DNA of 62,903 nt, from positions 1 to 62,903 of the forward strand of contig DATLUO010000149.1 of the NCBI GenBank assembly GCA_035533075.1. The letters are read 5' to 3'. A model generated the notes under the pieces. That model saw nothing but the letters and a program-made list of their open reading frames with translations. It searched no databases and was not told the DNA's origin. The DNA is from Pirellulales bacterium (GTDB taxonomy: Bacteria > Planctomycetota > Planctomycetia > Pirellulales > JAICIG01). How positions within the stretch are numbered: the first letter of the stretch is position 1; each line of letters begins with the position of its first letter. Shown one piece after another: positions 1 through 62,903 of the stretch. Made by a program: the position numbers and the translations under genes.

Positions 1-112
1 TCATCCCTCATCCCTCATCCCTCATCCCTCATCCCTCATCCCTCATCCCTCATCCCTCATCCCTCATCCCTCATCCCTCATCCCTCATCCCTCATCCCTC
101 ATCCCTCATCCC
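1..112. repeat. Heptanucleotide tandem repeat (TCATCCC)16
   Basis: Sixteen uninterrupted perfect copies of the heptamer TCATCCC run from the window edge to three bases before the ATG of the SpoIIM-like gene. The array may continue beyond the window. It occupies the place where the promoter and ribosome-binding site would be, and no Shine-Dalgarno sequence is visible. Copy-number change would alter the upstream spacing but not the reading frame. Confidence 0.97.
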
Positions 113-115
113 TCC

Positions 116-1090
116 ATGAAAGTAGCCGACTTCCTGCAATCGCGCCGCGACAACTGGCGGGAACTGGAAAAGCACTGCAACCTGCTGGAACATCGGCGCG
201 TGAAAAACCTGGGACCCGCGACCATCGAACGGTTCGGCTCGCTCTACCGCGCGGTCTGCGCCGACCTGGCCCTGGCCGACTCCTATCAACTCCCCCCCAA
301 CACCGTCCACTACCTGCACCAATTGGTCGGCCGGGCGCATAATCAGCTTTATCCGAGCCGCGCCTTCGAGTTCGACTCTTGGACGCACGAGTTGTTGGCG
401 GCAGTCCCGCAACGACTGTTCCGCGACCGGTCGGTGCGGCTGGCCTTCGTGCTGTTCTGGGGCACTTTTCTGGCGGCGGCGACGAGCGCCTACCAGTCGC
501 CCGACTTCGCCGAACAGGTGATCGGCAAACAAATGGTGCGGCACATGGAAGCCATGTACGACAAGCCGGCCGAAGGTCGCGAAGGCGACACCAGCTCTTT
601 CATGGCGGGGTTTTACGTCCGCCACAACGCCGGCATCGGCCTGCAATGTTTTGCGGCCGGGCTGCTGCTGGGCGTGGGAGGGCTGTTCATCACCGTGGCC
701 AACGCGGCGGTCCTCGGCGCCGTGTTCGGGCACATGGCCGCGCTGCCGCAACGGACCAATTTCTTTCACTTCGTCACCGCCCACGGGCCGTTCGAGCTGA
801 CGGCCATCGTGCTGGCGGCGGCGGCCGGCATGCGGCTGGGCTTCGCCATGATCGATACGAAGGGCATGACCCGCGGGGCCTCGCTGCGGTTGGCCGCCAA
901 AGAAGCCGTGACGAGCGTCTCTTTGAGCGTCCTCTTGTTCTGCCTGGCCGCGTTTATCGAGGCGTATATTTCGCCGTCCTCGCTGCCATACTCCGCCAAG
1001 GCATCGGTGGCCGTCACGTCGGCGGGACTGCTCTTGATCTACCTGGTGGTCTTGGGATATCCGCGAGGCGGCCGCGATGCAACTCGATAA
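116..1090 (+). CDS. SpoIIM family (stage II sporulation protein M-like) integral membrane protein
   Basis: A 324-residue protein. The first 100 residues are soluble and helical (MKVADFLQSRRDNWRELE). Several hydrophobic segments follow: roughly 105-125, a long one at 175-215, then 225-250, 265-285 and 295-320. Between them lies the SpoIIM signature region with the FFHFVTAHGPFELTAI stretch, where the family keeps an HG-x-x-E motif. Outside spore formers this family is commonly found with RDD, DUF58 and MoxR genes, which could lie upstream of the window. The next gene overlaps it by 14 bp, so the two are probably co-translated. The cellular role in planctomycetes is not known. Confidence 0.85.
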   Translation: MKVADFLQSRRDNWRELEKHCNLLEHRRVKNLGPATIERFGSLYRAVCADLALADSYQLPPNTVHYLHQLVGRAHNQLYPSRAFEFDSWTHELLAAVPQRLFRDRSVRLAFVLFWGTFLAAATSAYQSPDFAEQVIGKQMVRHMEAMYDKPAEGREGDTSSFMAGFYVRHNAGIGLQCFAAGLLLGVGGLFITVANAAVLGAVFGHMAALPQRTNFFHFVTAHGPFELTAIVLAAAAGMRLGFAMIDTKGMTRGASLRLAAKEAVTSVSLSVLLFCLAAFIEAYISPSSLPYSAKASVAVTSAGLLLIYLVVLGYPRGGRDATR

Positions 1091-1886
1091 GACGCGCATC
1101 GCCATTCGCGAGCGGAGCTTTCTCGACATTCTCGACCTGGCCTTGTCGGTATTGCGCCAACACGCCGGGCCGCTGGCACTGGCTCTCTTGGCCGGCGCCG
1201 TGCCCGCCGCGCTCCTGAACCATTGGTTGCTGCAAGGCTTGCTGACCGAAAGCGGGTCCGAGGTCGTCTGGTATCTGTTCTTGATGGCGCTGCTCGTTTA
1301 CTTGGAGATGCCGTTGGCGACGGCGCCCGTCACGCTTTACCTGGGTCAGGCCCTGTTCGTCGAGCGGCCCAGCGCCGCCCGCTTAATCAGGGACTTCGTC
1401 ACCTCCTTGCCGCAGATGGTGCTCTATCAACTCGCGCCGCGTGTCCTGTTCATACCGCTCTTCATCACGCTACCGGTGCCATTTCTGGGGTGGCCCTATT
1501 TGGGCGAGATTATTTTGCTGGAACGCAATCCTTGGCGAAAGCGTTTGCCGGCCGGCACCAGCACCCTGAGCCGCAGCGGCAACATGCACGGCCGCAACCG
1601 CGGCGAGTTGCTCACTCGATGGATGGGGTCGGTCATGCTGGGCACCCTTCTGCTGTTCGTGTTTTGGCGGTCGTTGTGGTTTCTGGCGGAAGTGCTGACG
1701 GGCCAACTCGACGACGTGACTCCGCAGTGTACCGTTTGGCTGCCGGCGGCGCTGTGGCTGGTGCTCGGCTATTTTGCGATCGTCCGGTTTTTAAGCTATC
1801 TCGACTTGCGCATTCGCACCGAGGGTTGGGAGATCGAGTTGTTGCTGCGGGCCGAGGCGGTCCGGCTGGGCCGGCAGATCAGCTAG
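1077..1886 (+). CDS. Multi-pass membrane protein, partner of the SpoIIM-like protein
   Basis: A 269-residue membrane protein of no family I can name. Hydrophobic segments lie near residues 20-45, 60-85, 120-150, 185-205 and 225-245. A polar stretch after the third carries a positive cluster (RNPWRKRLPAGTSTLSRSG). The start overlaps the SpoIIM-like gene in another frame, which suggests translational coupling and a shared complex. The TAG stop codon coincides with the first bases of the palindromic element at 1884-2060. Expression and membrane location are reasonable inferences; function is unknown. Confidence 0.75.
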   Translation: MQLDKTRIAIRERSFLDILDLALSVLRQHAGPLALALLAGAVPAALLNHWLLQGLLTESGSEVVWYLFLMALLVYLEMPLATAPVTLYLGQALFVERPSAARLIRDFVTSLPQMVLYQLAPRVLFIPLFITLPVPFLGWPYLGEIILLERNPWRKRLPAGTSTLSRSGNMHGRNRGELLTRWMGSVMLGTLLLFVFWRSLWFLAEVLTGQLDDVTPQCTVWLPAALWLVLGYFAIVRFLSYLDLRIRTEGWEIELLLRAEAVRLGRQIS

Positions 1887-2060
1887 CACGCTGTCAGCCC
1901 TCCCTTGATCGACGGCGCCAACCTTCGTAGGGTGGGACCAGCGAGCTTGCGAGCGCCGGCCCACCATGAAAACGACGCCGGTATCGGTGGGCCGGCGCTC
2001 GCAATCTCGCTGGTCCCACCCTACCGCTGCATCCATCAATCGACGAATGACAGAGCACTA
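1884..2060. repeat. Palindromic REP/MITE-like element, copy A (full length)
   Basis: The inner arms (1927-1965 and 1986-2024, 39 nt each) are inverted repeats with one mismatch; the left arm begins GTAGGGTGGGACCAGCGAGC. Outer flanks are also inverted: TAGCACGCTGTCAG near 1884 against TGACAGAGCACTA ending at 2060. The same outer flanks surround copy D, so they belong to the element. No open reading frame of its own is present. The TAG at its left edge is the stop codon of the gene before it. Confidence 0.9.
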
Positions 2061-2101
2061 GCTGTCTCTTGCCGCCCGCTCCACGCCCCCCAAGTCTCGA
2101 T

Positions 2102-3724
2102 ATGCCCCGAGTTATTGTGCTTGACATCCTGGCCCGCGAGGGTCTCGAACTCTTCGCGGCCGCGCCCGGCATCGAATACGAAGTCCGCACCGGCCTGTCG
2201 GGCGACGCTCTGCACTCCGCCCTGGCCGAGTTCGACGGCGCGATCCTGCGCAGCGGTGTGAAGATCACGGCCGACAGCCTGGCGGGCAACCGGCGGTTGA
2301 AGGCCATCGTTCGGGCAGGCGTGGGGACCGACAATATCGACAAGGCCGCCGCCACCCGCTTGGGCATCGTGGTGATGAACACGCCCACCGGCAACACGCT
2401 GAGCACGGCCGAACACACCATCGCCATGATGATGGCCCTTTCGCGGAACATCGCCTCCGCTTATCAAAGCCTGCTGGAGGGCCGCTGGGAGCGGAACCGT
2501 TACATGGGCAGCCAGCTTGCCGACAAGACCATCGGCATCGTCGGCCTGGGCCGCATCGGCCAGGCCGTGGCCGTCCGCTGCCGTGCCCTGGAGATGCGGG
2601 TGCTCGGCTACGACCCGTTCGTCACGCAGGAGCGGGCCCGAGAGTTGGGCGTGGAGATGTTCGCCACCGTGCCCGAAATGCTGCCGCACGTCGATTACCT
2701 CACCGTCCACACTCCTCTGACGCCCGAAACCCGCAATTTAATCAGCGCGAAAGAAATCGAACTGATGCGGCCCGGCGTGCGGCTGATCAACTGCGCCCGT
2801 GGCGGCATCTATGACGAAGCGGCCCTGGTCGAGGGGTTGAAGGGCGGCAAGCTGGGCGGCGTGGCGCTCGACGTGTTCACGCAAGAACCGTGTACCAGCA
2901 GCCCGCTGTTCGGCATGCCCAACGTGCTCTGCACGCCCCACCTGGGCGCCAGCACCGAAGAAGCGCAAACGCAGGTGGCCGAGGAGGGAGCGCACTTGCT
3001 GGTCGATTTTCTCACCAGCGGCGCCATCCGGCATGCCGTCAACGTGGTGTCGATCGATCCGAAAAAGTTGGCCGCCATGCGGGACGATCTCGACGTGGCG
3101 TATCGACTCGGGCTGCTGCTGGCGCAACTGGACCGGACGCCGGCCAAGGCCTGCCGGCTGACGTACCGCGGCGAGGTGGCCGGCAAAGACACCAAGCTGC
3201 TCACCGCCACCGTGGCGGCCGGCCTGCTGCAGCGGTCGCTGGAAGACGAGGTCAACTTCGTCAATGCCGAAGTGCTGCTGCGCGAGCGGGGCATCGAGTT
3301 GTCGGAGCAATCGACCAGCGAGCGCGGAGCGTTCAGCTCGGTCGTCACGGCCGAATTGGTCACGCAGTCGAGCACCTATAAAGTCGCCGGCACCTTCTTC
3401 GGGCACCAAATGGCCCGGCTGGTGCAGATCGGCGATTATCGGCTCGATGCCTATCTCGACGGCATCCTGCTGGTGTTCACGCACCGCGATGTGCCCGGCA
3501 TTATCGGCACAGTCGGCACGATTTTCGGCCTGCACCGGGTGAACATCGCCCAGATGGCGGTCGGCCGGGCGGAGCCGGGCGGCGACGCCATCGGCGTGTT
3601 GAACCTCGACAGCCGGCCGCCGGCCGAAGCCCTGCGCGAGGTTTCGGCCCATCCCGATATTCTGAGCGTGAGCGTGATCGAGCTGCCCGCGGCCGGCGAA
3701 CTGCCGCCGTGGCTGCAAGGCTGA
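2102..3724 (+). CDS. serA: D-3-phosphoglycerate dehydrogenase
   Basis: First step of serine synthesis: NAD-dependent oxidation of 3-phosphoglycerate in the cytoplasm. The 540-residue length fits the long SerA form. Visible parts in order: substrate-binding N-terminus with RAGVGTDNID (71-80), Rossmann motif GLGRIG (148-153), catalytic CARGGIYDEAAL, and the histidine in CTPHLGAST. An intervening ASB domain follows, then a C-terminal ACT domain (DGILLVFTHRDVPGIIGTVG) of the kind that mediates serine feedback. The start MPRVIVLDIL matches family N-termini; an in-frame ATG 33 bp upstream would add proline-rich residues and is less likely. Confidence 0.96.
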   Translation: MPRVIVLDILAREGLELFAAAPGIEYEVRTGLSGDALHSALAEFDGAILRSGVKITADSLAGNRRLKAIVRAGVGTDNIDKAAATRLGIVVMNTPTGNTLSTAEHTIAMMMALSRNIASAYQSLLEGRWERNRYMGSQLADKTIGIVGLGRIGQAVAVRCRALEMRVLGYDPFVTQERARELGVEMFATVPEMLPHVDYLTVHTPLTPETRNLISAKEIELMRPGVRLINCARGGIYDEAALVEGLKGGKLGGVALDVFTQEPCTSSPLFGMPNVLCTPHLGASTEEAQTQVAEEGAHLLVDFLTSGAIRHAVNVVSIDPKKLAAMRDDLDVAYRLGLLLAQLDRTPAKACRLTYRGEVAGKDTKLLTATVAAGLLQRSLEDEVNFVNAEVLLRERGIELSEQSTSERGAFSSVVTAELVTQSSTYKVAGTFFGHQMARLVQIGDYRLDAYLDGILLVFTHRDVPGIIGTVGTIFGLHRVNIAQMAVGRAEPGGDAIGVLNLDSRPPAEALREVSAHPDILSVSVIELPAAGELPPWLQG

Positions 3725-3930
3725 TCCGTCACGACCGTCACGCGCCGCAAGCGTTCTGTAGAATCTCGGCTTCGCCCAGTCGTTTTCCTTTAACGGCGAA
3801 GGGTTCTCGGCCGACAGAGATTGTCGGGGGCAGCGGCGCGCTGCACCTTTGGTTGGCGGCGGCCGGGCACGTGGCTCGCACGGTGTCGCCACTGCTTCTT
3901 CGTTCGTTCCGTCTTCTTTGCATAACCATC

Positions 3931-4149
3931 ATGGCCGACATGCAGCTTGCCGAGCGCGTCAACTCGATTTTGGAAAACAACCCTCACGTTCCGCACCGCA
4001 ACCTGCGGTTTGAGACCAAAGACGGGCACATTATTCTCAAAGGGGTCGTGCGTTCGTATTATCAAAAACTGATGGCGCAGGAAGCACTGCTCAGACTGGA
4101 AGGCGTCGAGCAGGTCGAAAACCAGCTCGAAGTTCAGTTGCCCGCCTGA
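3931..4149 (+). CDS. Small BON-domain protein
   Basis: A 72-residue protein that is almost entirely one BON domain. A helix (MQLAERVNSILENNPHVP) is followed by the strand pattern DGHIILKGVVRSYYQKLMAQEALLRLEGVEQVENQLEV, including the conserved glycine before the second helix. BON domains bind membranes or lipids, often in osmotic-shock proteins such as OsmY. No signal peptide is seen, so this one is probably cytoplasmic. The ATG at 3931 starts exactly at the domain edge; the longer in-frame extension upstream has no domain-like content. Confidence 0.8.
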   Translation: MADMQLAERVNSILENNPHVPHRNLRFETKDGHIILKGVVRSYYQKLMAQEALLRLEGVEQVENQLEVQLPA

Positions 4150-4169
4150 GCCTGGACGAGCGAGCAGGT

Positions 4170-4341
4170 GTAAGGTGGGACAAACGAGCTTGCGAGCGCT
4201 GGCCCACCGTGATCGAGGCATTAGGCGATAGGCGTTAGGCTTTAGGCACGATCTTCTAAGGGCGCCCTAACGCCCAACGCCTATCGCCTTCGTTGGTGGG
4301 TCGGCGATCACTCCCGGCGCACCGGGACTGGCCCCACCTTA
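4170..4341. repeat. Palindromic REP/MITE-like element, copy B (diverged), with nested inverted repeat
   Basis: The left arm at 4170-4208 starts GTAAGGTGGGACAAACGAGC. A decayed right arm lies at 4295-4341 and ends CTGGCCCCACCTTAT. The loop holds a second inverted repeat: a TTAGGC-rich arm at 4221-4247 (GGCGATAGGCGTTAGGC) against a CCCAACG-rich arm at 4261-4288 (CCCAACGCCTATCGCC). The latter motif recurs near 21985-22080. Confidence 0.8.
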
Positions 4342-4399
4342 TGGCGCGGTTGCCTACGTTTGCCTGGACGAGCAGCCGACGCGAAACTACATTCGCGTT

Positions 4400-4834
4400 A
4401 TGGATTTGTCTGCCGGGACCCTCAATCGCTCACCGATCGACCAGGCTTGCGCCGTCCCCTTGCGCCTGTGCGAGCACGGGACGGAGGTCTGCTTGATTAC
4501 CTCGATGGGGCGCGGACGCTGGATCTTTCCCAAGGGGGTCGTCGATCCGGGCGAGACGCACGTCACCACGGCGCTCAAAGAGGCGCGGGAAGAGGCCGGC
4601 ATCGAGGGCGAGATTTTGCAACCGGCCCTGGGCGAATACGGCGATTTCAAATGGAACGTTCCCTTGCGTGTCACCGTGTTTGCCATGTCGGTGGCGACGG
4701 CGCACGACACGTGGTTGGAGCAGGGCCTTCGCCGCCGCCGCTGGGCGCTTGTGGAAGAGGCCCATGAGCTGCTTACCGAGCCGAGTTTGCGCGAGATGCT
4801 GGCGTTGGCCCTGATGCGTCTGGGCGAAAAGTAG
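4400..4834 (+). CDS. Nudix hydrolase
   Basis: A 144-residue protein with a clear Nudix box: G-VVDPG-E-THVTTAL-KEAREEAGI, which follows GX5EX7REUXEEXGU except that the first arginine is lysine. The glutamates that bind the metal are present. The size and the WIFPKGVVDPGET context resemble the diadenosine-polyphosphate and diphosphoinositol-polyphosphate hydrolase group, but the substrate cannot be read from sequence. It stands alone between repeat copy B and a decayed DUF4058 gene. Confidence 0.9.
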   Translation: MDLSAGTLNRSPIDQACAVPLRLCEHGTEVCLITSMGRGRWIFPKGVVDPGETHVTTALKEAREEAGIEGEILQPALGEYGDFKWNVPLRVTVFAMSVATAHDTWLEQGLRRRRWALVEEAHELLTEPSLREMLALALMRLGEK

Positions 4835-4885
4835 GGCAGCCTATTGCTATAATGGAAGCGGGCCGTTCCAGGGAGGATGTCGAGC

Positions 4886-5201
4886 ATGCCGATTCACGAT
4901 TGGAAGCGCGTCGATGCGAACCTGTTTCACCATTTTCACCAGGCGTGGACGCTGGGACGAGTTTCAGGACGAACCCTTTGCCTTGCCGCCCGAAAAGCGG
5001 TTGACGCTCGTCGCCTACGTGGCTAGCTTCCCCAAGGTGGCCTACGTCGAACCGGTGGGCATCGGCGATCCGTTGCCCTACATGCCGGCCTATCTCGACT
5101 TGGACAGCTATGTGCGCGTGCCGCTCGAATCGACCTACCGGGCGGCGTGGGAGAGTTGTCCGGAAGATATGCGCGAGTTCGTCGAGCGGGGTGGGGGATA
5201 A
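4886..5201 (+). pseudogene. DUF4058 gene remnant with internal deletion and frameshift
   Basis: The ATG at 4886 opens with MPIHDWKRVDANLFHHFHQAW, the characteristic N-terminus of DUF4058 proteins. That frame soon runs to a stop. From about 4940 a different frame encodes the usual DUF4058 C-terminus: LPPEKRLTLVAYVA, AYVEPVGIGDPLPYMP and VPLESTYRAAWESCPEDMREF, ending at 5201. DUF4058 proteins are usually about 200 residues or more, so the middle is missing. A fresh ATG at 4914 could still express a 95-residue C-terminal piece. Confidence 0.8.
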
Positions 5202-5203
5202 AC

Positions 5204-6214
5204 CTAGCGAGCGCCGGCGTTCAGCGCCCGCATCGCTTTTGCCCGCACGCTTTCCAACGTCACCGGCGCGCCGCCCTGCCGCTTGCTCTCGTCGGCGGCT
5301 TCCATGAAGGCGAAAATCTCCAGCGTTTCCTCCGCCGACACCGGCGGCTTGCCGGTCTTGAAGAACCGGGCGATCTCCACCACCAACGGTTCATAGCCGC
5401 CGTACCCGCCGCTGGGCGCGATGCCCTTGCTGCCGAAGACCAGCGCGCCGTAGTCGGACTTACCCGACCGCAGACCGCGGAAGGTGCCGATGCGGCCGTC
5501 GCTCCAAACGCCCGTCACCAGCTCGGTGTCCTTCGTTTGAGTGCGTGCCACCGAGACGCAGCCGGTGCCCATGATGGTGAACAGCCCCTCGACGCCGTGA
5601 ATGCCGTACCAGAACAAGTCGGGGTGGTGCGGTTCCAGCGAACAGGGGCCGTAGGCATCGCATCCCAGCACGTCGCCCACCTTGTCGCTGGTGCGCATGG
5701 CCTGAATCCCTGGGCTGAAACGCAACGAAGAGCTGGAAAAGCAGGGTGTGCCGCTGGCCTGGCTGAGCCGGTAGATCTCGATCGCATCGGCCAGCGATGC
5801 GGCCACCGGCTTGTCGATGAACAGCGGCTTCTTGGCGGCGAATACGGGCTTCGCCTGCTCCAGGTGCGGACGGCCGTCGACGCTCTCCAACAGCACGGCA
5901 TCAACCTTGCTCAGCAGCGATTCGATGGAGTCGACGATCTCCACGCCATGTTTCTCTCGCAGCTCCTTGGTGAAACCTTGCACGCGGTCGTGGCTGGCGG
6001 GCAGGTCGGGGCTGCCACCCGGAAACGCCGCGACCACCTTCACCCCGGCAAGATCGCCTTCGTTGTTGGGCCGGTTCAGCAGGTTGGTGAAAGCGACGAC
6101 GTGCGACGTGTCGAGTCCAATGATGCCGACTCGGACCATTTTTGTTTCCTCGGCGCGGGCGTGCGATGACAGAACGATCAGAATCGTGGCGGCAAGCGGC
6201 AAAATGCGTCGCAT
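5204..6214 (-). CDS. Gfo/Idh/MocA family oxidoreductase, exported
   Basis: A 336-residue protein with a signal peptide (MRRILPLAATILIVLSSHARA). The Rossmann start is KMVRVGIIGLDTSHVVAF, where the usual GxGxxG is GLDTSH. The motif KPLFIDKPVAASLADA corresponds to the family EKP motif, with aspartate replacing glutamate. The C-terminal half is the alpha/beta domain of the family. These enzymes use NAD(P) on sugars or inositols, and planctomycetes carry many exported paralogues. It converges on the DUF4058 remnant with a 2-bp gap. Confidence 0.88.
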   Translation of the reverse strand: MRRILPLAATILIVLSSHARAEETKMVRVGIIGLDTSHVVAFTNLLNRPNNEGDLAGVKVVAAFPGGSPDLPASHDRVQGFTKELREKHGVEIVDSIESLLSKVDAVLLESVDGRPHLEQAKPVFAAKKPLFIDKPVAASLADAIEIYRLSQASGTPCFSSSSLRFSPGIQAMRTSDKVGDVLGCDAYGPCSLEPHHPDLFWYGIHGVEGLFTIMGTGCVSVARTQTKDTELVTGVWSDGRIGTFRGLRSGKSDYGALVFGSKGIAPSGGYGGYEPLVVEIARFFKTGKPPVSAEETLEIFAFMEAADESKRQGGAPVTLESVRAKAMRALNAGAR

Positions 6215-6361
6215 GGTTTTTCTCCTAGGTGCGGCATGATGGGCGACGCGCCGAGTGTAAACCGCGACGCGGCCGGTTGCAAATCGTCAACGGCTGTTCC
6301 CACACCCGTTGTCCCGCTATGCTGAGCGTTGAAGGTGAACAGTAACCGGAGCGACCTCGAA

Positions 6362-7090
6362 ATGCGGACGAAGGCATGGCATCGGCATATGGCACGGCTC
6401 GTGGTTGTCGGCGCACTGGCCGGCGCGGCGTCGTCGGCAATACGGGCTGACGAAACCCCATCGGCAACAGCCGAAGACCAGCCGGCTCTGGTGCCCCTCG
6501 ATCCCAAGGCGCGGGTCTGGATCGACAAGGCCCAGAAGCGCGTCGTGATGGTCGGCAAAGTCTGCCTGCGGCAAGGACAGCTCGAAATGTTCGCCTGCCC
6601 TGAAGGAACCAAGGAGCACGAATCGGTCCTTTCGGTTCCGGTCGCGGCCGAAAAGGTGCATGCGGCGCTGTTGGCGGTCGATGCCGCGCCGGGCCGTCCG
6701 GTGCAATTTCAGCCCAAGTACAGGGGCGCGACGGGCAGCATCATCGACGTCAGTCTTTACTGGACCGACGATGCGGGCAAACGCCGCAGCGCCTGGGCGC
6801 AGGACTGGGTGCAAGACTCCACCACCGGCAAAGCGCTGGACCAGCCTTGGGTGTTCGCCGGCAGCGGTTTTTGGCGCGACGAGCAGACGGGCAAAGAATC
6901 ATACATGGCCAACCAGGGAGAGCTGATCTGCGTCTCGAACTTCCCTTCCGCCATGCTCGATTTGCCGATCGAAAGCTCCGACAAAGCCGGGCAGCTTCTG
7001 TTCAATGCCTTCACCGAACGCATTCCGCCCATCGACACGCCCGTGACGATCGTGCTCACGCCCAGGCCGGCGCAGGAGAAGAAAGAGTAG
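6362..7090 (+). CDS. Secreted YdjY-domain protein
   Basis: A 242-residue exported protein. The leader MRTKAWHRHMARLVVVGALAGAASSAIRA is followed by the YdjY core: LDPKARVWIDKAQKRVVMVGKVCLRQGQLEMFACPEGTKEHESVLSV, split here only for description. Then come KVHAALLAVDAAPGRPVQF and a WVFAGSGFWRD strand. The domain is common in planctomycete secreted proteins and has no known activity. A TTG 33 bp upstream could extend it, but ATG 6362 gives a better signal peptide. Its TAG stop is part of the GTAGGG start of repeat copy C. Confidence 0.78.
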   Translation: MRTKAWHRHMARLVVVGALAGAASSAIRADETPSATAEDQPALVPLDPKARVWIDKAQKRVVMVGKVCLRQGQLEMFACPEGTKEHESVLSVPVAAEKVHAALLAVDAAPGRPVQFQPKYRGATGSIIDVSLYWTDDAGKRRSAWAQDWVQDSTTGKALDQPWVFAGSGFWRDEQTGKESYMANQGELICVSNFPSAMLDLPIESSDKAGQLLFNAFTERIPPIDTPVTIVLTPRPAQEKKE

Positions 7091-7125
7091 GGTGGGGCCA
7101 GCGAGCTTGCGAGCGCCGGCCCACC
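7087..7125. repeat. Palindromic REP element, copy C (single arm)
   Basis: One 39-nt arm (GTAGGGTGGGGCCAGCGAGC and onward to GGCCCACC) with no partner arm. The TAG of its GTAGGG is the stop codon of the YdjY gene. Confidence 0.9.
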
Positions 7126-7195
7126 GAGATTGGTGCAGAGCCGTCGCTCACTTCGCCGTGCGTGTTCGCCGGAATAGCGGCGGCGGATCAGTCAT

Positions 7196-7471
7196 CTACC
7201 TGGGAGCAGAATCCCTTGACTTCTTCAGGCGACGGCGCAGTTCGTCTGACGGAACGCCGCCTTCGGCCTTGTAGCGTCTTCTCGCTTTTTCGATCAAGGA
7301 AAGGAATTCTGGATTGTTGCTCAGCGCCAAAGTCTCCAAATCAAGGTTGTCCAGGCCGACGAGCGCAGCCACAGGTTGCCCGTCGAGGGTCAACACCAGA
7401 GGCTGTTTGCCCGCGCCACGCGCATGTTCGACCAGCGAGGCGGCCGCCTCAGAGATTTCAATGGTTTTCAT
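7196..7471 (-). CDS. Phd/YefM-type antitoxin-like protein without a visible toxin
   Basis: A 91-residue protein that begins MKTIEISEAAASLVEHA and continues with PLVLTLDGQPVAALVGLDNLD, the layout of the Phd/YefM DNA-binding half: a helix, then a strand pair. The C-terminus is basic (RRRYKAEGG, ELRRRLKKSR). In a type II toxin-antitoxin pair the toxin would overlap or follow it. Downstream there is only non-coding DNA and repeat copy C, and upstream lies the DUF1501 gene. It may be a solitary regulator or the survivor of a lost pair. Confidence 0.7.
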   Translation of the reverse strand: MKTIEISEAAASLVEHARGAGKQPLVLTLDGQPVAALVGLDNLDLETLALSNNPEFLSLIEKARRRYKAEGGVPSDELRRRLKKSRDSAPR

Positions 7472-7494
7472 AGCTCGATGATCTCATCGTCGAC

Positions 7495-8982
7495 CTACGC
7501 GAGAATCTCGCGAATCACCTCGCCGCCCACGTCGGTCAGCCGGAAATTCCGGCCGTTGTACTTGTAGGTCAGCCGCGTGTGGTCGATGCCCAGCAGGTGC
7601 AGAATCGTCGCGTGCAGGTCGTTGAGGTGAACGCGGTCCACCGCCGCTTTGTAGCCGACTTCGTCCGACTCGCCGTGGCTCACGCCGCCCTTCACGCCGC
7701 CGCCGGCCAGCCAGGCCGTGAAACAGTGCGGGTTGTGGTCGCGGCCGGGCTTCTCCGAAAGCTGGGCGATCGGCAAACGGCCGAACTCGCCGCACCAGAT
7801 CACCAGCGTCTCGTCCAAGAGGCCGCGCTGCGATAGGTCGGTCAGCAGCCCGGCGATCGGCTTCTCGGTCTCGCCGGCAAATTGCTCGTGGTTGCCCTTG
7901 ATGTCGTTGTGCCCGTCCCAAGAACGCTGGTTCTCCATCCCGCCCGAATAAATCTGCACGAACCGCACTCCCCGCTCGATCAGCCGCCGGGCCATCAGGC
8001 ACTGCCGGGCAAAATGGTCGCACTGCGGCTCGCCGATGCCGTAAAGCCGCTGAACGTGCTCCGGCTCCAAGGCCAGGTCGAGCGTTTCGGGCGCCGCCGT
8101 CTGCATGCGATACGCCAGCTCGAAGCTCTCGATGCGGGCGGTCAGTTCCGACTCGGCCGCCAGATGCTCGTGGTGGATTTCGTTGAGCTGCTTGACGAGA
8201 TCGAGCTGGTTGCGCTGCGCGGCGTCGGTGAGCTGGGCCGGGCGATGCAGGTTGTCGATCGGATCGCCGGTGGGCCGCAGGTGCGTGCCTTGAAAGACGC
8301 CCGGCAGAAAGCCCGCGCTCCAATTCGCGGCCTGGCCCTTTGGCAGTCCGCGGCCTTTAGGGTCGCTCATCACCACGAAGCCGGGCAAGTCGCGGCTTTC
8401 GCTGCCCAGGCCGTAACTGACCCAGCTTCCGACGCAGGGCAGGCCCATCCGCGGCACGCCGCAGTTCATGGCGAACAGGGCGGGCGAATGGTTGTTCGAC
8501 TCGGTGAAGCCCGAATGGATGAAGGCCATCTTGTCGGCGTGCCGGCCGAGATTGGGAAAGATCGACGACACCGGCTTGCCGCACTCGCCGCGGGGAGTGA
8601 ACTCGAAGGGCGACTTCATCAGGTTGCCGACGGCGTTCTTGAAGAAGCCGGTGGTGTTCTTGAACTCCGGGTCGAACTCGCGGATCGACTTGCCGTCCCA
8701 GCGGGCCAGGGCCGGCTTGTAGTCCCACGTGTCGACGTGGCTGGGTCCGCCGTTGATGAACAGCCAGATCACGCGCGTGGCCTTGGCCGCGAAGTGCGGC
8801 GGCTGCGGGGCCAACGGGTTGAGCAAGCGCGTGCCGAGATCGCCGGCACGGGCTGCGCCGAGCAGGCCTTCCTCGGCCAGCAGGCCGGCCAGGCCGATCA
8901 GCCCGAAACCGCAGCCGGCACGAGAGAGAAGTTCGCGGCGAGAGATTACGTTCACGTGTGACGATTCCTGCTGGGATACCAT
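7495..8982 (-). CDS. DUF1501 domain protein (sulfatase-like), Tat-exported
   Basis: A 495-residue protein with a twin-arginine-like leader (ISRRELLSRAGCGFGLIGLAGLL). The DUF1501 core follows: RVIWLFINGGPSHVDTWDYKP, MAFIHSGFTESNNHSPALFAMNCG (split by GVPRMG), WDGHNDIKGNHEQFAGE, and the C-terminal VIWCGEFGRLPIAQ with GRDHNPHCFTAWLAGGG. The family belongs to the alkaline phosphatase/sulfatase superfamily and in planctomycetes is normally encoded next to a DUF1549/DUF1553 cytochrome c-type protein. No such partner is in this window. Confidence 0.93.
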   Translation of the reverse strand: MVSQQESSHVNVISRRELLSRAGCGFGLIGLAGLLAEEGLLGAARAGDLGTRLLNPLAPQPPHFAAKATRVIWLFINGGPSHVDTWDYKPALARWDGKSIREFDPEFKNTTGFFKNAVGNLMKSPFEFTPRGECGKPVSSIFPNLGRHADKMAFIHSGFTESNNHSPALFAMNCGVPRMGLPCVGSWVSYGLGSESRDLPGFVVMSDPKGRGLPKGQAANWSAGFLPGVFQGTHLRPTGDPIDNLHRPAQLTDAAQRNQLDLVKQLNEIHHEHLAAESELTARIESFELAYRMQTAAPETLDLALEPEHVQRLYGIGEPQCDHFARQCLMARRLIERGVRFVQIYSGGMENQRSWDGHNDIKGNHEQFAGETEKPIAGLLTDLSQRGLLDETLVIWCGEFGRLPIAQLSEKPGRDHNPHCFTAWLAGGGVKGGVSHGESDEVGYKAAVDRVHLNDLHATILHLLGIDHTRLTYKYNGRNFRLTDVGGEVIREILA

Positions 8983-9178
8983 CCATCAACCAAAGTCGAT
9001 TCATTCTACCCAGCCGCACGCCGAGGCGGCTATCCCCGGCCGCCGCGCCTGAGCGGATTGCTCGTTCGAGCCTGTCCGCGTATCATGCTTCTCGTGGACT
9101 GCAAGGCTGAGCGCGTCGTGCCCCGCGATCCGCGCGGCGCGATCTATGAAATCGAGTAAACATCATTGGATCAAGACC

Positions 9179-9430
9179 ATGAAGCTTCTGCTTTCTTTCG
9201 CGATCGCCTGTCTGTTGCTGCCCGGCTCGTCAGCCGCCGCTGCCTGGATCAACGGCGTGAAGATCAGCGAGTTCAACGGCCAGACGTGTACGGCCGCCAA
9301 TTACGACCGGCAAAAGGTGGCCGACCTGCTGGGGCCGGAGGGAAGCATCGCGGTGCAGGTCCACGGCGGCAAGAGTTGGCCCAATGGCGCCAAGTGCCGC
9401 TGGAAGAACGTCAAGATCAGGCCGCTATGA
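9179..9430 (+). CDS. Short secreted DUF1080 (3-keto-disaccharide hydrolase) C-terminal fragment
   Basis: An 83-residue product. The leader MKLLLSFAIACLLLPGSSAAAA leads directly into WINGVKISEFNG and AVQVHGGKSWPNGAKCRWKNVKI, which resembles the last strands of DUF1080 domains. A complete domain is about 180-200 residues, so the first two thirds are absent. The fusion of an intact signal peptide to the domain end suggests an internal deletion that kept the frame. Whether it folds is doubtful. An upstream ATG at 9146 would add 11 residues. Confidence 0.6.
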   Translation: MKLLLSFAIACLLLPGSSAAAAWINGVKISEFNGQTCTAANYDRQKVADLLGPEGSIAVQVHGGKSWPNGAKCRWKNVKIRPL

Positions 9431-9658
9431 CTCGGTCCCCACGCACCATCGTTAAAGCCGCTGCTTCCCGTTGAGCCGATATAAACCTGCTTTTCCGCAA
9501 GGCTTTGCCTGGCCGGAAATCGCGCTTTTCATGTCCCTTTTTTCTATTCGCCCAAGTTCGCCTGGCCGTGCTTCCGATGCTAGGCTTGTCTCGGCGCAGA
9601 TTGCCCATCTTACGGCGTTCGTAACCGGCGGCACGAGAATACGAGAGGAGACGGTAGC

Positions 9659-10036
9659 GTGGCCAAAGCGAAAAAGGCGGGAGATGTCCATCTGGACCGG
9701 CGGGCCAAAGAAAAAGAATCGGACCGGCGGACGCAGGACCGGCGCTCCGCGGAGCAACCGGTCGCGGTCGAACGCCGCCAGCTCGAACGTCGCGAAAAAG
9801 TCAGCCGCCGTCGCCAGATCGATCCGACCACGTGCGAGCGCGAGTATTCGGTCGAAGAGGTCGAGTTCATGAACGCGCTCGATCACTACAAGCGCACCAG
9901 CGGGCGCATGTTTCCCACCTGCAGCGAGGTGCTGGAGGTGCTGCGTGGTCTGGGCTACGTCAGGTCGCCGTCCGCGGCCCCGACTTGCGTCGCCGACGAA
10001 CCGGCCGGCGTGGTCCTGGAACCGGTTGCCCTGTAG
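9659..10036 (+). CDS. Conserved planctomycete hypothetical protein with charged N-terminus
   Basis: A 125-residue protein starting with GTG, with GAGGAG about 10 bases upstream. The first 60 residues are highly charged ([36 protein letters not shown]) and probably extended or coiled. Then a compact block follows, [38 protein letters not shown], which I recognise as a motif repeated in planctomycete hypothetical proteins. It may bind nucleic acid, but this is a guess. Its TAG stop is the first three bases of repeat copy D. Confidence 0.72.
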
Positions 10037-10216
10037 CGCTCTGTCAGCCGTCGATTGATTGGTTCAGGCCGAGTGTAGGGTGGGACCAGCGAGCTTGCGT
10101 GCGCCGGCCCACCACGGAGGACACCAGCCATCGGTGGGCCGGCGCTCGCAAGCTCGCTGGTCCCACCCTACGATGCATTTCGCGCCATCCCTCAATGGAC
10201 GACTGACGGAGCACTA
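10034..10216. repeat. Palindromic REP/MITE-like element, copy D (full length)
   Basis: Outer inverted flanks (TAGCGCTCTGTCAGCCGTCG at the left, TGACGGAGCACTA at the right) enclose the inner arms spanning 10075-10171. Along the inner arms the copy is nearly identical to copy A. The left-hand TAG is the stop codon of the upstream gene, as in copy A. Confidence 0.92.
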
Positions 10217-10271
10217 GTGCCGCGCCGTCGGCCACCGCTTCCTCGGCCCGTCGTCCTACTCGGCATTGGTT

Positions 10272-11216
10272 TTATTCCGCTCGCGTCACCAGCACGATTC
10301 CGGCGGCGACCGCCGCGCCGCCGACGGCCAGGCTGACGTGCATGGCATCACCGCGAAGCCAGATGCCGAAAGCCATGCCGCACAGCGGTTGCGCGAACCC
10401 GAAGACCGCAATCTGGCTGGCCCGGTGACGCCGCAGCAGGGCCGTCCAGATCAAGAAGCAGAGCCACGCCACGACGACCGATTGATAGGCCAGTCCCCAG
10501 CAAACCGCCGGCGTAAATCGCCACGCCGAATCGGACTCCAGGGTCAAACTCGTCGTAAAAAAGAGGGCCGTCGCCAGCAGGTTGCTCCAGAATAGGAGAC
10601 TGGCGACGCCGACCACGGCCAAAGCCCGTTTGCTCATCACGGTGTTCACGCCGATCAATAGGCTGCTGGCGAGCACGACCGCATCGCCGAACAACGTCGC
10701 CGACTCGCCGGTCGAGGTCGTCTCTCGCCGAACGCCCGCGACGATCGCCACCAGCCCTGCGAAGGCTACCATCAGCCCCAGCAGCTTGCCCGGCGAAACG
10801 CGGTCACCGTGCAACAAGAAGTGCGCCACCAAGGCCACGAACACCGGATAGGAGCCGATCATCACCGATCCGTGGGCGCTATTCGTGTGAGCCATGCCGT
10901 AGTGGAACGAGCCGATCTGAACGAACAGCAGCAGTCCCACGGGCAGAATCGCCGTAAGCTGCCGACGATCGACACCCAGTGATGCGCCCTGCCAGAGCGC
11001 CGTGGGCGCCAGCAGGGCCGTGGCGATGGCAAACCGCAGCCCGGCGGTGGCCAACGGTGGAATGCCGTCCTGCGTGGCACGCACCGCCACGGCCAGTCCG
11101 CCCCAAAGCACGGCGCACAGCACCGCCAGGCTGGCCGCAGCGAACGTGACCGGCCGAAGATCTGTGCTCGCTTGTGTATGGGTTGACGTTTCGGCGGAAT
11201 CACGTAGGGCGGGCAT
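10272..11216 (-). CDS. EamA-family (DMT superfamily) transporter
   Basis: A 314-residue protein from MPALRDSAETST, with about ten hydrophobic segments arranged as two EamA halves. The first half includes LAVLCAVLWGGLAVAVRATQ and HTNSAHGSVMIGSYPVFVALVAHF. The second includes LFGDAVVLASSLLIGVNTVM and FGFAQPLCGMAFGIWLRGDAM. These carriers export or import metabolites; the substrate is unknown. A longer in-frame extension would be encoded by the palindrome at 11301-11384 and is not credible. The ATG itself sits in another short repeat-like motif (GGCGGGCATTGCCCACC). Confidence 0.88.
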   Translation of the reverse strand: MPALRDSAETSTHTQASTDLRPVTFAAASLAVLCAVLWGGLAVAVRATQDGIPPLATAGLRFAIATALLAPTALWQGASLGVDRRQLTAILPVGLLLFVQIGSFHYGMAHTNSAHGSVMIGSYPVFVALVAHFLLHGDRVSPGKLLGLMVAFAGLVAIVAGVRRETTSTGESATLFGDAVVLASSLLIGVNTVMSKRALAVVGVASLLFWSNLLATALFFTTSLTLESDSAWRFTPAVCWGLAYQSVVVAWLCFLIWTALLRRHRASQIAVFGFAQPLCGMAFGIWLRGDAMHVSLAVGGAAVAAGIVLVTRAE

Positions 11217-11300
11217 TGCCCACCAACTTAATGAATGCGGCGGGCGGTGCCCAGGTCCGCTGTTGATGGGGCGGGTCCGGCCGTGCGGGCAACGAAAGGA

Positions 11301-11384
11301 TCTGTAGGGAACGGACTCCGTGCCGTTCCGCCGATCGACGGTCGTTCGGTACGCGCGGAACGGCACGGAGTCCGTTCCCTACAG
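11301..11384. repeat. 84-bp palindrome with perfect 31-bp arms
   Basis: The left arm begins at 11301 (TCTGTAGGGAACGGACTCCG and 11 more bases) and is matched perfectly by the right arm ending at 11384. The loop is about 22 bp. It is unrelated in sequence to the GTAGGGTGGGACC family although both contain GTAGGG. It has no gene of its own. It lies between the EamA gene start and the promoter of the candidate RNA. Confidence 0.95.
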
Positions 11385-11425
11385 AGCAAACCGGCCCCTG
11401 CGCCCGATCGAGCCTGGCGAGAGAT

Positions 11426-11454
11426 TTGCCGCGGGCCGCACAGCGTGATATACT
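11426..11454 (+). promoter_or_regulatory. Sigma-70-type promoter for the candidate structured RNA
   Basis: TTGCCG (11426-11431) and TATACT (11449-11454) are separated by 17 bp, close to the housekeeping consensus. Transcription would begin about 6-7 bases later, at 11460-11461, which is exactly where the closing stem of the predicted RNA begins. Confidence 0.65.
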
Positions 11455-11459
11455 TGGGT

Positions 11460-11589
11460 CGCTGAAGCGATCCAGCACTGGCTCAAGTACCGGCCACAGG
11501 CCGGGGCGTCAGAGCAGGCAGCCAAGCTGCTTCAATCCGGCTTGCCGGAGCGCCAAACCTCCTTTGTGCGTTTCGCTTCAGCGTTTTTT
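11460..11589 (+). ncRNA. Candidate stand-alone structured RNA, about 130 nt, unassigned
   Basis: The predicted 5' end CGCTGAAGCGA (11460-11470) pairs perfectly with TCGCTTCAGCG (11573-11583), which is followed by six T residues. Between them are several hairpins: CCGGCC-ACA-GGCCGG (11490-11504), AGCAG/CTGCT (11513-11517 with 11527-11531) and TCCGG-CTTG-CCGGA (11536-11549). The last two are enclosed by GGCG/CGCC (11505-11508 with 11551-11554). Promoter, folded body and terminator fit one small RNA. It is on the opposite strand to both neighbouring genes and overlaps neither. It lacks the SRP RNA GGAA loop region, is too short for standard 6S RNA, and matches no riboswitch I recognise. Confidence 0.62.
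11573..11589 (+). terminator. 3' half of terminator stem with U-run for the candidate RNA
   Basis: TCGCTTCAGCG followed by TTTTTT. Its pairing partner is the distant 5' end of the same RNA at 11460-11470, so the stem is both the closing helix and the likely intrinsic terminator. Confidence 0.6.
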
Positions 11590-11663
11590 ATGCGCTGTGG
11601 GCAGGCAGACTTTGCCGCGGAGTCGACCGATGCCGATGCACGACTGCGTTCCGAAATTGACCG

Positions 11664-12395
11664 CTACGATCCCAGGTCCATCTCTTGCAGCGTGCGGGCC
11701 AGGCTGATCGAGGTCAACTCTTCGTCGCCGTTTTCAAGCAGAGCGCGCAACGATGGGTCGATCAGGTCTTCCAGCCATTGGCCGAAACGCAACGAACGGG
11801 GCCAGTCTTGATAGCGTTCGTAGGCGTTCAGGTAGACCTCCTCCACCGCGTCGTCGATCGACAACGTGTCGCCCAGGCGGGCCGCCAACGCCGGATAGCG
11901 GTTGATCCAGCGGCTCACGCGGCGGTGCATCGCCTCGTCATAAACGTCGACCGCCCGGCGAAAGGCGGCATAGTCGCCCTCGGCCGCCGCCCGTTCGAGC
12001 ACATCGGGGTTGGGCACGCCGACGGGAATCACGTCGAACTGCGTCCCTTCCTCGTGCTTGGCGATCGAAGCCTTGTTGCCGAGGGCCTCGATGTAGGCGT
12101 CGAGCTTGTGGACCAGCTTATGGACGCAGCGAAGATAAGCGGGATGAACGAGCACGTCGCGGTCGCCGGTGAAAAGCGTGCGGCCGGTCAGCACCAGGCT
12201 CGTTTTCACGTGGAAATCGCCCGTGCGCGGAAAGCGGCTGACGGTCACATAAAGGTCGGAAATGGGGAACGCCTGTGCCCGCGTGCGCAACGTGCCGAGG
12301 TTATCCTCCATCTTTTTGATCTGGCGGGCCGAAAGCCTGCACTGCTTGGTGTCGAGCTGAATCCGCAATTCGTGCTTCTGGTTGACTGGCTTCAT
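11664..12395 (-). CDS. HPF/RaiA-like ribosome-associated domain fused to a sigma-70 region-2-like domain
   Basis: A 243-residue protein with a good ribosome-binding site (AAGGAAG). Residues 1-110 have the hibernation-factor pattern: a short strand (HELRIQLDTK), a helix, strands DLYVTVSRFP and FHVKTSLVLTGRTLF, then the helix AYLRCVHKLVHKLDAYIEAL. Residues 145-220 read FRRAVDVYDEAMHRRVSRWI, SIDDAVEEVYLNAYERYQDW and WLEDLIDPSLRALLE. These resemble the helices of sigma-70 region 2 without an obvious DNA-binding region 4. Family knowledge predicts binding to the small ribosomal subunit; the C-terminal role is open. Confidence 0.7.
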   Translation of the reverse strand: MKPVNQKHELRIQLDTKQCRLSARQIKKMEDNLGTLRTRAQAFPISDLYVTVSRFPRTGDFHVKTSLVLTGRTLFTGDRDVLVHPAYLRCVHKLVHKLDAYIEALGNKASIAKHEEGTQFDVIPVGVPNPDVLERAAAEGDYAAFRRAVDVYDEAMHRRVSRWINRYPALAARLGDTLSIDDAVEEVYLNAYERYQDWPRSLRFGQWLEDLIDPSLRALLENGDEELTSISLARTLQEMDLGS

Positions 12396-12608
12396 GGTTC
12401 CACTTCCTTTCGTTCAAGCAACTCACGTGGCACGCCACCAGACTTCTCGCAAAGTCTGCTCTTCTTTATATTCTACCGTAGATCGGGTATTCCCGCCTGA
12501 AGGCGCCACGCTGGAATAGCCGACCTACTATGCGGCAATCGGTGTGCCTCTGGCGTCGGTTTCGGGATTTTGCTGGAAAGTGGCCGCGAAGAATGGCACA
12601 ATCAGCGC

Positions 12609-12875
12609 ATGATCGCGCCGCAATTCTCTCTACGAACGATCCTGGCCGTCACAGCCGTGTGCGGATTCGTCTCATTGATTGGCGCGGCGGCCGTGCGTGG
12701 CACACCGTGGGCCCGCGCGATCATGCTTGCTTTGGCGGCCCTGGCGCTCATCCTGATCGTTCACGCCTTGATGTTCTTTATAATGTGGCTGTTTTCGCTG
12801 ATTTTGCCCGGCCGCCGCGCGGCCGGCCAGGGCCAATCACCTTTTGCGGGCGGACCGTCGCCAGGAAGCCGATGA
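12609..12875 (+). CDS. Small two-helix membrane protein
   Basis: An 88-residue protein starting MIAPQFSLRTILAVTAVCGF, with the FSLRT-x-L opening common to many short planctomycete membrane proteins. Two hydrophobic segments lie at about 10-30 and 36-65. The tail is glycine- and proline-rich. The stop codon overlaps the start of the next gene (ATGA), so the two are translationally coupled. It probably belongs to the ABC export cluster that follows. No function is known. Confidence 0.68.
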   Translation: MIAPQFSLRTILAVTAVCGFVSLIGAAAVRGTPWARAIMLALAALALILIVHALMFFIMWLFSLILPGRRAAGQGQSPFAGGPSPGSR

Positions 12876-15091
12876 ACAAGCCACCACGGCGTCGCACATG
12901 CTTTTTTTCGCGGTGGTGCTTCGTGGGCGCCGTCGCGGCGCTATGGATGGCCGTTGCGACCCGAAGCCAGGCGGCGTCGACCGGTACGATGACGAAAAGC
13001 TCCGCCTACGGACTGACGCTGGTGGTGTCCACGCAATGGCTCGACGGCAGCGGCTACCGTCCGGTGCAGGTCAGCGTTCTGCCCGCCGCGCCGCCCAAGG
13101 CCGATCAAACGCTGCACGTCGAGTTCAAGGCCCAGGAACGGTCGTATCCCCCTCGCCAAATCCTCGTAAGCCAGGACATTGAAATTCCGGCGGGCAGCAC
13201 GCAAGTGACCGACACCCTTGCGGTTCCGCAGGAGTTCGCCTTCCAGTGGTGCGAGGTCGAGGTTTGGCTCGACGGCGTCCATAAGCCAAAGCTGACGCAA
13301 AACGCACCCGTAGGCGTAAGCGGCCTGCATTCCGAGGGGCTGCCAAATATTCTGATCGTCAGCGGCGCCTTGACCCTGGGGCCACCGGCCGGCCCGTTCA
13401 CGATTGCAATGGTCGCCGATCCTGATTCCTCGGTGCTGGCCGGCATCTTTCCCGACGAGCTCGTGCAACAGCAGGGTTATGGATACGGCAGACCGGTGGC
13501 CACGACGACCCCCGCCGGCACGACGCTGGTCGCCCCGTCCCTGCCTACGCTGATCACGGTGCCCTACAACCATTTGCCGCGACGCTGGATCGAGTTCAGC
13601 AGCCTCGATATCGTCTGCTTGTCGCTCGCCGACCTGACGGCGCTGCGGGGCGCTGAGCCGGAGCGGTGGCAGGCGCTGCGCCGCTGGGCGGCGGCCGGCG
13701 GAAACCTGTTGGTGTTCGGTGTCGGTGCGAAGCTGGACCGCATTGACGAGATCAGTGACGCCCTGCAATTGCCACGCGGCGATGACACGGCGGGCGAATG
13801 GACGAAGCCCAATCCGGCTGACTTCGGCAATCGGCTGAACAGCCCTTACAGCGGCTTTGGAACCGTTGTCGTCGACGCGCCGGTGGCCGGATCGCCACCG
13901 CTTGCTTCCGAACCACCTTTCCTGTTGCATCCGTTCGGCACCGGCATGGTCGTGGCGGTTGCCGCCGACGACCTGTTCAAAGAGCCTCAACAGAATTGGG
14001 CCTGGATGCTGAACTCGCTCGGTCCCGACCGCTGGCTCTGGTATCGGCGCCACGGTTTGTCTCGGGAACGGAAAAACGCCGACTTCTGGAACTGGCTGGT
14101 CCGCGGCGTCGGGCTGGCGCCGGTGACGGAGTTTCGTGTGTTGATCACCGTTTTTGTGTTGGCCATTGGACCCGTCAACTATTTCTGGCTGCGCCGCCGC
14201 GGCCGGTTGCACTTGTTGGTGGTGATTGTGCCGCTGGCCGCGATGGCAGTCACGCTCGGCCTGTTCGGATATGCGGTGCTGGCCGACGGCCTCGACATTC
14301 GCGTGCGTGCCCGCACCTTCACGCAAATCGACCAGCGTTCGGGCCAGGCGGTCTGCTGGTCGCGGCTATCGTATTACGCCGGCTTGGCGCCGGCCGGCGG
14401 ACTGACGTTTCCCGACGACGTGGTCGTGTCGCCGCTGACGGCCAACGACAGCGGCGAGAGCGACATGGCCCGCCGCCAAAGCCTGGCCTGGTCGCAGCAC
14501 GAGCAGCACCTCGTTTCCGGCTGGCTCGCCTCGCGGACGCCGATGCAGTTTGTCACGGTCCGCTCGCGCACCAGCCAGGCGGGGCTGCGGCTGCTGCCGC
14601 CGCGCGGCCAGGCCGGACCGCAGGTCGAGAATCAGCTCGGTACGCGGGTCGTTCGCTTATTGTTGAGCGACGAACAGGGCCGGCATTTTCGAGCGGTCGA
14701 TCTTGCGGCCGGTGCCCGTGGGCAGCTCGAAGCGGCCAGTCCGGCCGACGAAGAAGCGGCCATCTACGAGTTCGTCAAAGACCGTCAGCCCAGCGTGCCG
14801 GAGGGGTTTGTCGCACCGTCGGCGCAAGTTTTCGCAGGCCGGCGGCGCTTTATGTACGCGGCGACGAACAACTCGCTGCTCGGGGCGTCGCTCGCCAGCG
14901 GCCTGTTGGAAGCGAATCTCCGCGAGGCTGTGCTAGGGCCGGGCAAACACGTCTCCTTGTCGAAGCCGACCGGTTTTCCGTTGGCCCCAAGAAGCTATCT
15001 GGCGGTCGTCGAGCGGTCGCCCGAAGTCGTGTTCGGCGTCGATCAGGTGCGCGAAGAAGACAGTCTCCATATTGTGGTTGGAAAATGGTAG
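12872..15091 (+). CDS. Large membrane-anchored protein of an ABC export cluster
   Basis: A 739-residue protein. An N-terminal membrane or signal segment (CFVGAVAALWMAVATRSQA) leads into an extracytoplasmic region rich in strands. Around residues 240-300 there is a Rossmann or glutamine-amidotransferase-like piece (SSLDIVCLSLADLTAL, RRWAAAGGNLLVFGVG). Hydrophobic helices follow at about 425-480 (FRVLITVFVLAIGPVNYFWL, VVIVPLAAMAVTLGLFGYAV), then a second extracytoplasmic part. This layout recalls accessory proteins of GldG type that accompany ABC-2 exporters, but I see no definite family match. It starts within the stop of the gene before it and precedes an ATPase and a permease. Confidence 0.72.
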   Translation: MNKPPRRRTCFFSRWCFVGAVAALWMAVATRSQAASTGTMTKSSAYGLTLVVSTQWLDGSGYRPVQVSVLPAAPPKADQTLHVEFKAQERSYPPRQILVSQDIEIPAGSTQVTDTLAVPQEFAFQWCEVEVWLDGVHKPKLTQNAPVGVSGLHSEGLPNILIVSGALTLGPPAGPFTIAMVADPDSSVLAGIFPDELVQQQGYGYGRPVATTTPAGTTLVAPSLPTLITVPYNHLPRRWIEFSSLDIVCLSLADLTALRGAEPERWQALRRWAAAGGNLLVFGVGAKLDRIDEISDALQLPRGDDTAGEWTKPNPADFGNRLNSPYSGFGTVVVDAPVAGSPPLASEPPFLLHPFGTGMVVAVAADDLFKEPQQNWAWMLNSLGPDRWLWYRRHGLSRERKNADFWNWLVRGVGLAPVTEFRVLITVFVLAIGPVNYFWLRRRGRLHLLVVIVPLAAMAVTLGLFGYAVLADGLDIRVRARTFTQIDQRSGQAVCWSRLSYYAGLAPAGGLTFPDDVVVSPLTANDSGESDMARRQSLAWSQHEQHLVSGWLASRTPMQFVTVRSRTSQAGLRLLPPRGQAGPQVENQLGTRVVRLLLSDEQGRHFRAVDLAAGARGQLEAASPADEEAAIYEFVKDRQPSVPEGFVAPSAQVFAGRRRFMYAATNNSLLGASLASGLLEANLREAVLGPGKHVSLSKPTGFPLAPRSYLAVVERSPEVVFGVDQVREEDSLHIVVGKW

Positions 15092-15097
15092 TCATTC

Positions 15098-15150
15098 ACT
15101 TGTACTTTACGCAGCCGAGCATGAGACATTGGCGGTGGCTGGGGCAGAAC
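15098..15150. repeat. Solo end of the second MITE-like family
   Basis: The stretch CACTTGTACTTTACGCAGCC and onward through GGCGGTGGCTGGGGCAG matches, with a few substitutions, the terminal arm of the 227-bp palindromic element at 61481-61707. No partner arm follows. It fills the gap between the membrane protein gene and the ATPase gene. Confidence 0.75.
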
Positions 15151-15163
15151 CTGAAAGCGAACT

Positions 15164-16105
15164 ATGCAGCCCATGATTGAACTGCGCGGCCTGCACCGCT
15201 ATTTCGGCCGCACGCGGGCGGTCTTCGACGTGAGTTTTTCCGTCGAGCGCGGTCAGGTGTTCGGCTATATCGGACCGAACGGAGCGGGCAAGACCACCAG
15301 CATGCGCATTCTGGCGACGCTCGATCAGCCCACTTGCGGCGACGCCCTGGTCGACGGCTTTTCGGTGGTCAACGATCCCGACCGCGTGCGGCGGCGACTG
15401 GGCTTCATGCCCGATTATTTCGGCACCTATTCCAACGTGAATGTTCGCGAGTATCTCGATTTCTACGCTCGCGCCTATGGCCTGCGGGGAAGCGAACGCA
15501 CGCGGGCGTTGAGCTATGTGATGAGCTTCACCAAGCTCGACCTGCTGGCCGACAAGCCGATCGACGGCCTGTCGAAAGGGATGAAGCAGCGGCTGTGTCT
15601 CGGTCGCGCCTTGATTCACGATCCGGCGGTGCTGGTGCTCGACGAACCGGCCGCGGGGCTCGATCCGCGTGCCCGGATTCAGTTGCGGGAGATGATCCGG
15701 GCACTGGCCGCGCACGGCAAGACGGTGCTGGTCAGCTCGCACATTCTCACCGAGCTGGCCGAGATGTGCGATCTGGTCGGCATCATCGAGCGCGGCCGCT
15801 TGCTGGCCGTGGGCTCGGTAACCGAGATCCAACGGGGACAGCAGACGCGTCATTTCACGCGGATTCAGGTGCGCCTGCTCGATGACGCCGCCGGCCTGGC
15901 AACCTGGCTGGCCGAGCGCGAAGGCATCGACCAGATTCGAACCGAGGGCCACGCCGCCCTGTTCGCGCACGAGGCCGACGCCGAGGTCGAAGCGGCACTC
16001 CTGCGCGGCATGATCGAGGCCGGTTTTCGCGTCGTCGCCTTCGGCAGCCAGACCAAGACGCTGGAAGAAGTTTTCATGCAAGTCACCGAAGGACACGTGC
16101 AATGA
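15164..16105 (+). CDS. ABC transporter ATP-binding protein
   Basis: A 313-residue ATPase of the ABC-2/CcmA type. Walker A is GPNGAGKT (37-44), the signature is LSKGMKQR and Walker B is VLVLDEPAAGLDP, followed by the switch histidine in VLVSSHILTEL. The C-terminal 80 residues after the core form the extension seen in exporters of this kind. The signature carries K where the LSGGQ form has G, which is common in this subgroup. The next gene, encoding the permease, overlaps by 4 bp. Confidence 0.95.
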   Translation: MQPMIELRGLHRYFGRTRAVFDVSFSVERGQVFGYIGPNGAGKTTSMRILATLDQPTCGDALVDGFSVVNDPDRVRRRLGFMPDYFGTYSNVNVREYLDFYARAYGLRGSERTRALSYVMSFTKLDLLADKPIDGLSKGMKQRLCLGRALIHDPAVLVLDEPAAGLDPRARIQLREMIRALAAHGKTVLVSSHILTELAEMCDLVGIIERGRLLAVGSVTEIQRGQQTRHFTRIQVRLLDDAAGLATWLAEREGIDQIRTEGHAALFAHEADAEVEAALLRGMIEAGFRVVAFGSQTKTLEEVFMQVTEGHVQ

Positions 16106-17757
16106 TGTCTTTGACCCAGCTCAACGTCGACGCTTCCGCGGTCCCGGCCGACACCGGTTGGCAGCGGCTGGAACGCGCCCTGGTTTGGGTGGGCGACCGC
16201 TTGAACCCGATTCTGGTCAAAGAAACGCGGCAAGCGCTCAAGAGCCGGCAATTCGTGATCACCTTCGCGTTGGTGCTGGTCTTGGCCTGGATCTGGTCGA
16301 TCCTCGGCGTCTCGCTGATCGGGCCGAGCATCTTCTACGCTGCCCGTGGCTTCGACATGTTTCTTGGCTACTACGCGATCCTGGCCGTTCCCATGTTGGT
16401 GGTGGTGCCGTTCGGGGCGTTTCGCTCGCTGGCCTCGGAGCGCGAAGACGGCACGTTCGAGATGCTTTCGATCACCACCTTGCGGCCGCGGCAGATCGTC
16501 GGCGGCAAGCTGGGCAGCGCGGTCTTGCAGATGCTGGTCTATCTGTCGGCCGTCGCCCCCTGCCTGGCCTTCACCTACATGCTGCGAGGCATCGACGCGC
16601 CCACCATCGTCTACGTGATCTGCTGCTTCTTTTTGGCATCGCTGGGGGCATCGGTGATCGGACTGGTGGTCGCCACGCTGACGCAGGACAAGCACTGGCA
16701 GATCGTGCTGTCGGTGCTGTACTTGTTCGGTCTGGCGTTCTTGCTGTTCAACGCGTTGACGATCGCGTTCGCCTTGATGATGCAGTCCGGGACGCCGGCT
16801 TTTCAAGACCGCGAGTTCTGGATCGTCAACGCCATCATGTTGACGGCCTACGTCAGTTACTTCGCGCTGTTCTATTGCGCCGCCAGCGCCCAGCTTACCT
16901 TTGCCAGCGATAATCGCTCCACCGCGCTGCGGATGGTGATGGTCGTGCAGCAGGCGCTGCTGATCGGCTGGTTCGGTTGGGGTTTCTTGCAAGAGCAAGC
17001 CCGTCCGGATATCGGCATCGTGTACTTTGTTTTTGTCGGCATTCATTGGGCGGCCATGGGCGCGCTCATCAACGGCGAGTTGGGCGAGATGTCGCTGCGC
17101 GTCAAGCGCCAGCTTCCGCAGAGCCTTTTGGGCCGCGCGTTCTTCACCTGGTTCAATCCCGGCCCGGCGACCGGCTTTATGTTCATCGTCGCCAACCTGC
17201 TGGCGGCCACCGCCGTGGGCGGGGCCTTCTTGGCGGGCGATTACGTGTTCCGCGGCGGCGGGGCGGGCGTGCGCGGAATCTCGGTGCCGCGCAGCGTCGT
17301 GATGGCCTTCGGCCTGCTCGAACTCTCCTATATCGTGTTTTACTTGGGTCTGGCGCGGCTGGTGATCGGCCTGCTGCGGCGCGTGACGCCGGTGACGCTG
17401 ACCTTGGCAGTGTTGTTGCAAGTGCTGTTGGTGATGGCCGGCAGCGGCATTCCGGTTTCGATCCACTTGATGACGCCCAGCATCCGCAGCGGTTATTCGC
17501 TGATCGAAATCAGCAACCCGTTTTTTTCGCTGAACGAGGTGATCCAAGCCGGGGATTTCGACGCGGACGTCGTGGTGCTTCTGATCGTTGTTCCGATAGC
17601 GGCGGCGCTGGTTTTCTTGGCGAACGTGCCGGCCATCGTGGCCGCGGTACACCAGGTGCGGATCGCCAAGCCGAAGCGCGTGGCCGAAGAAGACGCCGAG
17701 CTGGAAGCGCTGCGCGCGCCGCCGCCGGGTCCCAGTAATCCCTTTGAGGATGACTAG
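16102..17757 (+). CDS. ABC-2 type transporter permease
   Basis: A 551-residue membrane protein with about 12 hydrophobic segments. The N-terminal soluble helix (LERALVWVGDRLNPILVKETRQALKS, interrupted here for reading) and the following NPILVKE motif are typical of planctomycete ABC-2 permeases. Next comes the SEREDGTFEMLSITTLRPRQ loop, the family's conserved EREDGT box. It overlaps the ATPase gene and should assemble with it; the cargo is unknown. The C-terminus is charged (EDAELEALRAPPPGPSNPFEDD) and cytoplasmic. Confidence 0.9.
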   Translation: MMSLTQLNVDASAVPADTGWQRLERALVWVGDRLNPILVKETRQALKSRQFVITFALVLVLAWIWSILGVSLIGPSIFYAARGFDMFLGYYAILAVPMLVVVPFGAFRSLASEREDGTFEMLSITTLRPRQIVGGKLGSAVLQMLVYLSAVAPCLAFTYMLRGIDAPTIVYVICCFFLASLGASVIGLVVATLTQDKHWQIVLSVLYLFGLAFLLFNALTIAFALMMQSGTPAFQDREFWIVNAIMLTAYVSYFALFYCAASAQLTFASDNRSTALRMVMVVQQALLIGWFGWGFLQEQARPDIGIVYFVFVGIHWAAMGALINGELGEMSLRVKRQLPQSLLGRAFFTWFNPGPATGFMFIVANLLAATAVGGAFLAGDYVFRGGGAGVRGISVPRSVVMAFGLLELSYIVFYLGLARLVIGLLRRVTPVTLTLAVLLQVLLVMAGSGIPVSIHLMTPSIRSGYSLIEISNPFFSLNEVIQAGDFDADVVVLLIVVPIAAALVFLANVPAIVAAVHQVRIAKPKRVAEEDAELEALRAPPPGPSNPFEDD

Positions 17758-17768
17758 GCCCATGTGCA

Positions 17769-17834
17769 ATTTTGGATTTTGGATTTTGGATTTTCGATTG
17801 CCAATCCAAAATCCAAAATCCAAAATCCAAAATC
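17769..17834. repeat. (TTTTGGA)n inverted tandem repeat
   Basis: Three to four copies of GATTTTG at the left are mirrored by four copies of CAAAATC at the right. This gives a perfect stem of about 24 bp around a short loop (CGATTGCC). It follows the permease stop by about 10 bases and could act as a 3' end hairpin, though no clean T-run follows. A related A-rich stretch occurs at 25388-25424. Confidence 0.9.
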
Positions 17835-17838
17835 ACGT

Positions 17839-17869
17839 CGCGCTCGCAAGCTCGCTGGCCCCACCTTAC
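17839..17869. repeat. Palindromic REP element, copy E (truncated right arm)
   Basis: Only the right arm remains (CGCGCTCGCAAGCTCGCTGG to CCCCACCTTAC), directly after the TTTTGGA hairpin. A CCTGAACCCTGAATCC stretch of the GGTTCAG type follows before the next gene. Confidence 0.85.
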
Positions 17870-17901
17870 GAACCCCGACTCCTGAACCCTGAATCCTCCC
17901 C

Positions 17902-19542
17902 ATGCCCCACTACGGCCACATCCTCGCTGAGCTGCGAACGCAGTTCCCGCAGCCGGTCTCCGATCCGGTTCACGACGCCTACGTCGCGTTCTCGGTGCTG
18001 CGAGCGCTGGATCAGGTCGATCGCCTGAAGGGCCAGACGCCGGTCCTCGGCTTGCCGGTCGAGCCCGACTTCGCGTCCGCACGGGCCGCCCGGTTCGAGC
18101 CACAACGCCGGCCGCTGGAGGAGGTCATCCCGGAGTTGGTCAAGCACCTGGAAGGCATGCATATTTGGGGCCACCCGCTGAGCCAGATCAACGTCGTGCC
18201 GCCGCCTTCGATTGCCGGCATCCTGGGCGTGCTGCTGGCGGCCATGTTCAATCCGAATCTGTGCAGCGAGGAGAGCGCGCGCGGCGTGTCGGCGGCCGAA
18301 GAGCGCGTGATTGCCATGACCGCCGACCTGCTGGGTTACGAGGTTGGCTCGGCGGGCGGAGTCTTCACCTTCGGCGGCACCGGCTGCCTGTTATATGGAG
18401 TGAAGGTCGGCCTGGAAAAGGCGTTGCCCGGCTCGTCGCACGCCGGCATCACCGCGCCGGCCGTCGTGCTGGCTTCCGATGAAAGCCACTACTCGGCGGT
18501 GAACGTGGCCGGTTGGCTGGGCATCGGGCAGCAGCACGTCGTTCGCGTGCCCACGGCCGCCGACAACGCGATTTTGGTCGATGCACTGGCCGACGCCGCC
18601 CGGCAGGTGCTGCGCGACGGCCGACGGATCGCCGCGATCGTCGCCACCCTGGGCACGACCGATGCGTTCGGCATCGACGATCTGGACGCGATCGGCAGGT
18701 TGCGCGACGAGCTGGTGCGTGAATTCTCGCTCGACTATTCGCCGCACATCCATGCCGACGCGGTGATCGGCTGGGCCTGGTCGGTGTTCGCCGACTACGA
18801 TTTCGCCGGCAACCCCCTCGGCTTCGATTCCGCCACGCTGGCTGCTTTGTCGAAGGCCGCCGGCGCCGTGCGCCGTTTGCCGCTTGCCGATTCGATCGGC
18901 ATCGACTTTCACAAGACGGGCTATGTGCCTTATGTGTCGTCGCTGGCCCTGTTTCGCCGGCGCAGCGACCTCGACCTGATTCGGCGGCCGCGGTCGACCA
19001 TGCCGTATCTGTTTCAGTCGGGCGAACACCATCCGGGCACATTCACGCTGGAAACCACCCGTAGCGGCACGGGGCCGATGTCGGCGCTGGCCAACCTGCT
19101 TTTGCTGGGCAAGGAGGGCCTGCGAGTGTTGCTGGGCCACGCGGTGGAAATGGCCCAAGTGCTGCGGCGAGCGATCGACGGCCAGCCGGAACTGGCGGTG
19201 CTCAACGGTGAAAACGTCGGGCCGGTGACCTTGTTTCGCGTTTATCCGCCCGATGTGGACAAGCGCGTGGTCGAGCGCGAGTTCCACGATCCGAGTTTTC
19301 AGGCTGCGGTGGAGGGCATCAACGATTTCAACCGGCGGGTGTTTCGCCGGGTGTGGGCCGAGGCGACGGCGGGCCGGGGCATCGCAATTTCGATGACCGA
19401 TTGCTATCGGCATTCGGATCACGGAGTTCCCGTAGCGGCCTTGAAATCGTACGTTCTCTCGCCGTTCACCGACGCACCGCAGATGCACGACCTGGTCCGC
19501 TATGTGTTGGCGGCCCGCGAGTTCGTGCTGAAGAGCGGGTAG
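17902..19542 (+). CDS. Pyridoxal-phosphate-dependent group II amino acid decarboxylase
   Basis: A 546-residue cytoplasmic enzyme of the glutamate/tyrosine/aromatic amino acid decarboxylase fold. The PLP lysine is K338 in IDFHKTGYVPY. An upstream glycine-rich segment (GGVFTFGGTGCLLYG) and the histidine-alanine pair HIHADAVIGWAW match cofactor-stacking positions. GTTDAFGIDDL is the usual GTT-x-x-G strand. The C-terminal small domain reads VTLFRVYPP and SYVLSPFTDAP. Substrate is not determinable; glutamate, aspartate or cysteine-derived amino acids are all possible. Confidence 0.88.
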   Translation: MPHYGHILAELRTQFPQPVSDPVHDAYVAFSVLRALDQVDRLKGQTPVLGLPVEPDFASARAARFEPQRRPLEEVIPELVKHLEGMHIWGHPLSQINVVPPPSIAGILGVLLAAMFNPNLCSEESARGVSAAEERVIAMTADLLGYEVGSAGGVFTFGGTGCLLYGVKVGLEKALPGSSHAGITAPAVVLASDESHYSAVNVAGWLGIGQQHVVRVPTAADNAILVDALADAARQVLRDGRRIAAIVATLGTTDAFGIDDLDAIGRLRDELVREFSLDYSPHIHADAVIGWAWSVFADYDFAGNPLGFDSATLAALSKAAGAVRRLPLADSIGIDFHKTGYVPYVSSLALFRRRSDLDLIRRPRSTMPYLFQSGEHHPGTFTLETTRSGTGPMSALANLLLLGKEGLRVLLGHAVEMAQVLRRAIDGQPELAVLNGENVGPVTLFRVYPPDVDKRVVEREFHDPSFQAAVEGINDFNRRVFRRVWAEATAGRGIAISMTDCYRHSDHGVPVAALKSYVLSPFTDAPQMHDLVRYVLAAREFVLKSG

Positions 19543-19581
19543 GGTTCAGGGTTCAGGGTTCAGGAGGGCGTCGGCCAAGTC

Positions 19582-19677
19582 GTAAGGTGGGGCCAGCGAG
19601 CTTGCGAGCGCCGGCCCACCGCTGGCGACGTCGATTACGGTGGGCGGGCGCTCGCAAGCTCGCTGGCCCCACCTTAC
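19582..19677. repeat. Palindromic REP element, copy F
   Basis: Both inner arms are present: 19582-19620 begins GTAAGGTGGGGCCAGCGAGC, and 19639-19677 is its inverted partner. Two to three copies of GGTTCAG (19541-19563) separate it from the stop of the decarboxylase gene. The outer flanks seen in copies A and D are missing. Confidence 0.92.
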
Positions 19678-19817
19678 GTTCGTTGCCAAACCCAGAACAA
19701 AAACCATCGCCAACGCCAATTTGCCATTCCCCTCCCCTTTCCACTCGCAAGCGGCGTTCTTACACTACGGACTCTCGTTGCACGCCAATCAGTCACGCCC
19801 CACGGAGTCGTTTTCAA

Positions 19818-20852
19818 ATGGCCAAAAAGCCTGGCACGTATCGCTTCAGTTTCGGCCCCTGGAACATTTCGATGGGGTCCGATCCGTTCGGCCCGGCGGT
19901 CCGCAAGGACGTCGCCTTTGCCAAGAAGATCCGAGAGTACAAGAAGATGGGCTTCGACTACGTGCAGTTGCACGACGACGACGTGGTGCCCGCCGACTGG
20001 GACGCCACGCAAACGACCCGCGGCGTGGCCAAGGTCAAGCAGTTGCTCGGCGGCGAGGGACTGAAAGGCGAGTTCATCGCGCCGCGGCTGTGGGAAGACC
20101 CGCGGACCATCGACGGCGGCTACACGTCGAACAGCGCGGCGGCCCGGCGCTATGCCCGCGATCGCACGCGGCGGGCCATCGACATCGCCAACATGCTCGA
20201 CATCGACCTGATGGTGCTCTGGCCGGCCCGCGAAGGAACATACATCCGCGAATCGAAAGACGCCACGGCGGCCGTGGGGCTGCTCGTCGACGCGGTGAAC
20301 GACATGCTCGACTACGACCCGAAAATTCGCATCGTGGGCGAAATGAAGCCCAACGAGCCGATGGACCAGGCCTATTGCCCGACCGTGGGTCATTTCATGG
20401 GCCTGTGCTATCGCGCCAGCGACCCCAGCCGCGTGGGCGTGTTGATCGAAAGCGCCCATAGCATTCTGGCGGGCCTCGACCCCTCCGACGACATGGCCTA
20501 CGCGCTTTGGCACGGAAAGCTGTGGGGCGTTCATCTCAACGACCAGAACGGCCTGAAGTACGACCAGGACAAGACGTTCGGTTCCGTCGATTTGCGGCGG
20601 GCTTTCAATCAGGTCTGGGTGCTCGACCGGGCGGGCTATTACGACATCGGCGTGGTCGGCCTCGACATCAAAGCCATGCGCACCACGAAGCAGGCCGACG
20701 AGACCCGGCACCTGGCCAACAGTCTGCGGATGTTCCAGCATCTCTTGAAGCTCGCGCGGACGGTGGACGCGAACAAGGTCGAGGCGTTTCGGCGCGAGCG
20801 GGACTATGAGGGGCTGGACCTGCACATTCTGGAGCACCTGCTTGGCGTATGA
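19818..20852 (+). CDS. Xylose isomerase-like TIM-barrel protein
   Basis: A 344-residue protein beginning MAKKPGTYRFSFGPWNISMG. Barrel strands carry likely metal ligands: FDYVQLHDDDVVP, RIVGEMKPNEP, VLIESAHSILAG and LWGVHLNDQNGLKYDQDKTFG. The spacing resembles xylose and rhamnose isomerase-type sugar isomerases (glutamate, aspartate, histidine and a late aspartate pair). A ketose-aldose isomerisation is the likely reaction, with the substrate unknown. It converges with another TIM-barrel gene with a 10-bp gap. The ATG was chosen because upstream codons are repeat-derived. Confidence 0.82.
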   Translation: MAKKPGTYRFSFGPWNISMGSDPFGPAVRKDVAFAKKIREYKKMGFDYVQLHDDDVVPADWDATQTTRGVAKVKQLLGGEGLKGEFIAPRLWEDPRTIDGGYTSNSAAARRYARDRTRRAIDIANMLDIDLMVLWPAREGTYIRESKDATAAVGLLVDAVNDMLDYDPKIRIVGEMKPNEPMDQAYCPTVGHFMGLCYRASDPSRVGVLIESAHSILAGLDPSDDMAYALWHGKLWGVHLNDQNGLKYDQDKTFGSVDLRRAFNQVWVLDRAGYYDIGVVGLDIKAMRTTKQADETRHLANSLRMFQHLLKLARTVDANKVEAFRRERDYEGLDLHILEHLLGV

Positions 20853-20862
20853 CCGCTGGCGG

Positions 20863-21858
20863 CTATTTTGCAAACGCCGCGTCGAAGGCCGCCGCGCTGG
20901 GACGGAAGTCGAGCCGCTTCACAAATTCGCAGGCTTCCTTGGCGCCCGCCTCGCGGTCCATGCCGCTGTCTTCCCACTCCACCGACAGCGGCCCTTCGTA
21001 ACCGATCGCGTTGAGCGCCCGCACGATCTCTTCGAAGTTGACGCCGCCCCGGCCGGGCGAACGAAAGTCCCAGCCGCGACGCGGATCGCCGAAATTCAAA
21101 TGGCTGCCCAGAATGCCGCTCCGCCCGTTGAGCGTCACCACGGCATCCTTGATGTGGACGTGATAGATGCGGTCGGGAAACGCCCGCAAAAACTCCACCG
21201 GATCGACCCCCTGCCAGTGCAAATGACTGGGATCGAAGTTGAATCCGAATTCTTCCCGCCGTTCCAGGGCATCGAGCGCTCGCTGGGCGCTCACCAGGTC
21301 GAAGGCGATCTCCGTCGGATGCACCTCCAGCGCGAACCGCACGCCGCACTCGCCGAACACGTCGAGCACCGGATTGAACCGCTCGGCCAGCAGTTCGTAA
21401 CCGCGGTCGATCATGTTTTGCGGCACCGGCGGAAACGAATAGAGCAGGTGCCAGATGCTGGAACCGGTGAAGCCGTTGACCACGCCCACGCCCAACTTCT
21501 GGGCCGCACGCGCGGTGTTCTTCAACTCCTCGGCCGCCCGCGCGTTGACGCCGGCGGGCTTGCCGTCGCCCCAGACGTGCTTGGGCAAAATCGCCTTGTG
21601 TCGCTCGTCGATGTTGTCGAGCACGGCCTGCCCGACCAGATGCGCGCTGATGGCGTGAAGCTGCAGGTCGTGCCGCTCCAAAAGGTCGCGCCGCGCGGCA
21701 CAATAGGTCTCGTCGCCCAGCGCCTTGTCGACTTCGAAGTGATCGCCCCAGCAGGCCAGCTCCAGACCCTGATAGCCGAACTCGCGTGCCTGGCGGGCCA
21801 GGTCTTCGAGCTTCAGGTCGGCCCACTGGCCGGTGAATAAGGTAACGGGGCGAGGCAT
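20863..21858 (-). CDS. Sugar phosphate isomerase/epimerase (AP endonuclease family 2 fold)
   Basis: A 331-residue TIM-barrel protein with the family layout: [79 protein letters not shown] and [12 protein letters not shown]. The E, D, H, H and E residues at strand ends match the metal site of the IolE/xylose isomerase-like group. It probably acts on inositol or sugar intermediates together with the facing TIM-barrel gene and the Gfo/Idh/MocA enzyme at 5.2 kb, a common planctomycete combination. The start is preceded by a GGTTCAG array. Confidence 0.88.
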
Positions 21859-21894
21859 GGTTCAGGGTTCAGGGTTCAGGGTTCAGGGTTCAGG
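21859..21894. repeat. (GGTTCAG)5 tandem repeat
   Basis: Five copies of the heptamer lie immediately before the ATG of the minus-strand isomerase gene. The same unit appears at 19541-19563, in degenerate inverted form at 17876-17897 and at 34305-34352. Confidence 0.95.
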
Positions 21895-21984
21895 GGCGAG
21901 GCACTGGTGCGTATAGGTTACAGGGATCCGAGGACAGGGAACAGGGGCGCGGGGACGAAGGCGTGATATAATCGTGAGGTGGGA

Positions 21985-22080
21985 GGCGATAGGCTCTGGG
22001 CGTTAGGCTTTAGGCGCGCTGTTCCACTTGATGCCCAATGCCCAACGCCTAACGCCCAACGCCCAATGCCCAACGCCTCT
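21985..22080. repeat. Nested inverted repeat of TTAGGC/CCCAACG units
   Basis: GGCGATAGGC and GGCGTTAGGCTTTAGGC on the left face several CCCAACGCC and CCCAATGCC units on the right. The same unit pair forms the loop of REP copy B at 4221-4288. Confidence 0.8.
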
Positions 22081-22106
22081 AACCTACAGTGCTCTGGAGA
22101 TGTCGA

Positions 22107-23156
22107 ATGTTTCCCCGCTGGACCACAATCGTGCTCGCCCTGGCTCTCGCCGGTTGCGGTGTCGTAGCGGCGGCGGAAGGGCGCGTCGAGTTGGAACTGG
22201 TGACGGGGGCCCAGTTTCCGGCCACCGCTCAGCAGCAGTGGTATAACCTGCTGTCGGAACTGGGAGTCGACGGGTTGCGCATCCGCAAAGCCGGCAGCGG
22301 CGACAAGGCCGAAGTGAAAGTGGCCGGCAGCAAGGCATCGCCGGTTTATCGCGTGGTCGGCCTGCTCGTTTCGGGCAACGAATTGGTGTTGCCCGGCGGA
22401 CGCTTTTCGCCGCGCGATCGCGGTCCGCTGGCCGAATGGCTGAAAAAACTCCGCACCGAGGGGCCAACTTCGTCCGGAGGCGGCGCCGGCAACTTGCCGT
22501 TTGGTCTGGCGACCAAAGATTTTGCGGCCATTCATGCCGACCTGACAAAGCGCGTTGCGTTCAGCACCCAAGGAATGCCGCCAGTTGAACTGCTCGACAA
22601 ACTGGCCGCGGGTTTGACCTATAGGTTGTCGCTCGACGCGCCAACGCGCCGCGTGCTTGGCCAGGCCGGGCCGATCGGCGAGGAGCTGGAAGGGCTGTCC
22701 ACCGGGACGGCCATCGCCTACGTGCTGCGCTCGGAGGGTCTGGGCTTGTTGCCCGCCCCGGCCGGAGGCAAGGGACCCAAGTACGCCGTGCTCAAACCGA
22801 GCGCCGGGCAAACGACCTGGCCGGTGGGCTGGCCGCTGCAAGATCGCAAGCCAGGCGATGTCATGCCAAAGCTGTTTGAGACCCTGAACGCCGAGATCGA
22901 AGAGATTCCGCTCACGGACGTGCTGGATACGGTGGTTGGCGAACGGCTCAAAGCCCCGGTGCTTTACGATCATTACGCGCTGGCCCGGCAAGGCATCGAA
23001 CTGCAGAAAGCGATCGCGACGTTTCCTCCCGGCAAAACCTGGTACTACAAGCTCGTCGACAAGCTGCTTCACCGGGCGGGCCTGAAAGGCGAGTGGCGGC
23101 TCGACGACGGCGGAAAGCCGCTGCTCTGGGTCACCACGTTGCTGCCGGTGAAGTGA
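22107..23156 (+). CDS. Putative lipoprotein of unknown function
   Basis: A 349-residue exported protein. The leader MFPRWTTIVLALALAGCG contains a lipobox (LAGC), so lipid attachment is plausible; alternatively signal peptidase I could cut after VVAAA. The mature part has no domain I can name. It includes the repeated theme of short alpha/beta units, for example WYNLLSELGVDGLRIRKAG, LTDVLDTVVGERLKAPVLYD and WYYKLVDKLLHRAGLKGEWR, which recall secretin-type N domains. The start has TGGAGA just upstream. Genes on either side do not suggest a pathway. Confidence 0.7.
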   Translation: MFPRWTTIVLALALAGCGVVAAAEGRVELELVTGAQFPATAQQQWYNLLSELGVDGLRIRKAGSGDKAEVKVAGSKASPVYRVVGLLVSGNELVLPGGRFSPRDRGPLAEWLKKLRTEGPTSSGGGAGNLPFGLATKDFAAIHADLTKRVAFSTQGMPPVELLDKLAAGLTYRLSLDAPTRRVLGQAGPIGEELEGLSTGTAIAYVLRSEGLGLLPAPAGGKGPKYAVLKPSAGQTTWPVGWPLQDRKPGDVMPKLFETLNAEIEEIPLTDVLDTVVGERLKAPVLYDHYALARQGIELQKAIATFPPGKTWYYKLVDKLLHRAGLKGEWRLDDGGKPLLWVTTLLPVK

Positions 23157-23238
23157 AGACAGAAGTGGTTAGTGATTAGGGCCGGTTGCGGTATCGCGAA
23201 AAGACCGGACAATGCTAACCTGGTTGAGAAGCATGCGC

Positions 23239-23390
23239 TCAGCAAGCCGTCGTCTCCAAGGCGAACACCCGGTCGTAGGCCTTTTGCGCGACGCCGCCCA
23301 ATCGCTCGGCCAGTCGCCGATAAACCGCGCGGCGATAGTCCCATTCTTTCGATCGCGGAACCTGCTCCAGCCCGCCCCTTGCCACCCGGC
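23239..23390 (-). pseudogene. Possible C-terminal gene fossil
   Basis: On the minus strand a frame ending at the TGA complement of 23239-23241 reads LEQVPRSKEWDYRRAVY, RRLAERLGGVAQKAYDRVFALETT. The composition looks like real protein and differs from shadow frames. No start or upstream part is visible, and I cannot name the family. The call rests only on amino acid composition and could be wrong. Confidence 0.3.
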
Positions 23391-23440
23391 CGTGCGGCGG
23401 CTAAGACAAGCATGATGTTCACGCGGTTGCGAGCGACGCA

Positions 23441-24742
23441 GTGCCCCGGTATCTGACTCGATTTTACGGCAAGAAGCGCGGCCGACGCCACACCGGCTCG
23501 AACGTGGTCCGCAGCTTTGGTTCGGGCTGCTTCTGCGCGGTTTCGCTCGGCATCGGCCTGGCGGCCCTGTTTTACTTCTTCGCCGCTTTGACCGTTCCCG
23601 AGCTGCGAGTCAACCGCGACTTTGTCGAACATCGGGCGCGTTTGATCGACAAGCGCCTGGAGGAGCAGCCGGCCCGCGACGGTCCGCTCTATGCCCCGCG
23701 CTTCCGCTTGCAATTCACCGTGCAGGGTCGCCGTTTCTCCCCCTGGGCGCCCTATGACGTGACCGACCTGCACACGCGCGACCGGCACCGAAGCGAGCAA
23801 TTGTTGGCCGAGTTTCAGACCGGTCAAGACTACGCTTGTTGGTACGACCCCCAGAATCCCGAGCGCGTCGTGCTGGCGCGGGGCTATTCCTGGTTCGCCT
23901 GGCTGATGCTCGTGGTGCCCGTGCCGTTTATCGCCGTCGGCGCCGGTGGCTTGTCATTCTTGATCTGGTCATGGGGCAAATCGGCCGAGCGGCGGGCGGT
24001 GCTCGCGCAAGAGACCGCGCGGCGGGAACAAATCGAGCTGACCGGGCAGGAACCGCCCTTCCCTTCGGTGCCCAGTCCCGGCGACGTCACCGATAGTCCC
24101 GGCACGACGCTGGCCTTTCGGCTGCCGAGCGGCGAACCGGGCTGGAACCTGGCGGGGTTGCTGCTGTTGAGCATCGTCTGGAACGGCGTGGTGGCGGCGT
24201 TCTTATGGATGGCCGTGGACGGCTACCGCCGCGGCAGCCCCGACTGGCTGCTGGCCCTGCTCGTAGCGCCGCTGGCCGTGGGGGGCGCGGGGCTGGTCGC
24301 GCTGTTCCTCCGGCAATTGTTGGTGGCCGGCAGCGTGGGACCGACGATCGTGGAAATCTCGGAACATCCCTTGTACCCCGGCGGCACCTTCGAGCTGTTC
24401 ATCGACCAATCGGGCAAGCTGACCGTCAAGCGGCTGCGCGTCGTGCTCGTCTGTGAAGAGGAAGCCACGTACCGTCAAGGGACCGACGCACGCACGGCGA
24501 CGCGGAGGGTCTACGAGCACGAGATTTACTGTCGCGAGGCCTCCCCGGAGCCGCACGAGCCGGGATTGCGGCTGCGGACCAGCATGGAGATTCCCGCTTG
24601 CGCTATGCACTCGTTCCGCTCGGAGCATAATAAAGTGTGCTGGAAGCTTGTGGTCAGCGGCGAGGTCGCCCGGCGCGGCGACTTCGAACGCAGCTTCCTG
24701 CTGCACGTTTATCCCTGTCGGTTCGAGAGCCATGCCGCATGA
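23441..24742 (+). CDS. DUF3592-type membrane protein
   Basis: A 433-residue protein starting with GTG. The first membrane helix (FCAVSLGIGLAALFYFFAAL) is followed by the DUF3592 extracytoplasmic domain with QFTVQGRRFSPWAPYDVTD and the conserved YACWYDPQNPERVVL. A second helix (FAWLMLVVPVPFIAVGAGGL) follows. A later pair lies around 230-290, and the C-terminal 130 residues form a beta-rich, arrestin-like domain (LYPGGTFELFIDQSGKLTVKRLRVVLVC). The next gene begins inside its stop codon. Confidence 0.78.
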   Translation: MPRYLTRFYGKKRGRRHTGSNVVRSFGSGCFCAVSLGIGLAALFYFFAALTVPELRVNRDFVEHRARLIDKRLEEQPARDGPLYAPRFRLQFTVQGRRFSPWAPYDVTDLHTRDRHRSEQLLAEFQTGQDYACWYDPQNPERVVLARGYSWFAWLMLVVPVPFIAVGAGGLSFLIWSWGKSAERRAVLAQETARREQIELTGQEPPFPSVPSPGDVTDSPGTTLAFRLPSGEPGWNLAGLLLLSIVWNGVVAAFLWMAVDGYRRGSPDWLLALLVAPLAVGGAGLVALFLRQLLVAGSVGPTIVEISEHPLYPGGTFELFIDQSGKLTVKRLRVVLVCEEEATYRQGTDARTATRRVYEHEIYCREASPEPHEPGLRLRTSMEIPACAMHSFRSEHNKVCWKLVVSGEVARRGDFERSFLLHVYPCRFESHAA

Positions 24743-25197
24743 GCGAAGGATCGGTCCGCATCTTGCTCGATGGCAACCGTCGCGTATACCAACCGGGCGA
24801 TTTGTTGTCGGGCGCCTATCAAGTCGACTCGCTGAGATGGATCGATCCGACTGCCGTCGAGATCTCGGTGCTCTGGCACACCGAAGGCCAGGGAGACGAA
24901 GACCTGGCCGTACACTACTTCGACCGGACCGAGGCGGCGGAACGTGGCGGGACCGACTTTCGCCGGCCGCAGCGCTTCAGCACGCGCTTGCCTGCCAGCC
25001 CGCTGAGTTATCAAGGCGTGATCGTTAAAATCTGTTGGTGCGTCCGCGTGCGCGTGTTCTTGCCGCGAGGCAGGGAAATCGTCGGAGAATCCCCTTTCCA
25101 GCTTGGCACGTTGCCGCCCGCCCGGCTGGCAAAGGCCGCTCCGCCGGTCGTTCCGCCGGTCGAGGGAGCGGTCGAAGAGGGCGGTGAGACGCTTTGA
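24739..25197 (+). CDS. Hypothetical beta-rich protein coupled to the DUF3592 gene
   Basis: A 152-residue protein that begins MSEGSVRILLDGNRRVYQPG and continues with strand patterns: LLSGAYQVD, AVEISVLWHTEGQGDEDLAVHYF and VIVKICWCVRVRVFLPRG. The order resembles a single arrestin or C2-like sandwich, similar to the end of the preceding protein. No signal peptide is seen. The ATGA overlap with the upstream gene indicates coupled translation and probably a joint role at the membrane. Confidence 0.7.
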   Translation: MSEGSVRILLDGNRRVYQPGDLLSGAYQVDSLRWIDPTAVEISVLWHTEGQGDEDLAVHYFDRTEAAERGGTDFRRPQRFSTRLPASPLSYQGVIVKICWCVRVRVFLPRGREIVGESPFQLGTLPPARLAKAAPPVVPPVEGAVEEGGETL

Positions 25198-25248
25198 GGT
25201 GCCATGAACGCACTTGCAAGCTAGAATTGGCGTTGTCAAGCCAGAATC

Positions 25249-25380
25249 GTAAGGTGGGACCAGCGAGCTTGCGAGCGCTGGCCCACCGTAAACGACGACG
25301 GACGGGGCTACGGCGTCCGTTGAGTGCGCGACGCGGCAAACGGTGGGCCGGCGCTCGCAAGCTCGCTGGTCCCACCTTAC
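25249..25380. repeat. Palindromic REP element, copy G
   Basis: The left arm at 25249-25287 (GTAAGGTGGGACCAGCGAGC) and the right arm at 25342-25380 surround a longer loop of 54 bp. An A-rich tract of AAAATC units follows and ends two bases before the next ATG. Confidence 0.92.
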
Positions 25381-25425
25381 GGCCGGCCAAAATCAAAAAA
25401 TCAAAAATCGAAAATCCAAAATTGC

Positions 25426-27651
25426 ATGACCGCCAGCGAGTTACTTTCCGCCGCCCGACAATGCCAGCAAACCGGCGATCTGCCGCGCGCCGAGTCCGGC
25501 TACCGTCAGCTTCTCGCGCTCGAACCGGCCAACGCCGAAATCTGGTATCTGCTGGGCTCGGTTTGCCAACCGCAAGGCAAGCCGGACGAGACGGTGGCCG
25601 CGTACCGTCGGGCGGTGACGCTCAAGCCCGAATTCGCCCAGGCCCAAAACAGCTTGGGCATTGCCCTGGCGCAGCAGGGCCACTCGCAGGAAGCGGAGCA
25701 GTGCTTCGCCGAAGCGGTCCGCGCTCAGCCCGACTTTGCGCACGCCCACAACAACTTGGGCAACGCGCTGAAAGAGCAAGGGCGGCGGGACGAAGCGCTG
25801 GCTTGCTATCAGCAGGCGGTGGCCCTGAAGCCCGACTTTGCCGAAGCGTACAACAATCTGGGCAACGTGCAGCGGGACCTGGGCCAGCTCGACGACGCGA
25901 TTGCCAACTGCCGGCAAGCGCTGCGTTTGAAGCCCGACCTGGCCGATGCCCACAACAATCTCGGCGCGGCCTACTCCGCCCAGCGTCACTGGGAGGAAGC
26001 GGCGGCCAGCTATCGCCAGGCCATTGCTTTGCGTCCCAACCACGCCGAAGCGCACAGCAACCTGGGCAACGCGCTGCGCGAGCTGGGCCGCATCCAGGAG
26101 GCCATCCTCAGCTTGCGCCAGGCGTTGCAGCTCAAGAGCGACTTTGCCGAGGCGCACGGCGGGCTGGCCATGGCCTTGACGCAACAAGGCGACTTGGACG
26201 GCGCGCTGGAGAGCTGCCGCGAGGCGTTGCGGCTGCGGCCCGACTTGGCCAGCGCGCATCTGAGCATGGGCTTTATCCTGTCGGAGCTGGGCCGCCGGTC
26301 CGAAGCGCTGGCCTGCTGCGAAAAGGCACTGGAGCTACAGCCCGACATGCCCGACGCCCGCAAGAACCGCTCGCTGGTCTTGTTGCTGGAGGGCAAGCTG
26401 GCCGAAGGTTGGGCCGAATACGAATGGCGTTGGAAGTGTCCGGAGCTTCCGGAAAGGCCGTTTCCGCAGCCACTGTGGGACGGTACGCCATTGGACGGAA
26501 AAACGATCATGCTGCACGCCGAGCAGGGATTTGGCGACACGCTGCACTTCGTCCGCTACGCGCGGCTGGTACGCGAGCGCGGCGGCCGCGTGATCGTGGT
26601 CTGCCAGCGCCCGCTGGTGACCCTGTTACGTCGCTGTGAAGGCGTCGAGCAGGTTTTGGCCCAGGGCGATCCGTTGCCGCCCTTCGACGTTCACGCGCCC
26701 CTGTTGAGCCTGCCGCGGATTTTTGGCACCACGCTCGACAACATTCCCGCTGACGTGCCGTACCTCAACAGCGACCCACAAATCGTTGCCCGCTGGCGCG
26801 ACGAGCTGAGCGGCGTGAGCGAGTTCAAGATCGGCATCGCCTGGCAAGGCAGCCGCACGCATCGCCGCGACCGCGGGCGGTCGATCCCGCTTTCCTACTT
26901 TGCTCCGTTGGCGGCCCAAAGCGGCGTGCGGCTCTATAGCCTGCAAAAGAACTTCGGGCAGGAACAACTCGGAGAAGTCAGCTTCGGCGGGCGGATTATC
27001 GACTTGGCGCCGCGGCTGGAGTCGTTCGTCGATACCGCCGCCGTGATGGAGAACCTCGACCTGGTGATCTGCTGCGACACGTCGGTGGCCCATCTGGCCG
27101 GCGCGTTGGCCAGGCCGGTGTGGGTGGCCGTGGCGACCGTGCCCGACTGGCGCTGGCTTTTGGACCGCGACGACACTCCCTGGTATCCGACGATGCGGCT
27201 GTTCCGTCAGCACCGCCGCGGCGACTGGCACGACGTGTTCGTGCGCATCACGTCGGCGCTGGCCGAGCTGATCGGCGCGCCGATGGATTTGAGCACGATG
27301 GTCCGCATCGGGCCCGGCGAACTGATCGATCGCGTCGCGCGATTGGAGATCGCGTTGGACCAGGGCGGGGCTGCGGGTGGCGGCAATCGCGAGGAGCTCG
27401 TGACGCTGGAGAACAGCCTGTCGCGTTTGCTTCGCCGTGCTCCGCAGGTGGCCGAGTTGAAGAATGAACTGAAGGCGGCGTGCGAGGCTCTTAGCGCGGC
27501 CGAGCGTCAGATCGACGAGTGCCGGCGCGGCGGCGATTTCGGCCCGCAGTTCGTCGAACTTGCCCGCACGGCTTATGCTGAACGCGAGCGCCACCGCCGG
27601 CTTATGGGGCTGATAAACGACGCTTTCTCGTTTGAAGGAGAAGGTGCGTGA
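25426..27651 (+). CDS. TPR protein with GT9-like glycosyltransferase domain and C-terminal DUF6165
   Basis: A 741-residue protein in three parts. About nine TPR units fill residues 1-325, each with the AxAHNNLGNAL or AEAYNNLGNV pattern. The linker AEGWAEYEWRWKCPELP leads to a heptosyltransferase-like domain: GKTIMLHAEQGFGDTLHFVRY, KIGIAWQGSRTHRRDRGRS, VICCDTSVAHLAGALARPVW. The last 110 residues (IGPGELIDRVARLEIALDQG, DFGPQFVELARTAYAERERHR) match DUF6165. It probably glycosylates surface polymers or proteins. The ATG follows an A-rich spacer. The next gene overlaps by GTGA. Confidence 0.88.
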   Translation: MTASELLSAARQCQQTGDLPRAESGYRQLLALEPANAEIWYLLGSVCQPQGKPDETVAAYRRAVTLKPEFAQAQNSLGIALAQQGHSQEAEQCFAEAVRAQPDFAHAHNNLGNALKEQGRRDEALACYQQAVALKPDFAEAYNNLGNVQRDLGQLDDAIANCRQALRLKPDLADAHNNLGAAYSAQRHWEEAAASYRQAIALRPNHAEAHSNLGNALRELGRIQEAILSLRQALQLKSDFAEAHGGLAMALTQQGDLDGALESCREALRLRPDLASAHLSMGFILSELGRRSEALACCEKALELQPDMPDARKNRSLVLLLEGKLAEGWAEYEWRWKCPELPERPFPQPLWDGTPLDGKTIMLHAEQGFGDTLHFVRYARLVRERGGRVIVVCQRPLVTLLRRCEGVEQVLAQGDPLPPFDVHAPLLSLPRIFGTTLDNIPADVPYLNSDPQIVARWRDELSGVSEFKIGIAWQGSRTHRRDRGRSIPLSYFAPLAAQSGVRLYSLQKNFGQEQLGEVSFGGRIIDLAPRLESFVDTAAVMENLDLVICCDTSVAHLAGALARPVWVAVATVPDWRWLLDRDDTPWYPTMRLFRQHRRGDWHDVFVRITSALAELIGAPMDLSTMVRIGPGELIDRVARLEIALDQGGAAGGGNREELVTLENSLSRLLRRAPQVAELKNELKAACEALSAAERQIDECRRGGDFGPQFVELARTAYAERERHRRLMGLINDAFSFEGEGA

Positions 27652-29456
27652 CCGCGAGCGAACTCAATAGCTTGGGCGTGGCCTTGGCACGACAGGGCCG
27701 CACGCGCGAGGCGGAGCAGTGCTTTGTCGACGCGGTCCGCGCGCAAGCGGATTTTGCGCAGGCGCACAACAACTTAGGCAACACCCTACTGGAGCAAGGG
27801 CGGCGCGAGGAAGCACGGGCGTGTTACCAGCGGGCCGTCGAGCTGAAGCCCGACTTCGCGGAGGCTTACAACAATCTGGGCAATGTGCAACGCGAGCTCG
27901 GTCAGCTTGACGAGTCGATCGACAACTGCCGGCAGGCGTTGCGTTTGAAGCCCGACTTGGCCGACGGCCATTTCAACCTCGGCGCGGCCCGTTTTGCGCA
28001 GCGGTGCTGGGAAGAGGCGGCGGTCAGCTATCGACAGGCCATCGCTTTGCGTCCGGGCCACGCTGAGGCGCACCGGTATTTGGGCAGTGCGCTGCGGGAG
28101 CTGGGACGTACCGATGAAGCGATCGCCAGCTTCGGCGAAGCATTGCGGCTCAAAGGCGATTTCGCCGAGGCCCACGGCGAGCTGGCGATGGCCTTGGCGC
28201 AACGAGGCGACCTGGACGGCGCGCTGACGAGCTGCCGCGAGGTGCTGCGGCTGCGGCCCCATCTGGCCAGCGCTCATCTGTATGCGGGCTTCATCTTGAG
28301 GCAGTTGGGCCGCCGGGCGGAAGCGCTGGCCTGCCTGGAAAAGGCGCTGGAGTTGCAGCCCGACCTGCCCGACGCGCGAAGGAACCGCGGGCTGCTGTGG
28401 CTGGTCGAAGGAAAGCTGACCGAAGGTTGGGCCGAATACGAATGGCGTTGGAAGTGCCCCGAGTTTTCAGCGCGGCCGTTTCCGCAGCCGCTTTGGGACG
28501 GTTCGCCTTTCGAGGGCAAAACGGTCCTGCTCCAGGCCGAGCAGGGGTTCGGCGATACGCTGCACTTCATCCGCTACGCACGGCGGGTCCACGAGTGCGG
28601 CGGCCGCGTGGTCCTCGTTTGTCAGCCCCCGCTGGTGGCCCTGTTAAGTCGTTGCGAAGGCGTCGAGCAGGTTTTGGCGCAGGGCGACCTATTGCCACCC
28701 TTCGACGTCCATGTGCCGCTGTTGAGCCTGCCACGGATCTTTGGCACCACGCTCGATAACATTCCGGCCGATGTTCCCTATATCGAGGGCGATCCTCAGA
28801 AGGTTGCCCGCTGGCGGGACGAACTTGACGGCGCGAGCGACTTCAAAATCGGCATTGCCTGGCAAGGCAGCCGCGCGCATTGCGGCGATCGTTGGCGGTC
28901 GGTCCCCCTCTCGAACTTCGCTCCGTTGGCCGCGATTGGCGGCGTGCGGCTCTATAGCCTGCAAAAGAACGACGGGCAGGAGCAGCTTGGGCAGGTCAGC
29001 TACGGAGAGCGAATTGTCGACTTGTCGCCGCGGCTGGAGTCGTTCGACGATACCGCGGCAGTAATGGAGAACCTTGACTTGGTGATTTGCTGCGATACGT
29101 CGGTCGCCCACCTGGCCGGCGCGTTGGGCAGGCCGGTGTGGGTGGCGGTGCCGGCCGTGCCAGATTGGCGCTGGCTGCTGGACCGCGAAGATACTCCGTG
29201 GTATCCGACGATGCGGCTGTTCCGCCAGCATCGTCTTGGCGACTGGCACGAGGTGTTCGCGCGCATGGCCTCGGCGCTGGCCGAGCATGTCGCAGCGCCG
29301 ATGGGTAGTGTCCTAAAGTTGAGTCACGTAGGGTGGGACCAGCGAGCTTGCGAGCGCCCGCCCACCGAGAGCGACCTTGCCGATGCTGGTGGGCCGGTGC
29401 TCGCAAGCTCGCTGGTCCCACCCTACGAATTGGAGGCTGAGTGCCCTCGTGAATAA
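27648..29456 (+). CDS. TPR-GT9-like protein, C-terminus encoded by a REP element
   Basis: A 602-residue paralogue of the gene before it, reading from GTG. TPR units cover residues 1-245, then GWAEYEWRWKCPEFSARPF, KTVLLQAEQGFGDTLHFIRY and the donor-site-like VICCDTSVAHLAGALGRPVW. After ALAEHVAAPMG the frame enters repeat copy H. The last 40 or so residues (VGWDQRACERPPTESD, LASSLVPPYELEAECPRE) are translated repeat. The DUF6165 domain of the paralogue is absent. The real C-terminus may thus have been replaced by an insertion, although the GT9 domain looks complete. Confidence 0.82.
   Translation: MTASELNSLGVALARQGRTREAEQCFVDAVRAQADFAQAHNNLGNTLLEQGRREEARACYQRAVELKPDFAEAYNNLGNVQRELGQLDESIDNCRQALRLKPDLADGHFNLGAARFAQRCWEEAAVSYRQAIALRPGHAEAHRYLGSALRELGRTDEAIASFGEALRLKGDFAEAHGELAMALAQRGDLDGALTSCREVLRLRPHLASAHLYAGFILRQLGRRAEALACLEKALELQPDLPDARRNRGLLWLVEGKLTEGWAEYEWRWKCPEFSARPFPQPLWDGSPFEGKTVLLQAEQGFGDTLHFIRYARRVHECGGRVVLVCQPPLVALLSRCEGVEQVLAQGDLLPPFDVHVPLLSLPRIFGTTLDNIPADVPYIEGDPQKVARWRDELDGASDFKIGIAWQGSRAHCGDRWRSVPLSNFAPLAAIGGVRLYSLQKNDGQEQLGQVSYGERIVDLSPRLESFDDTAAVMENLDLVICCDTSVAHLAGALGRPVWVAVPAVPDWRWLLDREDTPWYPTMRLFRQHRLGDWHEVFARMASALAEHVAAPMGSVLKLSHVGWDQRACERPPTESDLADAGGPVLASSLVPPYELEAECPRE
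29328..29426. repeat. Palindromic REP element, copy H, inside the end of a gene
   Basis: Both inner arms are present (GTAGGGTGGGACCAGCGAGC at the left, CTGGTCCCACCCTAC at the right). This copy is read through by the upstream gene in a frame where its TAG is not a stop. It ends 22 bp before the GTG of the next gene. Confidence 0.95.
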
Positions 29457-32331
29457 AACCAAAGTATGCCGCTATGGCGAGATGATCTATCGTCCGAACG
29501 ACACCTATGTCGGCCGCTCGCTGGAGCTTTACGGCGAGTTCTCGGAGTCGGAAGTGCAGCTCTTTCGGGCCCTCGTGCGGCCTGGACAGACCGTGCTCGA
29601 AGTGGGCGCGAATATCGGCGCGCACACGGTGCCCCTGGCGAAGTTGGTGGGGCCGACGGGCAAGGTGCTGGCCTTCGAGCCGCAACGCGGCTTGTTTTAT
29701 ATGCTCTGCGGCAATATGGCCCTCAATAACCTGCACCAGGTGCATTGTTATCATGCGGCGGTCGGCGAGCGTGCCGGCACGATCGCCGTGCCGGAAGTCG
29801 ATGCCGACAGGGAACAGGATTACGGCGGCATTCGGTTGACGAACCTGCCCTCGTCCGTGGTGACGGAACCGGTGCCACTGCTGCGGATCGACGACTTGCA
29901 GTTGGCCGCATGTGATTTCATCAAGGTCGATGTCGAGGGGATGGAGCGGCAAGTTTTGACCGGGGCCGCGCAGACGATTCGTCGCTTTCGGCCGCTGCTG
30001 TACGTCGAAGACGACCGCGCTCAAGCATCGGCCGATTTGCGGGCGCTGATGTTCGACCTGGGCTATCAGCTCTACGTTCATCAACCGCCGCTCTATAACC
30101 CCGCCAACTTTGCAGCCAATCGCGAGAATATCTTCCCCAAGATCGTTTCACTTAATGTTTGCGCTCACCATGTCGAGTCGCCGTCGCCCATCCGGCCCGA
30201 GCAGTTCGGCATGGAACATTTGCCGCGACCGGCCCGCGGTGCGACGACCTCGAAAGCCGGGACGCCGGCGACTTTGGACGAAGCGCGGCGCGAGCACCAG
30301 GCCGGCAACGTCGAGAGGGCGGTCGGCCTCTATCGCCAACTGCTGCTGGCCCAGCCGAACAATGCCCAGGTGTGGTATCTGCTGGGCGCGGCCTCGATGC
30401 AGTTGGGCCAGCTCGATGAGGCGCGCAGCAGCTTGCGGCAGGCCACCTGCGTCAATCCGCGGCACGCCGAGGCGCACAACCATCTGGGCGTGGTGCTGGC
30501 CCAGCAAGCCTCGGTCGACGATGCGATCACCAGCTTCCGACGCGCGCTCGAATTGAAGCCCGACAATGGCGAGATACTGAACAACTTGGGGCTGGCGCTG
30601 TTGCGGCAAGACAAGGCCAACGAGGCCATCGCCATCTTCCAGCGCGCCTTGGAGCTGCATCCCGACGATGTCAAGGCCCGGCACAACCTGCACCGGGCGC
30701 TGCGCGAGTTGGGGCACTTCGAAGAGCTGCTTACCAGCCAGCGTCAAGCGGTCGGGCAGAAGCCCGATTCGGCCCAGGCCCACAACGACCTGGGACTGAC
30801 GCTCTACGAGGGGGGCAAGCTCGATGAAGCCGCCGAGGCCTTTCGTCAAGCGCTGCTCGTCAAGCCCGACCTGGCCGAAGCCCACAACAACTTGGGCCTG
30901 GTGATGGCCTCGCAGAGCAAAGTGGACGAGGCGATCGCGTCGTATCGCCGGGCGATCGTTTTGAAGCCCGCCTTTGCCGAGGCCCATAACAACCTGGGCA
31001 TCGCCCTGCGCCAATCGGGACAGGGCGAGGCCGCGGTGGCGAGTTGCCGCGAGTCGGCCCGGCTCAAACCGGAGCTGCCGGAAGCGCACAATAACCTGGG
31101 CAGCGCGCTGGAAGAGGTCGGCCGCTACGAGGAAGCGATCGACGTGTTGAATGAGGCGCTGCGGATCAAGCCCGACTTTGCCAAGGCCCACAACAACCTG
31201 GGCATCGCCTTTTGGTATCTGGGCCGCTTCGACGACGCCGCCGACAGCTACCGCCGCGCGATCGACCTGATGCCCGAAATGGCCGAGGCCTACAACAACC
31301 TCGGCAACGTGTTGCGCGACCAGAGCGACATGCAGGCCGCCCAAGAATGTTATCGCCAGGCGGCCGACCTGAAGCCCAACTATGCCGATCCACACTGGAA
31401 CCAGTCGCTGGTGTGGCTGCTGTCGGGCGACTTCGAGCACGGCTGGGCCGAATATGAATGGCGCTGGAAGCTGAAGAACTTCAAGCCGCGCCAATGCCCG
31501 CAGCCGCTCTGGGACGGTTCGCCGCTGGAGGGAAAGACCATCTTGTTGGCGGCCGAGCAGGGGCTGGGCGACACCATTCAATTCATTCGCTATGCTCCGC
31601 TGTTGCGCCAGCGCGGGGCGCGCGTGCTGGCCGAGGTCCAGCGGCTGTTGAAGCCGATCTTGAGCAGTTGTCCGGGCATCGACCAACTGCTGGTGCAGGG
31701 CGAGGAACTGCCCGATTTCGACACCTATATCACGCTGCTCAGCCTGCCCTGCGTGCTGGGCACGAAGCTCGACACCGTGCCCGCCGACGTTCCCTATCTC
31801 AAGGGCGATCCTGAGAAGGTGGCCCTCTGGCGGGACGAACTCGGCGGGGTGCGCGACTTCAAGATCGGCATTGCCTGGCAAGGCAGCCGTGCGCATCGCG
31901 GCGACCGTTGGCGGTCGGTCCCGCTGTCGAACTTCGCGCCGTTGGCCGCGATCAGCGGCGTGCGGCTCTATAGTCTGCAAAAGAACGACGGGCAGGAGCA
32001 GCTTGGGCAGGTCAGCTTCGGCGAGCGGATTGTCGACTTGTCGCCGCGGCTGGAGACGTTCGCCGACACCGCGGCGGTGATCGAGAATCTCGACCTGGTG
32101 CTTTGCTGCGACACGTCGGTCGGCCACCTGGCCGGCGCGTTGGCCAAGCCGGTGTGGGTGGCGGTGCAGACCGTGCCCGACTGGCGCTGGATGCTGGACC
32201 GCGAAGATACGCCCTGGTATCCGACGATGCGACTGTTCCGTCAGCGCCGTTTTGACGACTGGCCGGAAGTCTTCGAGCGGATGGCGGCCGCGCTGCGCGA
32301 GAAGCTGGAGCAGGCCCAAAACCTGCACTAG
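29449..32331 (+). CDS. FkbM methyltransferase fused to TPR and GT9-like domains
   Basis: A 960-residue protein from GTG 29449, with GGAGG 12 bases upstream. Residues 40-230 are a class I FkbM methyltransferase: VLEVGANIGAHTVPLAKLVG is the SAM-binding motif, followed by KVLAFEPQRGLFYML and the VDVEGMERQVLTGA strand. About eleven TPR units run from 275 to 680. The GT9-like end repeats the sibling motifs (KTILLAAEQGLGDTIQFIRY, KIGIAWQGSRAHRGDRWRS, CCDTSVGHLAGALAKPVW). One chain could methylate and glycosylate the same carbohydrate. It overlaps the previous stop by 8 bp and meets the next minus-strand gene tail to tail. Confidence 0.88.
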   Translation: MNKTKVCRYGEMIYRPNDTYVGRSLELYGEFSESEVQLFRALVRPGQTVLEVGANIGAHTVPLAKLVGPTGKVLAFEPQRGLFYMLCGNMALNNLHQVHCYHAAVGERAGTIAVPEVDADREQDYGGIRLTNLPSSVVTEPVPLLRIDDLQLAACDFIKVDVEGMERQVLTGAAQTIRRFRPLLYVEDDRAQASADLRALMFDLGYQLYVHQPPLYNPANFAANRENIFPKIVSLNVCAHHVESPSPIRPEQFGMEHLPRPARGATTSKAGTPATLDEARREHQAGNVERAVGLYRQLLLAQPNNAQVWYLLGAASMQLGQLDEARSSLRQATCVNPRHAEAHNHLGVVLAQQASVDDAITSFRRALELKPDNGEILNNLGLALLRQDKANEAIAIFQRALELHPDDVKARHNLHRALRELGHFEELLTSQRQAVGQKPDSAQAHNDLGLTLYEGGKLDEAAEAFRQALLVKPDLAEAHNNLGLVMASQSKVDEAIASYRRAIVLKPAFAEAHNNLGIALRQSGQGEAAVASCRESARLKPELPEAHNNLGSALEEVGRYEEAIDVLNEALRIKPDFAKAHNNLGIAFWYLGRFDDAADSYRRAIDLMPEMAEAYNNLGNVLRDQSDMQAAQECYRQAADLKPNYADPHWNQSLVWLLSGDFEHGWAEYEWRWKLKNFKPRQCPQPLWDGSPLEGKTILLAAEQGLGDTIQFIRYAPLLRQRGARVLAEVQRLLKPILSSCPGIDQLLVQGEELPDFDTYITLLSLPCVLGTKLDTVPADVPYLKGDPEKVALWRDELGGVRDFKIGIAWQGSRAHRGDRWRSVPLSNFAPLAAISGVRLYSLQKNDGQEQLGQVSFGERIVDLSPRLETFADTAAVIENLDLVLCCDTSVGHLAGALAKPVWVAVQTVPDWRWMLDREDTPWYPTMRLFRQRRFDDWPEVFERMAAALREKLEQAQNLH

Positions 32332-33260
32332 CGATTGGACACCCGAATAATGTGAGCGGCCCAAGGCGGTATGTTCGAGAACAAAATATGACAGCCAACC
32401 GAAAAGCTGCCAAAATGGAACCCGTGGTTTTGCGCCAGAAGGGCGAGGCTGTTTCTCGAAAACAGGCTGATGTGGCCGTTTCGGGGAGAGGCATACCACC
32501 AGCTCAGTCGTTGGTTGCGGTGAATGCTCCCGTCCGACAATAAGGTGGAAAACAACACGAGTCCATCCGGAGCGAGCAGCGACCGCAAATGGGACATCAA
32601 CTGCTGGACATCAGGCACATGTTCGAAGACCTCAAAGGCTGTAATCAGCTCGAAGCGGCCAAGCTGTTCGGCACTGACGTCTCGGTTCACCAGGGGGTCG
32701 TAGGATATCGAATTCCAACCTGACGTGCGCAGAAGGTCGACGAGAACTCCGTTTCCGCCACCATAATCCAGATGTCGGACTGACCGAGGTAAACTGCCGA
32801 AGAGAGAAACCAAGGTGCCGGCATTTCCGCGAGGCCGCACTTCCTTGTAATCCGGGTCCACGACGGCATAGTCGTCGTTGTATACTTTGTCTTCGAATTT
32901 CTCTAAGGACCAGGTTGACATCTCCGGGGCGAAGCAGAAGCCGCATCCGCCGCAGAAAGCGTAGTAGATTGGAACGCCGGCCGGACTGAGAAACGTGCCC
33001 CTTCGTTCCTCGCATGACTTGTTGAAGTCCACGACGTCAAGCAACGAGCATCGTTGGCGGCAAACCGGGCAGATCAATGCGTCTTTGTGCATGGCTATGG
33101 AAGGCGGTCTTGCAGCCGCAGCACGTGCAGAAAGACGGGGCCGACGGCTTTCCTGGCCATTATAAACCAAGGTCTCGCGGAAACACATCGCCAGGGTCAA
33201 CCGATCCAAAATACGGCCATCTACTCCCGCTGCCAGCGTTGAGCATCCTTGCTCTTCCAT
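32328..33260 (-). CDS. Class I SAM-dependent methyltransferase with N-terminal zinc ribbon
   Basis: The core from MHKDALICPVCRQRC carries a zinc-ribbon-like pair (CPVCRQRC and FCGGCGFCF), then the SAM site HLDYGGGNGVLVDLLRTSG, ELITAFEVFEHVPDVQQL and LLAPDGLVLFSTLL. Such proteins modify sugars or lipids, and it lies next to the glycosyltransferase genes. ATG 33260 has a perfect AAGGAGG at 8 bases, giving 310 residues. ATG 33092 would give 254 residues and begin at the zinc ribbon. The first 56 residues of the long form are not domain-like. GC content is clearly lower than in the neighbours, suggesting transfer. Confidence 0.8.
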   Translation of the reverse strand: MEEQGCSTLAAGVDGRILDRLTLAMCFRETLVYNGQESRRPRLSARAAAARPPSIAMHKDALICPVCRQRCSLLDVVDFNKSCEERRGTFLSPAGVPIYYAFCGGCGFCFAPEMSTWSLEKFEDKVYNDDYAVVDPDYKEVRPRGNAGTLVSLFGSLPRSVRHLDYGGGNGVLVDLLRTSGWNSISYDPLVNRDVSAEQLGRFELITAFEVFEHVPDVQQLMSHLRSLLAPDGLVLFSTLLSDGSIHRNQRLSWWYASPRNGHISLFSRNSLALLAQNHGFHFGSFSVGCHILFSNIPPWAAHIIRVSNR

Positions 33261-33261
33261 C

Positions 33262-33320
33262 GTCACAGCCTCCTTGATGCTTGGTTATTGACCAAACATA
33301 AGTTATCAGGAGGCTGTGAC
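33262..33320 (-). promoter_or_regulatory. Hairpin that sequesters the ribosome-binding site of the methyltransferase gene
   Basis: On the minus strand the sequence GTCACAGCCTCCT (33320-33308) is the exact complement of AGGAGGCTGTGAC (33274-33262), which contains the AAGGAGG Shine-Dalgarno. The 13-bp perfect stem would hide the ribosome-binding site. A small inner hairpin, TTGGT-CAATA-ACCAA, sits in the loop. This is the geometry of a translational switch or thermosensor; a transposon terminal repeat is the alternative. Confidence 0.55.
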
Positions 33321-33614
33321 TTGCGCAAAGACGAACGGTATTGAGTCTAGTCGCCGCGCGAGTCGTGGCCGGTCCCGGCGCGCCGGGACACGAATTCTGC
33401 TACACGCGGTGCGCTGTTTCTATAAGGGCCGGTGAATATCCGCGCCAACGGCCCGCCGCGCTCGGCTCTTTCCTTCTTTCGCAGCCGACAGCGAAAGTTC
33501 GTTGAAGGGCCGCGTTACGGCCGCCAACCGCCCGCGGTCACGGCGGCGCGCGAAGGGACGATTCTGATCTACTGACAGATTCTGTCAGTTCACCGAAAGA
33601 GGGGGATGGTCAAT
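33321..33614. other. Intergenic region with two short perfect palindromes
   Basis: No gene is seen. It contains GTCCCGGCG/CGCCGGGAC (33372-33389) and ACTGACAGATTCTGTCAGT (33571-33589). The second lies just downstream of the pspA-like gene and may be its 3' hairpin or an operator; no T-run follows. Confidence 0.6.
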
Positions 33615-34295
33615 TTACGGTCCGATCGGCCCTGGAGTTCCTCGGTCGTTCCCCTTGAGCGCCGTCAGTTCCACCGCGATCTCAGCGGCAGCTTCACGGT
33701 CCTGCCACCCGTCAGACTCATCGAGCTCGGCCAGCTCCAAAAGCGCCTCGGTCTCGGATTCGACCAGCTCGACGCGCTGCCGCAATCGCTCGAAACGATC
33801 AAGGACCGAGCGCCCCGCGTCGCCACTCGCGTGCGCGCCCAGGCGGCGGTAGGCCTGCGCCACGCATTGGCGTGCCGCCAATGCGACCATCATCCTTCCG
33901 GCCTCGGCACGTTTTACCTTCATGGCATCGATGCGGCGGCGCAGCCGAGCGCTGGCATCTTCGGCCGCCGCACGTTGTTCTTCGAACACCCCTGCCAGCC
34001 GCTCATGCTCGCGGCGCCGCATGAGTGCGCGACGGGCATGGTCGTCGTCGCCGGCGGAGACGGCTGCCGCCGCTCTGTGTTGCCAACGCGAAGCCTGGCC
34101 GTGCTGCGACTCGATTTCCTTGCCCAGCAACTTCTCGCAGGCGATCGAGCGGGCGGCCGCGCTGGTGGCCGCGGCGATCGTGTCGTCCATCTCTCGCACC
34201 GCTTGCCGCAACATTTTTTCCGGGTCTTCAAAGCGATCGACGAGATCGTTTAGGTTCGCCGTGAGAATATCGTTGATGCGTCCGAAAAGTGTCAT
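33615..34295 (-). CDS. PspA/IM30 family envelope-stress protein
   Basis: A 226-residue, almost fully helical protein starting MTLFGRINDILTANLNDLVDRFEDPEKMLRQ, the standard PspA/Vipp1 N-terminus with the amphipathic first helix. Long coiled-coil stretches with repeated arginine and glutamate follow. AGGAG lies upstream of the ATG. The family assembles on the inner face of the cytoplasmic membrane and protects it under stress. It is the last gene of a four-gene minus-strand cluster with three membrane or membrane-linked proteins. Confidence 0.92.
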   Translation of the reverse strand: MTLFGRINDILTANLNDLVDRFEDPEKMLRQAVREMDDTIAAATSAAARSIACEKLLGKEIESQHGQASRWQHRAAAAVSAGDDDHARRALMRRREHERLAGVFEEQRAAAEDASARLRRRIDAMKVKRAEAGRMMVALAARQCVAQAYRRLGAHASGDAGRSVLDRFERLRQRVELVESETEALLELAELDESDGWQDREAAAEIAVELTALKGNDRGTPGPIGP

Positions 34296-34304
34296 GGTTT
34301 ACTC

Positions 34305-34352
34305 CTGAATCTGAATCCTGAACCCTGAATCGTGAACCCGAACCCTGATCCC
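34305..34352. repeat. Degenerate CCTGAATC/GAACCCTGA repeat
   Basis: CTGAATCCTGAACCCTGAATC is followed by more GAACCCT units. This is the complement of the GGTTCAG array type and lies between the pspA-like gene and its neighbour. Confidence 0.8.
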
Positions 34353-35066
34353 TCACGCCGCCGACGTATTGCCCCTGCGCTCCTCTTGTTCTTCCCCTGC
34401 ATCCTGCCACGTCACCGCCGAAATACCTTCCACCGCTGCCGCGATCTGGGCCACCAATTCCTCGGCGCGTGAGGCCGGCGCGCCGGTGAACTTGGCCAAG
34501 TGGATCATCGATACCAACTCGCGAATCCAGGCCAACGTGCCCATCAGGTCGTCGTACGCGCGGCACCGCACCTCGCGCAGCCGGCCGAGGTTCTTGCGGC
34601 GCGCCTGCTCGCTCAATGCTCGGCGGTCGACCACGAGGGGACCGTCTTCCGCGACCGTCTCCGGGACGCCGCCGGCTTCGATTTCCGTTCGTGCCATGAG
34701 GGCGTCCATTTCGCGAATCCGGGCAGCTTGCGTCGCCAACGCCGAACGCAGCTCGACGAGCCGGTCTTTCTCACGGGCCAGCACGTTTTCGGCCCAGCCG
34801 TCCAGGCTTGAAAAGGCCGTGTCGAGTTCGGCATCGACTTGGGCGATTGCTTCCGCCATTTCGTCGGCGGCAGCGTGGCTCGTCGCGCGATCGAATTTCG
34901 TGGGAGTCTCCGGACGCGAGAGCAAGACCGGCAAATAGAGCGGCCAGAAGACGGTGGCGGTGGCCAACGGGAGCCAGCCGCGATCGCCGTCGCCGCTGAG
35001 ATAAACGGCGCCGGCCACCGCGAAACCGGCAATCAAATAGAGCAGCAGTGTTTCACCGAGTCCCAT
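34353..35066 (-). CDS. Membrane-anchored coiled-coil protein of the PspA cluster
   Basis: A 237-residue protein with two N-terminal hydrophobic segments (LLLYLIAGFAVAGAVYL and LATATVFWPLYLPVLLS). The cytoplasmic part is helical, reading FDRATSHAAADEMAEAIAQVD, LAREKDRLVELRSALATQAAR, and a last helical block near 170-215. GGAGG precedes the ATG by 6 bases. No family is recognised. It probably works with PspA, either as an anchor or as a regulator. Confidence 0.72.
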   Translation of the reverse strand: MGLGETLLLYLIAGFAVAGAVYLSGDGDRGWLPLATATVFWPLYLPVLLSRPETPTKFDRATSHAAADEMAEAIAQVDAELDTAFSSLDGWAENVLAREKDRLVELRSALATQAARIREMDALMARTEIEAGGVPETVAEDGPLVVDRRALSEQARRKNLGRLREVRCRAYDDLMGTLAWIRELVSMIHLAKFTGAPASRAEELVAQIAAAVEGISAVTWQDAGEEQEERRGNTSAA

Positions 35067-35084
35067 GGTTTGCCTCCCCTCGTC

Positions 35085-35852
35085 TCAAACGTGCGTTGCG
35101 AAGAAGTTCCACAACACGTAGACCATCAGCGGCGTCACGGCGGTGTAGCAGGCGCACCAAGCCAACAGCAGCCGCCGCAACAGGCAGGCCCGCGACTCGC
35201 GCCGCTCGGCACAGATCGTGTCGCGCAGGGTCAAGAAGCCGTCGTAGAGCGTCTTCACGCCCCACAGACCGGCCACAAACGGCAGCAGCAGCCCGAACGC
35301 CACGCATGTGAGCATCAGCACGCGCGGAACCGGGAAGACCACGACGGCCAGCGCCGTCGCCACGTAGATCGGCAACACGCCGACCAGCGCGACGGCCGCC
35401 GAGGTCATGCCCTTCATGGCGTGCGCGACTACGCCGAGCATGCCGGTACGCACGCCGGCCAGCAGGCCGTAGAAGTAAAAGCTGGGCAGACAGACGCCGT
35501 TGGCCGCGACCAGTCCCAGGCAATACGCCAGCAACAGATTGGCCAGCGAGGCATCGTTCCAATGGGCGCGAGGCACGCCCGGCGGCCAGAAGTTCCAAGT
35601 AACGTACACGGAGTTGAGAATCACCGTGGCCGCGACGCCATAGACGGCGAAGCCGATGAGTCCCAGCGTCAGCAGCCGTGGCACCAGCCGCCGCTGCCGG
35701 TCGGGCCGCCGCAACAGTTGTTCGAGCGTCGAGCGGTCCTTGAGCAACAGGTCCAAAAGCTGGGTGAGCGAGACATCGTCGCGGTCGGCAGTCTGCTCGC
35801 TGCCGCGAATCGTTTCAGGCCGTGCCAGGTCGGCAACGCAGTTGGTAGACAT
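35085..35852 (-). CDS. Multi-pass membrane protein of the PspA cluster
   Basis: A 255-residue protein from MSTNCVADLARP, with AAAGGAA upstream. The first 70 residues are soluble and contain LTQLLDLLLKDRSTLEQLLRR. About six hydrophobic segments follow, including LLTLGLIGFAVYGVAATVIL, LLAYCLGLVAANGVCLPSFY, and a late one near the C-terminus. The combination resembles permease-like or YIP1-like membrane proteins, but no motif fixes a family. It is 18 bp upstream of the next gene of the cluster. Confidence 0.72.
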   Translation of the reverse strand: MSTNCVADLARPETIRGSEQTADRDDVSLTQLLDLLLKDRSTLEQLLRRPDRQRRLVPRLLTLGLIGFAVYGVAATVILNSVYVTWNFWPPGVPRAHWNDASLANLLLAYCLGLVAANGVCLPSFYFYGLLAGVRTGMLGVVAHAMKGMTSAAVALVGVLPIYVATALAVVVFPVPRVLMLTCVAFGLLLPFVAGLWGVKTLYDGFLTLRDTICAERRESRACLLRRLLLAWCACYTAVTPLMVYVLWNFFATHV

Positions 35853-35906
35853 AAAGTTTCCTTTACCGAAATGAATGCGCAATTGAGCGAAAGTGGTCGG
35901 TGGTTC

Positions 35907-36536
35907 TCAACCGACGGGCGTCAGCAATCCGAAGACATAGGCCATCTGAAAGCCGATGGCCCCCACGAGCAGCAGAATCCAACCGGGCTGCCGGCCGCGT
36001 GCGGGTTCCAAGCGTTCGACGATGCGGCAAAACACGTCGGCCATCGCCACACCCACGCCGATCAGCACCAGCCAGTTCACCGCGGCAACCAGCCAGGCGG
36101 CCCAGCGCGGACCAACCAGTTCGGCCGGCAACGAAGGCACGGCGACGCTGAAGAACCAGTTGATCGGCACCGACGCGATCAGCGCCAGTCCGCCCCAGCT
36201 TACGGTCACCAGCGCGGCCAACAGCGTGCTGCTCGCCCGCAAGCGCGAGCCGCTCAGGCTGTTGAGAATGTAGAGCGCCGGCAATGGGATGACCCAGGCC
36301 AATCCAGCGGCGATCGAGAACAATAGCGACTTGGCCAGCATGGTTTGCGGTCCAGCGTGGATGCCCATCGTCAAGCCGTAGACGAGCACGCCGAACAATG
36401 CGGTGGCCGCCAGTGCCAGCCAGACGGCCAAGCCATACGGCGTGCCTTCGCGCTGCCACACAAGCGCGAATTCTTCGGGTTCGCGCAGCGAAAGGCCGAC
36501 GGCGGCCAAGCTGGCGCGGTGGGTTTCGCGAGACAT
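35907..36536 (-). CDS. Multi-pass membrane protein, first gene of the PspA cluster
   Basis: A 209-residue protein starting MSRETHRASLAAVGLSLREP, with AAGGAGA upstream. About five hydrophobic segments follow: LAVWLALAATALFGVLVYGL, SLLFSIAAGLAWVIPLPALY, LLAALVTVSWGGLALIASV, WLVAAVNWLVLIGVGVAMA and ILLLVGAIGFQMAYVFGLL. It resembles the neighbouring membrane protein in organisation, not in sequence. The regulation of the cluster is not visible; no sigma-54 promoter was recognised upstream. Confidence 0.7.
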   Translation of the reverse strand: MSRETHRASLAAVGLSLREPEEFALVWQREGTPYGLAVWLALAATALFGVLVYGLTMGIHAGPQTMLAKSLLFSIAAGLAWVIPLPALYILNSLSGSRLRASSTLLAALVTVSWGGLALIASVPINWFFSVAVPSLPAELVGPRWAAWLVAAVNWLVLIGVGVAMADVFCRIVERLEPARGRQPGWILLLVGAIGFQMAYVFGLLTPVG

Positions 36537-36668
36537 CGTTGATCTCCTTCGTTCGAGGTCGGTGGTCGTAATCAGGCACGGCGGCGTGCTGGCCACGATA
36601 CTGACCGAAGGAAACCGGCGGGATTAACCGGCTGCGGAAGAAGAATCTCGAAAAGCGAGCAAGTGGAA

Positions 36669-37106
36669 CTAGGAAGGAGGGAGGGCCGATCGAGCGTCGC
36701 GCTCCATCGTAAGGCAGTACTCAGAAAAACCGAGCGATCGCCAGAATTGGATGGCCACCGAATTGCCGATAAGCACCTCCAGCCGAACACGCGGTGAGCG
36801 GCTCCACTCGTTTTCCCGCAACCACTGCACGGCTTTTCGACCGATACCGCGGCGACGTTTTGACGGCAAGACATAAAACTGACGCAGATACGTCCAATCG
36901 GACTCGTGCCTGAAAAGTGCATAGCCCGCCGCTTCGCCTTCGTCTTCGAAGATCACGGCCCGATACTCGTCCTGAAGCCATCCTCGCATGCGGTCTTGCA
37001 GTTGAGAAAGAGACATCGTATTGCGGTGACCTTCGTCTCGAATCAATTCCTGGTTCATCGCAGCAAGAAGAGCAATGTCGTCGAGCGTGGCAAGACGGTA
37101 GTTCAT
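36669..37106 (-). CDS. GNAT family N-acetyltransferase
   Basis: A 145-residue enzyme with the GNAT fold order: N-terminal MNYRLATLDDIALLAAMNQE, strand YRAVIFEDEGEAAGYALF, strand LRQFYVLPSKRRRGIGRKAV holding the acetyl-CoA loop (RRRGIG), and VRLEVLIGNSVAIQFWRSLGF. The acceptor is unknown. The gene is divergent from the MBOAT gene with a gap of 8 bp between start codons, so the two promoters must overlap coding sequence. Confidence 0.9.
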   Translation of the reverse strand: MNYRLATLDDIALLAAMNQELIRDEGHRNTMSLSQLQDRMRGWLQDEYRAVIFEDEGEAAGYALFRHESDWTYLRQFYVLPSKRRRGIGRKAVQWLRENEWSRSPRVRLEVLIGNSVAIQFWRSLGFSEYCLTMERDARSALPPS

Positions 37107-37114
37107 GTTAATCC

Positions 37115-38104
37115 GTGACCAGTCTTACGGTTCGCTTTCAGGGCAGAGCCAGGCAACGATCATTGTACTTCTTTTCCGGCCCGACCATGCACTGTGCGAC
37201 ATCCCTAACCCTAACTTGCAGAGCACGGCGCGGCTATGAGCTGATTGTAGTTTGGGGGCCTCTTGCAGCGACGACAATGTTGTCGGCGCTTGCCACGACA
37301 CGCCTACCCGGCTGGGCACGCATGTGGCTGATGGCCCTTTCCCTTTACGGTGGTTTCAAATGGCTGACGTGGCAGCGGGCGGTTTGCGAACTGCGGCTGA
37401 TGCGACCGCCGCTGGCCCGGTCGCTCGCGTACTTGTTTCTTTGGCCGGGCATGAACGCCACACGGTTCTTGTCGGCCGCCAAGGTCGAGCGGCCGAACGG
37501 CGTGGAGTGGCTGAGAGGCGTTCGGAATGTGCTGACCGGCACGGCACTTGTCTGGCTGATCGCTGGCCGTTTTTTACCGCGGCAACCCTGCGCCGCGGGT
37601 TGGGCCGGCTTGGTGGGCATCGGCTTATGGCTACACTTCGGTATACTGCAACTTCTGTCGCTCGCCTGGCAACGGGCCGGCGTCTATGCAACCCCAATCA
37701 TGCAGCGGCCAGCGTCCGCCACATCACTCGCCGATTTCTGGGGCCGACGCTGGAACACGGCGTTCCGCGACCTGGCGTATCAACTGATCTTTCGTCCGCT
37801 GGCACGACGCTGGGGAGCACGCCGGGCTATGACCGCCGCGTTCCTGTTTTCGGGCGTTCTGCACGATCTGGCGATCTCCGTTCCCGCACGGGCCGGTTAC
37901 GGTCTGCCCACGCTTTACTTCCTCTTGCAAGCGATCGGAGTGGAGATTGAACGATCGGCGCTGGGACGGCGATGGCATTTACGCGGCGGCGTGCGAGGCT
38001 GGATGTTCGCGGCGACAATGATCTTGGCCCCCGCTTCACTCCTGTTTCATGCCGCCTTTCTCCGCCGCGTCGTCATACCATTCTTGAACGTTTTGGGAGC
38101 ATAG
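37115..38104 (+). CDS. MBOAT/wax synthase-like membrane acyltransferase
   Basis: A 329-residue membrane protein. The signature SLADFWGRRWNTAFRDLAY is the wax synthase-type box, and the candidate catalytic histidine lies in FLFSGVLHDLAI. At least seven hydrophobic segments surround these. Proteins of this type make wax esters or acylate lipids or polysaccharides. The start is uncertain: ATG 37115 gives the longest form, but the first 24 residues are unlike a membrane protein and ATG 37187 is an alternative. It is followed after 1 bp by a small membrane gene. Confidence 0.85.
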   Translation: MTSLTVRFQGRARQRSLYFFSGPTMHCATSLTLTCRARRGYELIVVWGPLAATTMLSALATTRLPGWARMWLMALSLYGGFKWLTWQRAVCELRLMRPPLARSLAYLFLWPGMNATRFLSAAKVERPNGVEWLRGVRNVLTGTALVWLIAGRFLPRQPCAAGWAGLVGIGLWLHFGILQLLSLAWQRAGVYATPIMQRPASATSLADFWGRRWNTAFRDLAYQLIFRPLARRWGARRAMTAAFLFSGVLHDLAISVPARAGYGLPTLYFLLQAIGVEIERSALGRRWHLRGGVRGWMFAATMILAPASLLFHAAFLRRVVIPFLNVLGA

Positions 38105-38105
38105 C

Positions 38106-38516
38106 ATGAACAACGAAGCACTATTACGCATGGGTGGCGTGATTCAACTCGCCATCCTCACCGCCAGCGCGCTGGTGCCGGGCAAATTGCAATGGCGGGC
38201 GGAGCTTGGCAAACTGCCGCCCCTCTCGCGGCAATTGATCTGGGTGCATGGCGGATACATCGTCCTCACGATCGCCGCCATGGGCCTCGTCTCGCTGTGC
38301 GAGGCGGCGCAACTCGCGGACGGCAGCTTGCTGGCGCGGACAATCTGCGGGTTTGTGGCAGTCTTCTGGTCCGTTCGTTTGGCGATCCAATGGATGCTGT
38401 TCGACGGCCGGGCCTATCTGACCAGCCGGTTTTTCAAGATCGGCCACCACAGTTTGACTTTGGCCTTCGCCATCCTCGCCCTTGTTTACGGCTGGCTGGC
38501 GCTTGGCTCAGGCTGA
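38106..38516 (+). CDS. Small membrane protein paired with the MBOAT acyltransferase
   Basis: A 136-residue protein with four hydrophobic segments: MGGVIQLAILTASALVPG, LIWVHGGYIVLTIAAMGLVS, TICGFVAVFWSVRLAIQW and TLAFAILALVYGWLALG. Its length and close spacing behind the acyltransferase gene suggest joint function in lipid or polymer acylation. No family name is known to me. Its end overlaps the end of the osmC-like gene on the other strand by 9 bp. Confidence 0.72.
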   Translation: MNNEALLRMGGVIQLAILTASALVPGKLQWRAELGKLPPLSRQLIWVHGGYIVLTIAAMGLVSLCEAAQLADGSLLARTICGFVAVFWSVRLAIQWMLFDGRAYLTSRFFKIGHHSLTLAFAILALVYGWLALGSG

Positions 38517-38936
38517 CTCCAGCTTGGCGTCGAGCGTGATCTTGGCGTTCAGCACGCGCGAGACCGGGCAGTTGGCTTTGGCATCGGCCGCAATCTCGTT
38601 GAATCGCTGCGCATCGATGCCCGGCACCTTGGCGGTCAGATCGAGTTGGATGGCCGTGATCGTCCAGTTGCCGTCGATCTGTTCCAGGTCGAGCGAGGCC
38701 TTGGTCGAAAGCCTGTCGGGCGTGAACCCGGCGCGGCCTAAAGATGCTGAGAGGGCCATCGTAAAACACCCGGCATGGGCCGCCGCAATCAGTTCTTCCG
38801 GGTTTGTGCCGGCGCCCTGCTCGAAGCGGGTCGTGAACGAATAGGGCGTTTCCTTCAGCACGCCACTGGGAGTCGTGAGCGTACCCTTGCCTTGTTTCAA
38901 ATCGCCCGACCACGCCGCTGATGCTGTCCGTTTCAT
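38508..38936 (-). CDS. OsmC/Ohr family peroxiredoxin
   Basis: A 142-residue cytoplasmic protein with the two active cysteines: C57 in AAAHAGCFTMAL and C123 in KANCPVSRVLN. It begins MKRTASAAWSGDLKQGKGTL, the OsmC-type start, and has AAAGGA upstream. The family reduces organic and lipid hydroperoxides. The first motif (HAGCF) fits OsmC more than Ohr. It is transcribed toward the acyltransferase pair and is probably unrelated to it. Confidence 0.94.
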   Translation of the reverse strand: MKRTASAAWSGDLKQGKGTLTTPSGVLKETPYSFTTRFEQGAGTNPEELIAAAHAGCFTMALSASLGRAGFTPDRLSTKASLDLEQIDGNWTITAIQLDLTAKVPGIDAQRFNEIAADAKANCPVSRVLNAKITLDAKLESA

Positions 38937-39285
38937 GGCTTGTCCTTTCTGGTGATGTCGCCCCGCTCGTTTCACTTCTAACCGATGCCCGAAAATCGTC
39001 AATCGCCGTCGGCGTTGGTTCAACATCTCGCCATAGGCGACGAGCCGATCGCGCATTTCGCTGTTCTCCCTGCGGGGATCGCGTGTACAATCAAAACAGC
39101 CGCCGCCCCGAGGTCAGGGGCGGTCGAGGCGTGTCTGTGACCGCCGCCGTTCGCGATCGGGACGACCCCGGACAGCCAACTCTTGTCGTGCGGCATTTCT
39201 CCAGGTGTGCGGTGCCCTGCTCGGCTCGCCGCATGCCGTCGGGTCGCGCGGGGGCATATCACACGTTTCCGGAACGCTTGAAAAG

Positions 39286-39905
39286 ATGAACGCTGATCCC
39301 TCTTCGACGGCCGCCGATCTGCTCTCGCAATCGGAATCGGCGCCGGACCTCATCGCCGCGCTCAAGCAGCGCGTCGAAGAGCTGGCCAAGGAAGTCGACG
39401 AGCGACGGCGGGCCGAAGTCGGGTTGCGGAAGGAAGTCGAGCGACATTCACGCACGGAGCACCAGTTGAGCGCCCTGGTGCGGGTCTCGGCCGCGCTCAC
39501 CGACACGCTCGATCCATCCCACGTTTTGGCCTCGCTCCTCGATTTCTCCCAGCGGCTGTTTCCCGCCGACGCCTATGCTATCTGGCGGCTGCACGCGCGG
39601 ACCGGCCAATGGCAGATCGCAGCGGCGGCAAATCTCTCTGAGGAATTTCAGCGGGGCGTCGTGGCCGTCTTGGAACAGTCGCCGGGGATGCCCGAAACGC
39701 CGGTGGTGGCCGACGACGTCTTCGCTTTGCCCCTGCTGGCCGATCGCAAAGCGGCATATCGGGCAGAGGGGATACGCTCGCTGCTGGCGGTCCCCTTGCG
39801 GATGCACGGGCAAGTGCGCGGCACGCTCGCCTGGTGAAGCCGGTCGGCGCCGAGACGCTGCGCCGTCTGCTGAGCGAGCAGTTTCGAGAAGTGCCGGGGA
39901 CGTAG
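39286..39905 (+). pseudogene. Hybrid sensor kinase remnant (coiled coil, GAF, then REC tail)
   Basis: From ATG 39286 a coiled coil (LIAALKQRVEELAKEVDERRR) leads into a GAF domain: LSALVRVSAALTDTLDPSHV, YAIWRLHARTGQW and SLLAVPLRMHGQVRGTLAW. The domain ends abruptly at a stop at 39835. In another frame, starting at 39831, LVKPVGAETLRRLLSEQF follows. This is the usual end of a receiver domain with its conserved KP. The kinase core and most of the receiver are gone. The TAG stop of the tail (39903-39905) is supplied by repeat copy I. Confidence 0.78.
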
Positions 39906-40012
39906 GGTGGGACCAGCGAGCTTGCGAGCGCCGGCCCACCGTAAACGACGTCGTCGCTCAAACAATGCTGGCGGCATCGGTGGACCGGCACTCGCTACAG
40001 TGAGCTCGCCGG
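39902..40012. repeat. Palindromic REP element, copy I
   Basis: The left arm at 39902-39940 is intact. The right arm at 39979-40012 is degenerate (GGTGGACCGGCACTCGCTAC). The right arm encodes the last residues and stop of the minus-strand hypothetical gene, and the left arm provides the stop of the kinase remnant. Confidence 0.88.
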
Positions 40013-40600
40013 ACCTCGTGACGGAAGGTACGCCCAACCCAAACCTGGACCGACGCGAAGGTAGCGATCGTAGGGTGTGAAGACTTCCCAATCGGCGACG
40101 TCGTCCGTGCCGCCATCTCCGTTCACATCACTACTGGGCTCGGGCACGATCAGGATGGACGATCCATCCGCCAAAAGCAGCGAACAGGCGAAGACCGATT
40201 CAGTGGTGCCGCTCCGCATAGCGCTGGCATCCGCCGCGATGACCCTCGCGCCCGGCTGCGCCAACTGGCCACGCTCGATTTGTTCGGCGCTCAAGGGAAC
40301 GAAGCCATCGGGCAGGCCTGTATCGGCGGCGCTCGCCGCCATGGTCACCGCGATGCCGCTGGCGGTCTTGAAATACCACGACGACGCACGCGCTGTCACG
40401 ACGTAGCTGCCTTCCGTGAGGTGGGCCAGTTTTTTCAGTTTTGGCTTTTGTGGTTCGCCGAAGTGCAGTGTCAGTTCGTCGCCATAAGAGAAGCGCACGT
40501 GCAGGAACGGCTCGCCGACGAGTTGTTGCAAATACGCCCGCAGCCCCCTCACATCGGTCGTTTTTTGTTGAACGCTCCGAAAATCAAGCGTGCCAAGCAT
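39995..40600 (-). CDS. Hypothetical protein with a calcium-loop-like segment
   Basis: A 201-residue protein with no family I recognise. It starts MLGTLDFRSVQQKTTDVRGL and has strand-like blocks (FLHVRFSYGDELTLHFG, GSYVVTARASSWYF, SVFACSLLLADGSSILIV). Near the C-terminus SSDVNGDGGTDDVADWEVF resembles an EF-hand or dockerin calcium loop. There is no signal peptide, so a secreted calcium protein is not expected. The C-terminal GPASSL and the stop come from repeat copy I. Confidence 0.6.
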   Translation of the reverse strand: MLGTLDFRSVQQKTTDVRGLRAYLQQLVGEPFLHVRFSYGDELTLHFGEPQKPKLKKLAHLTEGSYVVTARASSWYFKTASGIAVTMAASAADTGLPDGFVPLSAEQIERGQLAQPGARVIAADASAMRSGTTESVFACSLLLADGSSILIVPEPSSDVNGDGGTDDVADWEVFTPYDRYLRVGPGLGWAYLPSRGPASSL

Positions 40601-40617
40601 ACTTCCCTCGCATGACG

Positions 40618-40824
40618 TTACGGTTCCTGACTTTCACCAATAAATTCACGGGCCTTTTCCATCATTTCGTCCCAGGTGAAGTCGCCACGGTCATTGCGCG
40701 TGCCGACGTTGCCCGACCGCTTGCACTGCTCCAAGTAATCGCCGAATCGCCGCCGTTGGGCCGGATCCATCTCGAAGTCGCGGGCGACGGCGTCCACATC
40801 ACGTATGTCTCGCTTCCGTCCCAC
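40618..40824 (-). CDS. Small conserved hypothetical protein
   Basis: A 68-residue protein from GTG, with GAGGA 7-8 bases upstream. It reads MGRKRDIRDVDAVARDFEMD, QRRRFGDYLEQCKRSGNVG and FTWDEMMEKAREFIGE. I recall similar short proteins in planctomycetes and other phyla with the same DRGDFT segment. Charged and helical, it is possibly an antitoxin-like or regulatory protein; function unknown. The nearest gene shares no obvious link. Confidence 0.65.
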   Translation of the reverse strand: MGRKRDIRDVDAVARDFEMDPAQRRRFGDYLEQCKRSGNVGTRNDRGDFTWDEMMEKAREFIGESQEP

Positions 40825-40954
40825 GCCGGTTCCTCAATTATAGTACGACTGGCGGTGCATTATCGAGTGCCGCCGAGCTGTGGACCTCCGGCAACGTCCA
40901 TCGCGTGCAGGTGAGCCCACCCTGCCTCGATTGCCGGCGCCCGGCCGCCTACAA

Positions 40955-42340
40955 TTAGGCCCCCGCGCGGTGCGGCTCCAGGTCCTCCAAACCAAGCCGC
41001 TTCATCTTCTTATAGAGCGTCGTGCGGTTGATGCCCAGCGCGTCGGCCGTGGCGTTGCGGTTCCAGTGGTGGGCTTCCAGCACTTCCAGAATGATCTGCC
41101 GTTCGGGACTGGCCATCGCCTGCTTGAGCGTGTGGCTGCCCACCGGATCGACGCTGAGGGCCCGCATGGCCATGACGGCGGGCGGCAGGTCGGCCACGCC
41201 GATCAATTCGCTCTTTCCCAACAAGACGGCCCGCTCCACGACGTTTTGCAGCTCGCGCACGTTGCCCGGCCAACGGTAGCGCTCCATCGCCGCCAAAGCG
41301 TCCTCGCTGAAGCCAGCCACCTTTTTGCCGGTCTCCTCGCGCAGCCGCTGCAGAAAATGCTGAGCCAACATCGGAATGTCGGAGACGCGGTCGCGCAGGC
41401 CCGGCAATTCGAGATTGATGACGTTGACGCGGTAATAGAGGTCTTGCCGGAAGCGGCCCTCGGCCACCAGCGATTCCAGGTTCTCGTTGGTCGCCAGGAT
41501 CACGCGGGTATTGACCTTGTAGGTCTTGTTGCCGCCCACCTGCTCGAACTCGAACTCCTGCAAGACGCGCAGCAGCTTCACCTGCAGGCCGGCGCTGGCC
41601 GTGCCGATCTCGTCCAGGAAAATCGTGCCGTCGTCGGCTTGCAGGAACTTGCCCACCTTGTCTTGATGCGCCCCCGTGAACGATCCGGTCACGTGGCCGA
41701 ACAGCTCGCTTTCGAGCAGGGTCTCGCTGAGCGCCCCGCAGGCCACCTCGACGAACGGCTGGTCGCGCCGGCCGCTGCGGCGATGGATGGCGCGGGCGAT
41801 GAGCGACTTGCCGGTGCCGCTTTCGCCGGTGATCAGCACGGTGGCCTTCGTGTCGGCGATGCTGTCGATGATTTCGAACACCTTTCGCATCCGTACATCG
41901 TGGCCGATGATGTTCTCCAGCCCCAGGCGCCGGTCGAGCTGGGCCTTGAGCTGCTTGTTTTCTTCGACCACCTTGCGCTGATTCAAGGCCCGCTCGATCG
42001 AAATATGAAGCTCTTCGTCGATGAGCGGCTTGGTGAGCAGGTCGAAGGCGCCAGCGCGGATGGCTTCCACGGCCGTCTCCACGGTTCCATAGCCCGTAAT
42101 CAGAATGACCGTCGATTGAGGCCGCTCCCGGCGTGCGTAGGCCAGTACGTCGAAACCGTCGCCGTCGCCGAGCCGGACATCGACCAGGATCAGGTCGAAC
42201 GTCTTGCGTTCGAGGGCCTGCACGGCGGCGGCGGCCGTGCCCGCCGTATCGACCTGATAGCCCTGTTCTCGCAGCCAATCGGCCATCGAATCGAGCAGAT
42301 GACGGTCGTCGTCGACAAGTAGCAGGGAATGTCGTTTCAT
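40955..42340 (-). CDS. Sigma-54-dependent response regulator, NtrC family
   Basis: A 461-residue regulator. The receiver has acidic residues at 10-12 (VDDDRHLL) and phosphoacceptor D54 in [11 protein letters not shown]. The AAA+ domain shows Walker A GESGTGKS, Walker B TIFLDEIG and the sigma-54-contact loop, which reads GSFTGA instead of GAFTGA. The C-terminal Fis-type helix-turn-helix is [24 protein letters not shown] one codon upstream is an alternative start. It activates sigma-54 promoters when phosphorylated; its partner kinase is not adjacent. Confidence 0.95.
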
Positions 42341-42389
42341 CACGTTTTGGAAGCTGTGGTCCGCCTGGAAAATCGGCGCAACCGCCCCC

Positions 42390-42419
42390 TTGAACGTAAA
42401 AAGTCGGTTGCTGTAGGAT
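42390..42419 (+). promoter_or_regulatory. Possible promoter for the NarL-type regulator gene
   Basis: TTGAAC (42390-42395) and TAGGAT (42414-42419) are 18 bp apart. The start codon is about 170 bp downstream. The match is moderate and unsupported otherwise. Confidence 0.3.
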
Positions 42420-42587
42420 ATTTAGGTCACCCGTTGCCGCCCGTCAACGCGGTGGAACGGCCGAGAAACGTGTCAGCAGTGATTGCCCGGTCGGATGGGG
42501 TCGGTTATTCTCACAAGTGGGCCAGCAACGTTGCAGAAAGCCGGCGAAATGGCAAAGAAAACAAAGAAGTCAAAGAGGGAAACTGGG

Positions 42588-43217
42588 ATGGGCATCAAAG
42601 TGGTGATCGTCGACGATCACGAAGTCGTGCGGACGGGAATCGTCAGCCTGTTCGAGGACACGGAAGTGAAAGTCGTCGGACAGGCCGCCAACGGTTCCGA
42701 AGCGCTGCAGGTCGTCAAGTCGAAGAAGCCCGACCTGGTGCTGCTCGACATCCGCATGCCCGACGGCGACGGGCTGACGGCCTTGGAGGAGCTGCGGCAG
42801 GCCGCGCCGAATTGCCGGGTGGTGATACTCTCGACCTATGACAATCCGACCTACATCGCGCGGGCCAACGCCATGGGCGCCAGCGATTACCTGCTGAAAG
42901 GCTCGAGCCGCGATCAGCTCTTGAACGCGATTCGTGCCGTGGCCGCCGGCGACGCTCCGTCGGCCTTCGGCGAAATGCGCCGCGTGGCGGGGGCCATGGC
43001 CACGCGTCAGAAGAACGACGCCGAGCCGACGCTCACCCAACGCGAGACGCAGGTGCTGCGCCATCTGGCGCTCGGTCTGAGCAACAAGGAGATCGGCCGT
43101 TCTCTTTCGATCAGCATCGAGACGGTGAAAGAGCACGTGCAGCACTTGTTGCGCAAAATCGACGCCACCGACCGCACGCAGGCCGCGGTCTGGGCGGTGA
43201 AAAAGAAACTGGTATGA
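42588..43217 (+). CDS. NarL/FixJ-family (LuxR-type) response regulator
   Basis: A 209-residue protein. The receiver has D9 and D10 in VDDHEVV, phosphoacceptor D54 in LVLLDIRMPDG and the late lysine in YLLKGSSRDQL. The C-terminal LuxR helix-turn-helix is LTQRETQVLRHLALGLSNKE, IGRSLSISIETVKEHVQHLL. ATG 42588 has AGAGGG upstream; ATG 42549 would add 13 lysine-rich residues. The next gene starts within its stop codon, so the SDR enzyme is likely co-expressed. The sensor kinase is not nearby. Confidence 0.94.
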   Translation: MGIKVVIVDDHEVVRTGIVSLFEDTEVKVVGQAANGSEALQVVKSKKPDLVLLDIRMPDGDGLTALEELRQAAPNCRVVILSTYDNPTYIARANAMGASDYLLKGSSRDQLLNAIRAVAAGDAPSAFGEMRRVAGAMATRQKNDAEPTLTQRETQVLRHLALGLSNKEIGRSLSISIETVKEHVQHLLRKIDATDRTQAAVWAVKKKLV

Positions 43218-43993
43218 GCGTCCTCGATCGGTTTCGGCTGGATGGAAAGCGGTTTTTCATCACCGGCGGCTCGCGCGGCCTGGGCCGCGCCATGGCCCTG
43301 GCCCTGGCCGAGGCGGGTGCCGATGCCGTGCTCGTCGGCCGCGACGCCGCCAGTCTCGAACAGACCGCGGCGGATGTCCGTTCCCTGGGACGGCAGGCGT
43401 TGACGATGCAGGCCGACGTCGGCAAGCCGAAAGAGTGCGAAGCCGTTTGCCGGCAGGCCATCGAGCAGCACGGCCCCATCGACATTCTCATCAACAACGT
43501 CGGCGGCCGGCGCGTCCCCACGCCCACCGTCGACATGCCGCTCGACACCTGGCAGGAATTGATCGACCTCAATCTGACCAGCACGTTCGTCTGCACCAAG
43601 GTGCTCGGCAAGCCGATGATCGACCGGCGGTCAGGACGTGTGATCAATATCGCCTCGATTTCGGGAATGGTGGCCAACCGGGGCATCGGCGGCCGCAGCT
43701 ACGAAACCGCCAAGGCCGCCGTAATCCAGTTCACGCGTGCCACCGCCGTCGATTGGGCGCCGTTCGGAGTGACCGTCAATGCCATCTGTCCGGGCGGCTT
43801 TATGACCGAGCCCAACATCCGCTGGTCCCGCGAGCGGCCCGAGATCATCGAGGCCTTCAAAAAAGAGATTCCCCTGGGCGATTTTGGCCAGCCAGAAGAT
43901 CTGGGGCCGTTGGCCGTTTACCTGGCGAGCGATGCGTCTCGCTATATGACCGGCGCCGCGCTCGTCATCGACGGCGGCTATACGCTGCTTTGA
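43214..43993 (+). CDS. Short-chain dehydrogenase/reductase
   Basis: A 259-residue NAD(P)-dependent enzyme. The cofactor motif is TGGSRGLG, then NNVGG, and the catalytic Y163-x-x-x-K167 in SYETAKAAV with an upstream serine in IASISG. The closing AVYLASDASRYMTGAALVIDGGY is typical of classical SDRs of the gluconate 5-dehydrogenase type. The substrate is unknown. It overlaps the response regulator gene by 4 bp (ATGA), an unusual link between a regulator and a metabolic enzyme. Confidence 0.93.
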   Translation: MSVLDRFRLDGKRFFITGGSRGLGRAMALALAEAGADAVLVGRDAASLEQTAADVRSLGRQALTMQADVGKPKECEAVCRQAIEQHGPIDILINNVGGRRVPTPTVDMPLDTWQELIDLNLTSTFVCTKVLGKPMIDRRSGRVINIASISGMVANRGIGGRSYETAKAAVIQFTRATAVDWAPFGVTVNAICPGGFMTEPNIRWSRERPEIIEAFKKEIPLGDFGQPEDLGPLAVYLASDASRYMTGAALVIDGGYTLL

Positions 43994-44279
43994 ACTGTGC
44001 CAGGTGTCTCGCAATGAGCCACTTTGACTCATAATAGCGAGGGGTTGTCCACCTCCTGTCCAGCGGCACGCGGCGTGCGGATGGGCCCTCTTCTTTCCTA
44101 ATCGTAATGACACAAGCAGGTTACGCACGATAAGCGGCTCTGCCAAGCAAGGTCGACTGTAACGACGGCGCAAAATTTGCTCACTAAGACAATTCCCAGC
44201 ACGAAGCTGCCGACCTTTGCGTCGGTCACCCGGATCGACGCCACGCATCGTGCATCCAGGCATTCAAGGAGGAGCGATC
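43994..44279. other. Leader region before csrA
   Basis: No gene is seen. The last 12 bases hold a very strong ribosome-binding site (AAGGAGGAG). ATGAG/CTCAT (44014-44032) forms a small hairpin after the SDR gene. Confidence 0.5.
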
Positions 44280-44474
44280 ATGTTAGTGCTAAGTCGGAAA
44301 GCGGGCGAGCAACTGGTGATTGACGGCAACATCATCATCACCGTCAACCGCGTGGCCGGGCACCGCGTGAGCATCGGCATCGAGGCGCCTCACGACGTAC
44401 AGATTGCCCGCGGCGAGCTGCGCGGGCCCGATTTGTCGCGGTCGCGGCTGGAAACCTTGCCGGCCGGAGTCTGA
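44280..44474 (+). CDS. csrA: Translational regulator CsrA
   Basis: A 64-residue protein that starts MLVLSRKAGEQLVIDGNIII and continues VNRVAGHRVSIGIEAPHDVQI, ARGEL. These are the strands of CsrA, including the L4 and R6 RNA contacts. CsrA binds GGA motifs near ribosome-binding sites and also FliW in flagellated bacteria; no fliW is visible here. Its own ribosome-binding site AAGGAGGAG contains two GGA motifs, which would allow autoregulation. An ABC ATPase gene follows after 18 bp. Confidence 0.95.
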   Translation: MLVLSRKAGEQLVIDGNIIITVNRVAGHRVSIGIEAPHDVQIARGELRGPDLSRSRLETLPAGV

Positions 44475-44492
44475 GTCGCCAAGCTGGAGTCG

Positions 44493-45224
44493 ATGGACCC
44501 CCGCGAAAACGGCGCTGATTCCCGACCGCTGCTGCACCTCGATCGCGTCGGCCGCACCTATTTCATGGGTGAAGTCGCCGTCGAGGTGCTGCGCGACGTG
44601 TCCATTGAAATCGGCAGGGCTGAGATTTTGGCCATCGTCGGACCCAGCGGGTCGGGCAAGAGCACGCTCTTGAACCTGATCGGCGGACTCGACAAGCCGA
44701 CGACCGGCTCCGTCTGGTTCCGCGACCGTGACCTGGCACAACTTGGTTCGCGCGAGTTGACGCTTTATCGCCGCGACACGGTCGGCTTCGTGTTTCAGTT
44801 CTACAACCTCGTGCCCAGCCTCACCGCCCGCGAGAACGTGCTGGCCGCGACCGAAATCAGCCGCAACCCGCTCGACGTCGACGAAACGCTCGACATGGTG
44901 GGGCTGGCCGACCGGGCCGAACACTTCCCTTCGCAAATGTCAGGCGGCGAGCAACAGCGGGTGGCCATTGCCCGAGCGCTGGCCAGCAATCCTCAACTGC
45001 TGCTCTGCGACGAGCCGACCGGCGCGCTCGATTTCGAAACCGGCAAGCGCGTGCTGCGGTTGTTGGTCGAGGTCCGCGAGCGGCTCGGCAAGACGGTGCT
45101 GATCATCACGCACAACTCGGCCATCGCGCAAGTCGCCGACCGCATTATCCGCCTCCGTAGCGGCGAGGTGGTGGAAACGACGGTCAATCGCCAGCCGGTC
45201 GCCCCGGAGGAAGTGGTGTGGTGA
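44493..45224 (+). CDS. ABC transporter ATP-binding protein, LolD/MacB type
   Basis: A 243-residue ATPase with Walker A GPSGSGKST (50-58), the Q-loop VFQFYNLVPSLTARENV, signature MSGGEQQR, Walker B LLLCDEPTGALD and switch histidine in IITHNSAI. The group normally pairs with an FtsX-like or MacB-type permease to extract lipoproteins or export peptides. No permease gene follows here; a sulfatase gene does. It appears co-transcribed with csrA. The start ATG lies in a region without a clear ribosome-binding site. Confidence 0.94.
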   Translation: MDPRENGADSRPLLHLDRVGRTYFMGEVAVEVLRDVSIEIGRAEILAIVGPSGSGKSTLLNLIGGLDKPTTGSVWFRDRDLAQLGSRELTLYRRDTVGFVFQFYNLVPSLTARENVLAATEISRNPLDVDETLDMVGLADRAEHFPSQMSGGEQQRVAIARALASNPQLLLCDEPTGALDFETGKRVLRLLVEVRERLGKTVLIITHNSAIAQVADRIIRLRSGEVVETTVNRQPVAPEEVVW

Positions 45225-45321
45225 AACTTGTTGACCGCTGACATTCTTGCGCCGATACTTGGCCGGTGGATACGGATCTCGCCGCTTTCCGCCTCGCTTG
45301 CCAAAATCGACGAAGCCGCCA

Positions 45322-46821
45322 ATGAAAATCCCATCGCCTCGAATGCCGTGTTGCCCTTTCGGTCGCGGGCGTTTGCCACGCGCGCCGACGACAATCCATG
45401 CGGTCGCAGCCGCTACCATCGTCGGTTTCTTGACTTCAGCCGCGCTTTCCGCCGAACAGAAAAGGCCGCCGAACATCGTGGTCATCCTGGCCGACGATCT
45501 CGGCTACGGCGAGCTGGGCTGCCAGGGCAATCGCGAGATTCCCACGCCGCACATCGATTCGATCGCGGCCGAGGGCGTGCGCTTCACGGCCGGCTATGTG
45601 ACCGGGCCGAACTGCAGCCCTTCACGGGCCGGCCTGCTCACGGGGCGGTACGGCACTCGCTTCGGACATGAGTTCAATCCGATCGGTGCGAAGAACGAAG
45701 ACCCGGCGTTCGGCCTGCCGCTGGGCGAGACGACGCTGGCCGACGTGCTGCGCGACGCCGGTTATGTGACCGGCGCCGTCGGCAAGTGGCACCTCGGCGG
45801 CACAGCCATGTACGATCCCCACCGCCGCGGCTTCGAATCGTTCTTCGGCTTTTTGCACGAAGGCCACTATTATGTGCCGCAGCCCTGGCCGGGCGTGACC
45901 ACGATGCTCCGCCGCCGCACGCTGCCCGGCGGCGGCCAGGGACGCCGGGCATTCGGCGATGTGGTCTATTCGACGCACATGGGCTACTACGAACCGGAAT
46001 ACGACGCCAACAACCCCCTGCTGCGCGACGGCCAGCCCGAGGCCGAAGCGGCCTATCTGACCGACGCCTTCACGCGCGAAGCGCTAGGTTTCATCGACCG
46101 CCAACGCGACAAGCCGTTCTTTCTCTACCTGGCTTACAACGCCGTCCACAGTCCGATGCAAGGCGCCAACGCCTATCTGAAGAAGTTCGCCTCGATCGAC
46201 GACATCCATCGCCGCATCTTCGCCGCCGTGCTGAGTAACCTCGACGACGGCGTGGGGGCGATTCTGGACAAGCTCCGTTCCGCGGGCCTGGAGAACGACA
46301 CGCTGGTTTTCTTTCTCAGCGACAACGGCGGGCCGACGCGCGAGCTGACCAGCAGCAACAAGCCGCTGCGCGGCGAGAAGGGGAGCGTCTACGAAGGCGG
46401 CCTCCGTGTCCCCTTCATGGTGCGTTGGCCCGGTCGGCTGCCCGCCGGCGCGCGGTATGACCTGCCCGTCTCGTCGACCGACATTTTCGCCACCGCCGCG
46501 GCGGTCGCCGGCGCGGCGCCGAAAAACGGGCGAAAGCTCGACGGCGTGAATCTCATGCCGTACCTGTCGGGCGAATCGTCCGGGCGGCCGCACGAAACGC
46601 TCTATTGGCGCCAGGGGCTCAACACGGCGGTGCGCGTGGGCGACTGGAAGCTGTTGCGTCACGGCCGCGGCTCGACGAACGGCCCGTGGGAGCTTTACGA
46701 TCTTGCCCCTGACCTCGGCGAGGAGCAAGATCTGGCCGCCGCCGAACCCCAGCGGCGGGAAGCGCTGTTGCGCGTTTGGGAAAAGCTCGACGGCGAGATG
46801 GTCGAGCCTGCCTTCCGCTGA
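45322..46821 (+). CDS. Secreted sulfatase
   Basis: A 499-residue type I sulfatase. The leader (TIHAVAAATIVGFLTSAALSA) is followed by the metal-binding PPNIVVILADDLGYGELG and the catalytic C98 in NCSPSRAGLLTGRYG, which would be converted to formylglycine by a maturation enzyme encoded elsewhere. Further motifs are GAVGKWHLGG and FFLSDNGGPTRELTSSNKPL. Planctomycetes use many such enzymes on sulfated polysaccharides. The ATG at 45322 is the first that gives a normal leader, though it still has 25 residues before the hydrophobic part. Confidence 0.95.
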   Translation: MKIPSPRMPCCPFGRGRLPRAPTTIHAVAAATIVGFLTSAALSAEQKRPPNIVVILADDLGYGELGCQGNREIPTPHIDSIAAEGVRFTAGYVTGPNCSPSRAGLLTGRYGTRFGHEFNPIGAKNEDPAFGLPLGETTLADVLRDAGYVTGAVGKWHLGGTAMYDPHRRGFESFFGFLHEGHYYVPQPWPGVTTMLRRRTLPGGGQGRRAFGDVVYSTHMGYYEPEYDANNPLLRDGQPEAEAAYLTDAFTREALGFIDRQRDKPFFLYLAYNAVHSPMQGANAYLKKFASIDDIHRRIFAAVLSNLDDGVGAILDKLRSAGLENDTLVFFLSDNGGPTRELTSSNKPLRGEKGSVYEGGLRVPFMVRWPGRLPAGARYDLPVSSTDIFATAAAVAGAAPKNGRKLDGVNLMPYLSGESSGRPHETLYWRQGLNTAVRVGDWKLLRHGRGSTNGPWELYDLAPDLGEEQDLAAAEPQRREALLRVWEKLDGEMVEPAFR

Positions 46822-47111
46822 CGCCGCCGCCTCGGTTTGTTCTTCAAACAGCGAGGTACGTCGGTCACTTTTCCTCGCCTACGGTTCCCACTACGATAGG
46901 GCTGCTAACGTCATGCCGATGGATGAACCGATCCTTGAGGCCGTGGGGTTGCGGCACGGGCCACGTCAAAGTTTCGATGCGATGGCGACCCCGGAGTGTA
47001 GTCAGGAAAGCCGCGGCGTCCATCTCTCCGCACCGACTTTCCCTCGCTCGACAACGCCCACTGGCGGAAGCACCTGGCATTTGTGAAGGGCTAGCGTCTG
47101 GCAGCGGATTA

Positions 47112-47140
47112 TTGACTTTGCCCAACGAAATTCGGATAAC
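47112..47140 (+). promoter_or_regulatory. Likely promoter of the alpha/beta hydrolase gene
   Basis: TTGACT (47112-47117) and GATAAC (47135-47140) are separated by 17 bp. The expected start site is near 47147, just ahead of the hairpin at 47159-47180. Confidence 0.5.
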
Positions 47141-47158
47141 CAGAAGTGTCAACAAAAT

Positions 47159-47180
47159 AGTTCGCTCGGGCGAGCGAACT
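47159..47180 (+). promoter_or_regulatory. Palindrome in the leader of the hydrolase gene
   Basis: AGTTCGCTCG-GG-CGAGCGAACT, a perfect 10-bp inverted repeat placed between the likely promoter and the start codon. It could be an operator or an mRNA stem. Confidence 0.5.
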
Positions 47181-47216
47181 AATTATACCGCTCGTGATTC
47201 AAAGCAGAGGACCGCC

Positions 47217-48668
47217 ATGCGACGCAGTCTTATTCGATGGTGCATCCTTTTGACGGTCATGGTCGCTTCTGCCCTGCCGTGGCACACCGCGGGCACCGCA
47301 GCCGAAACGAAACCAGACGCCAAGCCGTCTCTGGCCGGCGTGTGGCAAGGGATCATTAAAGTTCAGTCCATCGAATTGCGGGTCGTGCTGCGCATCGTGG
47401 CCGAAGGCGACCGCTATAAGGCGACGCTCGACAGCCCCGATCAAGGCGCAAAGGGAATTCCGTTCGATCGCATCACGCTGGAAGGCGACAACGTCAAGCT
47501 GGAACTAAAGGCGATCAAAGCCTCGTTCGACGGCAAGCTCACTAAGGATGGTCAGACGATCCAGGGCAAATGGACACAGGCCGGAACGTTGCCGCTCGAC
47601 TTCAAGCGTCTGGAAAAGGAGCCCGACTACAGCCGCCCGCAGGAACCAAAAAAGCCGTATCCTTACGTCGAAGAGGAAGTGACTTACAAGAACGATGCCG
47701 CCGGCATCACTCTGGCCGGAACGCTCACGTACCTCGCCTCGGACAAGCCGGCCCCGGCCGCGCTCTTGATCTCCGGGTCGGGGCCGCAGGACCGCAATGA
47801 AACCGTGATGGGCCACAAGCCGTTCTGGATCCTGGCTGATTATCTAACGCGACGCGGCATCGTGGTGCTCCGCGTCGACGACCGCGGCGTCGGCGGGTCG
47901 ACGGGCAACACGATGACATCGACCACCGCCGACATGGCGGCCGATGCGCTGGCGGGCGTCGCATACCTCAAGTCGCGCAAGGAGGTCGATAGCCGCGAGA
48001 TCGGCTTGCTCGGTCACAGCGAGGGTGGATTGGTGGCTCCGCTGGCGGCCAGTCTGAGCGACGACGTGGCGTTCATTGTCATGCTGGCGGGAACCGGCGT
48101 TGCTGGCGAGCAAATTCTTTACCGTCAGGCCGAGCTGATCGCGAAGGCGCAAGGCGCCGACGACGCCGCACGGGCCGCCTCGCGAAGCACTCAAGAGCGA
48201 ATGATCAAAGCCATCAAGGAATCGGCCGACTCCGCCGAGGCGGAAAAGCGCGTGCGAGATATTGCCGCCGAGGAGCTGGCCAAGTCGGCCACTGGCGAAG
48301 AGCAAGGCCCGGCTGCAAAGGCGGCGATGGAGGCACAACTCAAGCTCGGCCTGTCGCCCTGGTTTCGCTACTTCTTGACCTATGATCCACAGCCGGCGTT
48401 GCGAAAGGTGAAATGCCCGACGCTGGTGCTCAACGGCGAAAAAGACCTGCAGGTCGACCCAAAGCAAAACCTGCCTCCCATCGCGGCCGCTTTGAAGGAC
48501 GGCGGCAACCCAGATTTTGAGGTCCGAGAGTTAGCGGGCCTGAACCATCTCTTGCAACACTGCCAGACCGGTTCGCCGTCCGAATACAGCAAGATCGACG
48601 AAACCTTGGCCCCCGAAGCGCTCGAAATCATCGGCGACTGGATTGCGAGCAAAACCGCGCGTCCCTGA
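47217..48668 (+). CDS. Secreted alpha/beta hydrolase with N-terminal lipocalin-like domain
   Basis: A 483-residue exported protein. After the leader (WCILLTVMVASALPWHTAGT), residues 35-140 form a strand-rich domain (LAGVWQGIIKVQSIELRVVL, GDRYKATLDSPDQGAKGIPF). The hydrolase part begins with GITLAGTLTYLASDKPAPAA; the oxyanion region is ISGSGPQDRNE, VDDRGVGGSTG follows, and the nucleophile is S268 in GHSEGG. CPTLVLNGEKDLQVDP gives the acid and NHLLQHC the histidine. Such proteins are carboxylesterase- or peptidase-like; the substrate is unknown. Confidence 0.9.
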   Translation: MRRSLIRWCILLTVMVASALPWHTAGTAAETKPDAKPSLAGVWQGIIKVQSIELRVVLRIVAEGDRYKATLDSPDQGAKGIPFDRITLEGDNVKLELKAIKASFDGKLTKDGQTIQGKWTQAGTLPLDFKRLEKEPDYSRPQEPKKPYPYVEEEVTYKNDAAGITLAGTLTYLASDKPAPAALLISGSGPQDRNETVMGHKPFWILADYLTRRGIVVLRVDDRGVGGSTGNTMTSTTADMAADALAGVAYLKSRKEVDSREIGLLGHSEGGLVAPLAASLSDDVAFIVMLAGTGVAGEQILYRQAELIAKAQGADDAARAASRSTQERMIKAIKESADSAEAEKRVRDIAAEELAKSATGEEQGPAAKAAMEAQLKLGLSPWFRYFLTYDPQPALRKVKCPTLVLNGEKDLQVDPKQNLPPIAAALKDGGNPDFEVRELAGLNHLLQHCQTGSPSEYSKIDETLAPEALEIIGDWIASKTARP

Positions 48669-48809
48669 TTTCATGCGGGCGACGCGCCGCCCTGCGCCGA
48701 CTGCCGCCGTGGACTCGAGCTGGTCGCTCTCGTGCAATCAGGACAGGATGACTATTGTTCCAGTGGGAGATTGATCGAGACGAGAGACGCCCAGCGGAGG
48801 TTAAGCGAC

Positions 48810-49658
48810 TTAGGAGATCCGGGGCCGGTATTCGGCAATCCTGGCGTCGATGACCGCTGGCGAATCGGGTGCCCATTCAAGCCGCCGCGTGACGGTCTTG
48901 AGACCGGGGGCAGCGTAGACGAAGCGCGTATCGTACTGCCCATAGAGCTTGTCGAAGAAGGTCGCAAAGCTCAGCTCGCTGCCGGCAGGCGGAAAACCAG
49001 CCACAAGCGTGCCGATTGCATTACTGCGCGCTTCGACCAAACAAATCGCAACGGCCTCGTACTTGGTCACCGCATCGCGGATATCGTTGCGGCCAGCGAG
49101 CCGAGCCATCACGTCGTGATAGCGTAGGATGCCGTCAGAGACGTGCCCGTCCTTTGTGAATGCGACGTCATTGGGGGCAATGCCCTCGCCTTCCCGGTTG
49201 GCGCGGAGCACGTGGAGAAAGCCGTAAACGAGCGCCGGGTACGCAATGTGGAGGTTCGTGCAGTCTCCAGCCGCTTCCTCCATCCGGTTTGTGAGGTTGC
49301 GAAAAGCGTTCAACGTGCCCTTCATGGAAATGGCGAGCACAGGCCCGATTCCATCTTTGGTAACCACAACATCGACGCTTTTTGTCTTCAATCCTCCGAA
49401 GACGGTCCTTTCGTCGCTGCCTCCCGCCAGCTCTGAATAATCGAGGATCCAGCGTTTCCCATCCTTCTTGACCTCGAACGGCGGTCGGGGCCGCACTTCG
49501 TCAGGTCGAAAACCGCCCTCGATCACAAGCCGGCAGGCGACATACCAATGAAGCGGCTTTATGTGCTCTGAACCTTGGTGCCCCGCCACGTTTTCCACGA
49601 AGGTGGTGAGCGCCTCCTTCCTTGTCAGCCATTGGCACCTGGAGGCATCTCTAGCCAT
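48810..49658 (-). CDS. Probable restriction endonuclease partner of the adjacent DNA methyltransferase
   Basis: A 282-residue protein encoded directly after, and overlapping by 8 bp, an N6-adenine methyltransferase gene. Residues 85-125 hold a candidate nuclease core: VFGGLKTKSVDVVVTKDG, then GPVLAISMKGTLNAFRNLTN. D96 and K113 fit the PD-(D/E)xK fold, but the usual acidic residue is S111. The RNLTNRMEEAAGDCTNLHI segment looks conserved. I recall similar proteins beside methyltransferases without knowing a characterised one. Nuclease activity is an inference from the context and fold pattern. Confidence 0.65.
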   Translation of the reverse strand: MARDASRCQWLTRKEALTTFVENVAGHQGSEHIKPLHWYVACRLVIEGGFRPDEVRPRPPFEVKKDGKRWILDYSELAGGSDERTVFGGLKTKSVDVVVTKDGIGPVLAISMKGTLNAFRNLTNRMEEAAGDCTNLHIAYPALVYGFLHVLRANREGEGIAPNDVAFTKDGHVSDGILRYHDVMARLAGRNDIRDAVTKYEAVAICLVEARSNAIGTLVAGFPPAGSELSFATFFDKLYGQYDTRFVYAAPGLKTVTRRLEWAPDSPAVIDARIAEYRPRIS

Positions 49659-51105
49659 AGTGCCTCCAGCAACGCATTAGATCGATTCCCTCTTGCAGCT
49701 CGCTTTCGTGATCGTGGAGTTCACCAAGCTCCTTCCGGACTAGAACGCGGTTTGCCTCACGCGGCTCCAGCTTCAGCAGCCCGCCGCCAAGCGGGTGGCC
49801 CTCAATCTCGCAACTAAGTCGGGTCAGCGGATCATTCCATCGCCGTTGCAGTTCCGTAACGCTAAAAGCCTCCTTCATGCGGACGACATGCACCGAGTTC
49901 GTTGCCACGCAACCAGCATGGTTTGCGACGAGGGCCGGAGTTTCGCCGCTCATATATGACAAGAAGGCATCGGGCACACAAACGTCCGGCACCGCGTACC
50001 AAGGCGTTCGGTTTCGGCACTTGTACGATTCGCGCGCCGCGTGGCCGTCGTCCGAGTCGAGGTACCGTCTGACCGGCTGCGGAACCTCTTGTGCGGCATC
50101 AAGACGCAGCAGAAAGTTTGCCGAGTCATTCCGCAACCACTTTTCGACCGTCGATGCATTGATGGTCGATCCAACAAGATCTCGGCCGTTGCGGACCGCC
50201 GGAGCCAGAAACCGATCGTCGATTCCGCGGAACCTGGCGACACTCGGCCTGAGATGAAAAAAATCGTTGGCACCCGTGACGTAGCCGATGCCTACCCGCG
50301 CGACATCCGAGAGGCGGAACGTCGTGTCAGACTCCGCCAGCGCGCGGTAAACGTCGAGGGTGCGGTCAGGCAAAAGAAACGGACGCAGCCGCCGCCCAGA
50401 GCGGTGCCATTGGGCCAGGCTAACGCGGCGGCCGCCGGTCGGCGGATGCTCGCAAGCGTCGAACCGGGCCAGAGCGCTGAACAAGAAGCCGCCTGACTTC
50501 CCCCCGAAACCTTCGCAATAGAGAAGCCAGCAGTCTTCCGATAAATCGGAAAACAGCTTATCTCGGACCGCCACGATATGAACGGTGCTGAAGCTTCGCA
50601 GCAGGTAATCGAGCAAGGGCGCGGCATAGGGGGCATGGCCGATTTCGGCCGGCACCACAAAAGCCATGCGGCCTCCCGGCTTGAGGAGCGACGCCGTCGC
50701 CACGAGGAACGGTGCCCAGGAAGACGACAAGGCACTGAACCTCGCGCCCCGCATGGCACACAGCGCGAGCGCCGTCGACCGCACGGCACCGTTAAATCGC
50801 TGATATCGGATGAAGGGAGGGTTGCCGGCGGCACATTCGAAGCGTTCGCTCGTATCCAGCGCCCATGAGAAAAAATCACCCGCGTGGATGAGCGATTTGG
50901 GCGACCGCTTTCGAAGGGCAGCGGCCGCGTTGGGATCGCCCTCCACACCGACGCTGTTGGTGTGCGCGGCGAGAAACCGGCCGTCGCCGCATGCGGGATC
51001 GAGAAGCCGGTCGGTGTGAGCGGCGACGGCCCATCGGACCAGCGACCGGGCTACGCCATCCGGCGTGTAATAGGCTCCAAGCTGTTTCCGCCGTTCGATG
51101 TCCAT
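49651..51105 (-). CDS. N6-adenine DNA methyltransferase of a type II-like restriction-modification system
   Basis: A 484-residue protein with SAM motif I DPACGDGRFL (about 36-45) and catalytic motif IV NPPF (95-98), in the order of the gamma or TaqI/Eco57I-like class. The start MDIERRKQLGAYYTPDGVAR is the typical YTP opening. The C-terminal 250 residues should hold target recognition. It precedes the probable endonuclease gene in the same operon. The recognition site cannot be predicted. Base composition is less GC-rich than the surroundings, in line with horizontal transfer. Confidence 0.92.
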   Translation of the reverse strand: MDIERRKQLGAYYTPDGVARSLVRWAVAAHTDRLLDPACGDGRFLAAHTNSVGVEGDPNAAAALRKRSPKSLIHAGDFFSWALDTSERFECAAGNPPFIRYQRFNGAVRSTALALCAMRGARFSALSSSWAPFLVATASLLKPGGRMAFVVPAEIGHAPYAAPLLDYLLRSFSTVHIVAVRDKLFSDLSEDCWLLYCEGFGGKSGGFLFSALARFDACEHPPTGGRRVSLAQWHRSGRRLRPFLLPDRTLDVYRALAESDTTFRLSDVARVGIGYVTGANDFFHLRPSVARFRGIDDRFLAPAVRNGRDLVGSTINASTVEKWLRNDSANFLLRLDAAQEVPQPVRRYLDSDDGHAARESYKCRNRTPWYAVPDVCVPDAFLSYMSGETPALVANHAGCVATNSVHVVRMKEAFSVTELQRRWNDPLTRLSCEIEGHPLGGGLLKLEPREANRVLVRKELGELHDHESELQEGIDLMRCWRHYG

Positions 51106-52130
51106 TTAGCCCGACTCATGACGCCAACCGCACTCTTTGGGGCAGGGTACAGATGGACTGCTCTTTGGTCAATCCCCTGGCGGTTCCAGATCGCGCATCC
51201 GCGCTGAGCCAGCCTGTCAAGCGCCGCGGGCCGAGCAAGGCGGCCGCCGACCGAACGGCCCGGATTGCCGACCAGCGTGCGCGCCGAAATCCTCCTTCGC
51301 GCTCTCCACACCGTGAAACTGCCCGAGCGCTAAGCGGAGGCTGGATCAATTGGCCAACGGCACAACACGCGCCCCGAGTGGATCGCCGAGTCGTTCTTTG
51401 CCCGTCGCCAGCGCGGCGAACGGCCCGAGCTCGATCTTGGGAACTACGCGCCGCGAGCCGGGTCGAAGGCCCGGAAAGCGAAAATCGGCCCGCACGACTC
51501 GCACGCTCCCTCTCCCTCCGCGCCCCGCGAGCGGGCGCCCCGGGGCGGGGTGAGGGCCTTGGCGTCGCTTTCGATTCGATTCCCGCCACACCGCCCCACT
51601 GCACAGCGAAACCATCGCCCGAAACGGTGTACCGCGTCGGCAGAGAACCGCGGTGCGATGCGCGTGCAGCAATGGGCGCCTGCGCAGCCGCCTGCGTCTG
51701 TGTTTTCATCGGGAACCCGCGCTGAGCCAGCCTATCCAGCGCCGCGGGCCGAGCAAAACGGCCGCCGACCGCACGGGCCGGCTTGCCGGCTCCTCGGCAC
51801 TCCGACTATAGTATGGGCGTTTTGAACTGCTGCGGAATGACCACGTTGCTCGCCCTATCCTTCGAACACGGTCGCGGTCATGGGACTCGCTGCTCCTTGT
51901 TCGTGCGGCTCTTTCATCCGCTACTCTCCTCCGGTTTTCACCGGCGCTTTCCCCTCTTTGCCCCTTTATTTGCTTGACTGGCGCAGTCCAGTTTAGTTAA
52001 CCCTTGATAGGGGCTGCCACTATCGGCCGCCAATAGCGTCTGATAGACTTTTTGCGTAAACGATCTGCACCGTCGAGCGGCGCGATCATCGCAGGAAGCC
52101 CAGAGGCACGAGAAAAACCAGTTACTCGCC
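51106..52130. other. One-kilobase gene-free stretch with a 70-bp direct repeat
   Basis: Open frames here are GC-driven and not protein-like. Two direct repeats, 51201-51270 and 51719-51788, share GCTGAGCCAGCCT and GCGCCGCGGGCCGAGCAA and differ at about one base in eight; they lie 518 bp apart. A stretch at about 51506-51553 (CTCCCTCTCCCTCCGCGCCC) recalls a common dispersed intergenic motif. The part after 51800 is less GC-rich. Confidence 0.7.
51201..51788. repeat. Direct repeat pair (70 bp each) 518 bp apart
   Basis: Copies at 51201-51270 and 51719-51788 are about 87 percent identical by eye. The segment between them holds no gene. They may be the scars of a duplication or the edges of a lost insertion. 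Confidence 0.75.
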
Positions 52131-52280
52131 ATGCCTCGCATTTTCGACAATATCGAGACGTCGATGCTGCCCGCGCTCCGCGAAACCCTCGCCGTTGCCG
52201 AGCGTGCCGACTTCTGCGTCGGCTACTTCAATCTCCGCGGGTGGCGGCAAATCGTTTATTCGATAAGTGTTGGATCTTGA
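52131..52280 (+). pseudogene. N-terminal fragment of a PLD-domain helicase (defence gene fossil)
   Basis: The frame reads [40 protein letters not shown] and then IVYSISVGS and a stop. The first 40 residues match the start of large helicase proteins that carry an N-terminal phospholipase D-like domain and are frequently encoded beside N6-methyltransferases in defence islands. Complete versions have around 1000 residues. Only 49 codons survive, so the gene is dead. Its position next to the restriction-modification pair supports an eroded island. Confidence 0.7.
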
Positions 52281-52283
52281 GTC

Positions 52284-52687
52284 ATGCCGCCTCGACTCAA
52301 ACCTCGCTTCTCGGCCTACCAGTTCTCCCTCCGGCTCCGCGGCCTTCGCCCCGCCATCTGGCGCCGCGTCCGGGTGAAGGACTGCATTCTGCTTGACTTG
52401 GATCAGATTATTCTAGCGACCTTGGGCTTCGAGGGCGAGCAGAGTTTCCGCTTTTCCCCTCTTCCTGCCCAGCTACCCGGACGGCGACGAACACCGCCGA
52501 TCTGCTGGCGCGGTTCGAGCTGCCGGCGTACAACTTCGAGACGCACGTGCCCGCCTATTTGACCAAGGCCCGCGTGCTGGAGGCGTTCTGCGCCTTTCGC
52601 GATTTCATCACCGAGGACCATCCTCAACCTGGCGTCGTCGAGTTGGCAATCGGCGCGGGCCTTAGAGCCATGGCGAAGCCCGGCTGA
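52284..52687 (+). pseudogene. Remnant of a plasmid pRiA4b ORF-3-like gene, joined to another gene tail
   Basis: From ATG 52284 the frame begins MPPRLKPRFSAYQFSLRLRG and continues LRPAIWRRVRVKDCILLDLD, QIILATLGF. This is the opening of pRiA4b ORF-3 family proteins (YQF-x-V-x-L-x-G-x-x-P-x-IWRR). It loses sense after about 55 codons. In another frame, 52487-52687 reads NTADLLARFELPAYNFETH, VPAYLTKARVLEAFCAFRDF, apparently the tail of a different protein I cannot name. The stop lies 18 bp before the kinase gene end. Confidence 0.6.
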
Positions 52688-52704
52688 GCTTCCCAAGCCA
52701 CGGC

Positions 52705-55700
52705 TCAGTCGTCCCAGACGCAGATGAAGGGGTGGGCGGTGGTTTCGGCCTCGTCGTACCACTCCGATTTGATCTTGCCCTGCTCGAAAACGACCAACAG
52801 GGAGGCCACGTCCTGGCCGCCGCCCGCGTTGTCCGGGTCGCCGGGGTGCCAATTGGCAAAGCCGGAGGCCACGGCCGAACCGTCCGGCCAGCGAAAATCG
52901 CCTTCGATCAATTGATCGGTGCAGCCCAGCCAACACCAGCGGCGCTCGCTGCCGCCGGTGGCCGACGCCAACAAACTCACCAGGGCCTCATTTTCTTGCA
53001 GAGTCTTGACGATCGGCAGCGACCCGCCCATGGCGCCGCAAGCGAAGGCGGCCCTGGCCCAGGTGGCCGGCGAGTCATAGAGTTTGTACCAGCGGTCGCC
53101 GATCCGCCGGGCGTCGAGCGGATGCCGCGGGCGGAAGGCGTCCGACGCGGTCTTTCGCTGCCGGCCCAGCGATTTGGCCCGGTTCTCAAGCGTGGCCTTG
53201 GTCTTGGCTGAAACGTTCCGCGGCGCCAGGCGATACCAGCGAGCGGCGCGCTCCAGGCACCACCACTTCAGCGGCGCTTCCGCCTTGGCCGAAAGGCCCC
53301 ACCACCGTTCGCCGACCGCGACCGGTTCGTCGGCCCCTTCCGCTTTCGCCTCCTGAGCGGCCAGCCCGGCCCAGTCGGCCTCGCCGCATTTCCCGAAGTG
53401 ATCCGCCGCCGCCGGCCAATCCCCCCGAACGACCGCCAAGTACAGCCCCGCGGCCCGATGATCGTCTTGCGAGTCGGGCGACGCGGCCAGCGCGGCCAAC
53501 GCTTTTTGTCCGGCCGCGGTTTGAGCGCGCCACAAGCCGATTTCCACGCCACGAATCTTCAGCTCTTTGAGCACCTCGGCGGGCAACGATTTCATGGCCG
53601 AGCCGGCCGAAACCAGCGCCTCGGCCAAGGCGAACTCTTCGAGCGCCACCGCCACCTCGATCTGGCGAAGCAGTTCAATGCCGATGGCCTTTCTGGCGGC
53701 AGGATTCTTGGCGCTCTTCAGTACGGTCGACAGCCATTTCGCGTTCCACGATTCGAGATCCGCGTCGAAGTTGCGGGCCAGATCGGCTGCCGCCTGACAG
53801 GCCAGCGCCAGGTCGCCTTCCGCGGCGGCCTGCTGGACCGCGGCGTCGAGCAGCACCCAATGCCGCGCCGGATCGTCGACGTTTTGCGCCGCTTCGCGCC
53901 ACAGCTTGTGGGCCGGCGACGGCTTCTCGCCCGGCTTGACACGCTGGCTGCGCAGCGACGAGACCATCGACTCAACGGCCTGGCGGGCCGAGTCCAACGC
54001 GTCCGACGCGGGCCGAGGCGGTTTGTGCCAATCGAGGGGCGCCACGTCGAAGCGATGCACGCGAAATGCCGACGTGGCGATCGAACGCGCGAAGAAGGCC
54101 GCGGGATCTTTGGCGCCCTCGAAAAAGGGAACCCGGTTCAGCGGGCCTTCGTAATGAACCAGTTCGCGGCCATCGACCTCGACGGCCAGGTGCAACACCT
54201 CGCCGCCGGACACACGGCACGTCACGGTGTGCAGCCGCCAGGGCGTCAACAGCACGCGGTCGGGCATATTCGCATTGGCCTGAAGCGAAACAAGCTCCGA
54301 CGTGCCGGTCAATTCGTCCAGCGAGGCGAGCGCCCGGCTCCGGCCGACCGGCAGGCCAAGGTCGAATTGATCGCTGCCCGAAATGCGCTCGACGACCGCC
54401 GTCAGCGTATACTCGCTCGGCCGTTCGTGCGAGAAGCCGACGCACGACCCAGCCTTGTCCGTCGTGGCGTCGAGAACCAGGCGACCGTGATCGGCGTGGA
54501 CTGCGCCGCTGGCGGCATCGCGCGCGACGTCCGCCTGGGCCAGCAAATTGGCAACCCCGTAGGCGGGCAAGCGTGCGCTCGGCGGCCCGAGGTCGAGGCG
54601 GACAAGGTGAAACTTCGACCTGATTCGCAGACCCAATCGGTGGGTGGCGTCGACCAGCTTCGATTCCAGCGGCGGCGCACCCGGCTGGTCGGTCCAATCG
54701 AGCGCCGTTTGCCCCTCGAAGGCCACGTGTACCCGGTGCTTGCGCACCGCGCAGACGATCGTCAGGGGGCCGTCGGGCAGCGTCATTGCCCGTTGCACCG
54801 GCCAGTTCGGCTGGCTCACTGCCAGCGACCATCCGGCCGTGGATGTGCGGAACATCGAGACGGTGGTCGCCCGGTCCTGAACGGGCAGACCGAAGTCGCA
54901 CTCGCCTTCCAGCTTCAGGTCGTCGATGACGGCCGTCAGGTCATATTCGTCGGGCGGTACGACGTCGAACCACAGCACGGCGTCTCCCGAGAGGCCCTTC
55001 TCGCCCGGCGTGGGCGCGCCGACGGCGGCGGTGGCGTCGATCTTTTTCAGCAAGTCGAGCGGACCGGAAAGCGGATCGATCTTGAGGGGTGTCCCTTGCG
55101 CCGGTGTCGCTGGAGCGGCAGGATTGGCAGGCGGCGCCGATGGTTGGGGTTCCGGCGAGCTCGGTTTCGCTTTCGACGCGAATAGATCGCCCAACCAGTT
55201 TTCGTCGCTCGCGGTTGGCGGTCCAGACGAAGTTGTTCTCGACGGGGGCGCGGTGCTGCCGTAAGGGTTTGCAGCCGTCTTCTCGGCGACGGTCGGGGGG
55301 ATTTCGCCGAGTGGGCGTTGCGTGCGATTCTTCTGGCTCGCTGACGGCGCGTCGGACGGGCCCGCCTTGGCGAGGCTCTGCTTTTCGCCGAGGTCCGGCC
55401 CGCGCTTCGACATCAGTAAGCCGAGCACCACGAACACGACCGCCACGCCGGCCGCGGCGGCGCCCCAGATCACCGGCACCGGAGGCTTTTTGGCAACGCG
55501 CCCGCGGCCGCTTCCCGACCCCGGCTCGGTCCGCAGCGTCTTGGAACTGTCCGGCGACGGCGTGTCGGAGCTGCTGCCGCCGGTCACGGCGGAGCCGATG
55601 CCCGAGCTGCCCGCCATGCGCTGCAAAAAGCTGTCTAAACCGTCGTCCTCCGTTCGAGGTATTTCCAGATTCGTGACGGCGGAGTCGTCGTCGGCGGCGC

Positions 55701-56736
55701 CGGACAGCAGCGCTTCGAGCGCGACGATGACCTCGCGCATGGACTGCGGCCGCTCGTCGGGCGACTTCGCCATCATGCGTCGATAGAGTTCGTTCAGCGC
55801 GGGAGGCACGTCGCCGCGCGCCTCACGCAACGAGGGGACCGGCTGCTCTCGGTGGGCCAGCAGCTTCTGCAGCATCGTCTCGCCCACATAGGGCGGGGAA
55901 CCGATCAGCAAACGATATAACGTGCAACCGAGGCTGTAGATGTCCGAACGGTGGTCGGCCGTGCGGCTGTCGTAGCTTTGTTCGGGCGCCATGTAATCGA
56001 CGGTGCCCAGCACCTGGCCGGAGGTGGTCAGCTCGGCCTGACCGGCGGCGACCGGAGCGGCAAACGATTGCTCGATGCGGGCCAGGCCGAGATCGAGCAG
56101 CTTGACCACGCCGCGCGAATTGACGATCAGGTTCGAGGGCTTGACGTCGCGGTGGATGATTCCTTCGGCGTGGGCGAATTCCAGCCCGCGTGCGGCCTGC
56201 ACCACGCAGTTCATGGCCTGCTCGACCGACAGCGGCCCGCTGGCTTTGATGTGGCTCGACAGGTCGCAACCGTCGACGTATTCCATCGCCATGTAGTGCA
56301 GTCCGTGCGACTCGCCGGCATCGTAGGCGGTGACGATGTTGGGATGGCAGAGCCGGGCGGCCAGCTCGACTTCTTTATAGAACCGTTCGACCAGACCTTT
56401 GGAATGGGTGGCCTGCGGGGGCAGCACTTTGAGGGCCACGATCCGCTTCATGCGGCGATGTTCGGCCTTGAAGACCTGGCCCATGCCGCCTTCGCCCAAC
56501 TTGTCGAGCACGAGATAATCGCCGAACACCAGGGTCCGCCCGCGACCCTGGAAGATTTGCCCGGCCTGGAAGCGCGTCAGCTTCTGGCGGCGGATGAGCT
56601 CGCGGGCCAGGGCATTGGGCGGGGCCGCAAGTTGTTCGGGCGAGAGATTGCGGCGCAGCTTCGCCAACTCCTCTATGGTGAGGATGCCCGGATCCGCCAG
56701 CCCATCGAGAAATTGCCGCGTGTTCATGGGGTTCAT
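52705..56736 (-). CDS. Transmembrane Ser/Thr protein kinase with C-terminal C-type lectin domain
   Basis: A 1343-residue protein. The kinase domain covers residues 73-340: GEGGMGQVFKAEH (P-loop), K103 in VALKVL, HRDVKPSN (195-202) and DLG at 215-217 in place of DFG, with GTVDYMAPEQ as activation segment end. A proline-rich linker precedes one membrane helix (VIWGAAAAGVAVVFVVLGLL, about 425-445). Two related beta-rich segments follow (590-880), then helical repeats. The last 125 residues form a C-type lectin-like domain (WARAAFACGAMGGSLP, WCWLGCTDQLIEGDFRWPDG, ANWHPGDPDNAGGGQD, HPFICVWD). The layout suggests a receptor-like kinase that senses surface sugars. Confidence 0.92.
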   Translation of the reverse strand: MNPMNTRQFLDGLADPGILTIEELAKLRRNLSPEQLAAPPNALARELIRRQKLTRFQAGQIFQGRGRTLVFGDYLVLDKLGEGGMGQVFKAEHRRMKRIVALKVLPPQATHSKGLVERFYKEVELAARLCHPNIVTAYDAGESHGLHYMAMEYVDGCDLSSHIKASGPLSVEQAMNCVVQAARGLEFAHAEGIIHRDVKPSNLIVNSRGVVKLLDLGLARIEQSFAAPVAAGQAELTTSGQVLGTVDYMAPEQSYDSRTADHRSDIYSLGCTLYRLLIGSPPYVGETMLQKLLAHREQPVPSLREARGDVPPALNELYRRMMAKSPDERPQSMREVIVALEALLSGAADDDSAVTNLEIPRTEDDGLDSFLQRMAGSSGIGSAVTGGSSSDTPSPDSSKTLRTEPGSGSGRGRVAKKPPVPVIWGAAAAGVAVVFVVLGLLMSKRGPDLGEKQSLAKAGPSDAPSASQKNRTQRPLGEIPPTVAEKTAANPYGSTAPPSRTTSSGPPTASDENWLGDLFASKAKPSSPEPQPSAPPANPAAPATPAQGTPLKIDPLSGPLDLLKKIDATAAVGAPTPGEKGLSGDAVLWFDVVPPDEYDLTAVIDDLKLEGECDFGLPVQDRATTVSMFRTSTAGWSLAVSQPNWPVQRAMTLPDGPLTIVCAVRKHRVHVAFEGQTALDWTDQPGAPPLESKLVDATHRLGLRIRSKFHLVRLDLGPPSARLPAYGVANLLAQADVARDAASGAVHADHGRLVLDATTDKAGSCVGFSHERPSEYTLTAVVERISGSDQFDLGLPVGRSRALASLDELTGTSELVSLQANANMPDRVLLTPWRLHTVTCRVSGGEVLHLAVEVDGRELVHYEGPLNRVPFFEGAKDPAAFFARSIATSAFRVHRFDVAPLDWHKPPRPASDALDSARQAVESMVSSLRSQRVKPGEKPSPAHKLWREAAQNVDDPARHWVLLDAAVQQAAAEGDLALACQAAADLARNFDADLESWNAKWLSTVLKSAKNPAARKAIGIELLRQIEVAVALEEFALAEALVSAGSAMKSLPAEVLKELKIRGVEIGLWRAQTAAGQKALAALAASPDSQDDHRAAGLYLAVVRGDWPAAADHFGKCGEADWAGLAAQEAKAEGADEPVAVGERWWGLSAKAEAPLKWWCLERAARWYRLAPRNVSAKTKATLENRAKSLGRQRKTASDAFRPRHPLDARRIGDRWYKLYDSPATWARAAFACGAMGGSLPIVKTLQENEALVSLLASATGGSERRWCWLGCTDQLIEGDFRWPDGSAVASGFANWHPGDPDNAGGGQDVASLLVVFEQGKIKSEWYDEAETTAHPFICVWDD

Positions 56737-56867
56737 TCCAGGCCGCCGACAAGGGGCCTCTACCGCCCTTCGGTCGTATCGCCCTAATTACCTGGCGACG
56801 TTCGCTCTCTTCGCCGCAACCTTTCCGTTTTACCCTTCCGGATTGCCCGACGCCAGCACCCACAGGG

Positions 56868-57236
56868 CTAAGAAAGTTTGCCGGCATCGAGTCCGACGCG
56901 ATGAAATTGGGCGAGGGTCTCGTAGATTTCGCCCTTGGGCTGCGAAGCGGCGACGGCGAAGATGGCCCGTACCACCTCGCCGCTCTCGGCCTGAATGCGG
57001 ATCGAGACCTGGTTCGCACGAAGGGGGCCGGCATGAAGCAGCCTTACGCCGTCGTCGCTGACGGAGTGCATGACGACCCAGAACGGCTGCTGCTGGCCGT
57101 CGGCCGCGGCATCTTCTTCCGCCGAGTCCCATTCCACGGCGGTGGCCACGATGGGAGAAATGCGATAGACATCGCCCGGTTCTGCGGTCGCCAAGCGATG
57201 AATCAATTCACCAAACGTCGTGGGGCGGTGCGTCAT
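56868..57236 (-). CDS. PilZ-like domain protein
   Basis: A 122-residue protein from ATG 57236 with GGAAGG 5 bases upstream. The stretch FWVVMHSVSDDGVRLLHAGP, LRANQVSIRIQAESGEVVRA resembles the PilZ barrel (the D/N-x-S-x-x-G pattern). However, the N-terminal RxxxR needed for cyclic di-GMP binding is not obvious. An upstream in-frame ATG at 57302 is less likely. It is the second gene transcribed leftward toward the kinase gene and could be co-transcribed with it. Confidence 0.6.
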   Translation of the reverse strand: MTHRPTTFGELIHRLATAEPGDVYRISPIVATAVEWDSAEEDAAADGQQQPFWVVMHSVSDDGVRLLHAGPLRANQVSIRIQAESGEVVRAIFAVAASQPKGEIYETLAQFHRVGLDAGKLS

Positions 57237-57492
57237 AATCACCTTCCAACCTAAACTATAGGTCATGCGACGCTCCGCGGCAAGGTTTGTGACTGGTTGC
57301 ACCGGTTGCCAAGCGGATTTTCGAGACTTTCCGGTTCGAGCGCGGTAGAATCAAGGAACTTCCAAACCGGAGTGACCCGCGGGGCTTCCCAACTCTGGGG
57401 CGGCAGGCTATTATCGCTGGGGTGGGTTTCGTTGATTTCCAGGTCAGGCGATCGGAAACGTCGCCGCGCGATTTGCAGTAGGAGAAAAAGCG

Positions 57493-58077
57493 ATGCCGAT
57501 TTTGGCTGCGGAAACGCAATTGTTTCCCGATGACCTGCTCACCAGTCTGGCCGAGCCTGCGGCCGGCGCCTCACTCGAGGACGGACTTTGGCAGGACCGG
57601 ACCTGGTGGGTGGCGCACACCAAGCCACGCCAGGAGAAGAGCCTGGCCCGGGATCTCGAAGAGCAGAAGATTGCCTTTTACCTTCCCCAGGTGCCAAAAA
57701 CCTCCGTGATCCGGGGCCGCACTCGTACGGCGCACATTCCGCTGTTCTCCAGCTACTTATTCATTTTCGGCAATGAATTGGATCGGTACACGAGCATGAC
57801 CACCAACCGGATTGCTCAGGTGATGAACGTCGCGGATCCGCAAGAATTGACCCGCCAGTTGCTCAGCCTGTCGCGGCTGGTCGCCGCGGGCGCCCCGCTG
57901 ACGGTGGAAAGCCGCTTGAAGACCGGCGATCGGGTGCGTGTGAAGAGCGGCGCTTTGGCGGGCGTGGAGGGCACCGTCGTGGCCCGGCGCCGCAAGTGCC
58001 GCCTGATCGTGGCCGTAAACCTGATTCAGCAGGGCGTTTCCATCGAGATCGACGACCACCTGCTGGATCCGATCTAA
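57493..58077 (+). CDS. NusG-family antiterminator paralogue (RfaH/UpxY-like)
   Basis: A 194-residue protein. Residues 35-120 form the NGN domain: TWWVAHTKPRQEKSLARDLE, IAFYLPQVPKT and HIPLFSSYLFIFG. The C-terminal KOW motif is LKTGDRVRVKSGALAGVEGT, VVARRRKCRLIVAVNLIQQGV. GGAGA lies upstream of the ATG. Paralogues of this type let RNA polymerase read through long polysaccharide operons, and in planctomycetes they lie near export genes. The truncated export gene at the window end fits that setting. Confidence 0.92.
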   Translation: MPILAAETQLFPDDLLTSLAEPAAGASLEDGLWQDRTWWVAHTKPRQEKSLARDLEEQKIAFYLPQVPKTSVIRGRTRTAHIPLFSSYLFIFGNELDRYTSMTTNRIAQVMNVADPQELTRQLLSLSRLVAAGAPLTVESRLKTGDRVRVKSGALAGVEGTVVARRRKCRLIVAVNLIQQGVSIEIDDHLLDPI

Positions 58078-58108
58078 CCTCGCGCCGGCCTTTGCGCGGC
58101 ACCGGCGG

Positions 58109-58333
58109 TCATGCATGGCACGGTGCGTGGATTGAGGCGGTGCTACCGTGTAGGGCCTCTTGACTTAGGGCCACGGCTTCGTCGCGCAAAGCGTCGAGCC
58201 GGTCGAGCAAGCTCTCCATCTGGGCGGGTCGATGGCGGTGGCGGTAGAGAGATTCCGTGATCTGCTGTTGTTCGGCATGCCAACGAAGCCACAAGAGAAG
58301 TGCTTCTCGGCAACGAAGATCGGCATCCGGCAT
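58109..58333 (-). CDS. Small helical hypothetical protein
   Basis: A 74-residue protein, MPDADLRCREALLLWLRWHA, EQQQITESLYRHRHRPAQME, SLLDRLDALRDEAVALSQEA. The helices are amphipathic and probably form a short coiled coil. I recall similar short proteins with the LRDEAVALS ending in planctomycetes. It points toward the NusG paralogue and is separated from it by 31 bp. Function is unknown; it may be a chaperone-like or regulatory peptide. Confidence 0.6.
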   Translation of the reverse strand: MPDADLRCREALLLWLRWHAEQQQITESLYRHRHRPAQMESLLDRLDALRDEAVALSQEALHGSTASIHAPCHA

Positions 58334-58620
58334 GAATCGGCTCCTCAAAAAGTCATTGAGCGCTCACCCTATCTCACAGGTCGCTTGACTTGCAGCAAAT
58401 TTTAGGCCGTCACGAGGCAATCCTGAACGTACGAAGCAAAATGGCCGGACGATAACAAGCCCTGCGGGCCGAGGGCAATCGTAGTCTTTGCCGCACCCAG
58501 CCCTTTTGGTCGTCGACAAACCACAACGGTCGTCATCTGAACGTCAGGGGCTTTTTTGTAGGCTGGCGGGAGGGTAAACTGCTAGCATCGAAAAAGGGGG
58601 CCTCCTGAGACCGGTGGCCT

Positions 58621-61443
58621 ATGGAATCGTCAAGCGGCACCGCGGCATCGAATGCCGTGTTATCCTGGCCTGGGCGCCAAATCATCGTGATGCTCGAACG
58701 GGCCGATGGCACGCGGTCCGAGTTCGTAGTACCCAAGCCGTTTGCGCGCATCGGCCGTGACCGAAGGGCGGAAATCGCGCTCGACGACGCGAGCTTGCTG
58801 CCCTGCCATGCGTATCTGCAGACCACGCGCGAAGGAATTTATTGCGCCGGCCTGGCTCCGGGAGTGCCGACGGGCTGGCTGCTGCCGAACGCCACGATCC
58901 AGATTGGCAGTTTTCGCATCCATGCCTCCCTCTACAACGAAAAGCAGGCCGTCGCCGCACTGCCCGACCCGCAGGGCAAGCATAGCGCCGCGGCGCCTTA
59001 TCCGGAGCTGCGCGTATTTTCGGGGAAGGGCCGGGACATCTTCACCGACCACGCGTTCAGTCGACGGATGACGCTGGTGGGCCGTCAAGCGCCCGCGACT
59101 TGGCGCATCAAGCACGGCACGCTGTCTCGCATCCACTGCGCCTTCGTATGGGAAGAAGGCGAACTTTGGCTGATCGACCTGTTCAGCTCGAACGGCACGC
59201 GGGTGGCGGACCGGAAATTCGATGCCGGCGCGTTAAAAGCCGGCCAGGATTTCAGCTTGGGAATGGTCCGCTGTCGCTACCTCGGCCCTTCGGCGACCGC
59301 GACGGAACAGGCACGCACGGCTGACTCGGACGGCGGGCTGTTTGAGGCGGCCTCGGCTGCGGAACTTGACGCCAGCGTCCTCGGCAAGTCGTCCGGACTT
59401 GAAGCCGACGATTCCCACCGTCAGCAGAGCACGGACTCGGGGATTCGCCGGCGCATTGATCACGCAGAGCCTACCACCAGCCCGGCTCACGGAAAGGGCC
59501 CGTCTCAAGCCGGCACGCCAGGTCAGCAACACCAAGAAGCCTTGAAAAACGGTGTCTCGCAGACTCGCCCCGCCGAAACAGGCGAACCTGCGGATGGGCC
59601 TGACGTTCGCGACGACGGCCCCGCTGGTCCGGACGCGCCGGGCGAGACACTTCCCCGGGCCGCCGCGCTGGTCGAAACACGGCTGTCGCCGGCGGGCGAC
59701 ACAAAGTTCGTCCCGCCACCGCCACCCCCGGACTCATCCGTTCCCACCACCGGCGACGTCGAACTCGTCGAGGAGGCCGACGGCCCCGCGGGCAGCGACG
59801 CTGACGGCCGAGGGCGCTCGCTCGAACATCGGCTGGCCTGGCTGGAAGAGAGATTTTTGGCGAGTCAAGTCGACGCGGCGGAAGATCGGACGGGGGCCGC
59901 GGCGAAGCTCGCCAGGACCGAGAACGCGCTGGCGGCCGCGCAGCAAAAACTGGCGCGATTCGAGGAGGAGCTGCGGACGGAACGACAGCGGTGGCCCGGG
60001 CAATTCGAATCGCTGCGCCGCGAAGCCGAGCAGCAGTGGGCCGGACGCCTGGGCGAGTTCGCCGAGAGTCAGCGGACCGATCGCGCCGAGTTAATACGGC
60101 AAGGGAATCTGGCTGAAGAAGATCGCCGGAAGGAGCTTGGCGCGCTGCGTGAAAAACTCTCGGCGGATCTGGGCGAGGAGAAAAGCCGAGTCGAGCTGGC
60201 CATGCACGAGCTTCGCCAGCTCTCGGACGGCGTAGCGCATGAAAAAACGACGCTGGTCCAGCTAGCCGCCGACGCAGCCCAGCGCCTCGACGAACAGCGC
60301 GCAAGGGCCGAGCACGCCCTGAGTTGGCAGGCCCGTTGGGAGGAGCGCCTCGAGCAATTGTCGCAGGACGTGGTCCGCCGCACCGATGCGCTGCCCAGCC
60401 AACTCGCATTGCTCGAGCAATCGGTCAAGCAAGGGCTTGAAGCTCGCCTGGCGGCCCAGGCACCGCCGGCACCCGCAACGGGACCGGACGGCCCGGCGTC
60501 GGCTTCCGTCAGGGCGGAACTTGCGGCGGAGATGACGCGCACGGCTGCCGACGTGGACGCCGTACGGCAAGAACTGACGAAGGTCGCCGCCGAATTGAGC
60601 GGCGTGCGGACAGGACAAACCGAGTTCGAGAGCGAACTGAACGGAGCGCTGCGCGAGCAACTGTCGAAGCTGGGGGCCAGATGCGACGGCCTGGAACGGC
60701 GGCTGGAGCAGGGCCTCGTGGCGCTATCCAAGCAGTTGCTGCTACAGCGAGACGAGTTCCAAGGCAAGTTAGCCGCGTCGCCGTCTTGGGAGGGCCGCTT
60801 CCACGAGTTGGCCCAAGAAATCGAGCGGCGCGGCGCGGAAAACGACCGCCGCTATGCCGCGCTGGTTGCTTCCGCGGACGACCGGGTCGCTGCCCTGGAA
60901 GGGACGGTGACGGCCAAGCTGGCCGACTTGCGATCGCGGCAACAGCGACTCGCCGAGGAGATCGCGTCTGCGCGGTGTGCCGCGGTCGAACAGGCAGAGT
61001 CATTGGCAGTTTCGGAAGGGAAACCGGTCCCGCTCGTCGTCGAGCATGGCGCCGAGGAGCCATCGGCCTTCGACGGCCAGAGCGTTCTCAGCGAGTTCGA
61101 CGATGCTGTGGCGGCGGAAATGCCCGGTGTGGTACCGGCAGTGCTGCTTCGTGGCGGACTGGCAGCGCGGCCGACCGCGCCGCGGCCGCCGTCGGGCGAC
61201 GATGAGAATCCGGACGACCCGTCGGCGCCGGGGTGGCTGGTCAACGACGAGCTGACGCAGCGGCTGCTCGATTTTCGATCCAAACGGGAGCGGACCGCGC
61301 GGCAGCGCCGCGTGTTCTGGTCGCTGGCCGCCGCCGGGCTGGTGCTGGCGATCCTGGCGGTCGCCGGTGCCCTGCGCTCTTGGATTCACACCGGCGTCGG
61401 CCAGGCCGGTCCACCGACCGCATCCAGCGGCGAATTGCCGTGA
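58621..61443 (+). CDS. Two-FHA-domain coiled-coil protein with C-terminal membrane anchor
   Basis: A 940-residue protein. An incomplete FHA domain lies at residues 40-105 (FARIGRDRRAEIALDDASLL). A better one lies at 150-215 (MTLVGRQAPATWRIKHGTLS, RIHCAFVW, LIDLFSSNGTRVADR). A disordered linker (215-400, rich in proline, aspartate and glycine) is followed by coiled coils from 400 to 800. A single membrane helix (FWSLAAAGLVLAILAVAGAL) lies near 910. FHA domains bind phosphothreonine, so the kinase at 52.7 kb is a plausible partner. The start ATG has no clear ribosome-binding site. Confidence 0.88.
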   Translation: MESSSGTAASNAVLSWPGRQIIVMLERADGTRSEFVVPKPFARIGRDRRAEIALDDASLLPCHAYLQTTREGIYCAGLAPGVPTGWLLPNATIQIGSFRIHASLYNEKQAVAALPDPQGKHSAAAPYPELRVFSGKGRDIFTDHAFSRRMTLVGRQAPATWRIKHGTLSRIHCAFVWEEGELWLIDLFSSNGTRVADRKFDAGALKAGQDFSLGMVRCRYLGPSATATEQARTADSDGGLFEAASAAELDASVLGKSSGLEADDSHRQQSTDSGIRRRIDHAEPTTSPAHGKGPSQAGTPGQQHQEALKNGVSQTRPAETGEPADGPDVRDDGPAGPDAPGETLPRAAALVETRLSPAGDTKFVPPPPPPDSSVPTTGDVELVEEADGPAGSDADGRGRSLEHRLAWLEERFLASQVDAAEDRTGAAAKLARTENALAAAQQKLARFEEELRTERQRWPGQFESLRREAEQQWAGRLGEFAESQRTDRAELIRQGNLAEEDRRKELGALREKLSADLGEEKSRVELAMHELRQLSDGVAHEKTTLVQLAADAAQRLDEQRARAEHALSWQARWEERLEQLSQDVVRRTDALPSQLALLEQSVKQGLEARLAAQAPPAPATGPDGPASASVRAELAAEMTRTAADVDAVRQELTKVAAELSGVRTGQTEFESELNGALREQLSKLGARCDGLERRLEQGLVALSKQLLLQRDEFQGKLAASPSWEGRFHELAQEIERRGAENDRRYAALVASADDRVAALEGTVTAKLADLRSRQQRLAEEIASARCAAVEQAESLAVSEGKPVPLVVEHGAEEPSAFDGQSVLSEFDDAVAAEMPGVVPAVLLRGGLAARPTAPRPPSGDDENPDDPSAPGWLVNDELTQRLLDFRSKRERTARQRRVFWSLAAAGLVLAILAVAGALRSWIHTGVGQAGPPTASSGELP

Positions 61444-61480
61444 GGATCCGTCGCCGGCGGTGGGTGCATGATGCACTTAT

Positions 61481-61707
61481 ACTTCACGCGGCCGAGAATG
61501 AGACGTTTTGCCGCGGGGAAGAGCGGTGGCTGGGCAGCGCTTGGCCAGATGGCGGCTGGTACCCTTCAATAGCGTGGCGGCCAAGCGATGCCCCGGTGCG
61601 TCCAACCGGGGCATCGCCTGGCCGCCGAGATGAACGAAGTGCCAGCCGCCAATCGGCCAGGCTCTGCCCCAGCCACCGCCAACGTCTCATTCTCGGCCGC
61701 GTGAAGT
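61481..61707. mobile_element. MITE-like 227-bp imperfect palindrome
   Basis: Terminal 27-bp perfect inverted repeats (ACTTCACGCGGCCGAGAATG and seven more bases) bound a long foldback structure. The left arm holds an 18-20-bp insertion (TTGCCGCGGGGAAGAGCG) that the right arm lacks. The centre reads GCGATGCCCCGGTGCG/TCCAACCGGGGCATCGC. No protein is encoded. A single diverged end of the same family lies at 15098-15150. Confidence 0.85.
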
Positions 61708-61745
61708 GGAACGCGAAGAGCGGCGCCGGCGGACCGCCGCAGGCG

Positions 61746-62486
61746 TTACTTCCCTGCGGGGCGACAGGATTTCGCCGGCAGGTCCAAGTCAACCGTCGAT
61801 GTCCGCGGTTGAGCCTGTGGTTGAATTGACAATTGAGCCGGTGATTGGCGAGAGGATTTCGCCGGCAGGTCCCCGTCAAAGGCCGATGTCCGCGGCTGAG
61901 CCTGTGGTTGAATTGACAGTTGAACCGCTGATGGAGCTGACGGCCGAGCCGGCTCCGGGGGAATGTCGCGTGAGACAATGCTGTGCTTCTCGGCGCGGGC
62001 AGCGCGGATCGTCAGCCGCCTGCCGGACGGACCGATATCGGTCGAACTGCGTGGGTCGGCCGCCTGACGGGCGCCGGGGTCGATCTGCGACACGGCATCG
62101 CGGCCGGGCCGCAAGCGGCTCTCATCGGGCGGCGGTTCGTTGGCAGGCGCGGCGGGCGGGACGGAAGGCGTCTCGTCCGGCGTCGGGGCATAAGGCATCT
62201 CGTCCGGCATCGGGGCGGGCGGCAGCACGGTCTCCGGTTGCTCGGCCGGTGTCGGTCCCAACGGAGCCGGCGACTCGCTGGCTTCCATCACGGGCGGGCA
62301 CGCCACGCACTCCGACGGCCATTGCCGCCAGCAAGTCGAAAAATACCCCCCGCACGGCCCATGGGGCGCGCAAGCACAGCGCGTGGGCCTCAGGGCCGGG
62401 GGGCGCGCCAACGCATGGCATCCGCAGGCCACGGCTAACAGCGCCAGCCAGATCGAACGCCCCACGGACCTTGTCGTAACGTGCAT
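61746..62486 (-). CDS. Proline-rich putative lipoprotein with internal repeat
   Basis: A 246-residue protein from ATG 62486. The leader MHVTTRSVGRSIWLALLAVA ends in CGC, a lipobox-like site. A cysteine-rich start (CACAPHGPCGGYFSTCWRQW) is followed by a proline-, alanine- and glutamate-rich extended region. Two copies of a 29-residue repeat close the chain (QLSIQPQAQPRTS, DLPAKSSRQ and DLPAKSCRP). It is a likely outer-surface or periplasmic protein. It sits immediately downstream of a polysaccharide export gene and may be co-transcribed with it. Confidence 0.7.
   Translation of the reverse strand: MHVTTRSVGRSIWLALLAVACGCHALARPPALRPTRCACAPHGPCGGYFSTCWRQWPSECVACPPVMEASESPAPLGPTPAEQPETVLPPAPMPDEMPYAPTPDETPSVPPAAPANEPPPDESRLRPGRDAVSQIDPGARQAADPRSSTDIGPSGRRLTIRAARAEKHSIVSRDIPPEPARPSAPSAVQLSIQPQAQPRTSAFDGDLPAKSSRQSPAQLSIQPQAQPRTSTVDLDLPAKSCRPAGK
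61766..61939. repeat. Two 87-bp tandem repeats within the lipoprotein gene
   Basis: Units at 61766-61852 and 61853-61939 both start AGGATTTCGCCGGCAGGTCC. The period is a multiple of three, so the reading frame is kept. Confidence 0.9.
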
Positions 62487-62554
62487 ACGCTTCCCCTCCG
62501 TCGAAAACTCGCCCCGGCCCCGGTCACACGTTGTTCGTCGCAGCGGCATGCCGA

Positions 62555-62903
62555 TCAGATCGATCCAATCCCGCCGTTGCTGCTACTAAAGAACTTGAGC
62601 CCCCGCACGGTGTACGTGCCCATCAGTATGCCGCCAAACATCCGCATAATGGGATTGATGACCTTGCCCATGGCGTTGTTGGTCGCCACCAACGGATCGT
62701 GGGCGATAAACAGCCGGTCGCCCGGCATGAGCTGATAGTTCGTAGCCGTTTCGCCCCGTTGACTGATGCCGTGCCAGTCGACCGCCAGAATCTGGTCGCA
62801 ATCTGCTCCATAGGGGGCGGGACGCGCGACCCAGATTCGTTTCGAAGACACTTCCTGCATGCCGTTGACCTCGGCCAAGGCGTCCAGCACCGTATCGTTG
62901 CCC
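62555..62903 (-). CDS. Polysaccharide export protein, C-terminal part (cut by window edge)
   Basis: The visible 115 or so residues read VLDALAEVNGMQEVSSKRIW, VARPAPYGADCDQILAVDWH, GISQRGETATNYQLMPGDRL and FIAHDPLVATNNAMGKVINP. This is the end of an SLBB or polysaccharide biosynthesis/export (Wza-like) protein of the planctomycete type, with the QLMPGDRLFI strand typical for the family. The N-terminal part lies beyond the window. It is followed by the lipoprotein gene 68 bp further on. Confidence 0.85.
   Translation of the reverse strand, partial: GNDTVLDALAEVNGMQEVSSKRIWVARPAPYGADCDQILAVDWHGISQRGETATNYQLMPGDRLFIAHDPLVATNNAMGKVINPIMRMFGGILMGTYTVRGLKFFSSSNGGIGSI

Follow-up and report, generated by a model that had tools for sequence, protein, structure and literature searches.

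A small structured RNA, very probably a trans-acting class, in Planctomycetota and other bacterial phyla

The window, a stretch of 62,903 nucleotides from a Pirellulales bacterium (assembly GCA_035533075.1, contig DATLUO010000149.1), carries on its plus strand, at positions 11458-11589, an element of about 130 nt which, as far as sequence can tell, is a small-RNA gene and a member of a family whose RNAs measure about 120-150 nt. At least about 130 occurrences of the family were found in many bacterial phyla, nearly all of them in uncultivated carriers, and because these roughly 130 homologues show compensatory changes, chance is excluded. The family very probably constitutes a real, stand-alone, trans-acting class of structured RNA. 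Its covariation is strong, its gene anatomy clear and its active core apparently conserved; even so, Rfam 15 lacks it. The alignment and models described here offer a direct route to annotating the RNA and to seeking its transcript in existing metatranscriptomes.

The gene in the window (copy A) is preceded by a sigma-70-like promoter, which can be read directly, as the original prediction had described it, from a -35 element TTGCCG (11426-11431), a 17-nt spacer and a -10 element TATACT (11449-11454). A TG precedes the -10 element. The promoter scan, which also recovers the -10 element, finds no other promoter-like site in 11200-12000, a region in which 0.1 such sites are expected in shuffles. 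About 6 nt past the -10 element lies the 5' arm of the closing helix P1a, CGCTGAAGCGA (11460-11470), the exact reverse complement of which, TCGCTTCAGCG (11573-11583), follows after 102 nt and runs into a tract of six T (11584-11589). Both arms and the tract were read directly, which bears out the 11-nt arm and perfect complement reported earlier. Transcription of copy A would start at about 11460-11461, at the first pairs of P1, and P1 followed by the U tract is a likely intrinsic terminator, which would end transcription in those copies where the tract is present. No open reading frame over the element resembles a protein gene, in agreement with the original prediction.

The same anatomy recurs in the homologues, most of which have a promoter at an equal distance from P1. 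The promoter score is 7.98 upstream of them, compared with 6.06 downstream and 6.52 in shuffled sequence, and in 53 of the 60 homologues with a good score the -10 element ends within -7 to 0 of the model start, most commonly at -3 or -4, and in the majority of good cases 3-6 nt ahead of it, which would place the start at the base of P1. A U-rich 3' end, with five or more T among the final 8 nt covered by the model, is found in 71 of 121 homologues.

The source genome (G000, a planctomycete) carries a second copy, copy B, which is 70% identical to copy A (DNA match E 1e-11), is flanked by a NUDIX gene and a tRNA-like sequence, and has its own promoter (TTGACC, 17 nt, TATAGT) and T tract. Where copy A has a closing C-G pair, copy B has U-A; its P3 hairpin differs in sequence and still pairs. 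Beyond these two copies, a plain DNA search of 57 related genomes returned only a half-element (locus L004) and a 20-nt match, so that covariance models were needed. The model R1, made from copies A and B, found two further members in the same order, and R2, made from four sequences, found members across the phylum, Brocadiales included, so that R1 and R2 between them reached other families, orders and classes. A core DNA pattern requiring GGGGCGTCAG, ATCC and GGAGCGCC was scanned over 84,980 genomes and gave at least 117 loci; R2 confirmed 74 of the first 80 listed, most with E<1e-14, and also most of the remaining 37 listed. R3, made from 100 sequences, matched 13 of 148 Desulfobacterota genomes (nine or ten strongly) and 5 of 145 Verrucomicrobiota genomes (four strongly), and with stricter filters gave no match in 299 Pseudomonadota genomes. 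Copy A is matched by all three models and scores 109 bits with R3, the training set of which includes it. Covariance-model searches of genomes, the check that the original prediction had proposed, found homologues with compensatory changes, and in these the 5' and 3' arms pair, as that prediction implied they must.

Several candidates were discarded along the way. Pattern matches in Streptomyces, Sphingomonas, Caballeronia, Ramlibacter, Thermobacillus and four other genomes are attributed to chance, as there is no covariance-model match in those genomes, and a match in Bradyrhizobium has no model match at its locus. An apparent third copy in the source genome (L195, 1485-1615, contig G000:C135) is a long inverted repeat of GGCGTCAGG units, the weak model match of which is a false positive.

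The carriers belong to Planctomycetota, Desulfobacterota, Verrucomicrobiota, Acidobacteriota, Gemmatimonadota, Nitrospirota, Bacteroidota-related lineages and others, and usually contain one copy, sometimes two or three. Nearly all are metagenome-assembled genomes (MAGs), in which lone occurrences in odd phyla are possibly binning errors; this applies to the single occurrences in Paceibacterota, Spirochaetes, Atribacteria and Legionellales, the last in a MAG that has two copies. Among the matches listed, the nearest relative comes from the same phylum in 73 of 93 cases, where 19 would be expected, and for this reason the RNA appears to have been resident for a long time and often lost, rather than to have moved recently. 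To our knowledge, a distribution over this many bacterial phyla is rare among structured RNA classes, and the classes that have it have mostly proved to serve basic functions. The RNA is probably an ancient, previously unrecognised trans-acting class with a conserved pseudoknotted core, which may be catalytic or may be the RNA partner in a ribonucleoprotein (RNP); only a small share of the species would carry it, in at least seven well-sampled phyla of mostly uncultivated bacteria.

Pairing in the family was assessed on 100 aligned relatives with a mean pairwise identity of 54%. Standard pairs occupy 93.1% of 3,368 base-pair cells, compared with 72.9 +/- 0.5% after shuffling, and two-sided changes number 690 against 193 +/- 17 in shuffles. 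Covariation is 0.521 against 0.170 in shuffled data, and sliding columns by 1-3 positions reduces it to 0.05-0.10; the alignments behind these values were fitted to a model that had the tested structure, which favours that structure, the pseudoknot PK1 excepted. Wobbles at paired columns comprise 118 G-U and 35 A-C, an excess that assigns the RNA to the plus strand. Taken together, these patterns are the mark of a fold held by selection in many phyla. Since the pattern scan required GGGGCGTCAG, ATCC and GGAGCGCC, conservation at those sites is inflated in the 100-sequence set, and conservation of unpaired letters was read from an unbiased set of 31 sequences found by the model without the pattern. 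The unpaired positions at least 90% identical in that set are mainly those of GGCGUCA and GCGCC, two A of AAGUA and the U before P1b, and the P3 and P4 loops vary.

The window element itself has a minimum free energy of -62.0 kcal/mol, compared with -46.0 +/- 4.1 for 200 dinucleotide shuffles, none of which is as low (z -3.9). In the family layout, the RNA is closed by P1a and P1b, an internal loop of AAGUA and GGCGUCA connects P2 to P2b, P3 is optional, and P4 is followed by GCGCC and the PK1 strand. P1a pairs covary and are 91-98% paired in the 100-sequence set. Within P1a, the helix test on the same set supports P1b, formed by GCAC (11475-11478) and GUGC (11566-11569), with GCAC/GUGC, GUAC/GUAC and CGAC/GUCG among homologues and 92% pairing, and P2, formed by GCUC (11481-11484) and GAGC (11512-11515), with GCUC/GAGC, GCCC/GGGC and GUCC/GGAC and 99% pairing. 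The conserved internal-loop strand AAGUA (11485-11489), two positions of which reach at least 0.9 in the unbiased set, is followed by P2b, CCGGCC-ACA-GGCCGG (11490-11504), seen in the sequence and in the helix test, and by the nearly invariant single strand GGCGUCA (11505-11511), the seven positions of which range from 0.90 to 1.0 in the 31 model-found sequences. The variable P3 hairpin (11516-11532) is missing from some Desulfobacterota copies. P4, UCCGG-CUUG-CCGGA (11536-11549), is 99.6% paired, its fourth pair being CG, UA, GC or AU, and leads into GCGCC (11550-11554), a nearly invariant single strand, and ACCUC (11557-11561), the 3' strand of PK1.

At least three stable hairpins had been proposed for copy A. 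The hairpins P2/P2b, P3 and P4 are conserved and this part holds, but an extra hairpin of the minimum-free-energy structure at 11550-11571 is unconserved in homologues and was rejected; the stretch it covers contains the invariant single strand GCGCC, the pseudoknot strand ACCUC, and the GUGC that pairs back to 11475-11478.

PK1 pairs the P2b loop with the strand that separates P4 from P1b. The original prediction had included neither this pseudoknot nor P1b, the conserved core, copy B or the wide distribution. PK1 was part of no covariance model used, is paired in 87% of cells in the 100-sequence set, and shows two-sided changes in all five of its pairs, with GAGGU/ACCUC, GAGAU/AUCUC, CAUGUC/GACAUG, CAGGUC/GACCUG and other pairings. 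The complementarity between loop and strand scores 14.2 for native partners and 12.1 +/- 0.2 for partners exchanged among sequences. In most homologues the 5' strand (GAGRU) sits in a longer P2b loop, and most members, like copy B (GAGAUGUC/GACAUCUU), have PK1. Copy A matches the model over its full length, with the covarying helices P1, P1b, P2, P2b and P4, and has a promoter that would start the RNA at P1; its P2b loop is reduced to ACA, which leaves it with ACCUC as the 3' strand of PK1 but with no 5' strand. The window copy may be a diverged paralogue lacking this strand, copy B being complete. The copy at locus L017/L121, in which the P2b hairpin has collapsed, is likewise without the pseudoknot loop. 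A second pseudoknot between GGCGU (11505-11509) and GCGCC (11550-11554) is suggestive only: A-U replaces G-C at loci L019 and L199, and mismatches occur at L018, L013 and L200.

As to what the RNA does, binding of a protein in trans is tentatively preferred as a mechanism that is quite possible. Transcription would start at the first pairs of P1, where the promoter-like site places it, and the RNA folds, by the sequence evidence, into the helices P1a/P1b and P2/P2b, P3 in those copies that have it, P4, and PK1. The strands AAGUA, GGCGUCA and GCGCC around P2 and P4 would form one compact working core; this core would bind a protein encoded elsewhere in the genome, the RNA acting as an RNP or as a protein-controlling RNA. 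The preference for protein binding follows from the placement of the conserved letters, which are found in the core; the hairpin loops, the expected site of antisense seeds, vary. Such core conservation would be expected of an RNA that is protein-binding, ligand-binding or catalytic, and less so of one acting by antisense.

A catalytic RNA, self-cleaving or other, or a ligand-binding one, in which the pseudoknotted core would be the active site, is the next candidate and a somewhat unlikely one. Small self-cleaving ribozymes such as twister, pistol, hatchet and the HDV-like ribozymes have a compact pseudoknot-held core with conserved unpaired letters, and the arrangement here, in which conserved letters in the P2 internal loop and beside P4 are joined by PK1 and no conserved seed is exposed, is the layout of a small ribozyme or aptamer. 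However, no Rfam ribozyme matches, and a single-copy, stand-alone gene with its own promoter at P1 is atypical of self-cleaving ribozymes embedded in longer transcripts; a ligand-binding role is weakened by the lack of linked genes such as riboswitches have.

Rather less likely again is a classical antisense small RNA that pairs with mRNAs through its loops. Like many regulatory small RNAs, the element has its own sigma-70-like promoter and, in many copies, a U-rich 3' end, but the loops of P3 and P4 vary or are absent, conservation lies in the structural core strands, and no conserved exposed loop that could serve as an Hfq/ProQ-type seed is present in the 31 model-found sequences. The 16S-tail-like ACCUCCUUU of the window copy is a pseudoknot strand that changes with its partner elsewhere, and the idea that it acts as an anti-Shine-Dalgarno sequence was rejected because this strand covaries with the P2b loop. 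A mechanism of some further kind is improbable.

The genomic surroundings bear on a cis-acting, riboswitch-like leader of a neighbouring gene, which is very improbable. The element is intergenic and the nearest open reading frame begins a median of 150 nt downstream, as would suit a leader, but at the listed loci this frame is on the same strand in 56 cases and on the opposite strand in 43, and an all-against-all comparison of the open reading frames within 3 kb of the 117 listed loci found no family in more than five loci. The absence of a recurrent neighbour and the mixed strand of the downstream gene argue against a leader and for a trans-acting RNA. In the window the downstream gene (11664-12395) is on the minus strand, opposite to the element. 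It had been taken for a ribosome-hibernation-like gene, a description that finds no support, as Pfam at E<1 gives no such domain (S30AE) for its product; the product shows a sub-threshold match to sigma-70 region 2 near its C-terminus (17.7 bits, cut-off 24), and a PDB search returned nothing relevant. The role in translation or stress deduced from this neighbour loses its support, given the missing hibernation domain, the opposite strand and the lack of a recurring neighbour in the 117 listed loci. At two Pirellulales loci, L076 and L148, the copy lies near a divergent gene which we take, from sequence alone, to be uroporphyrinogen-decarboxylase-like; an open reading frame of this kind occurs at 5 of the 117 listed loci, which is no general link.

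A structured single-stranded DNA element, such as an integron attC site, a REP sequence or another mobile palindrome, would account for the long inverted ends formed by P1 and for the palindromic repeats beside some copies, but is hardly credible in view of the one to three copies per genome, the lack of a recurring transposase or integrase, the promoter at fixed spacing, the bias of G-U over A-C and the pseudoknot; moreover, the exact pattern occurs in no viral contig, and one query each gave no plasmid or phage DNA match.

A lineage-specific replacement of 6S RNA, which is likewise a stand-alone small RNA of similar size class with its own promoter, is highly unlikely, since 6S RNA (RF00013) is matched at other loci in 13 of 16 carrier genomes (8 above the Rfam cut-off) and is not found in the other three of the 16 tested, the source genome among them, so that the RNA is no 6S substitute in most carriers; RF00013 does not match the window element, and a long bubble hairpin in 6S RNA contrasts with a branched, pseudoknotted fold here.

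The comparison with known families gave a similar picture. None of the 4,227 families of Rfam 15 reaches its gathering score over the element, either in the window or in 18 homologous loci, and relaxing the search to E<=10 yields chance-level matches only; elsewhere on those 18 loci the only matches are tRNAs. The original prediction of a discrete small RNA that is not SRP, tmRNA, RNase P or 6S is upheld by the lack of any Rfam match. The raiA RNA, OLE and similar stand-alone bacterial RNAs have strongly conserved, ornate or pseudoknotted folds and unsettled functions; neither raiA RNA nor OLE matches in Rfam, and the present RNA is shorter and occurs in different phyla. Acido-Lenti-1 (RF01687) is reported as a candidate RNA from Acidobacteria and Lentisphaerae that was judged not to be cis-regulatory (PMC2864571). 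Its taxa overlap those of the new RNA, but Rfam gives no match to it in the window or in the loci, which include one from Acidobacteria. Searches of the open-licence literature, and term searches within three discovery papers (PMC8632094, PMC2864571, PMC11109978), yielded no description of the RNA. At the level of RNA class it is new by this comparison, as no known family matches it in sequence and structure.

Some individual loci deserve mention. The half-element at L004 (1479-1555, genome G001 of the same family as the source) consists of P3, P4 and the following strand without P1 or P2, and has the appearance of a degenerate copy; a GNAT-like open reading frame lies upstream of it. In the Brocadiales genome G397, two copies lie about 1 kb apart on one contig (L013, 528-673 and 1501-1645) and a third lies at L030, each with a promoter-like sequence upstream. 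In the window, a near-perfect long inverted repeat with 22-nt arms GGAACGGACTCCGTGCCGTTCC (11301-11386), possibly MITE/REP-like, ends about 40 bp before the promoter, and similar palindromes adjoin the element at L009 and L010. A divergent subfamily with GAUCAAAUAUCGG...CCGAAGCGUCAGAUC and a UGCGGA/UCCGUA P4 is found at L019, L020, L199, L200 and L201, with fragments at L192 and L193, and comes from Planctomycetota genomes and from genomes of the Desulfobacterota and Verrucomicrobiota searches.
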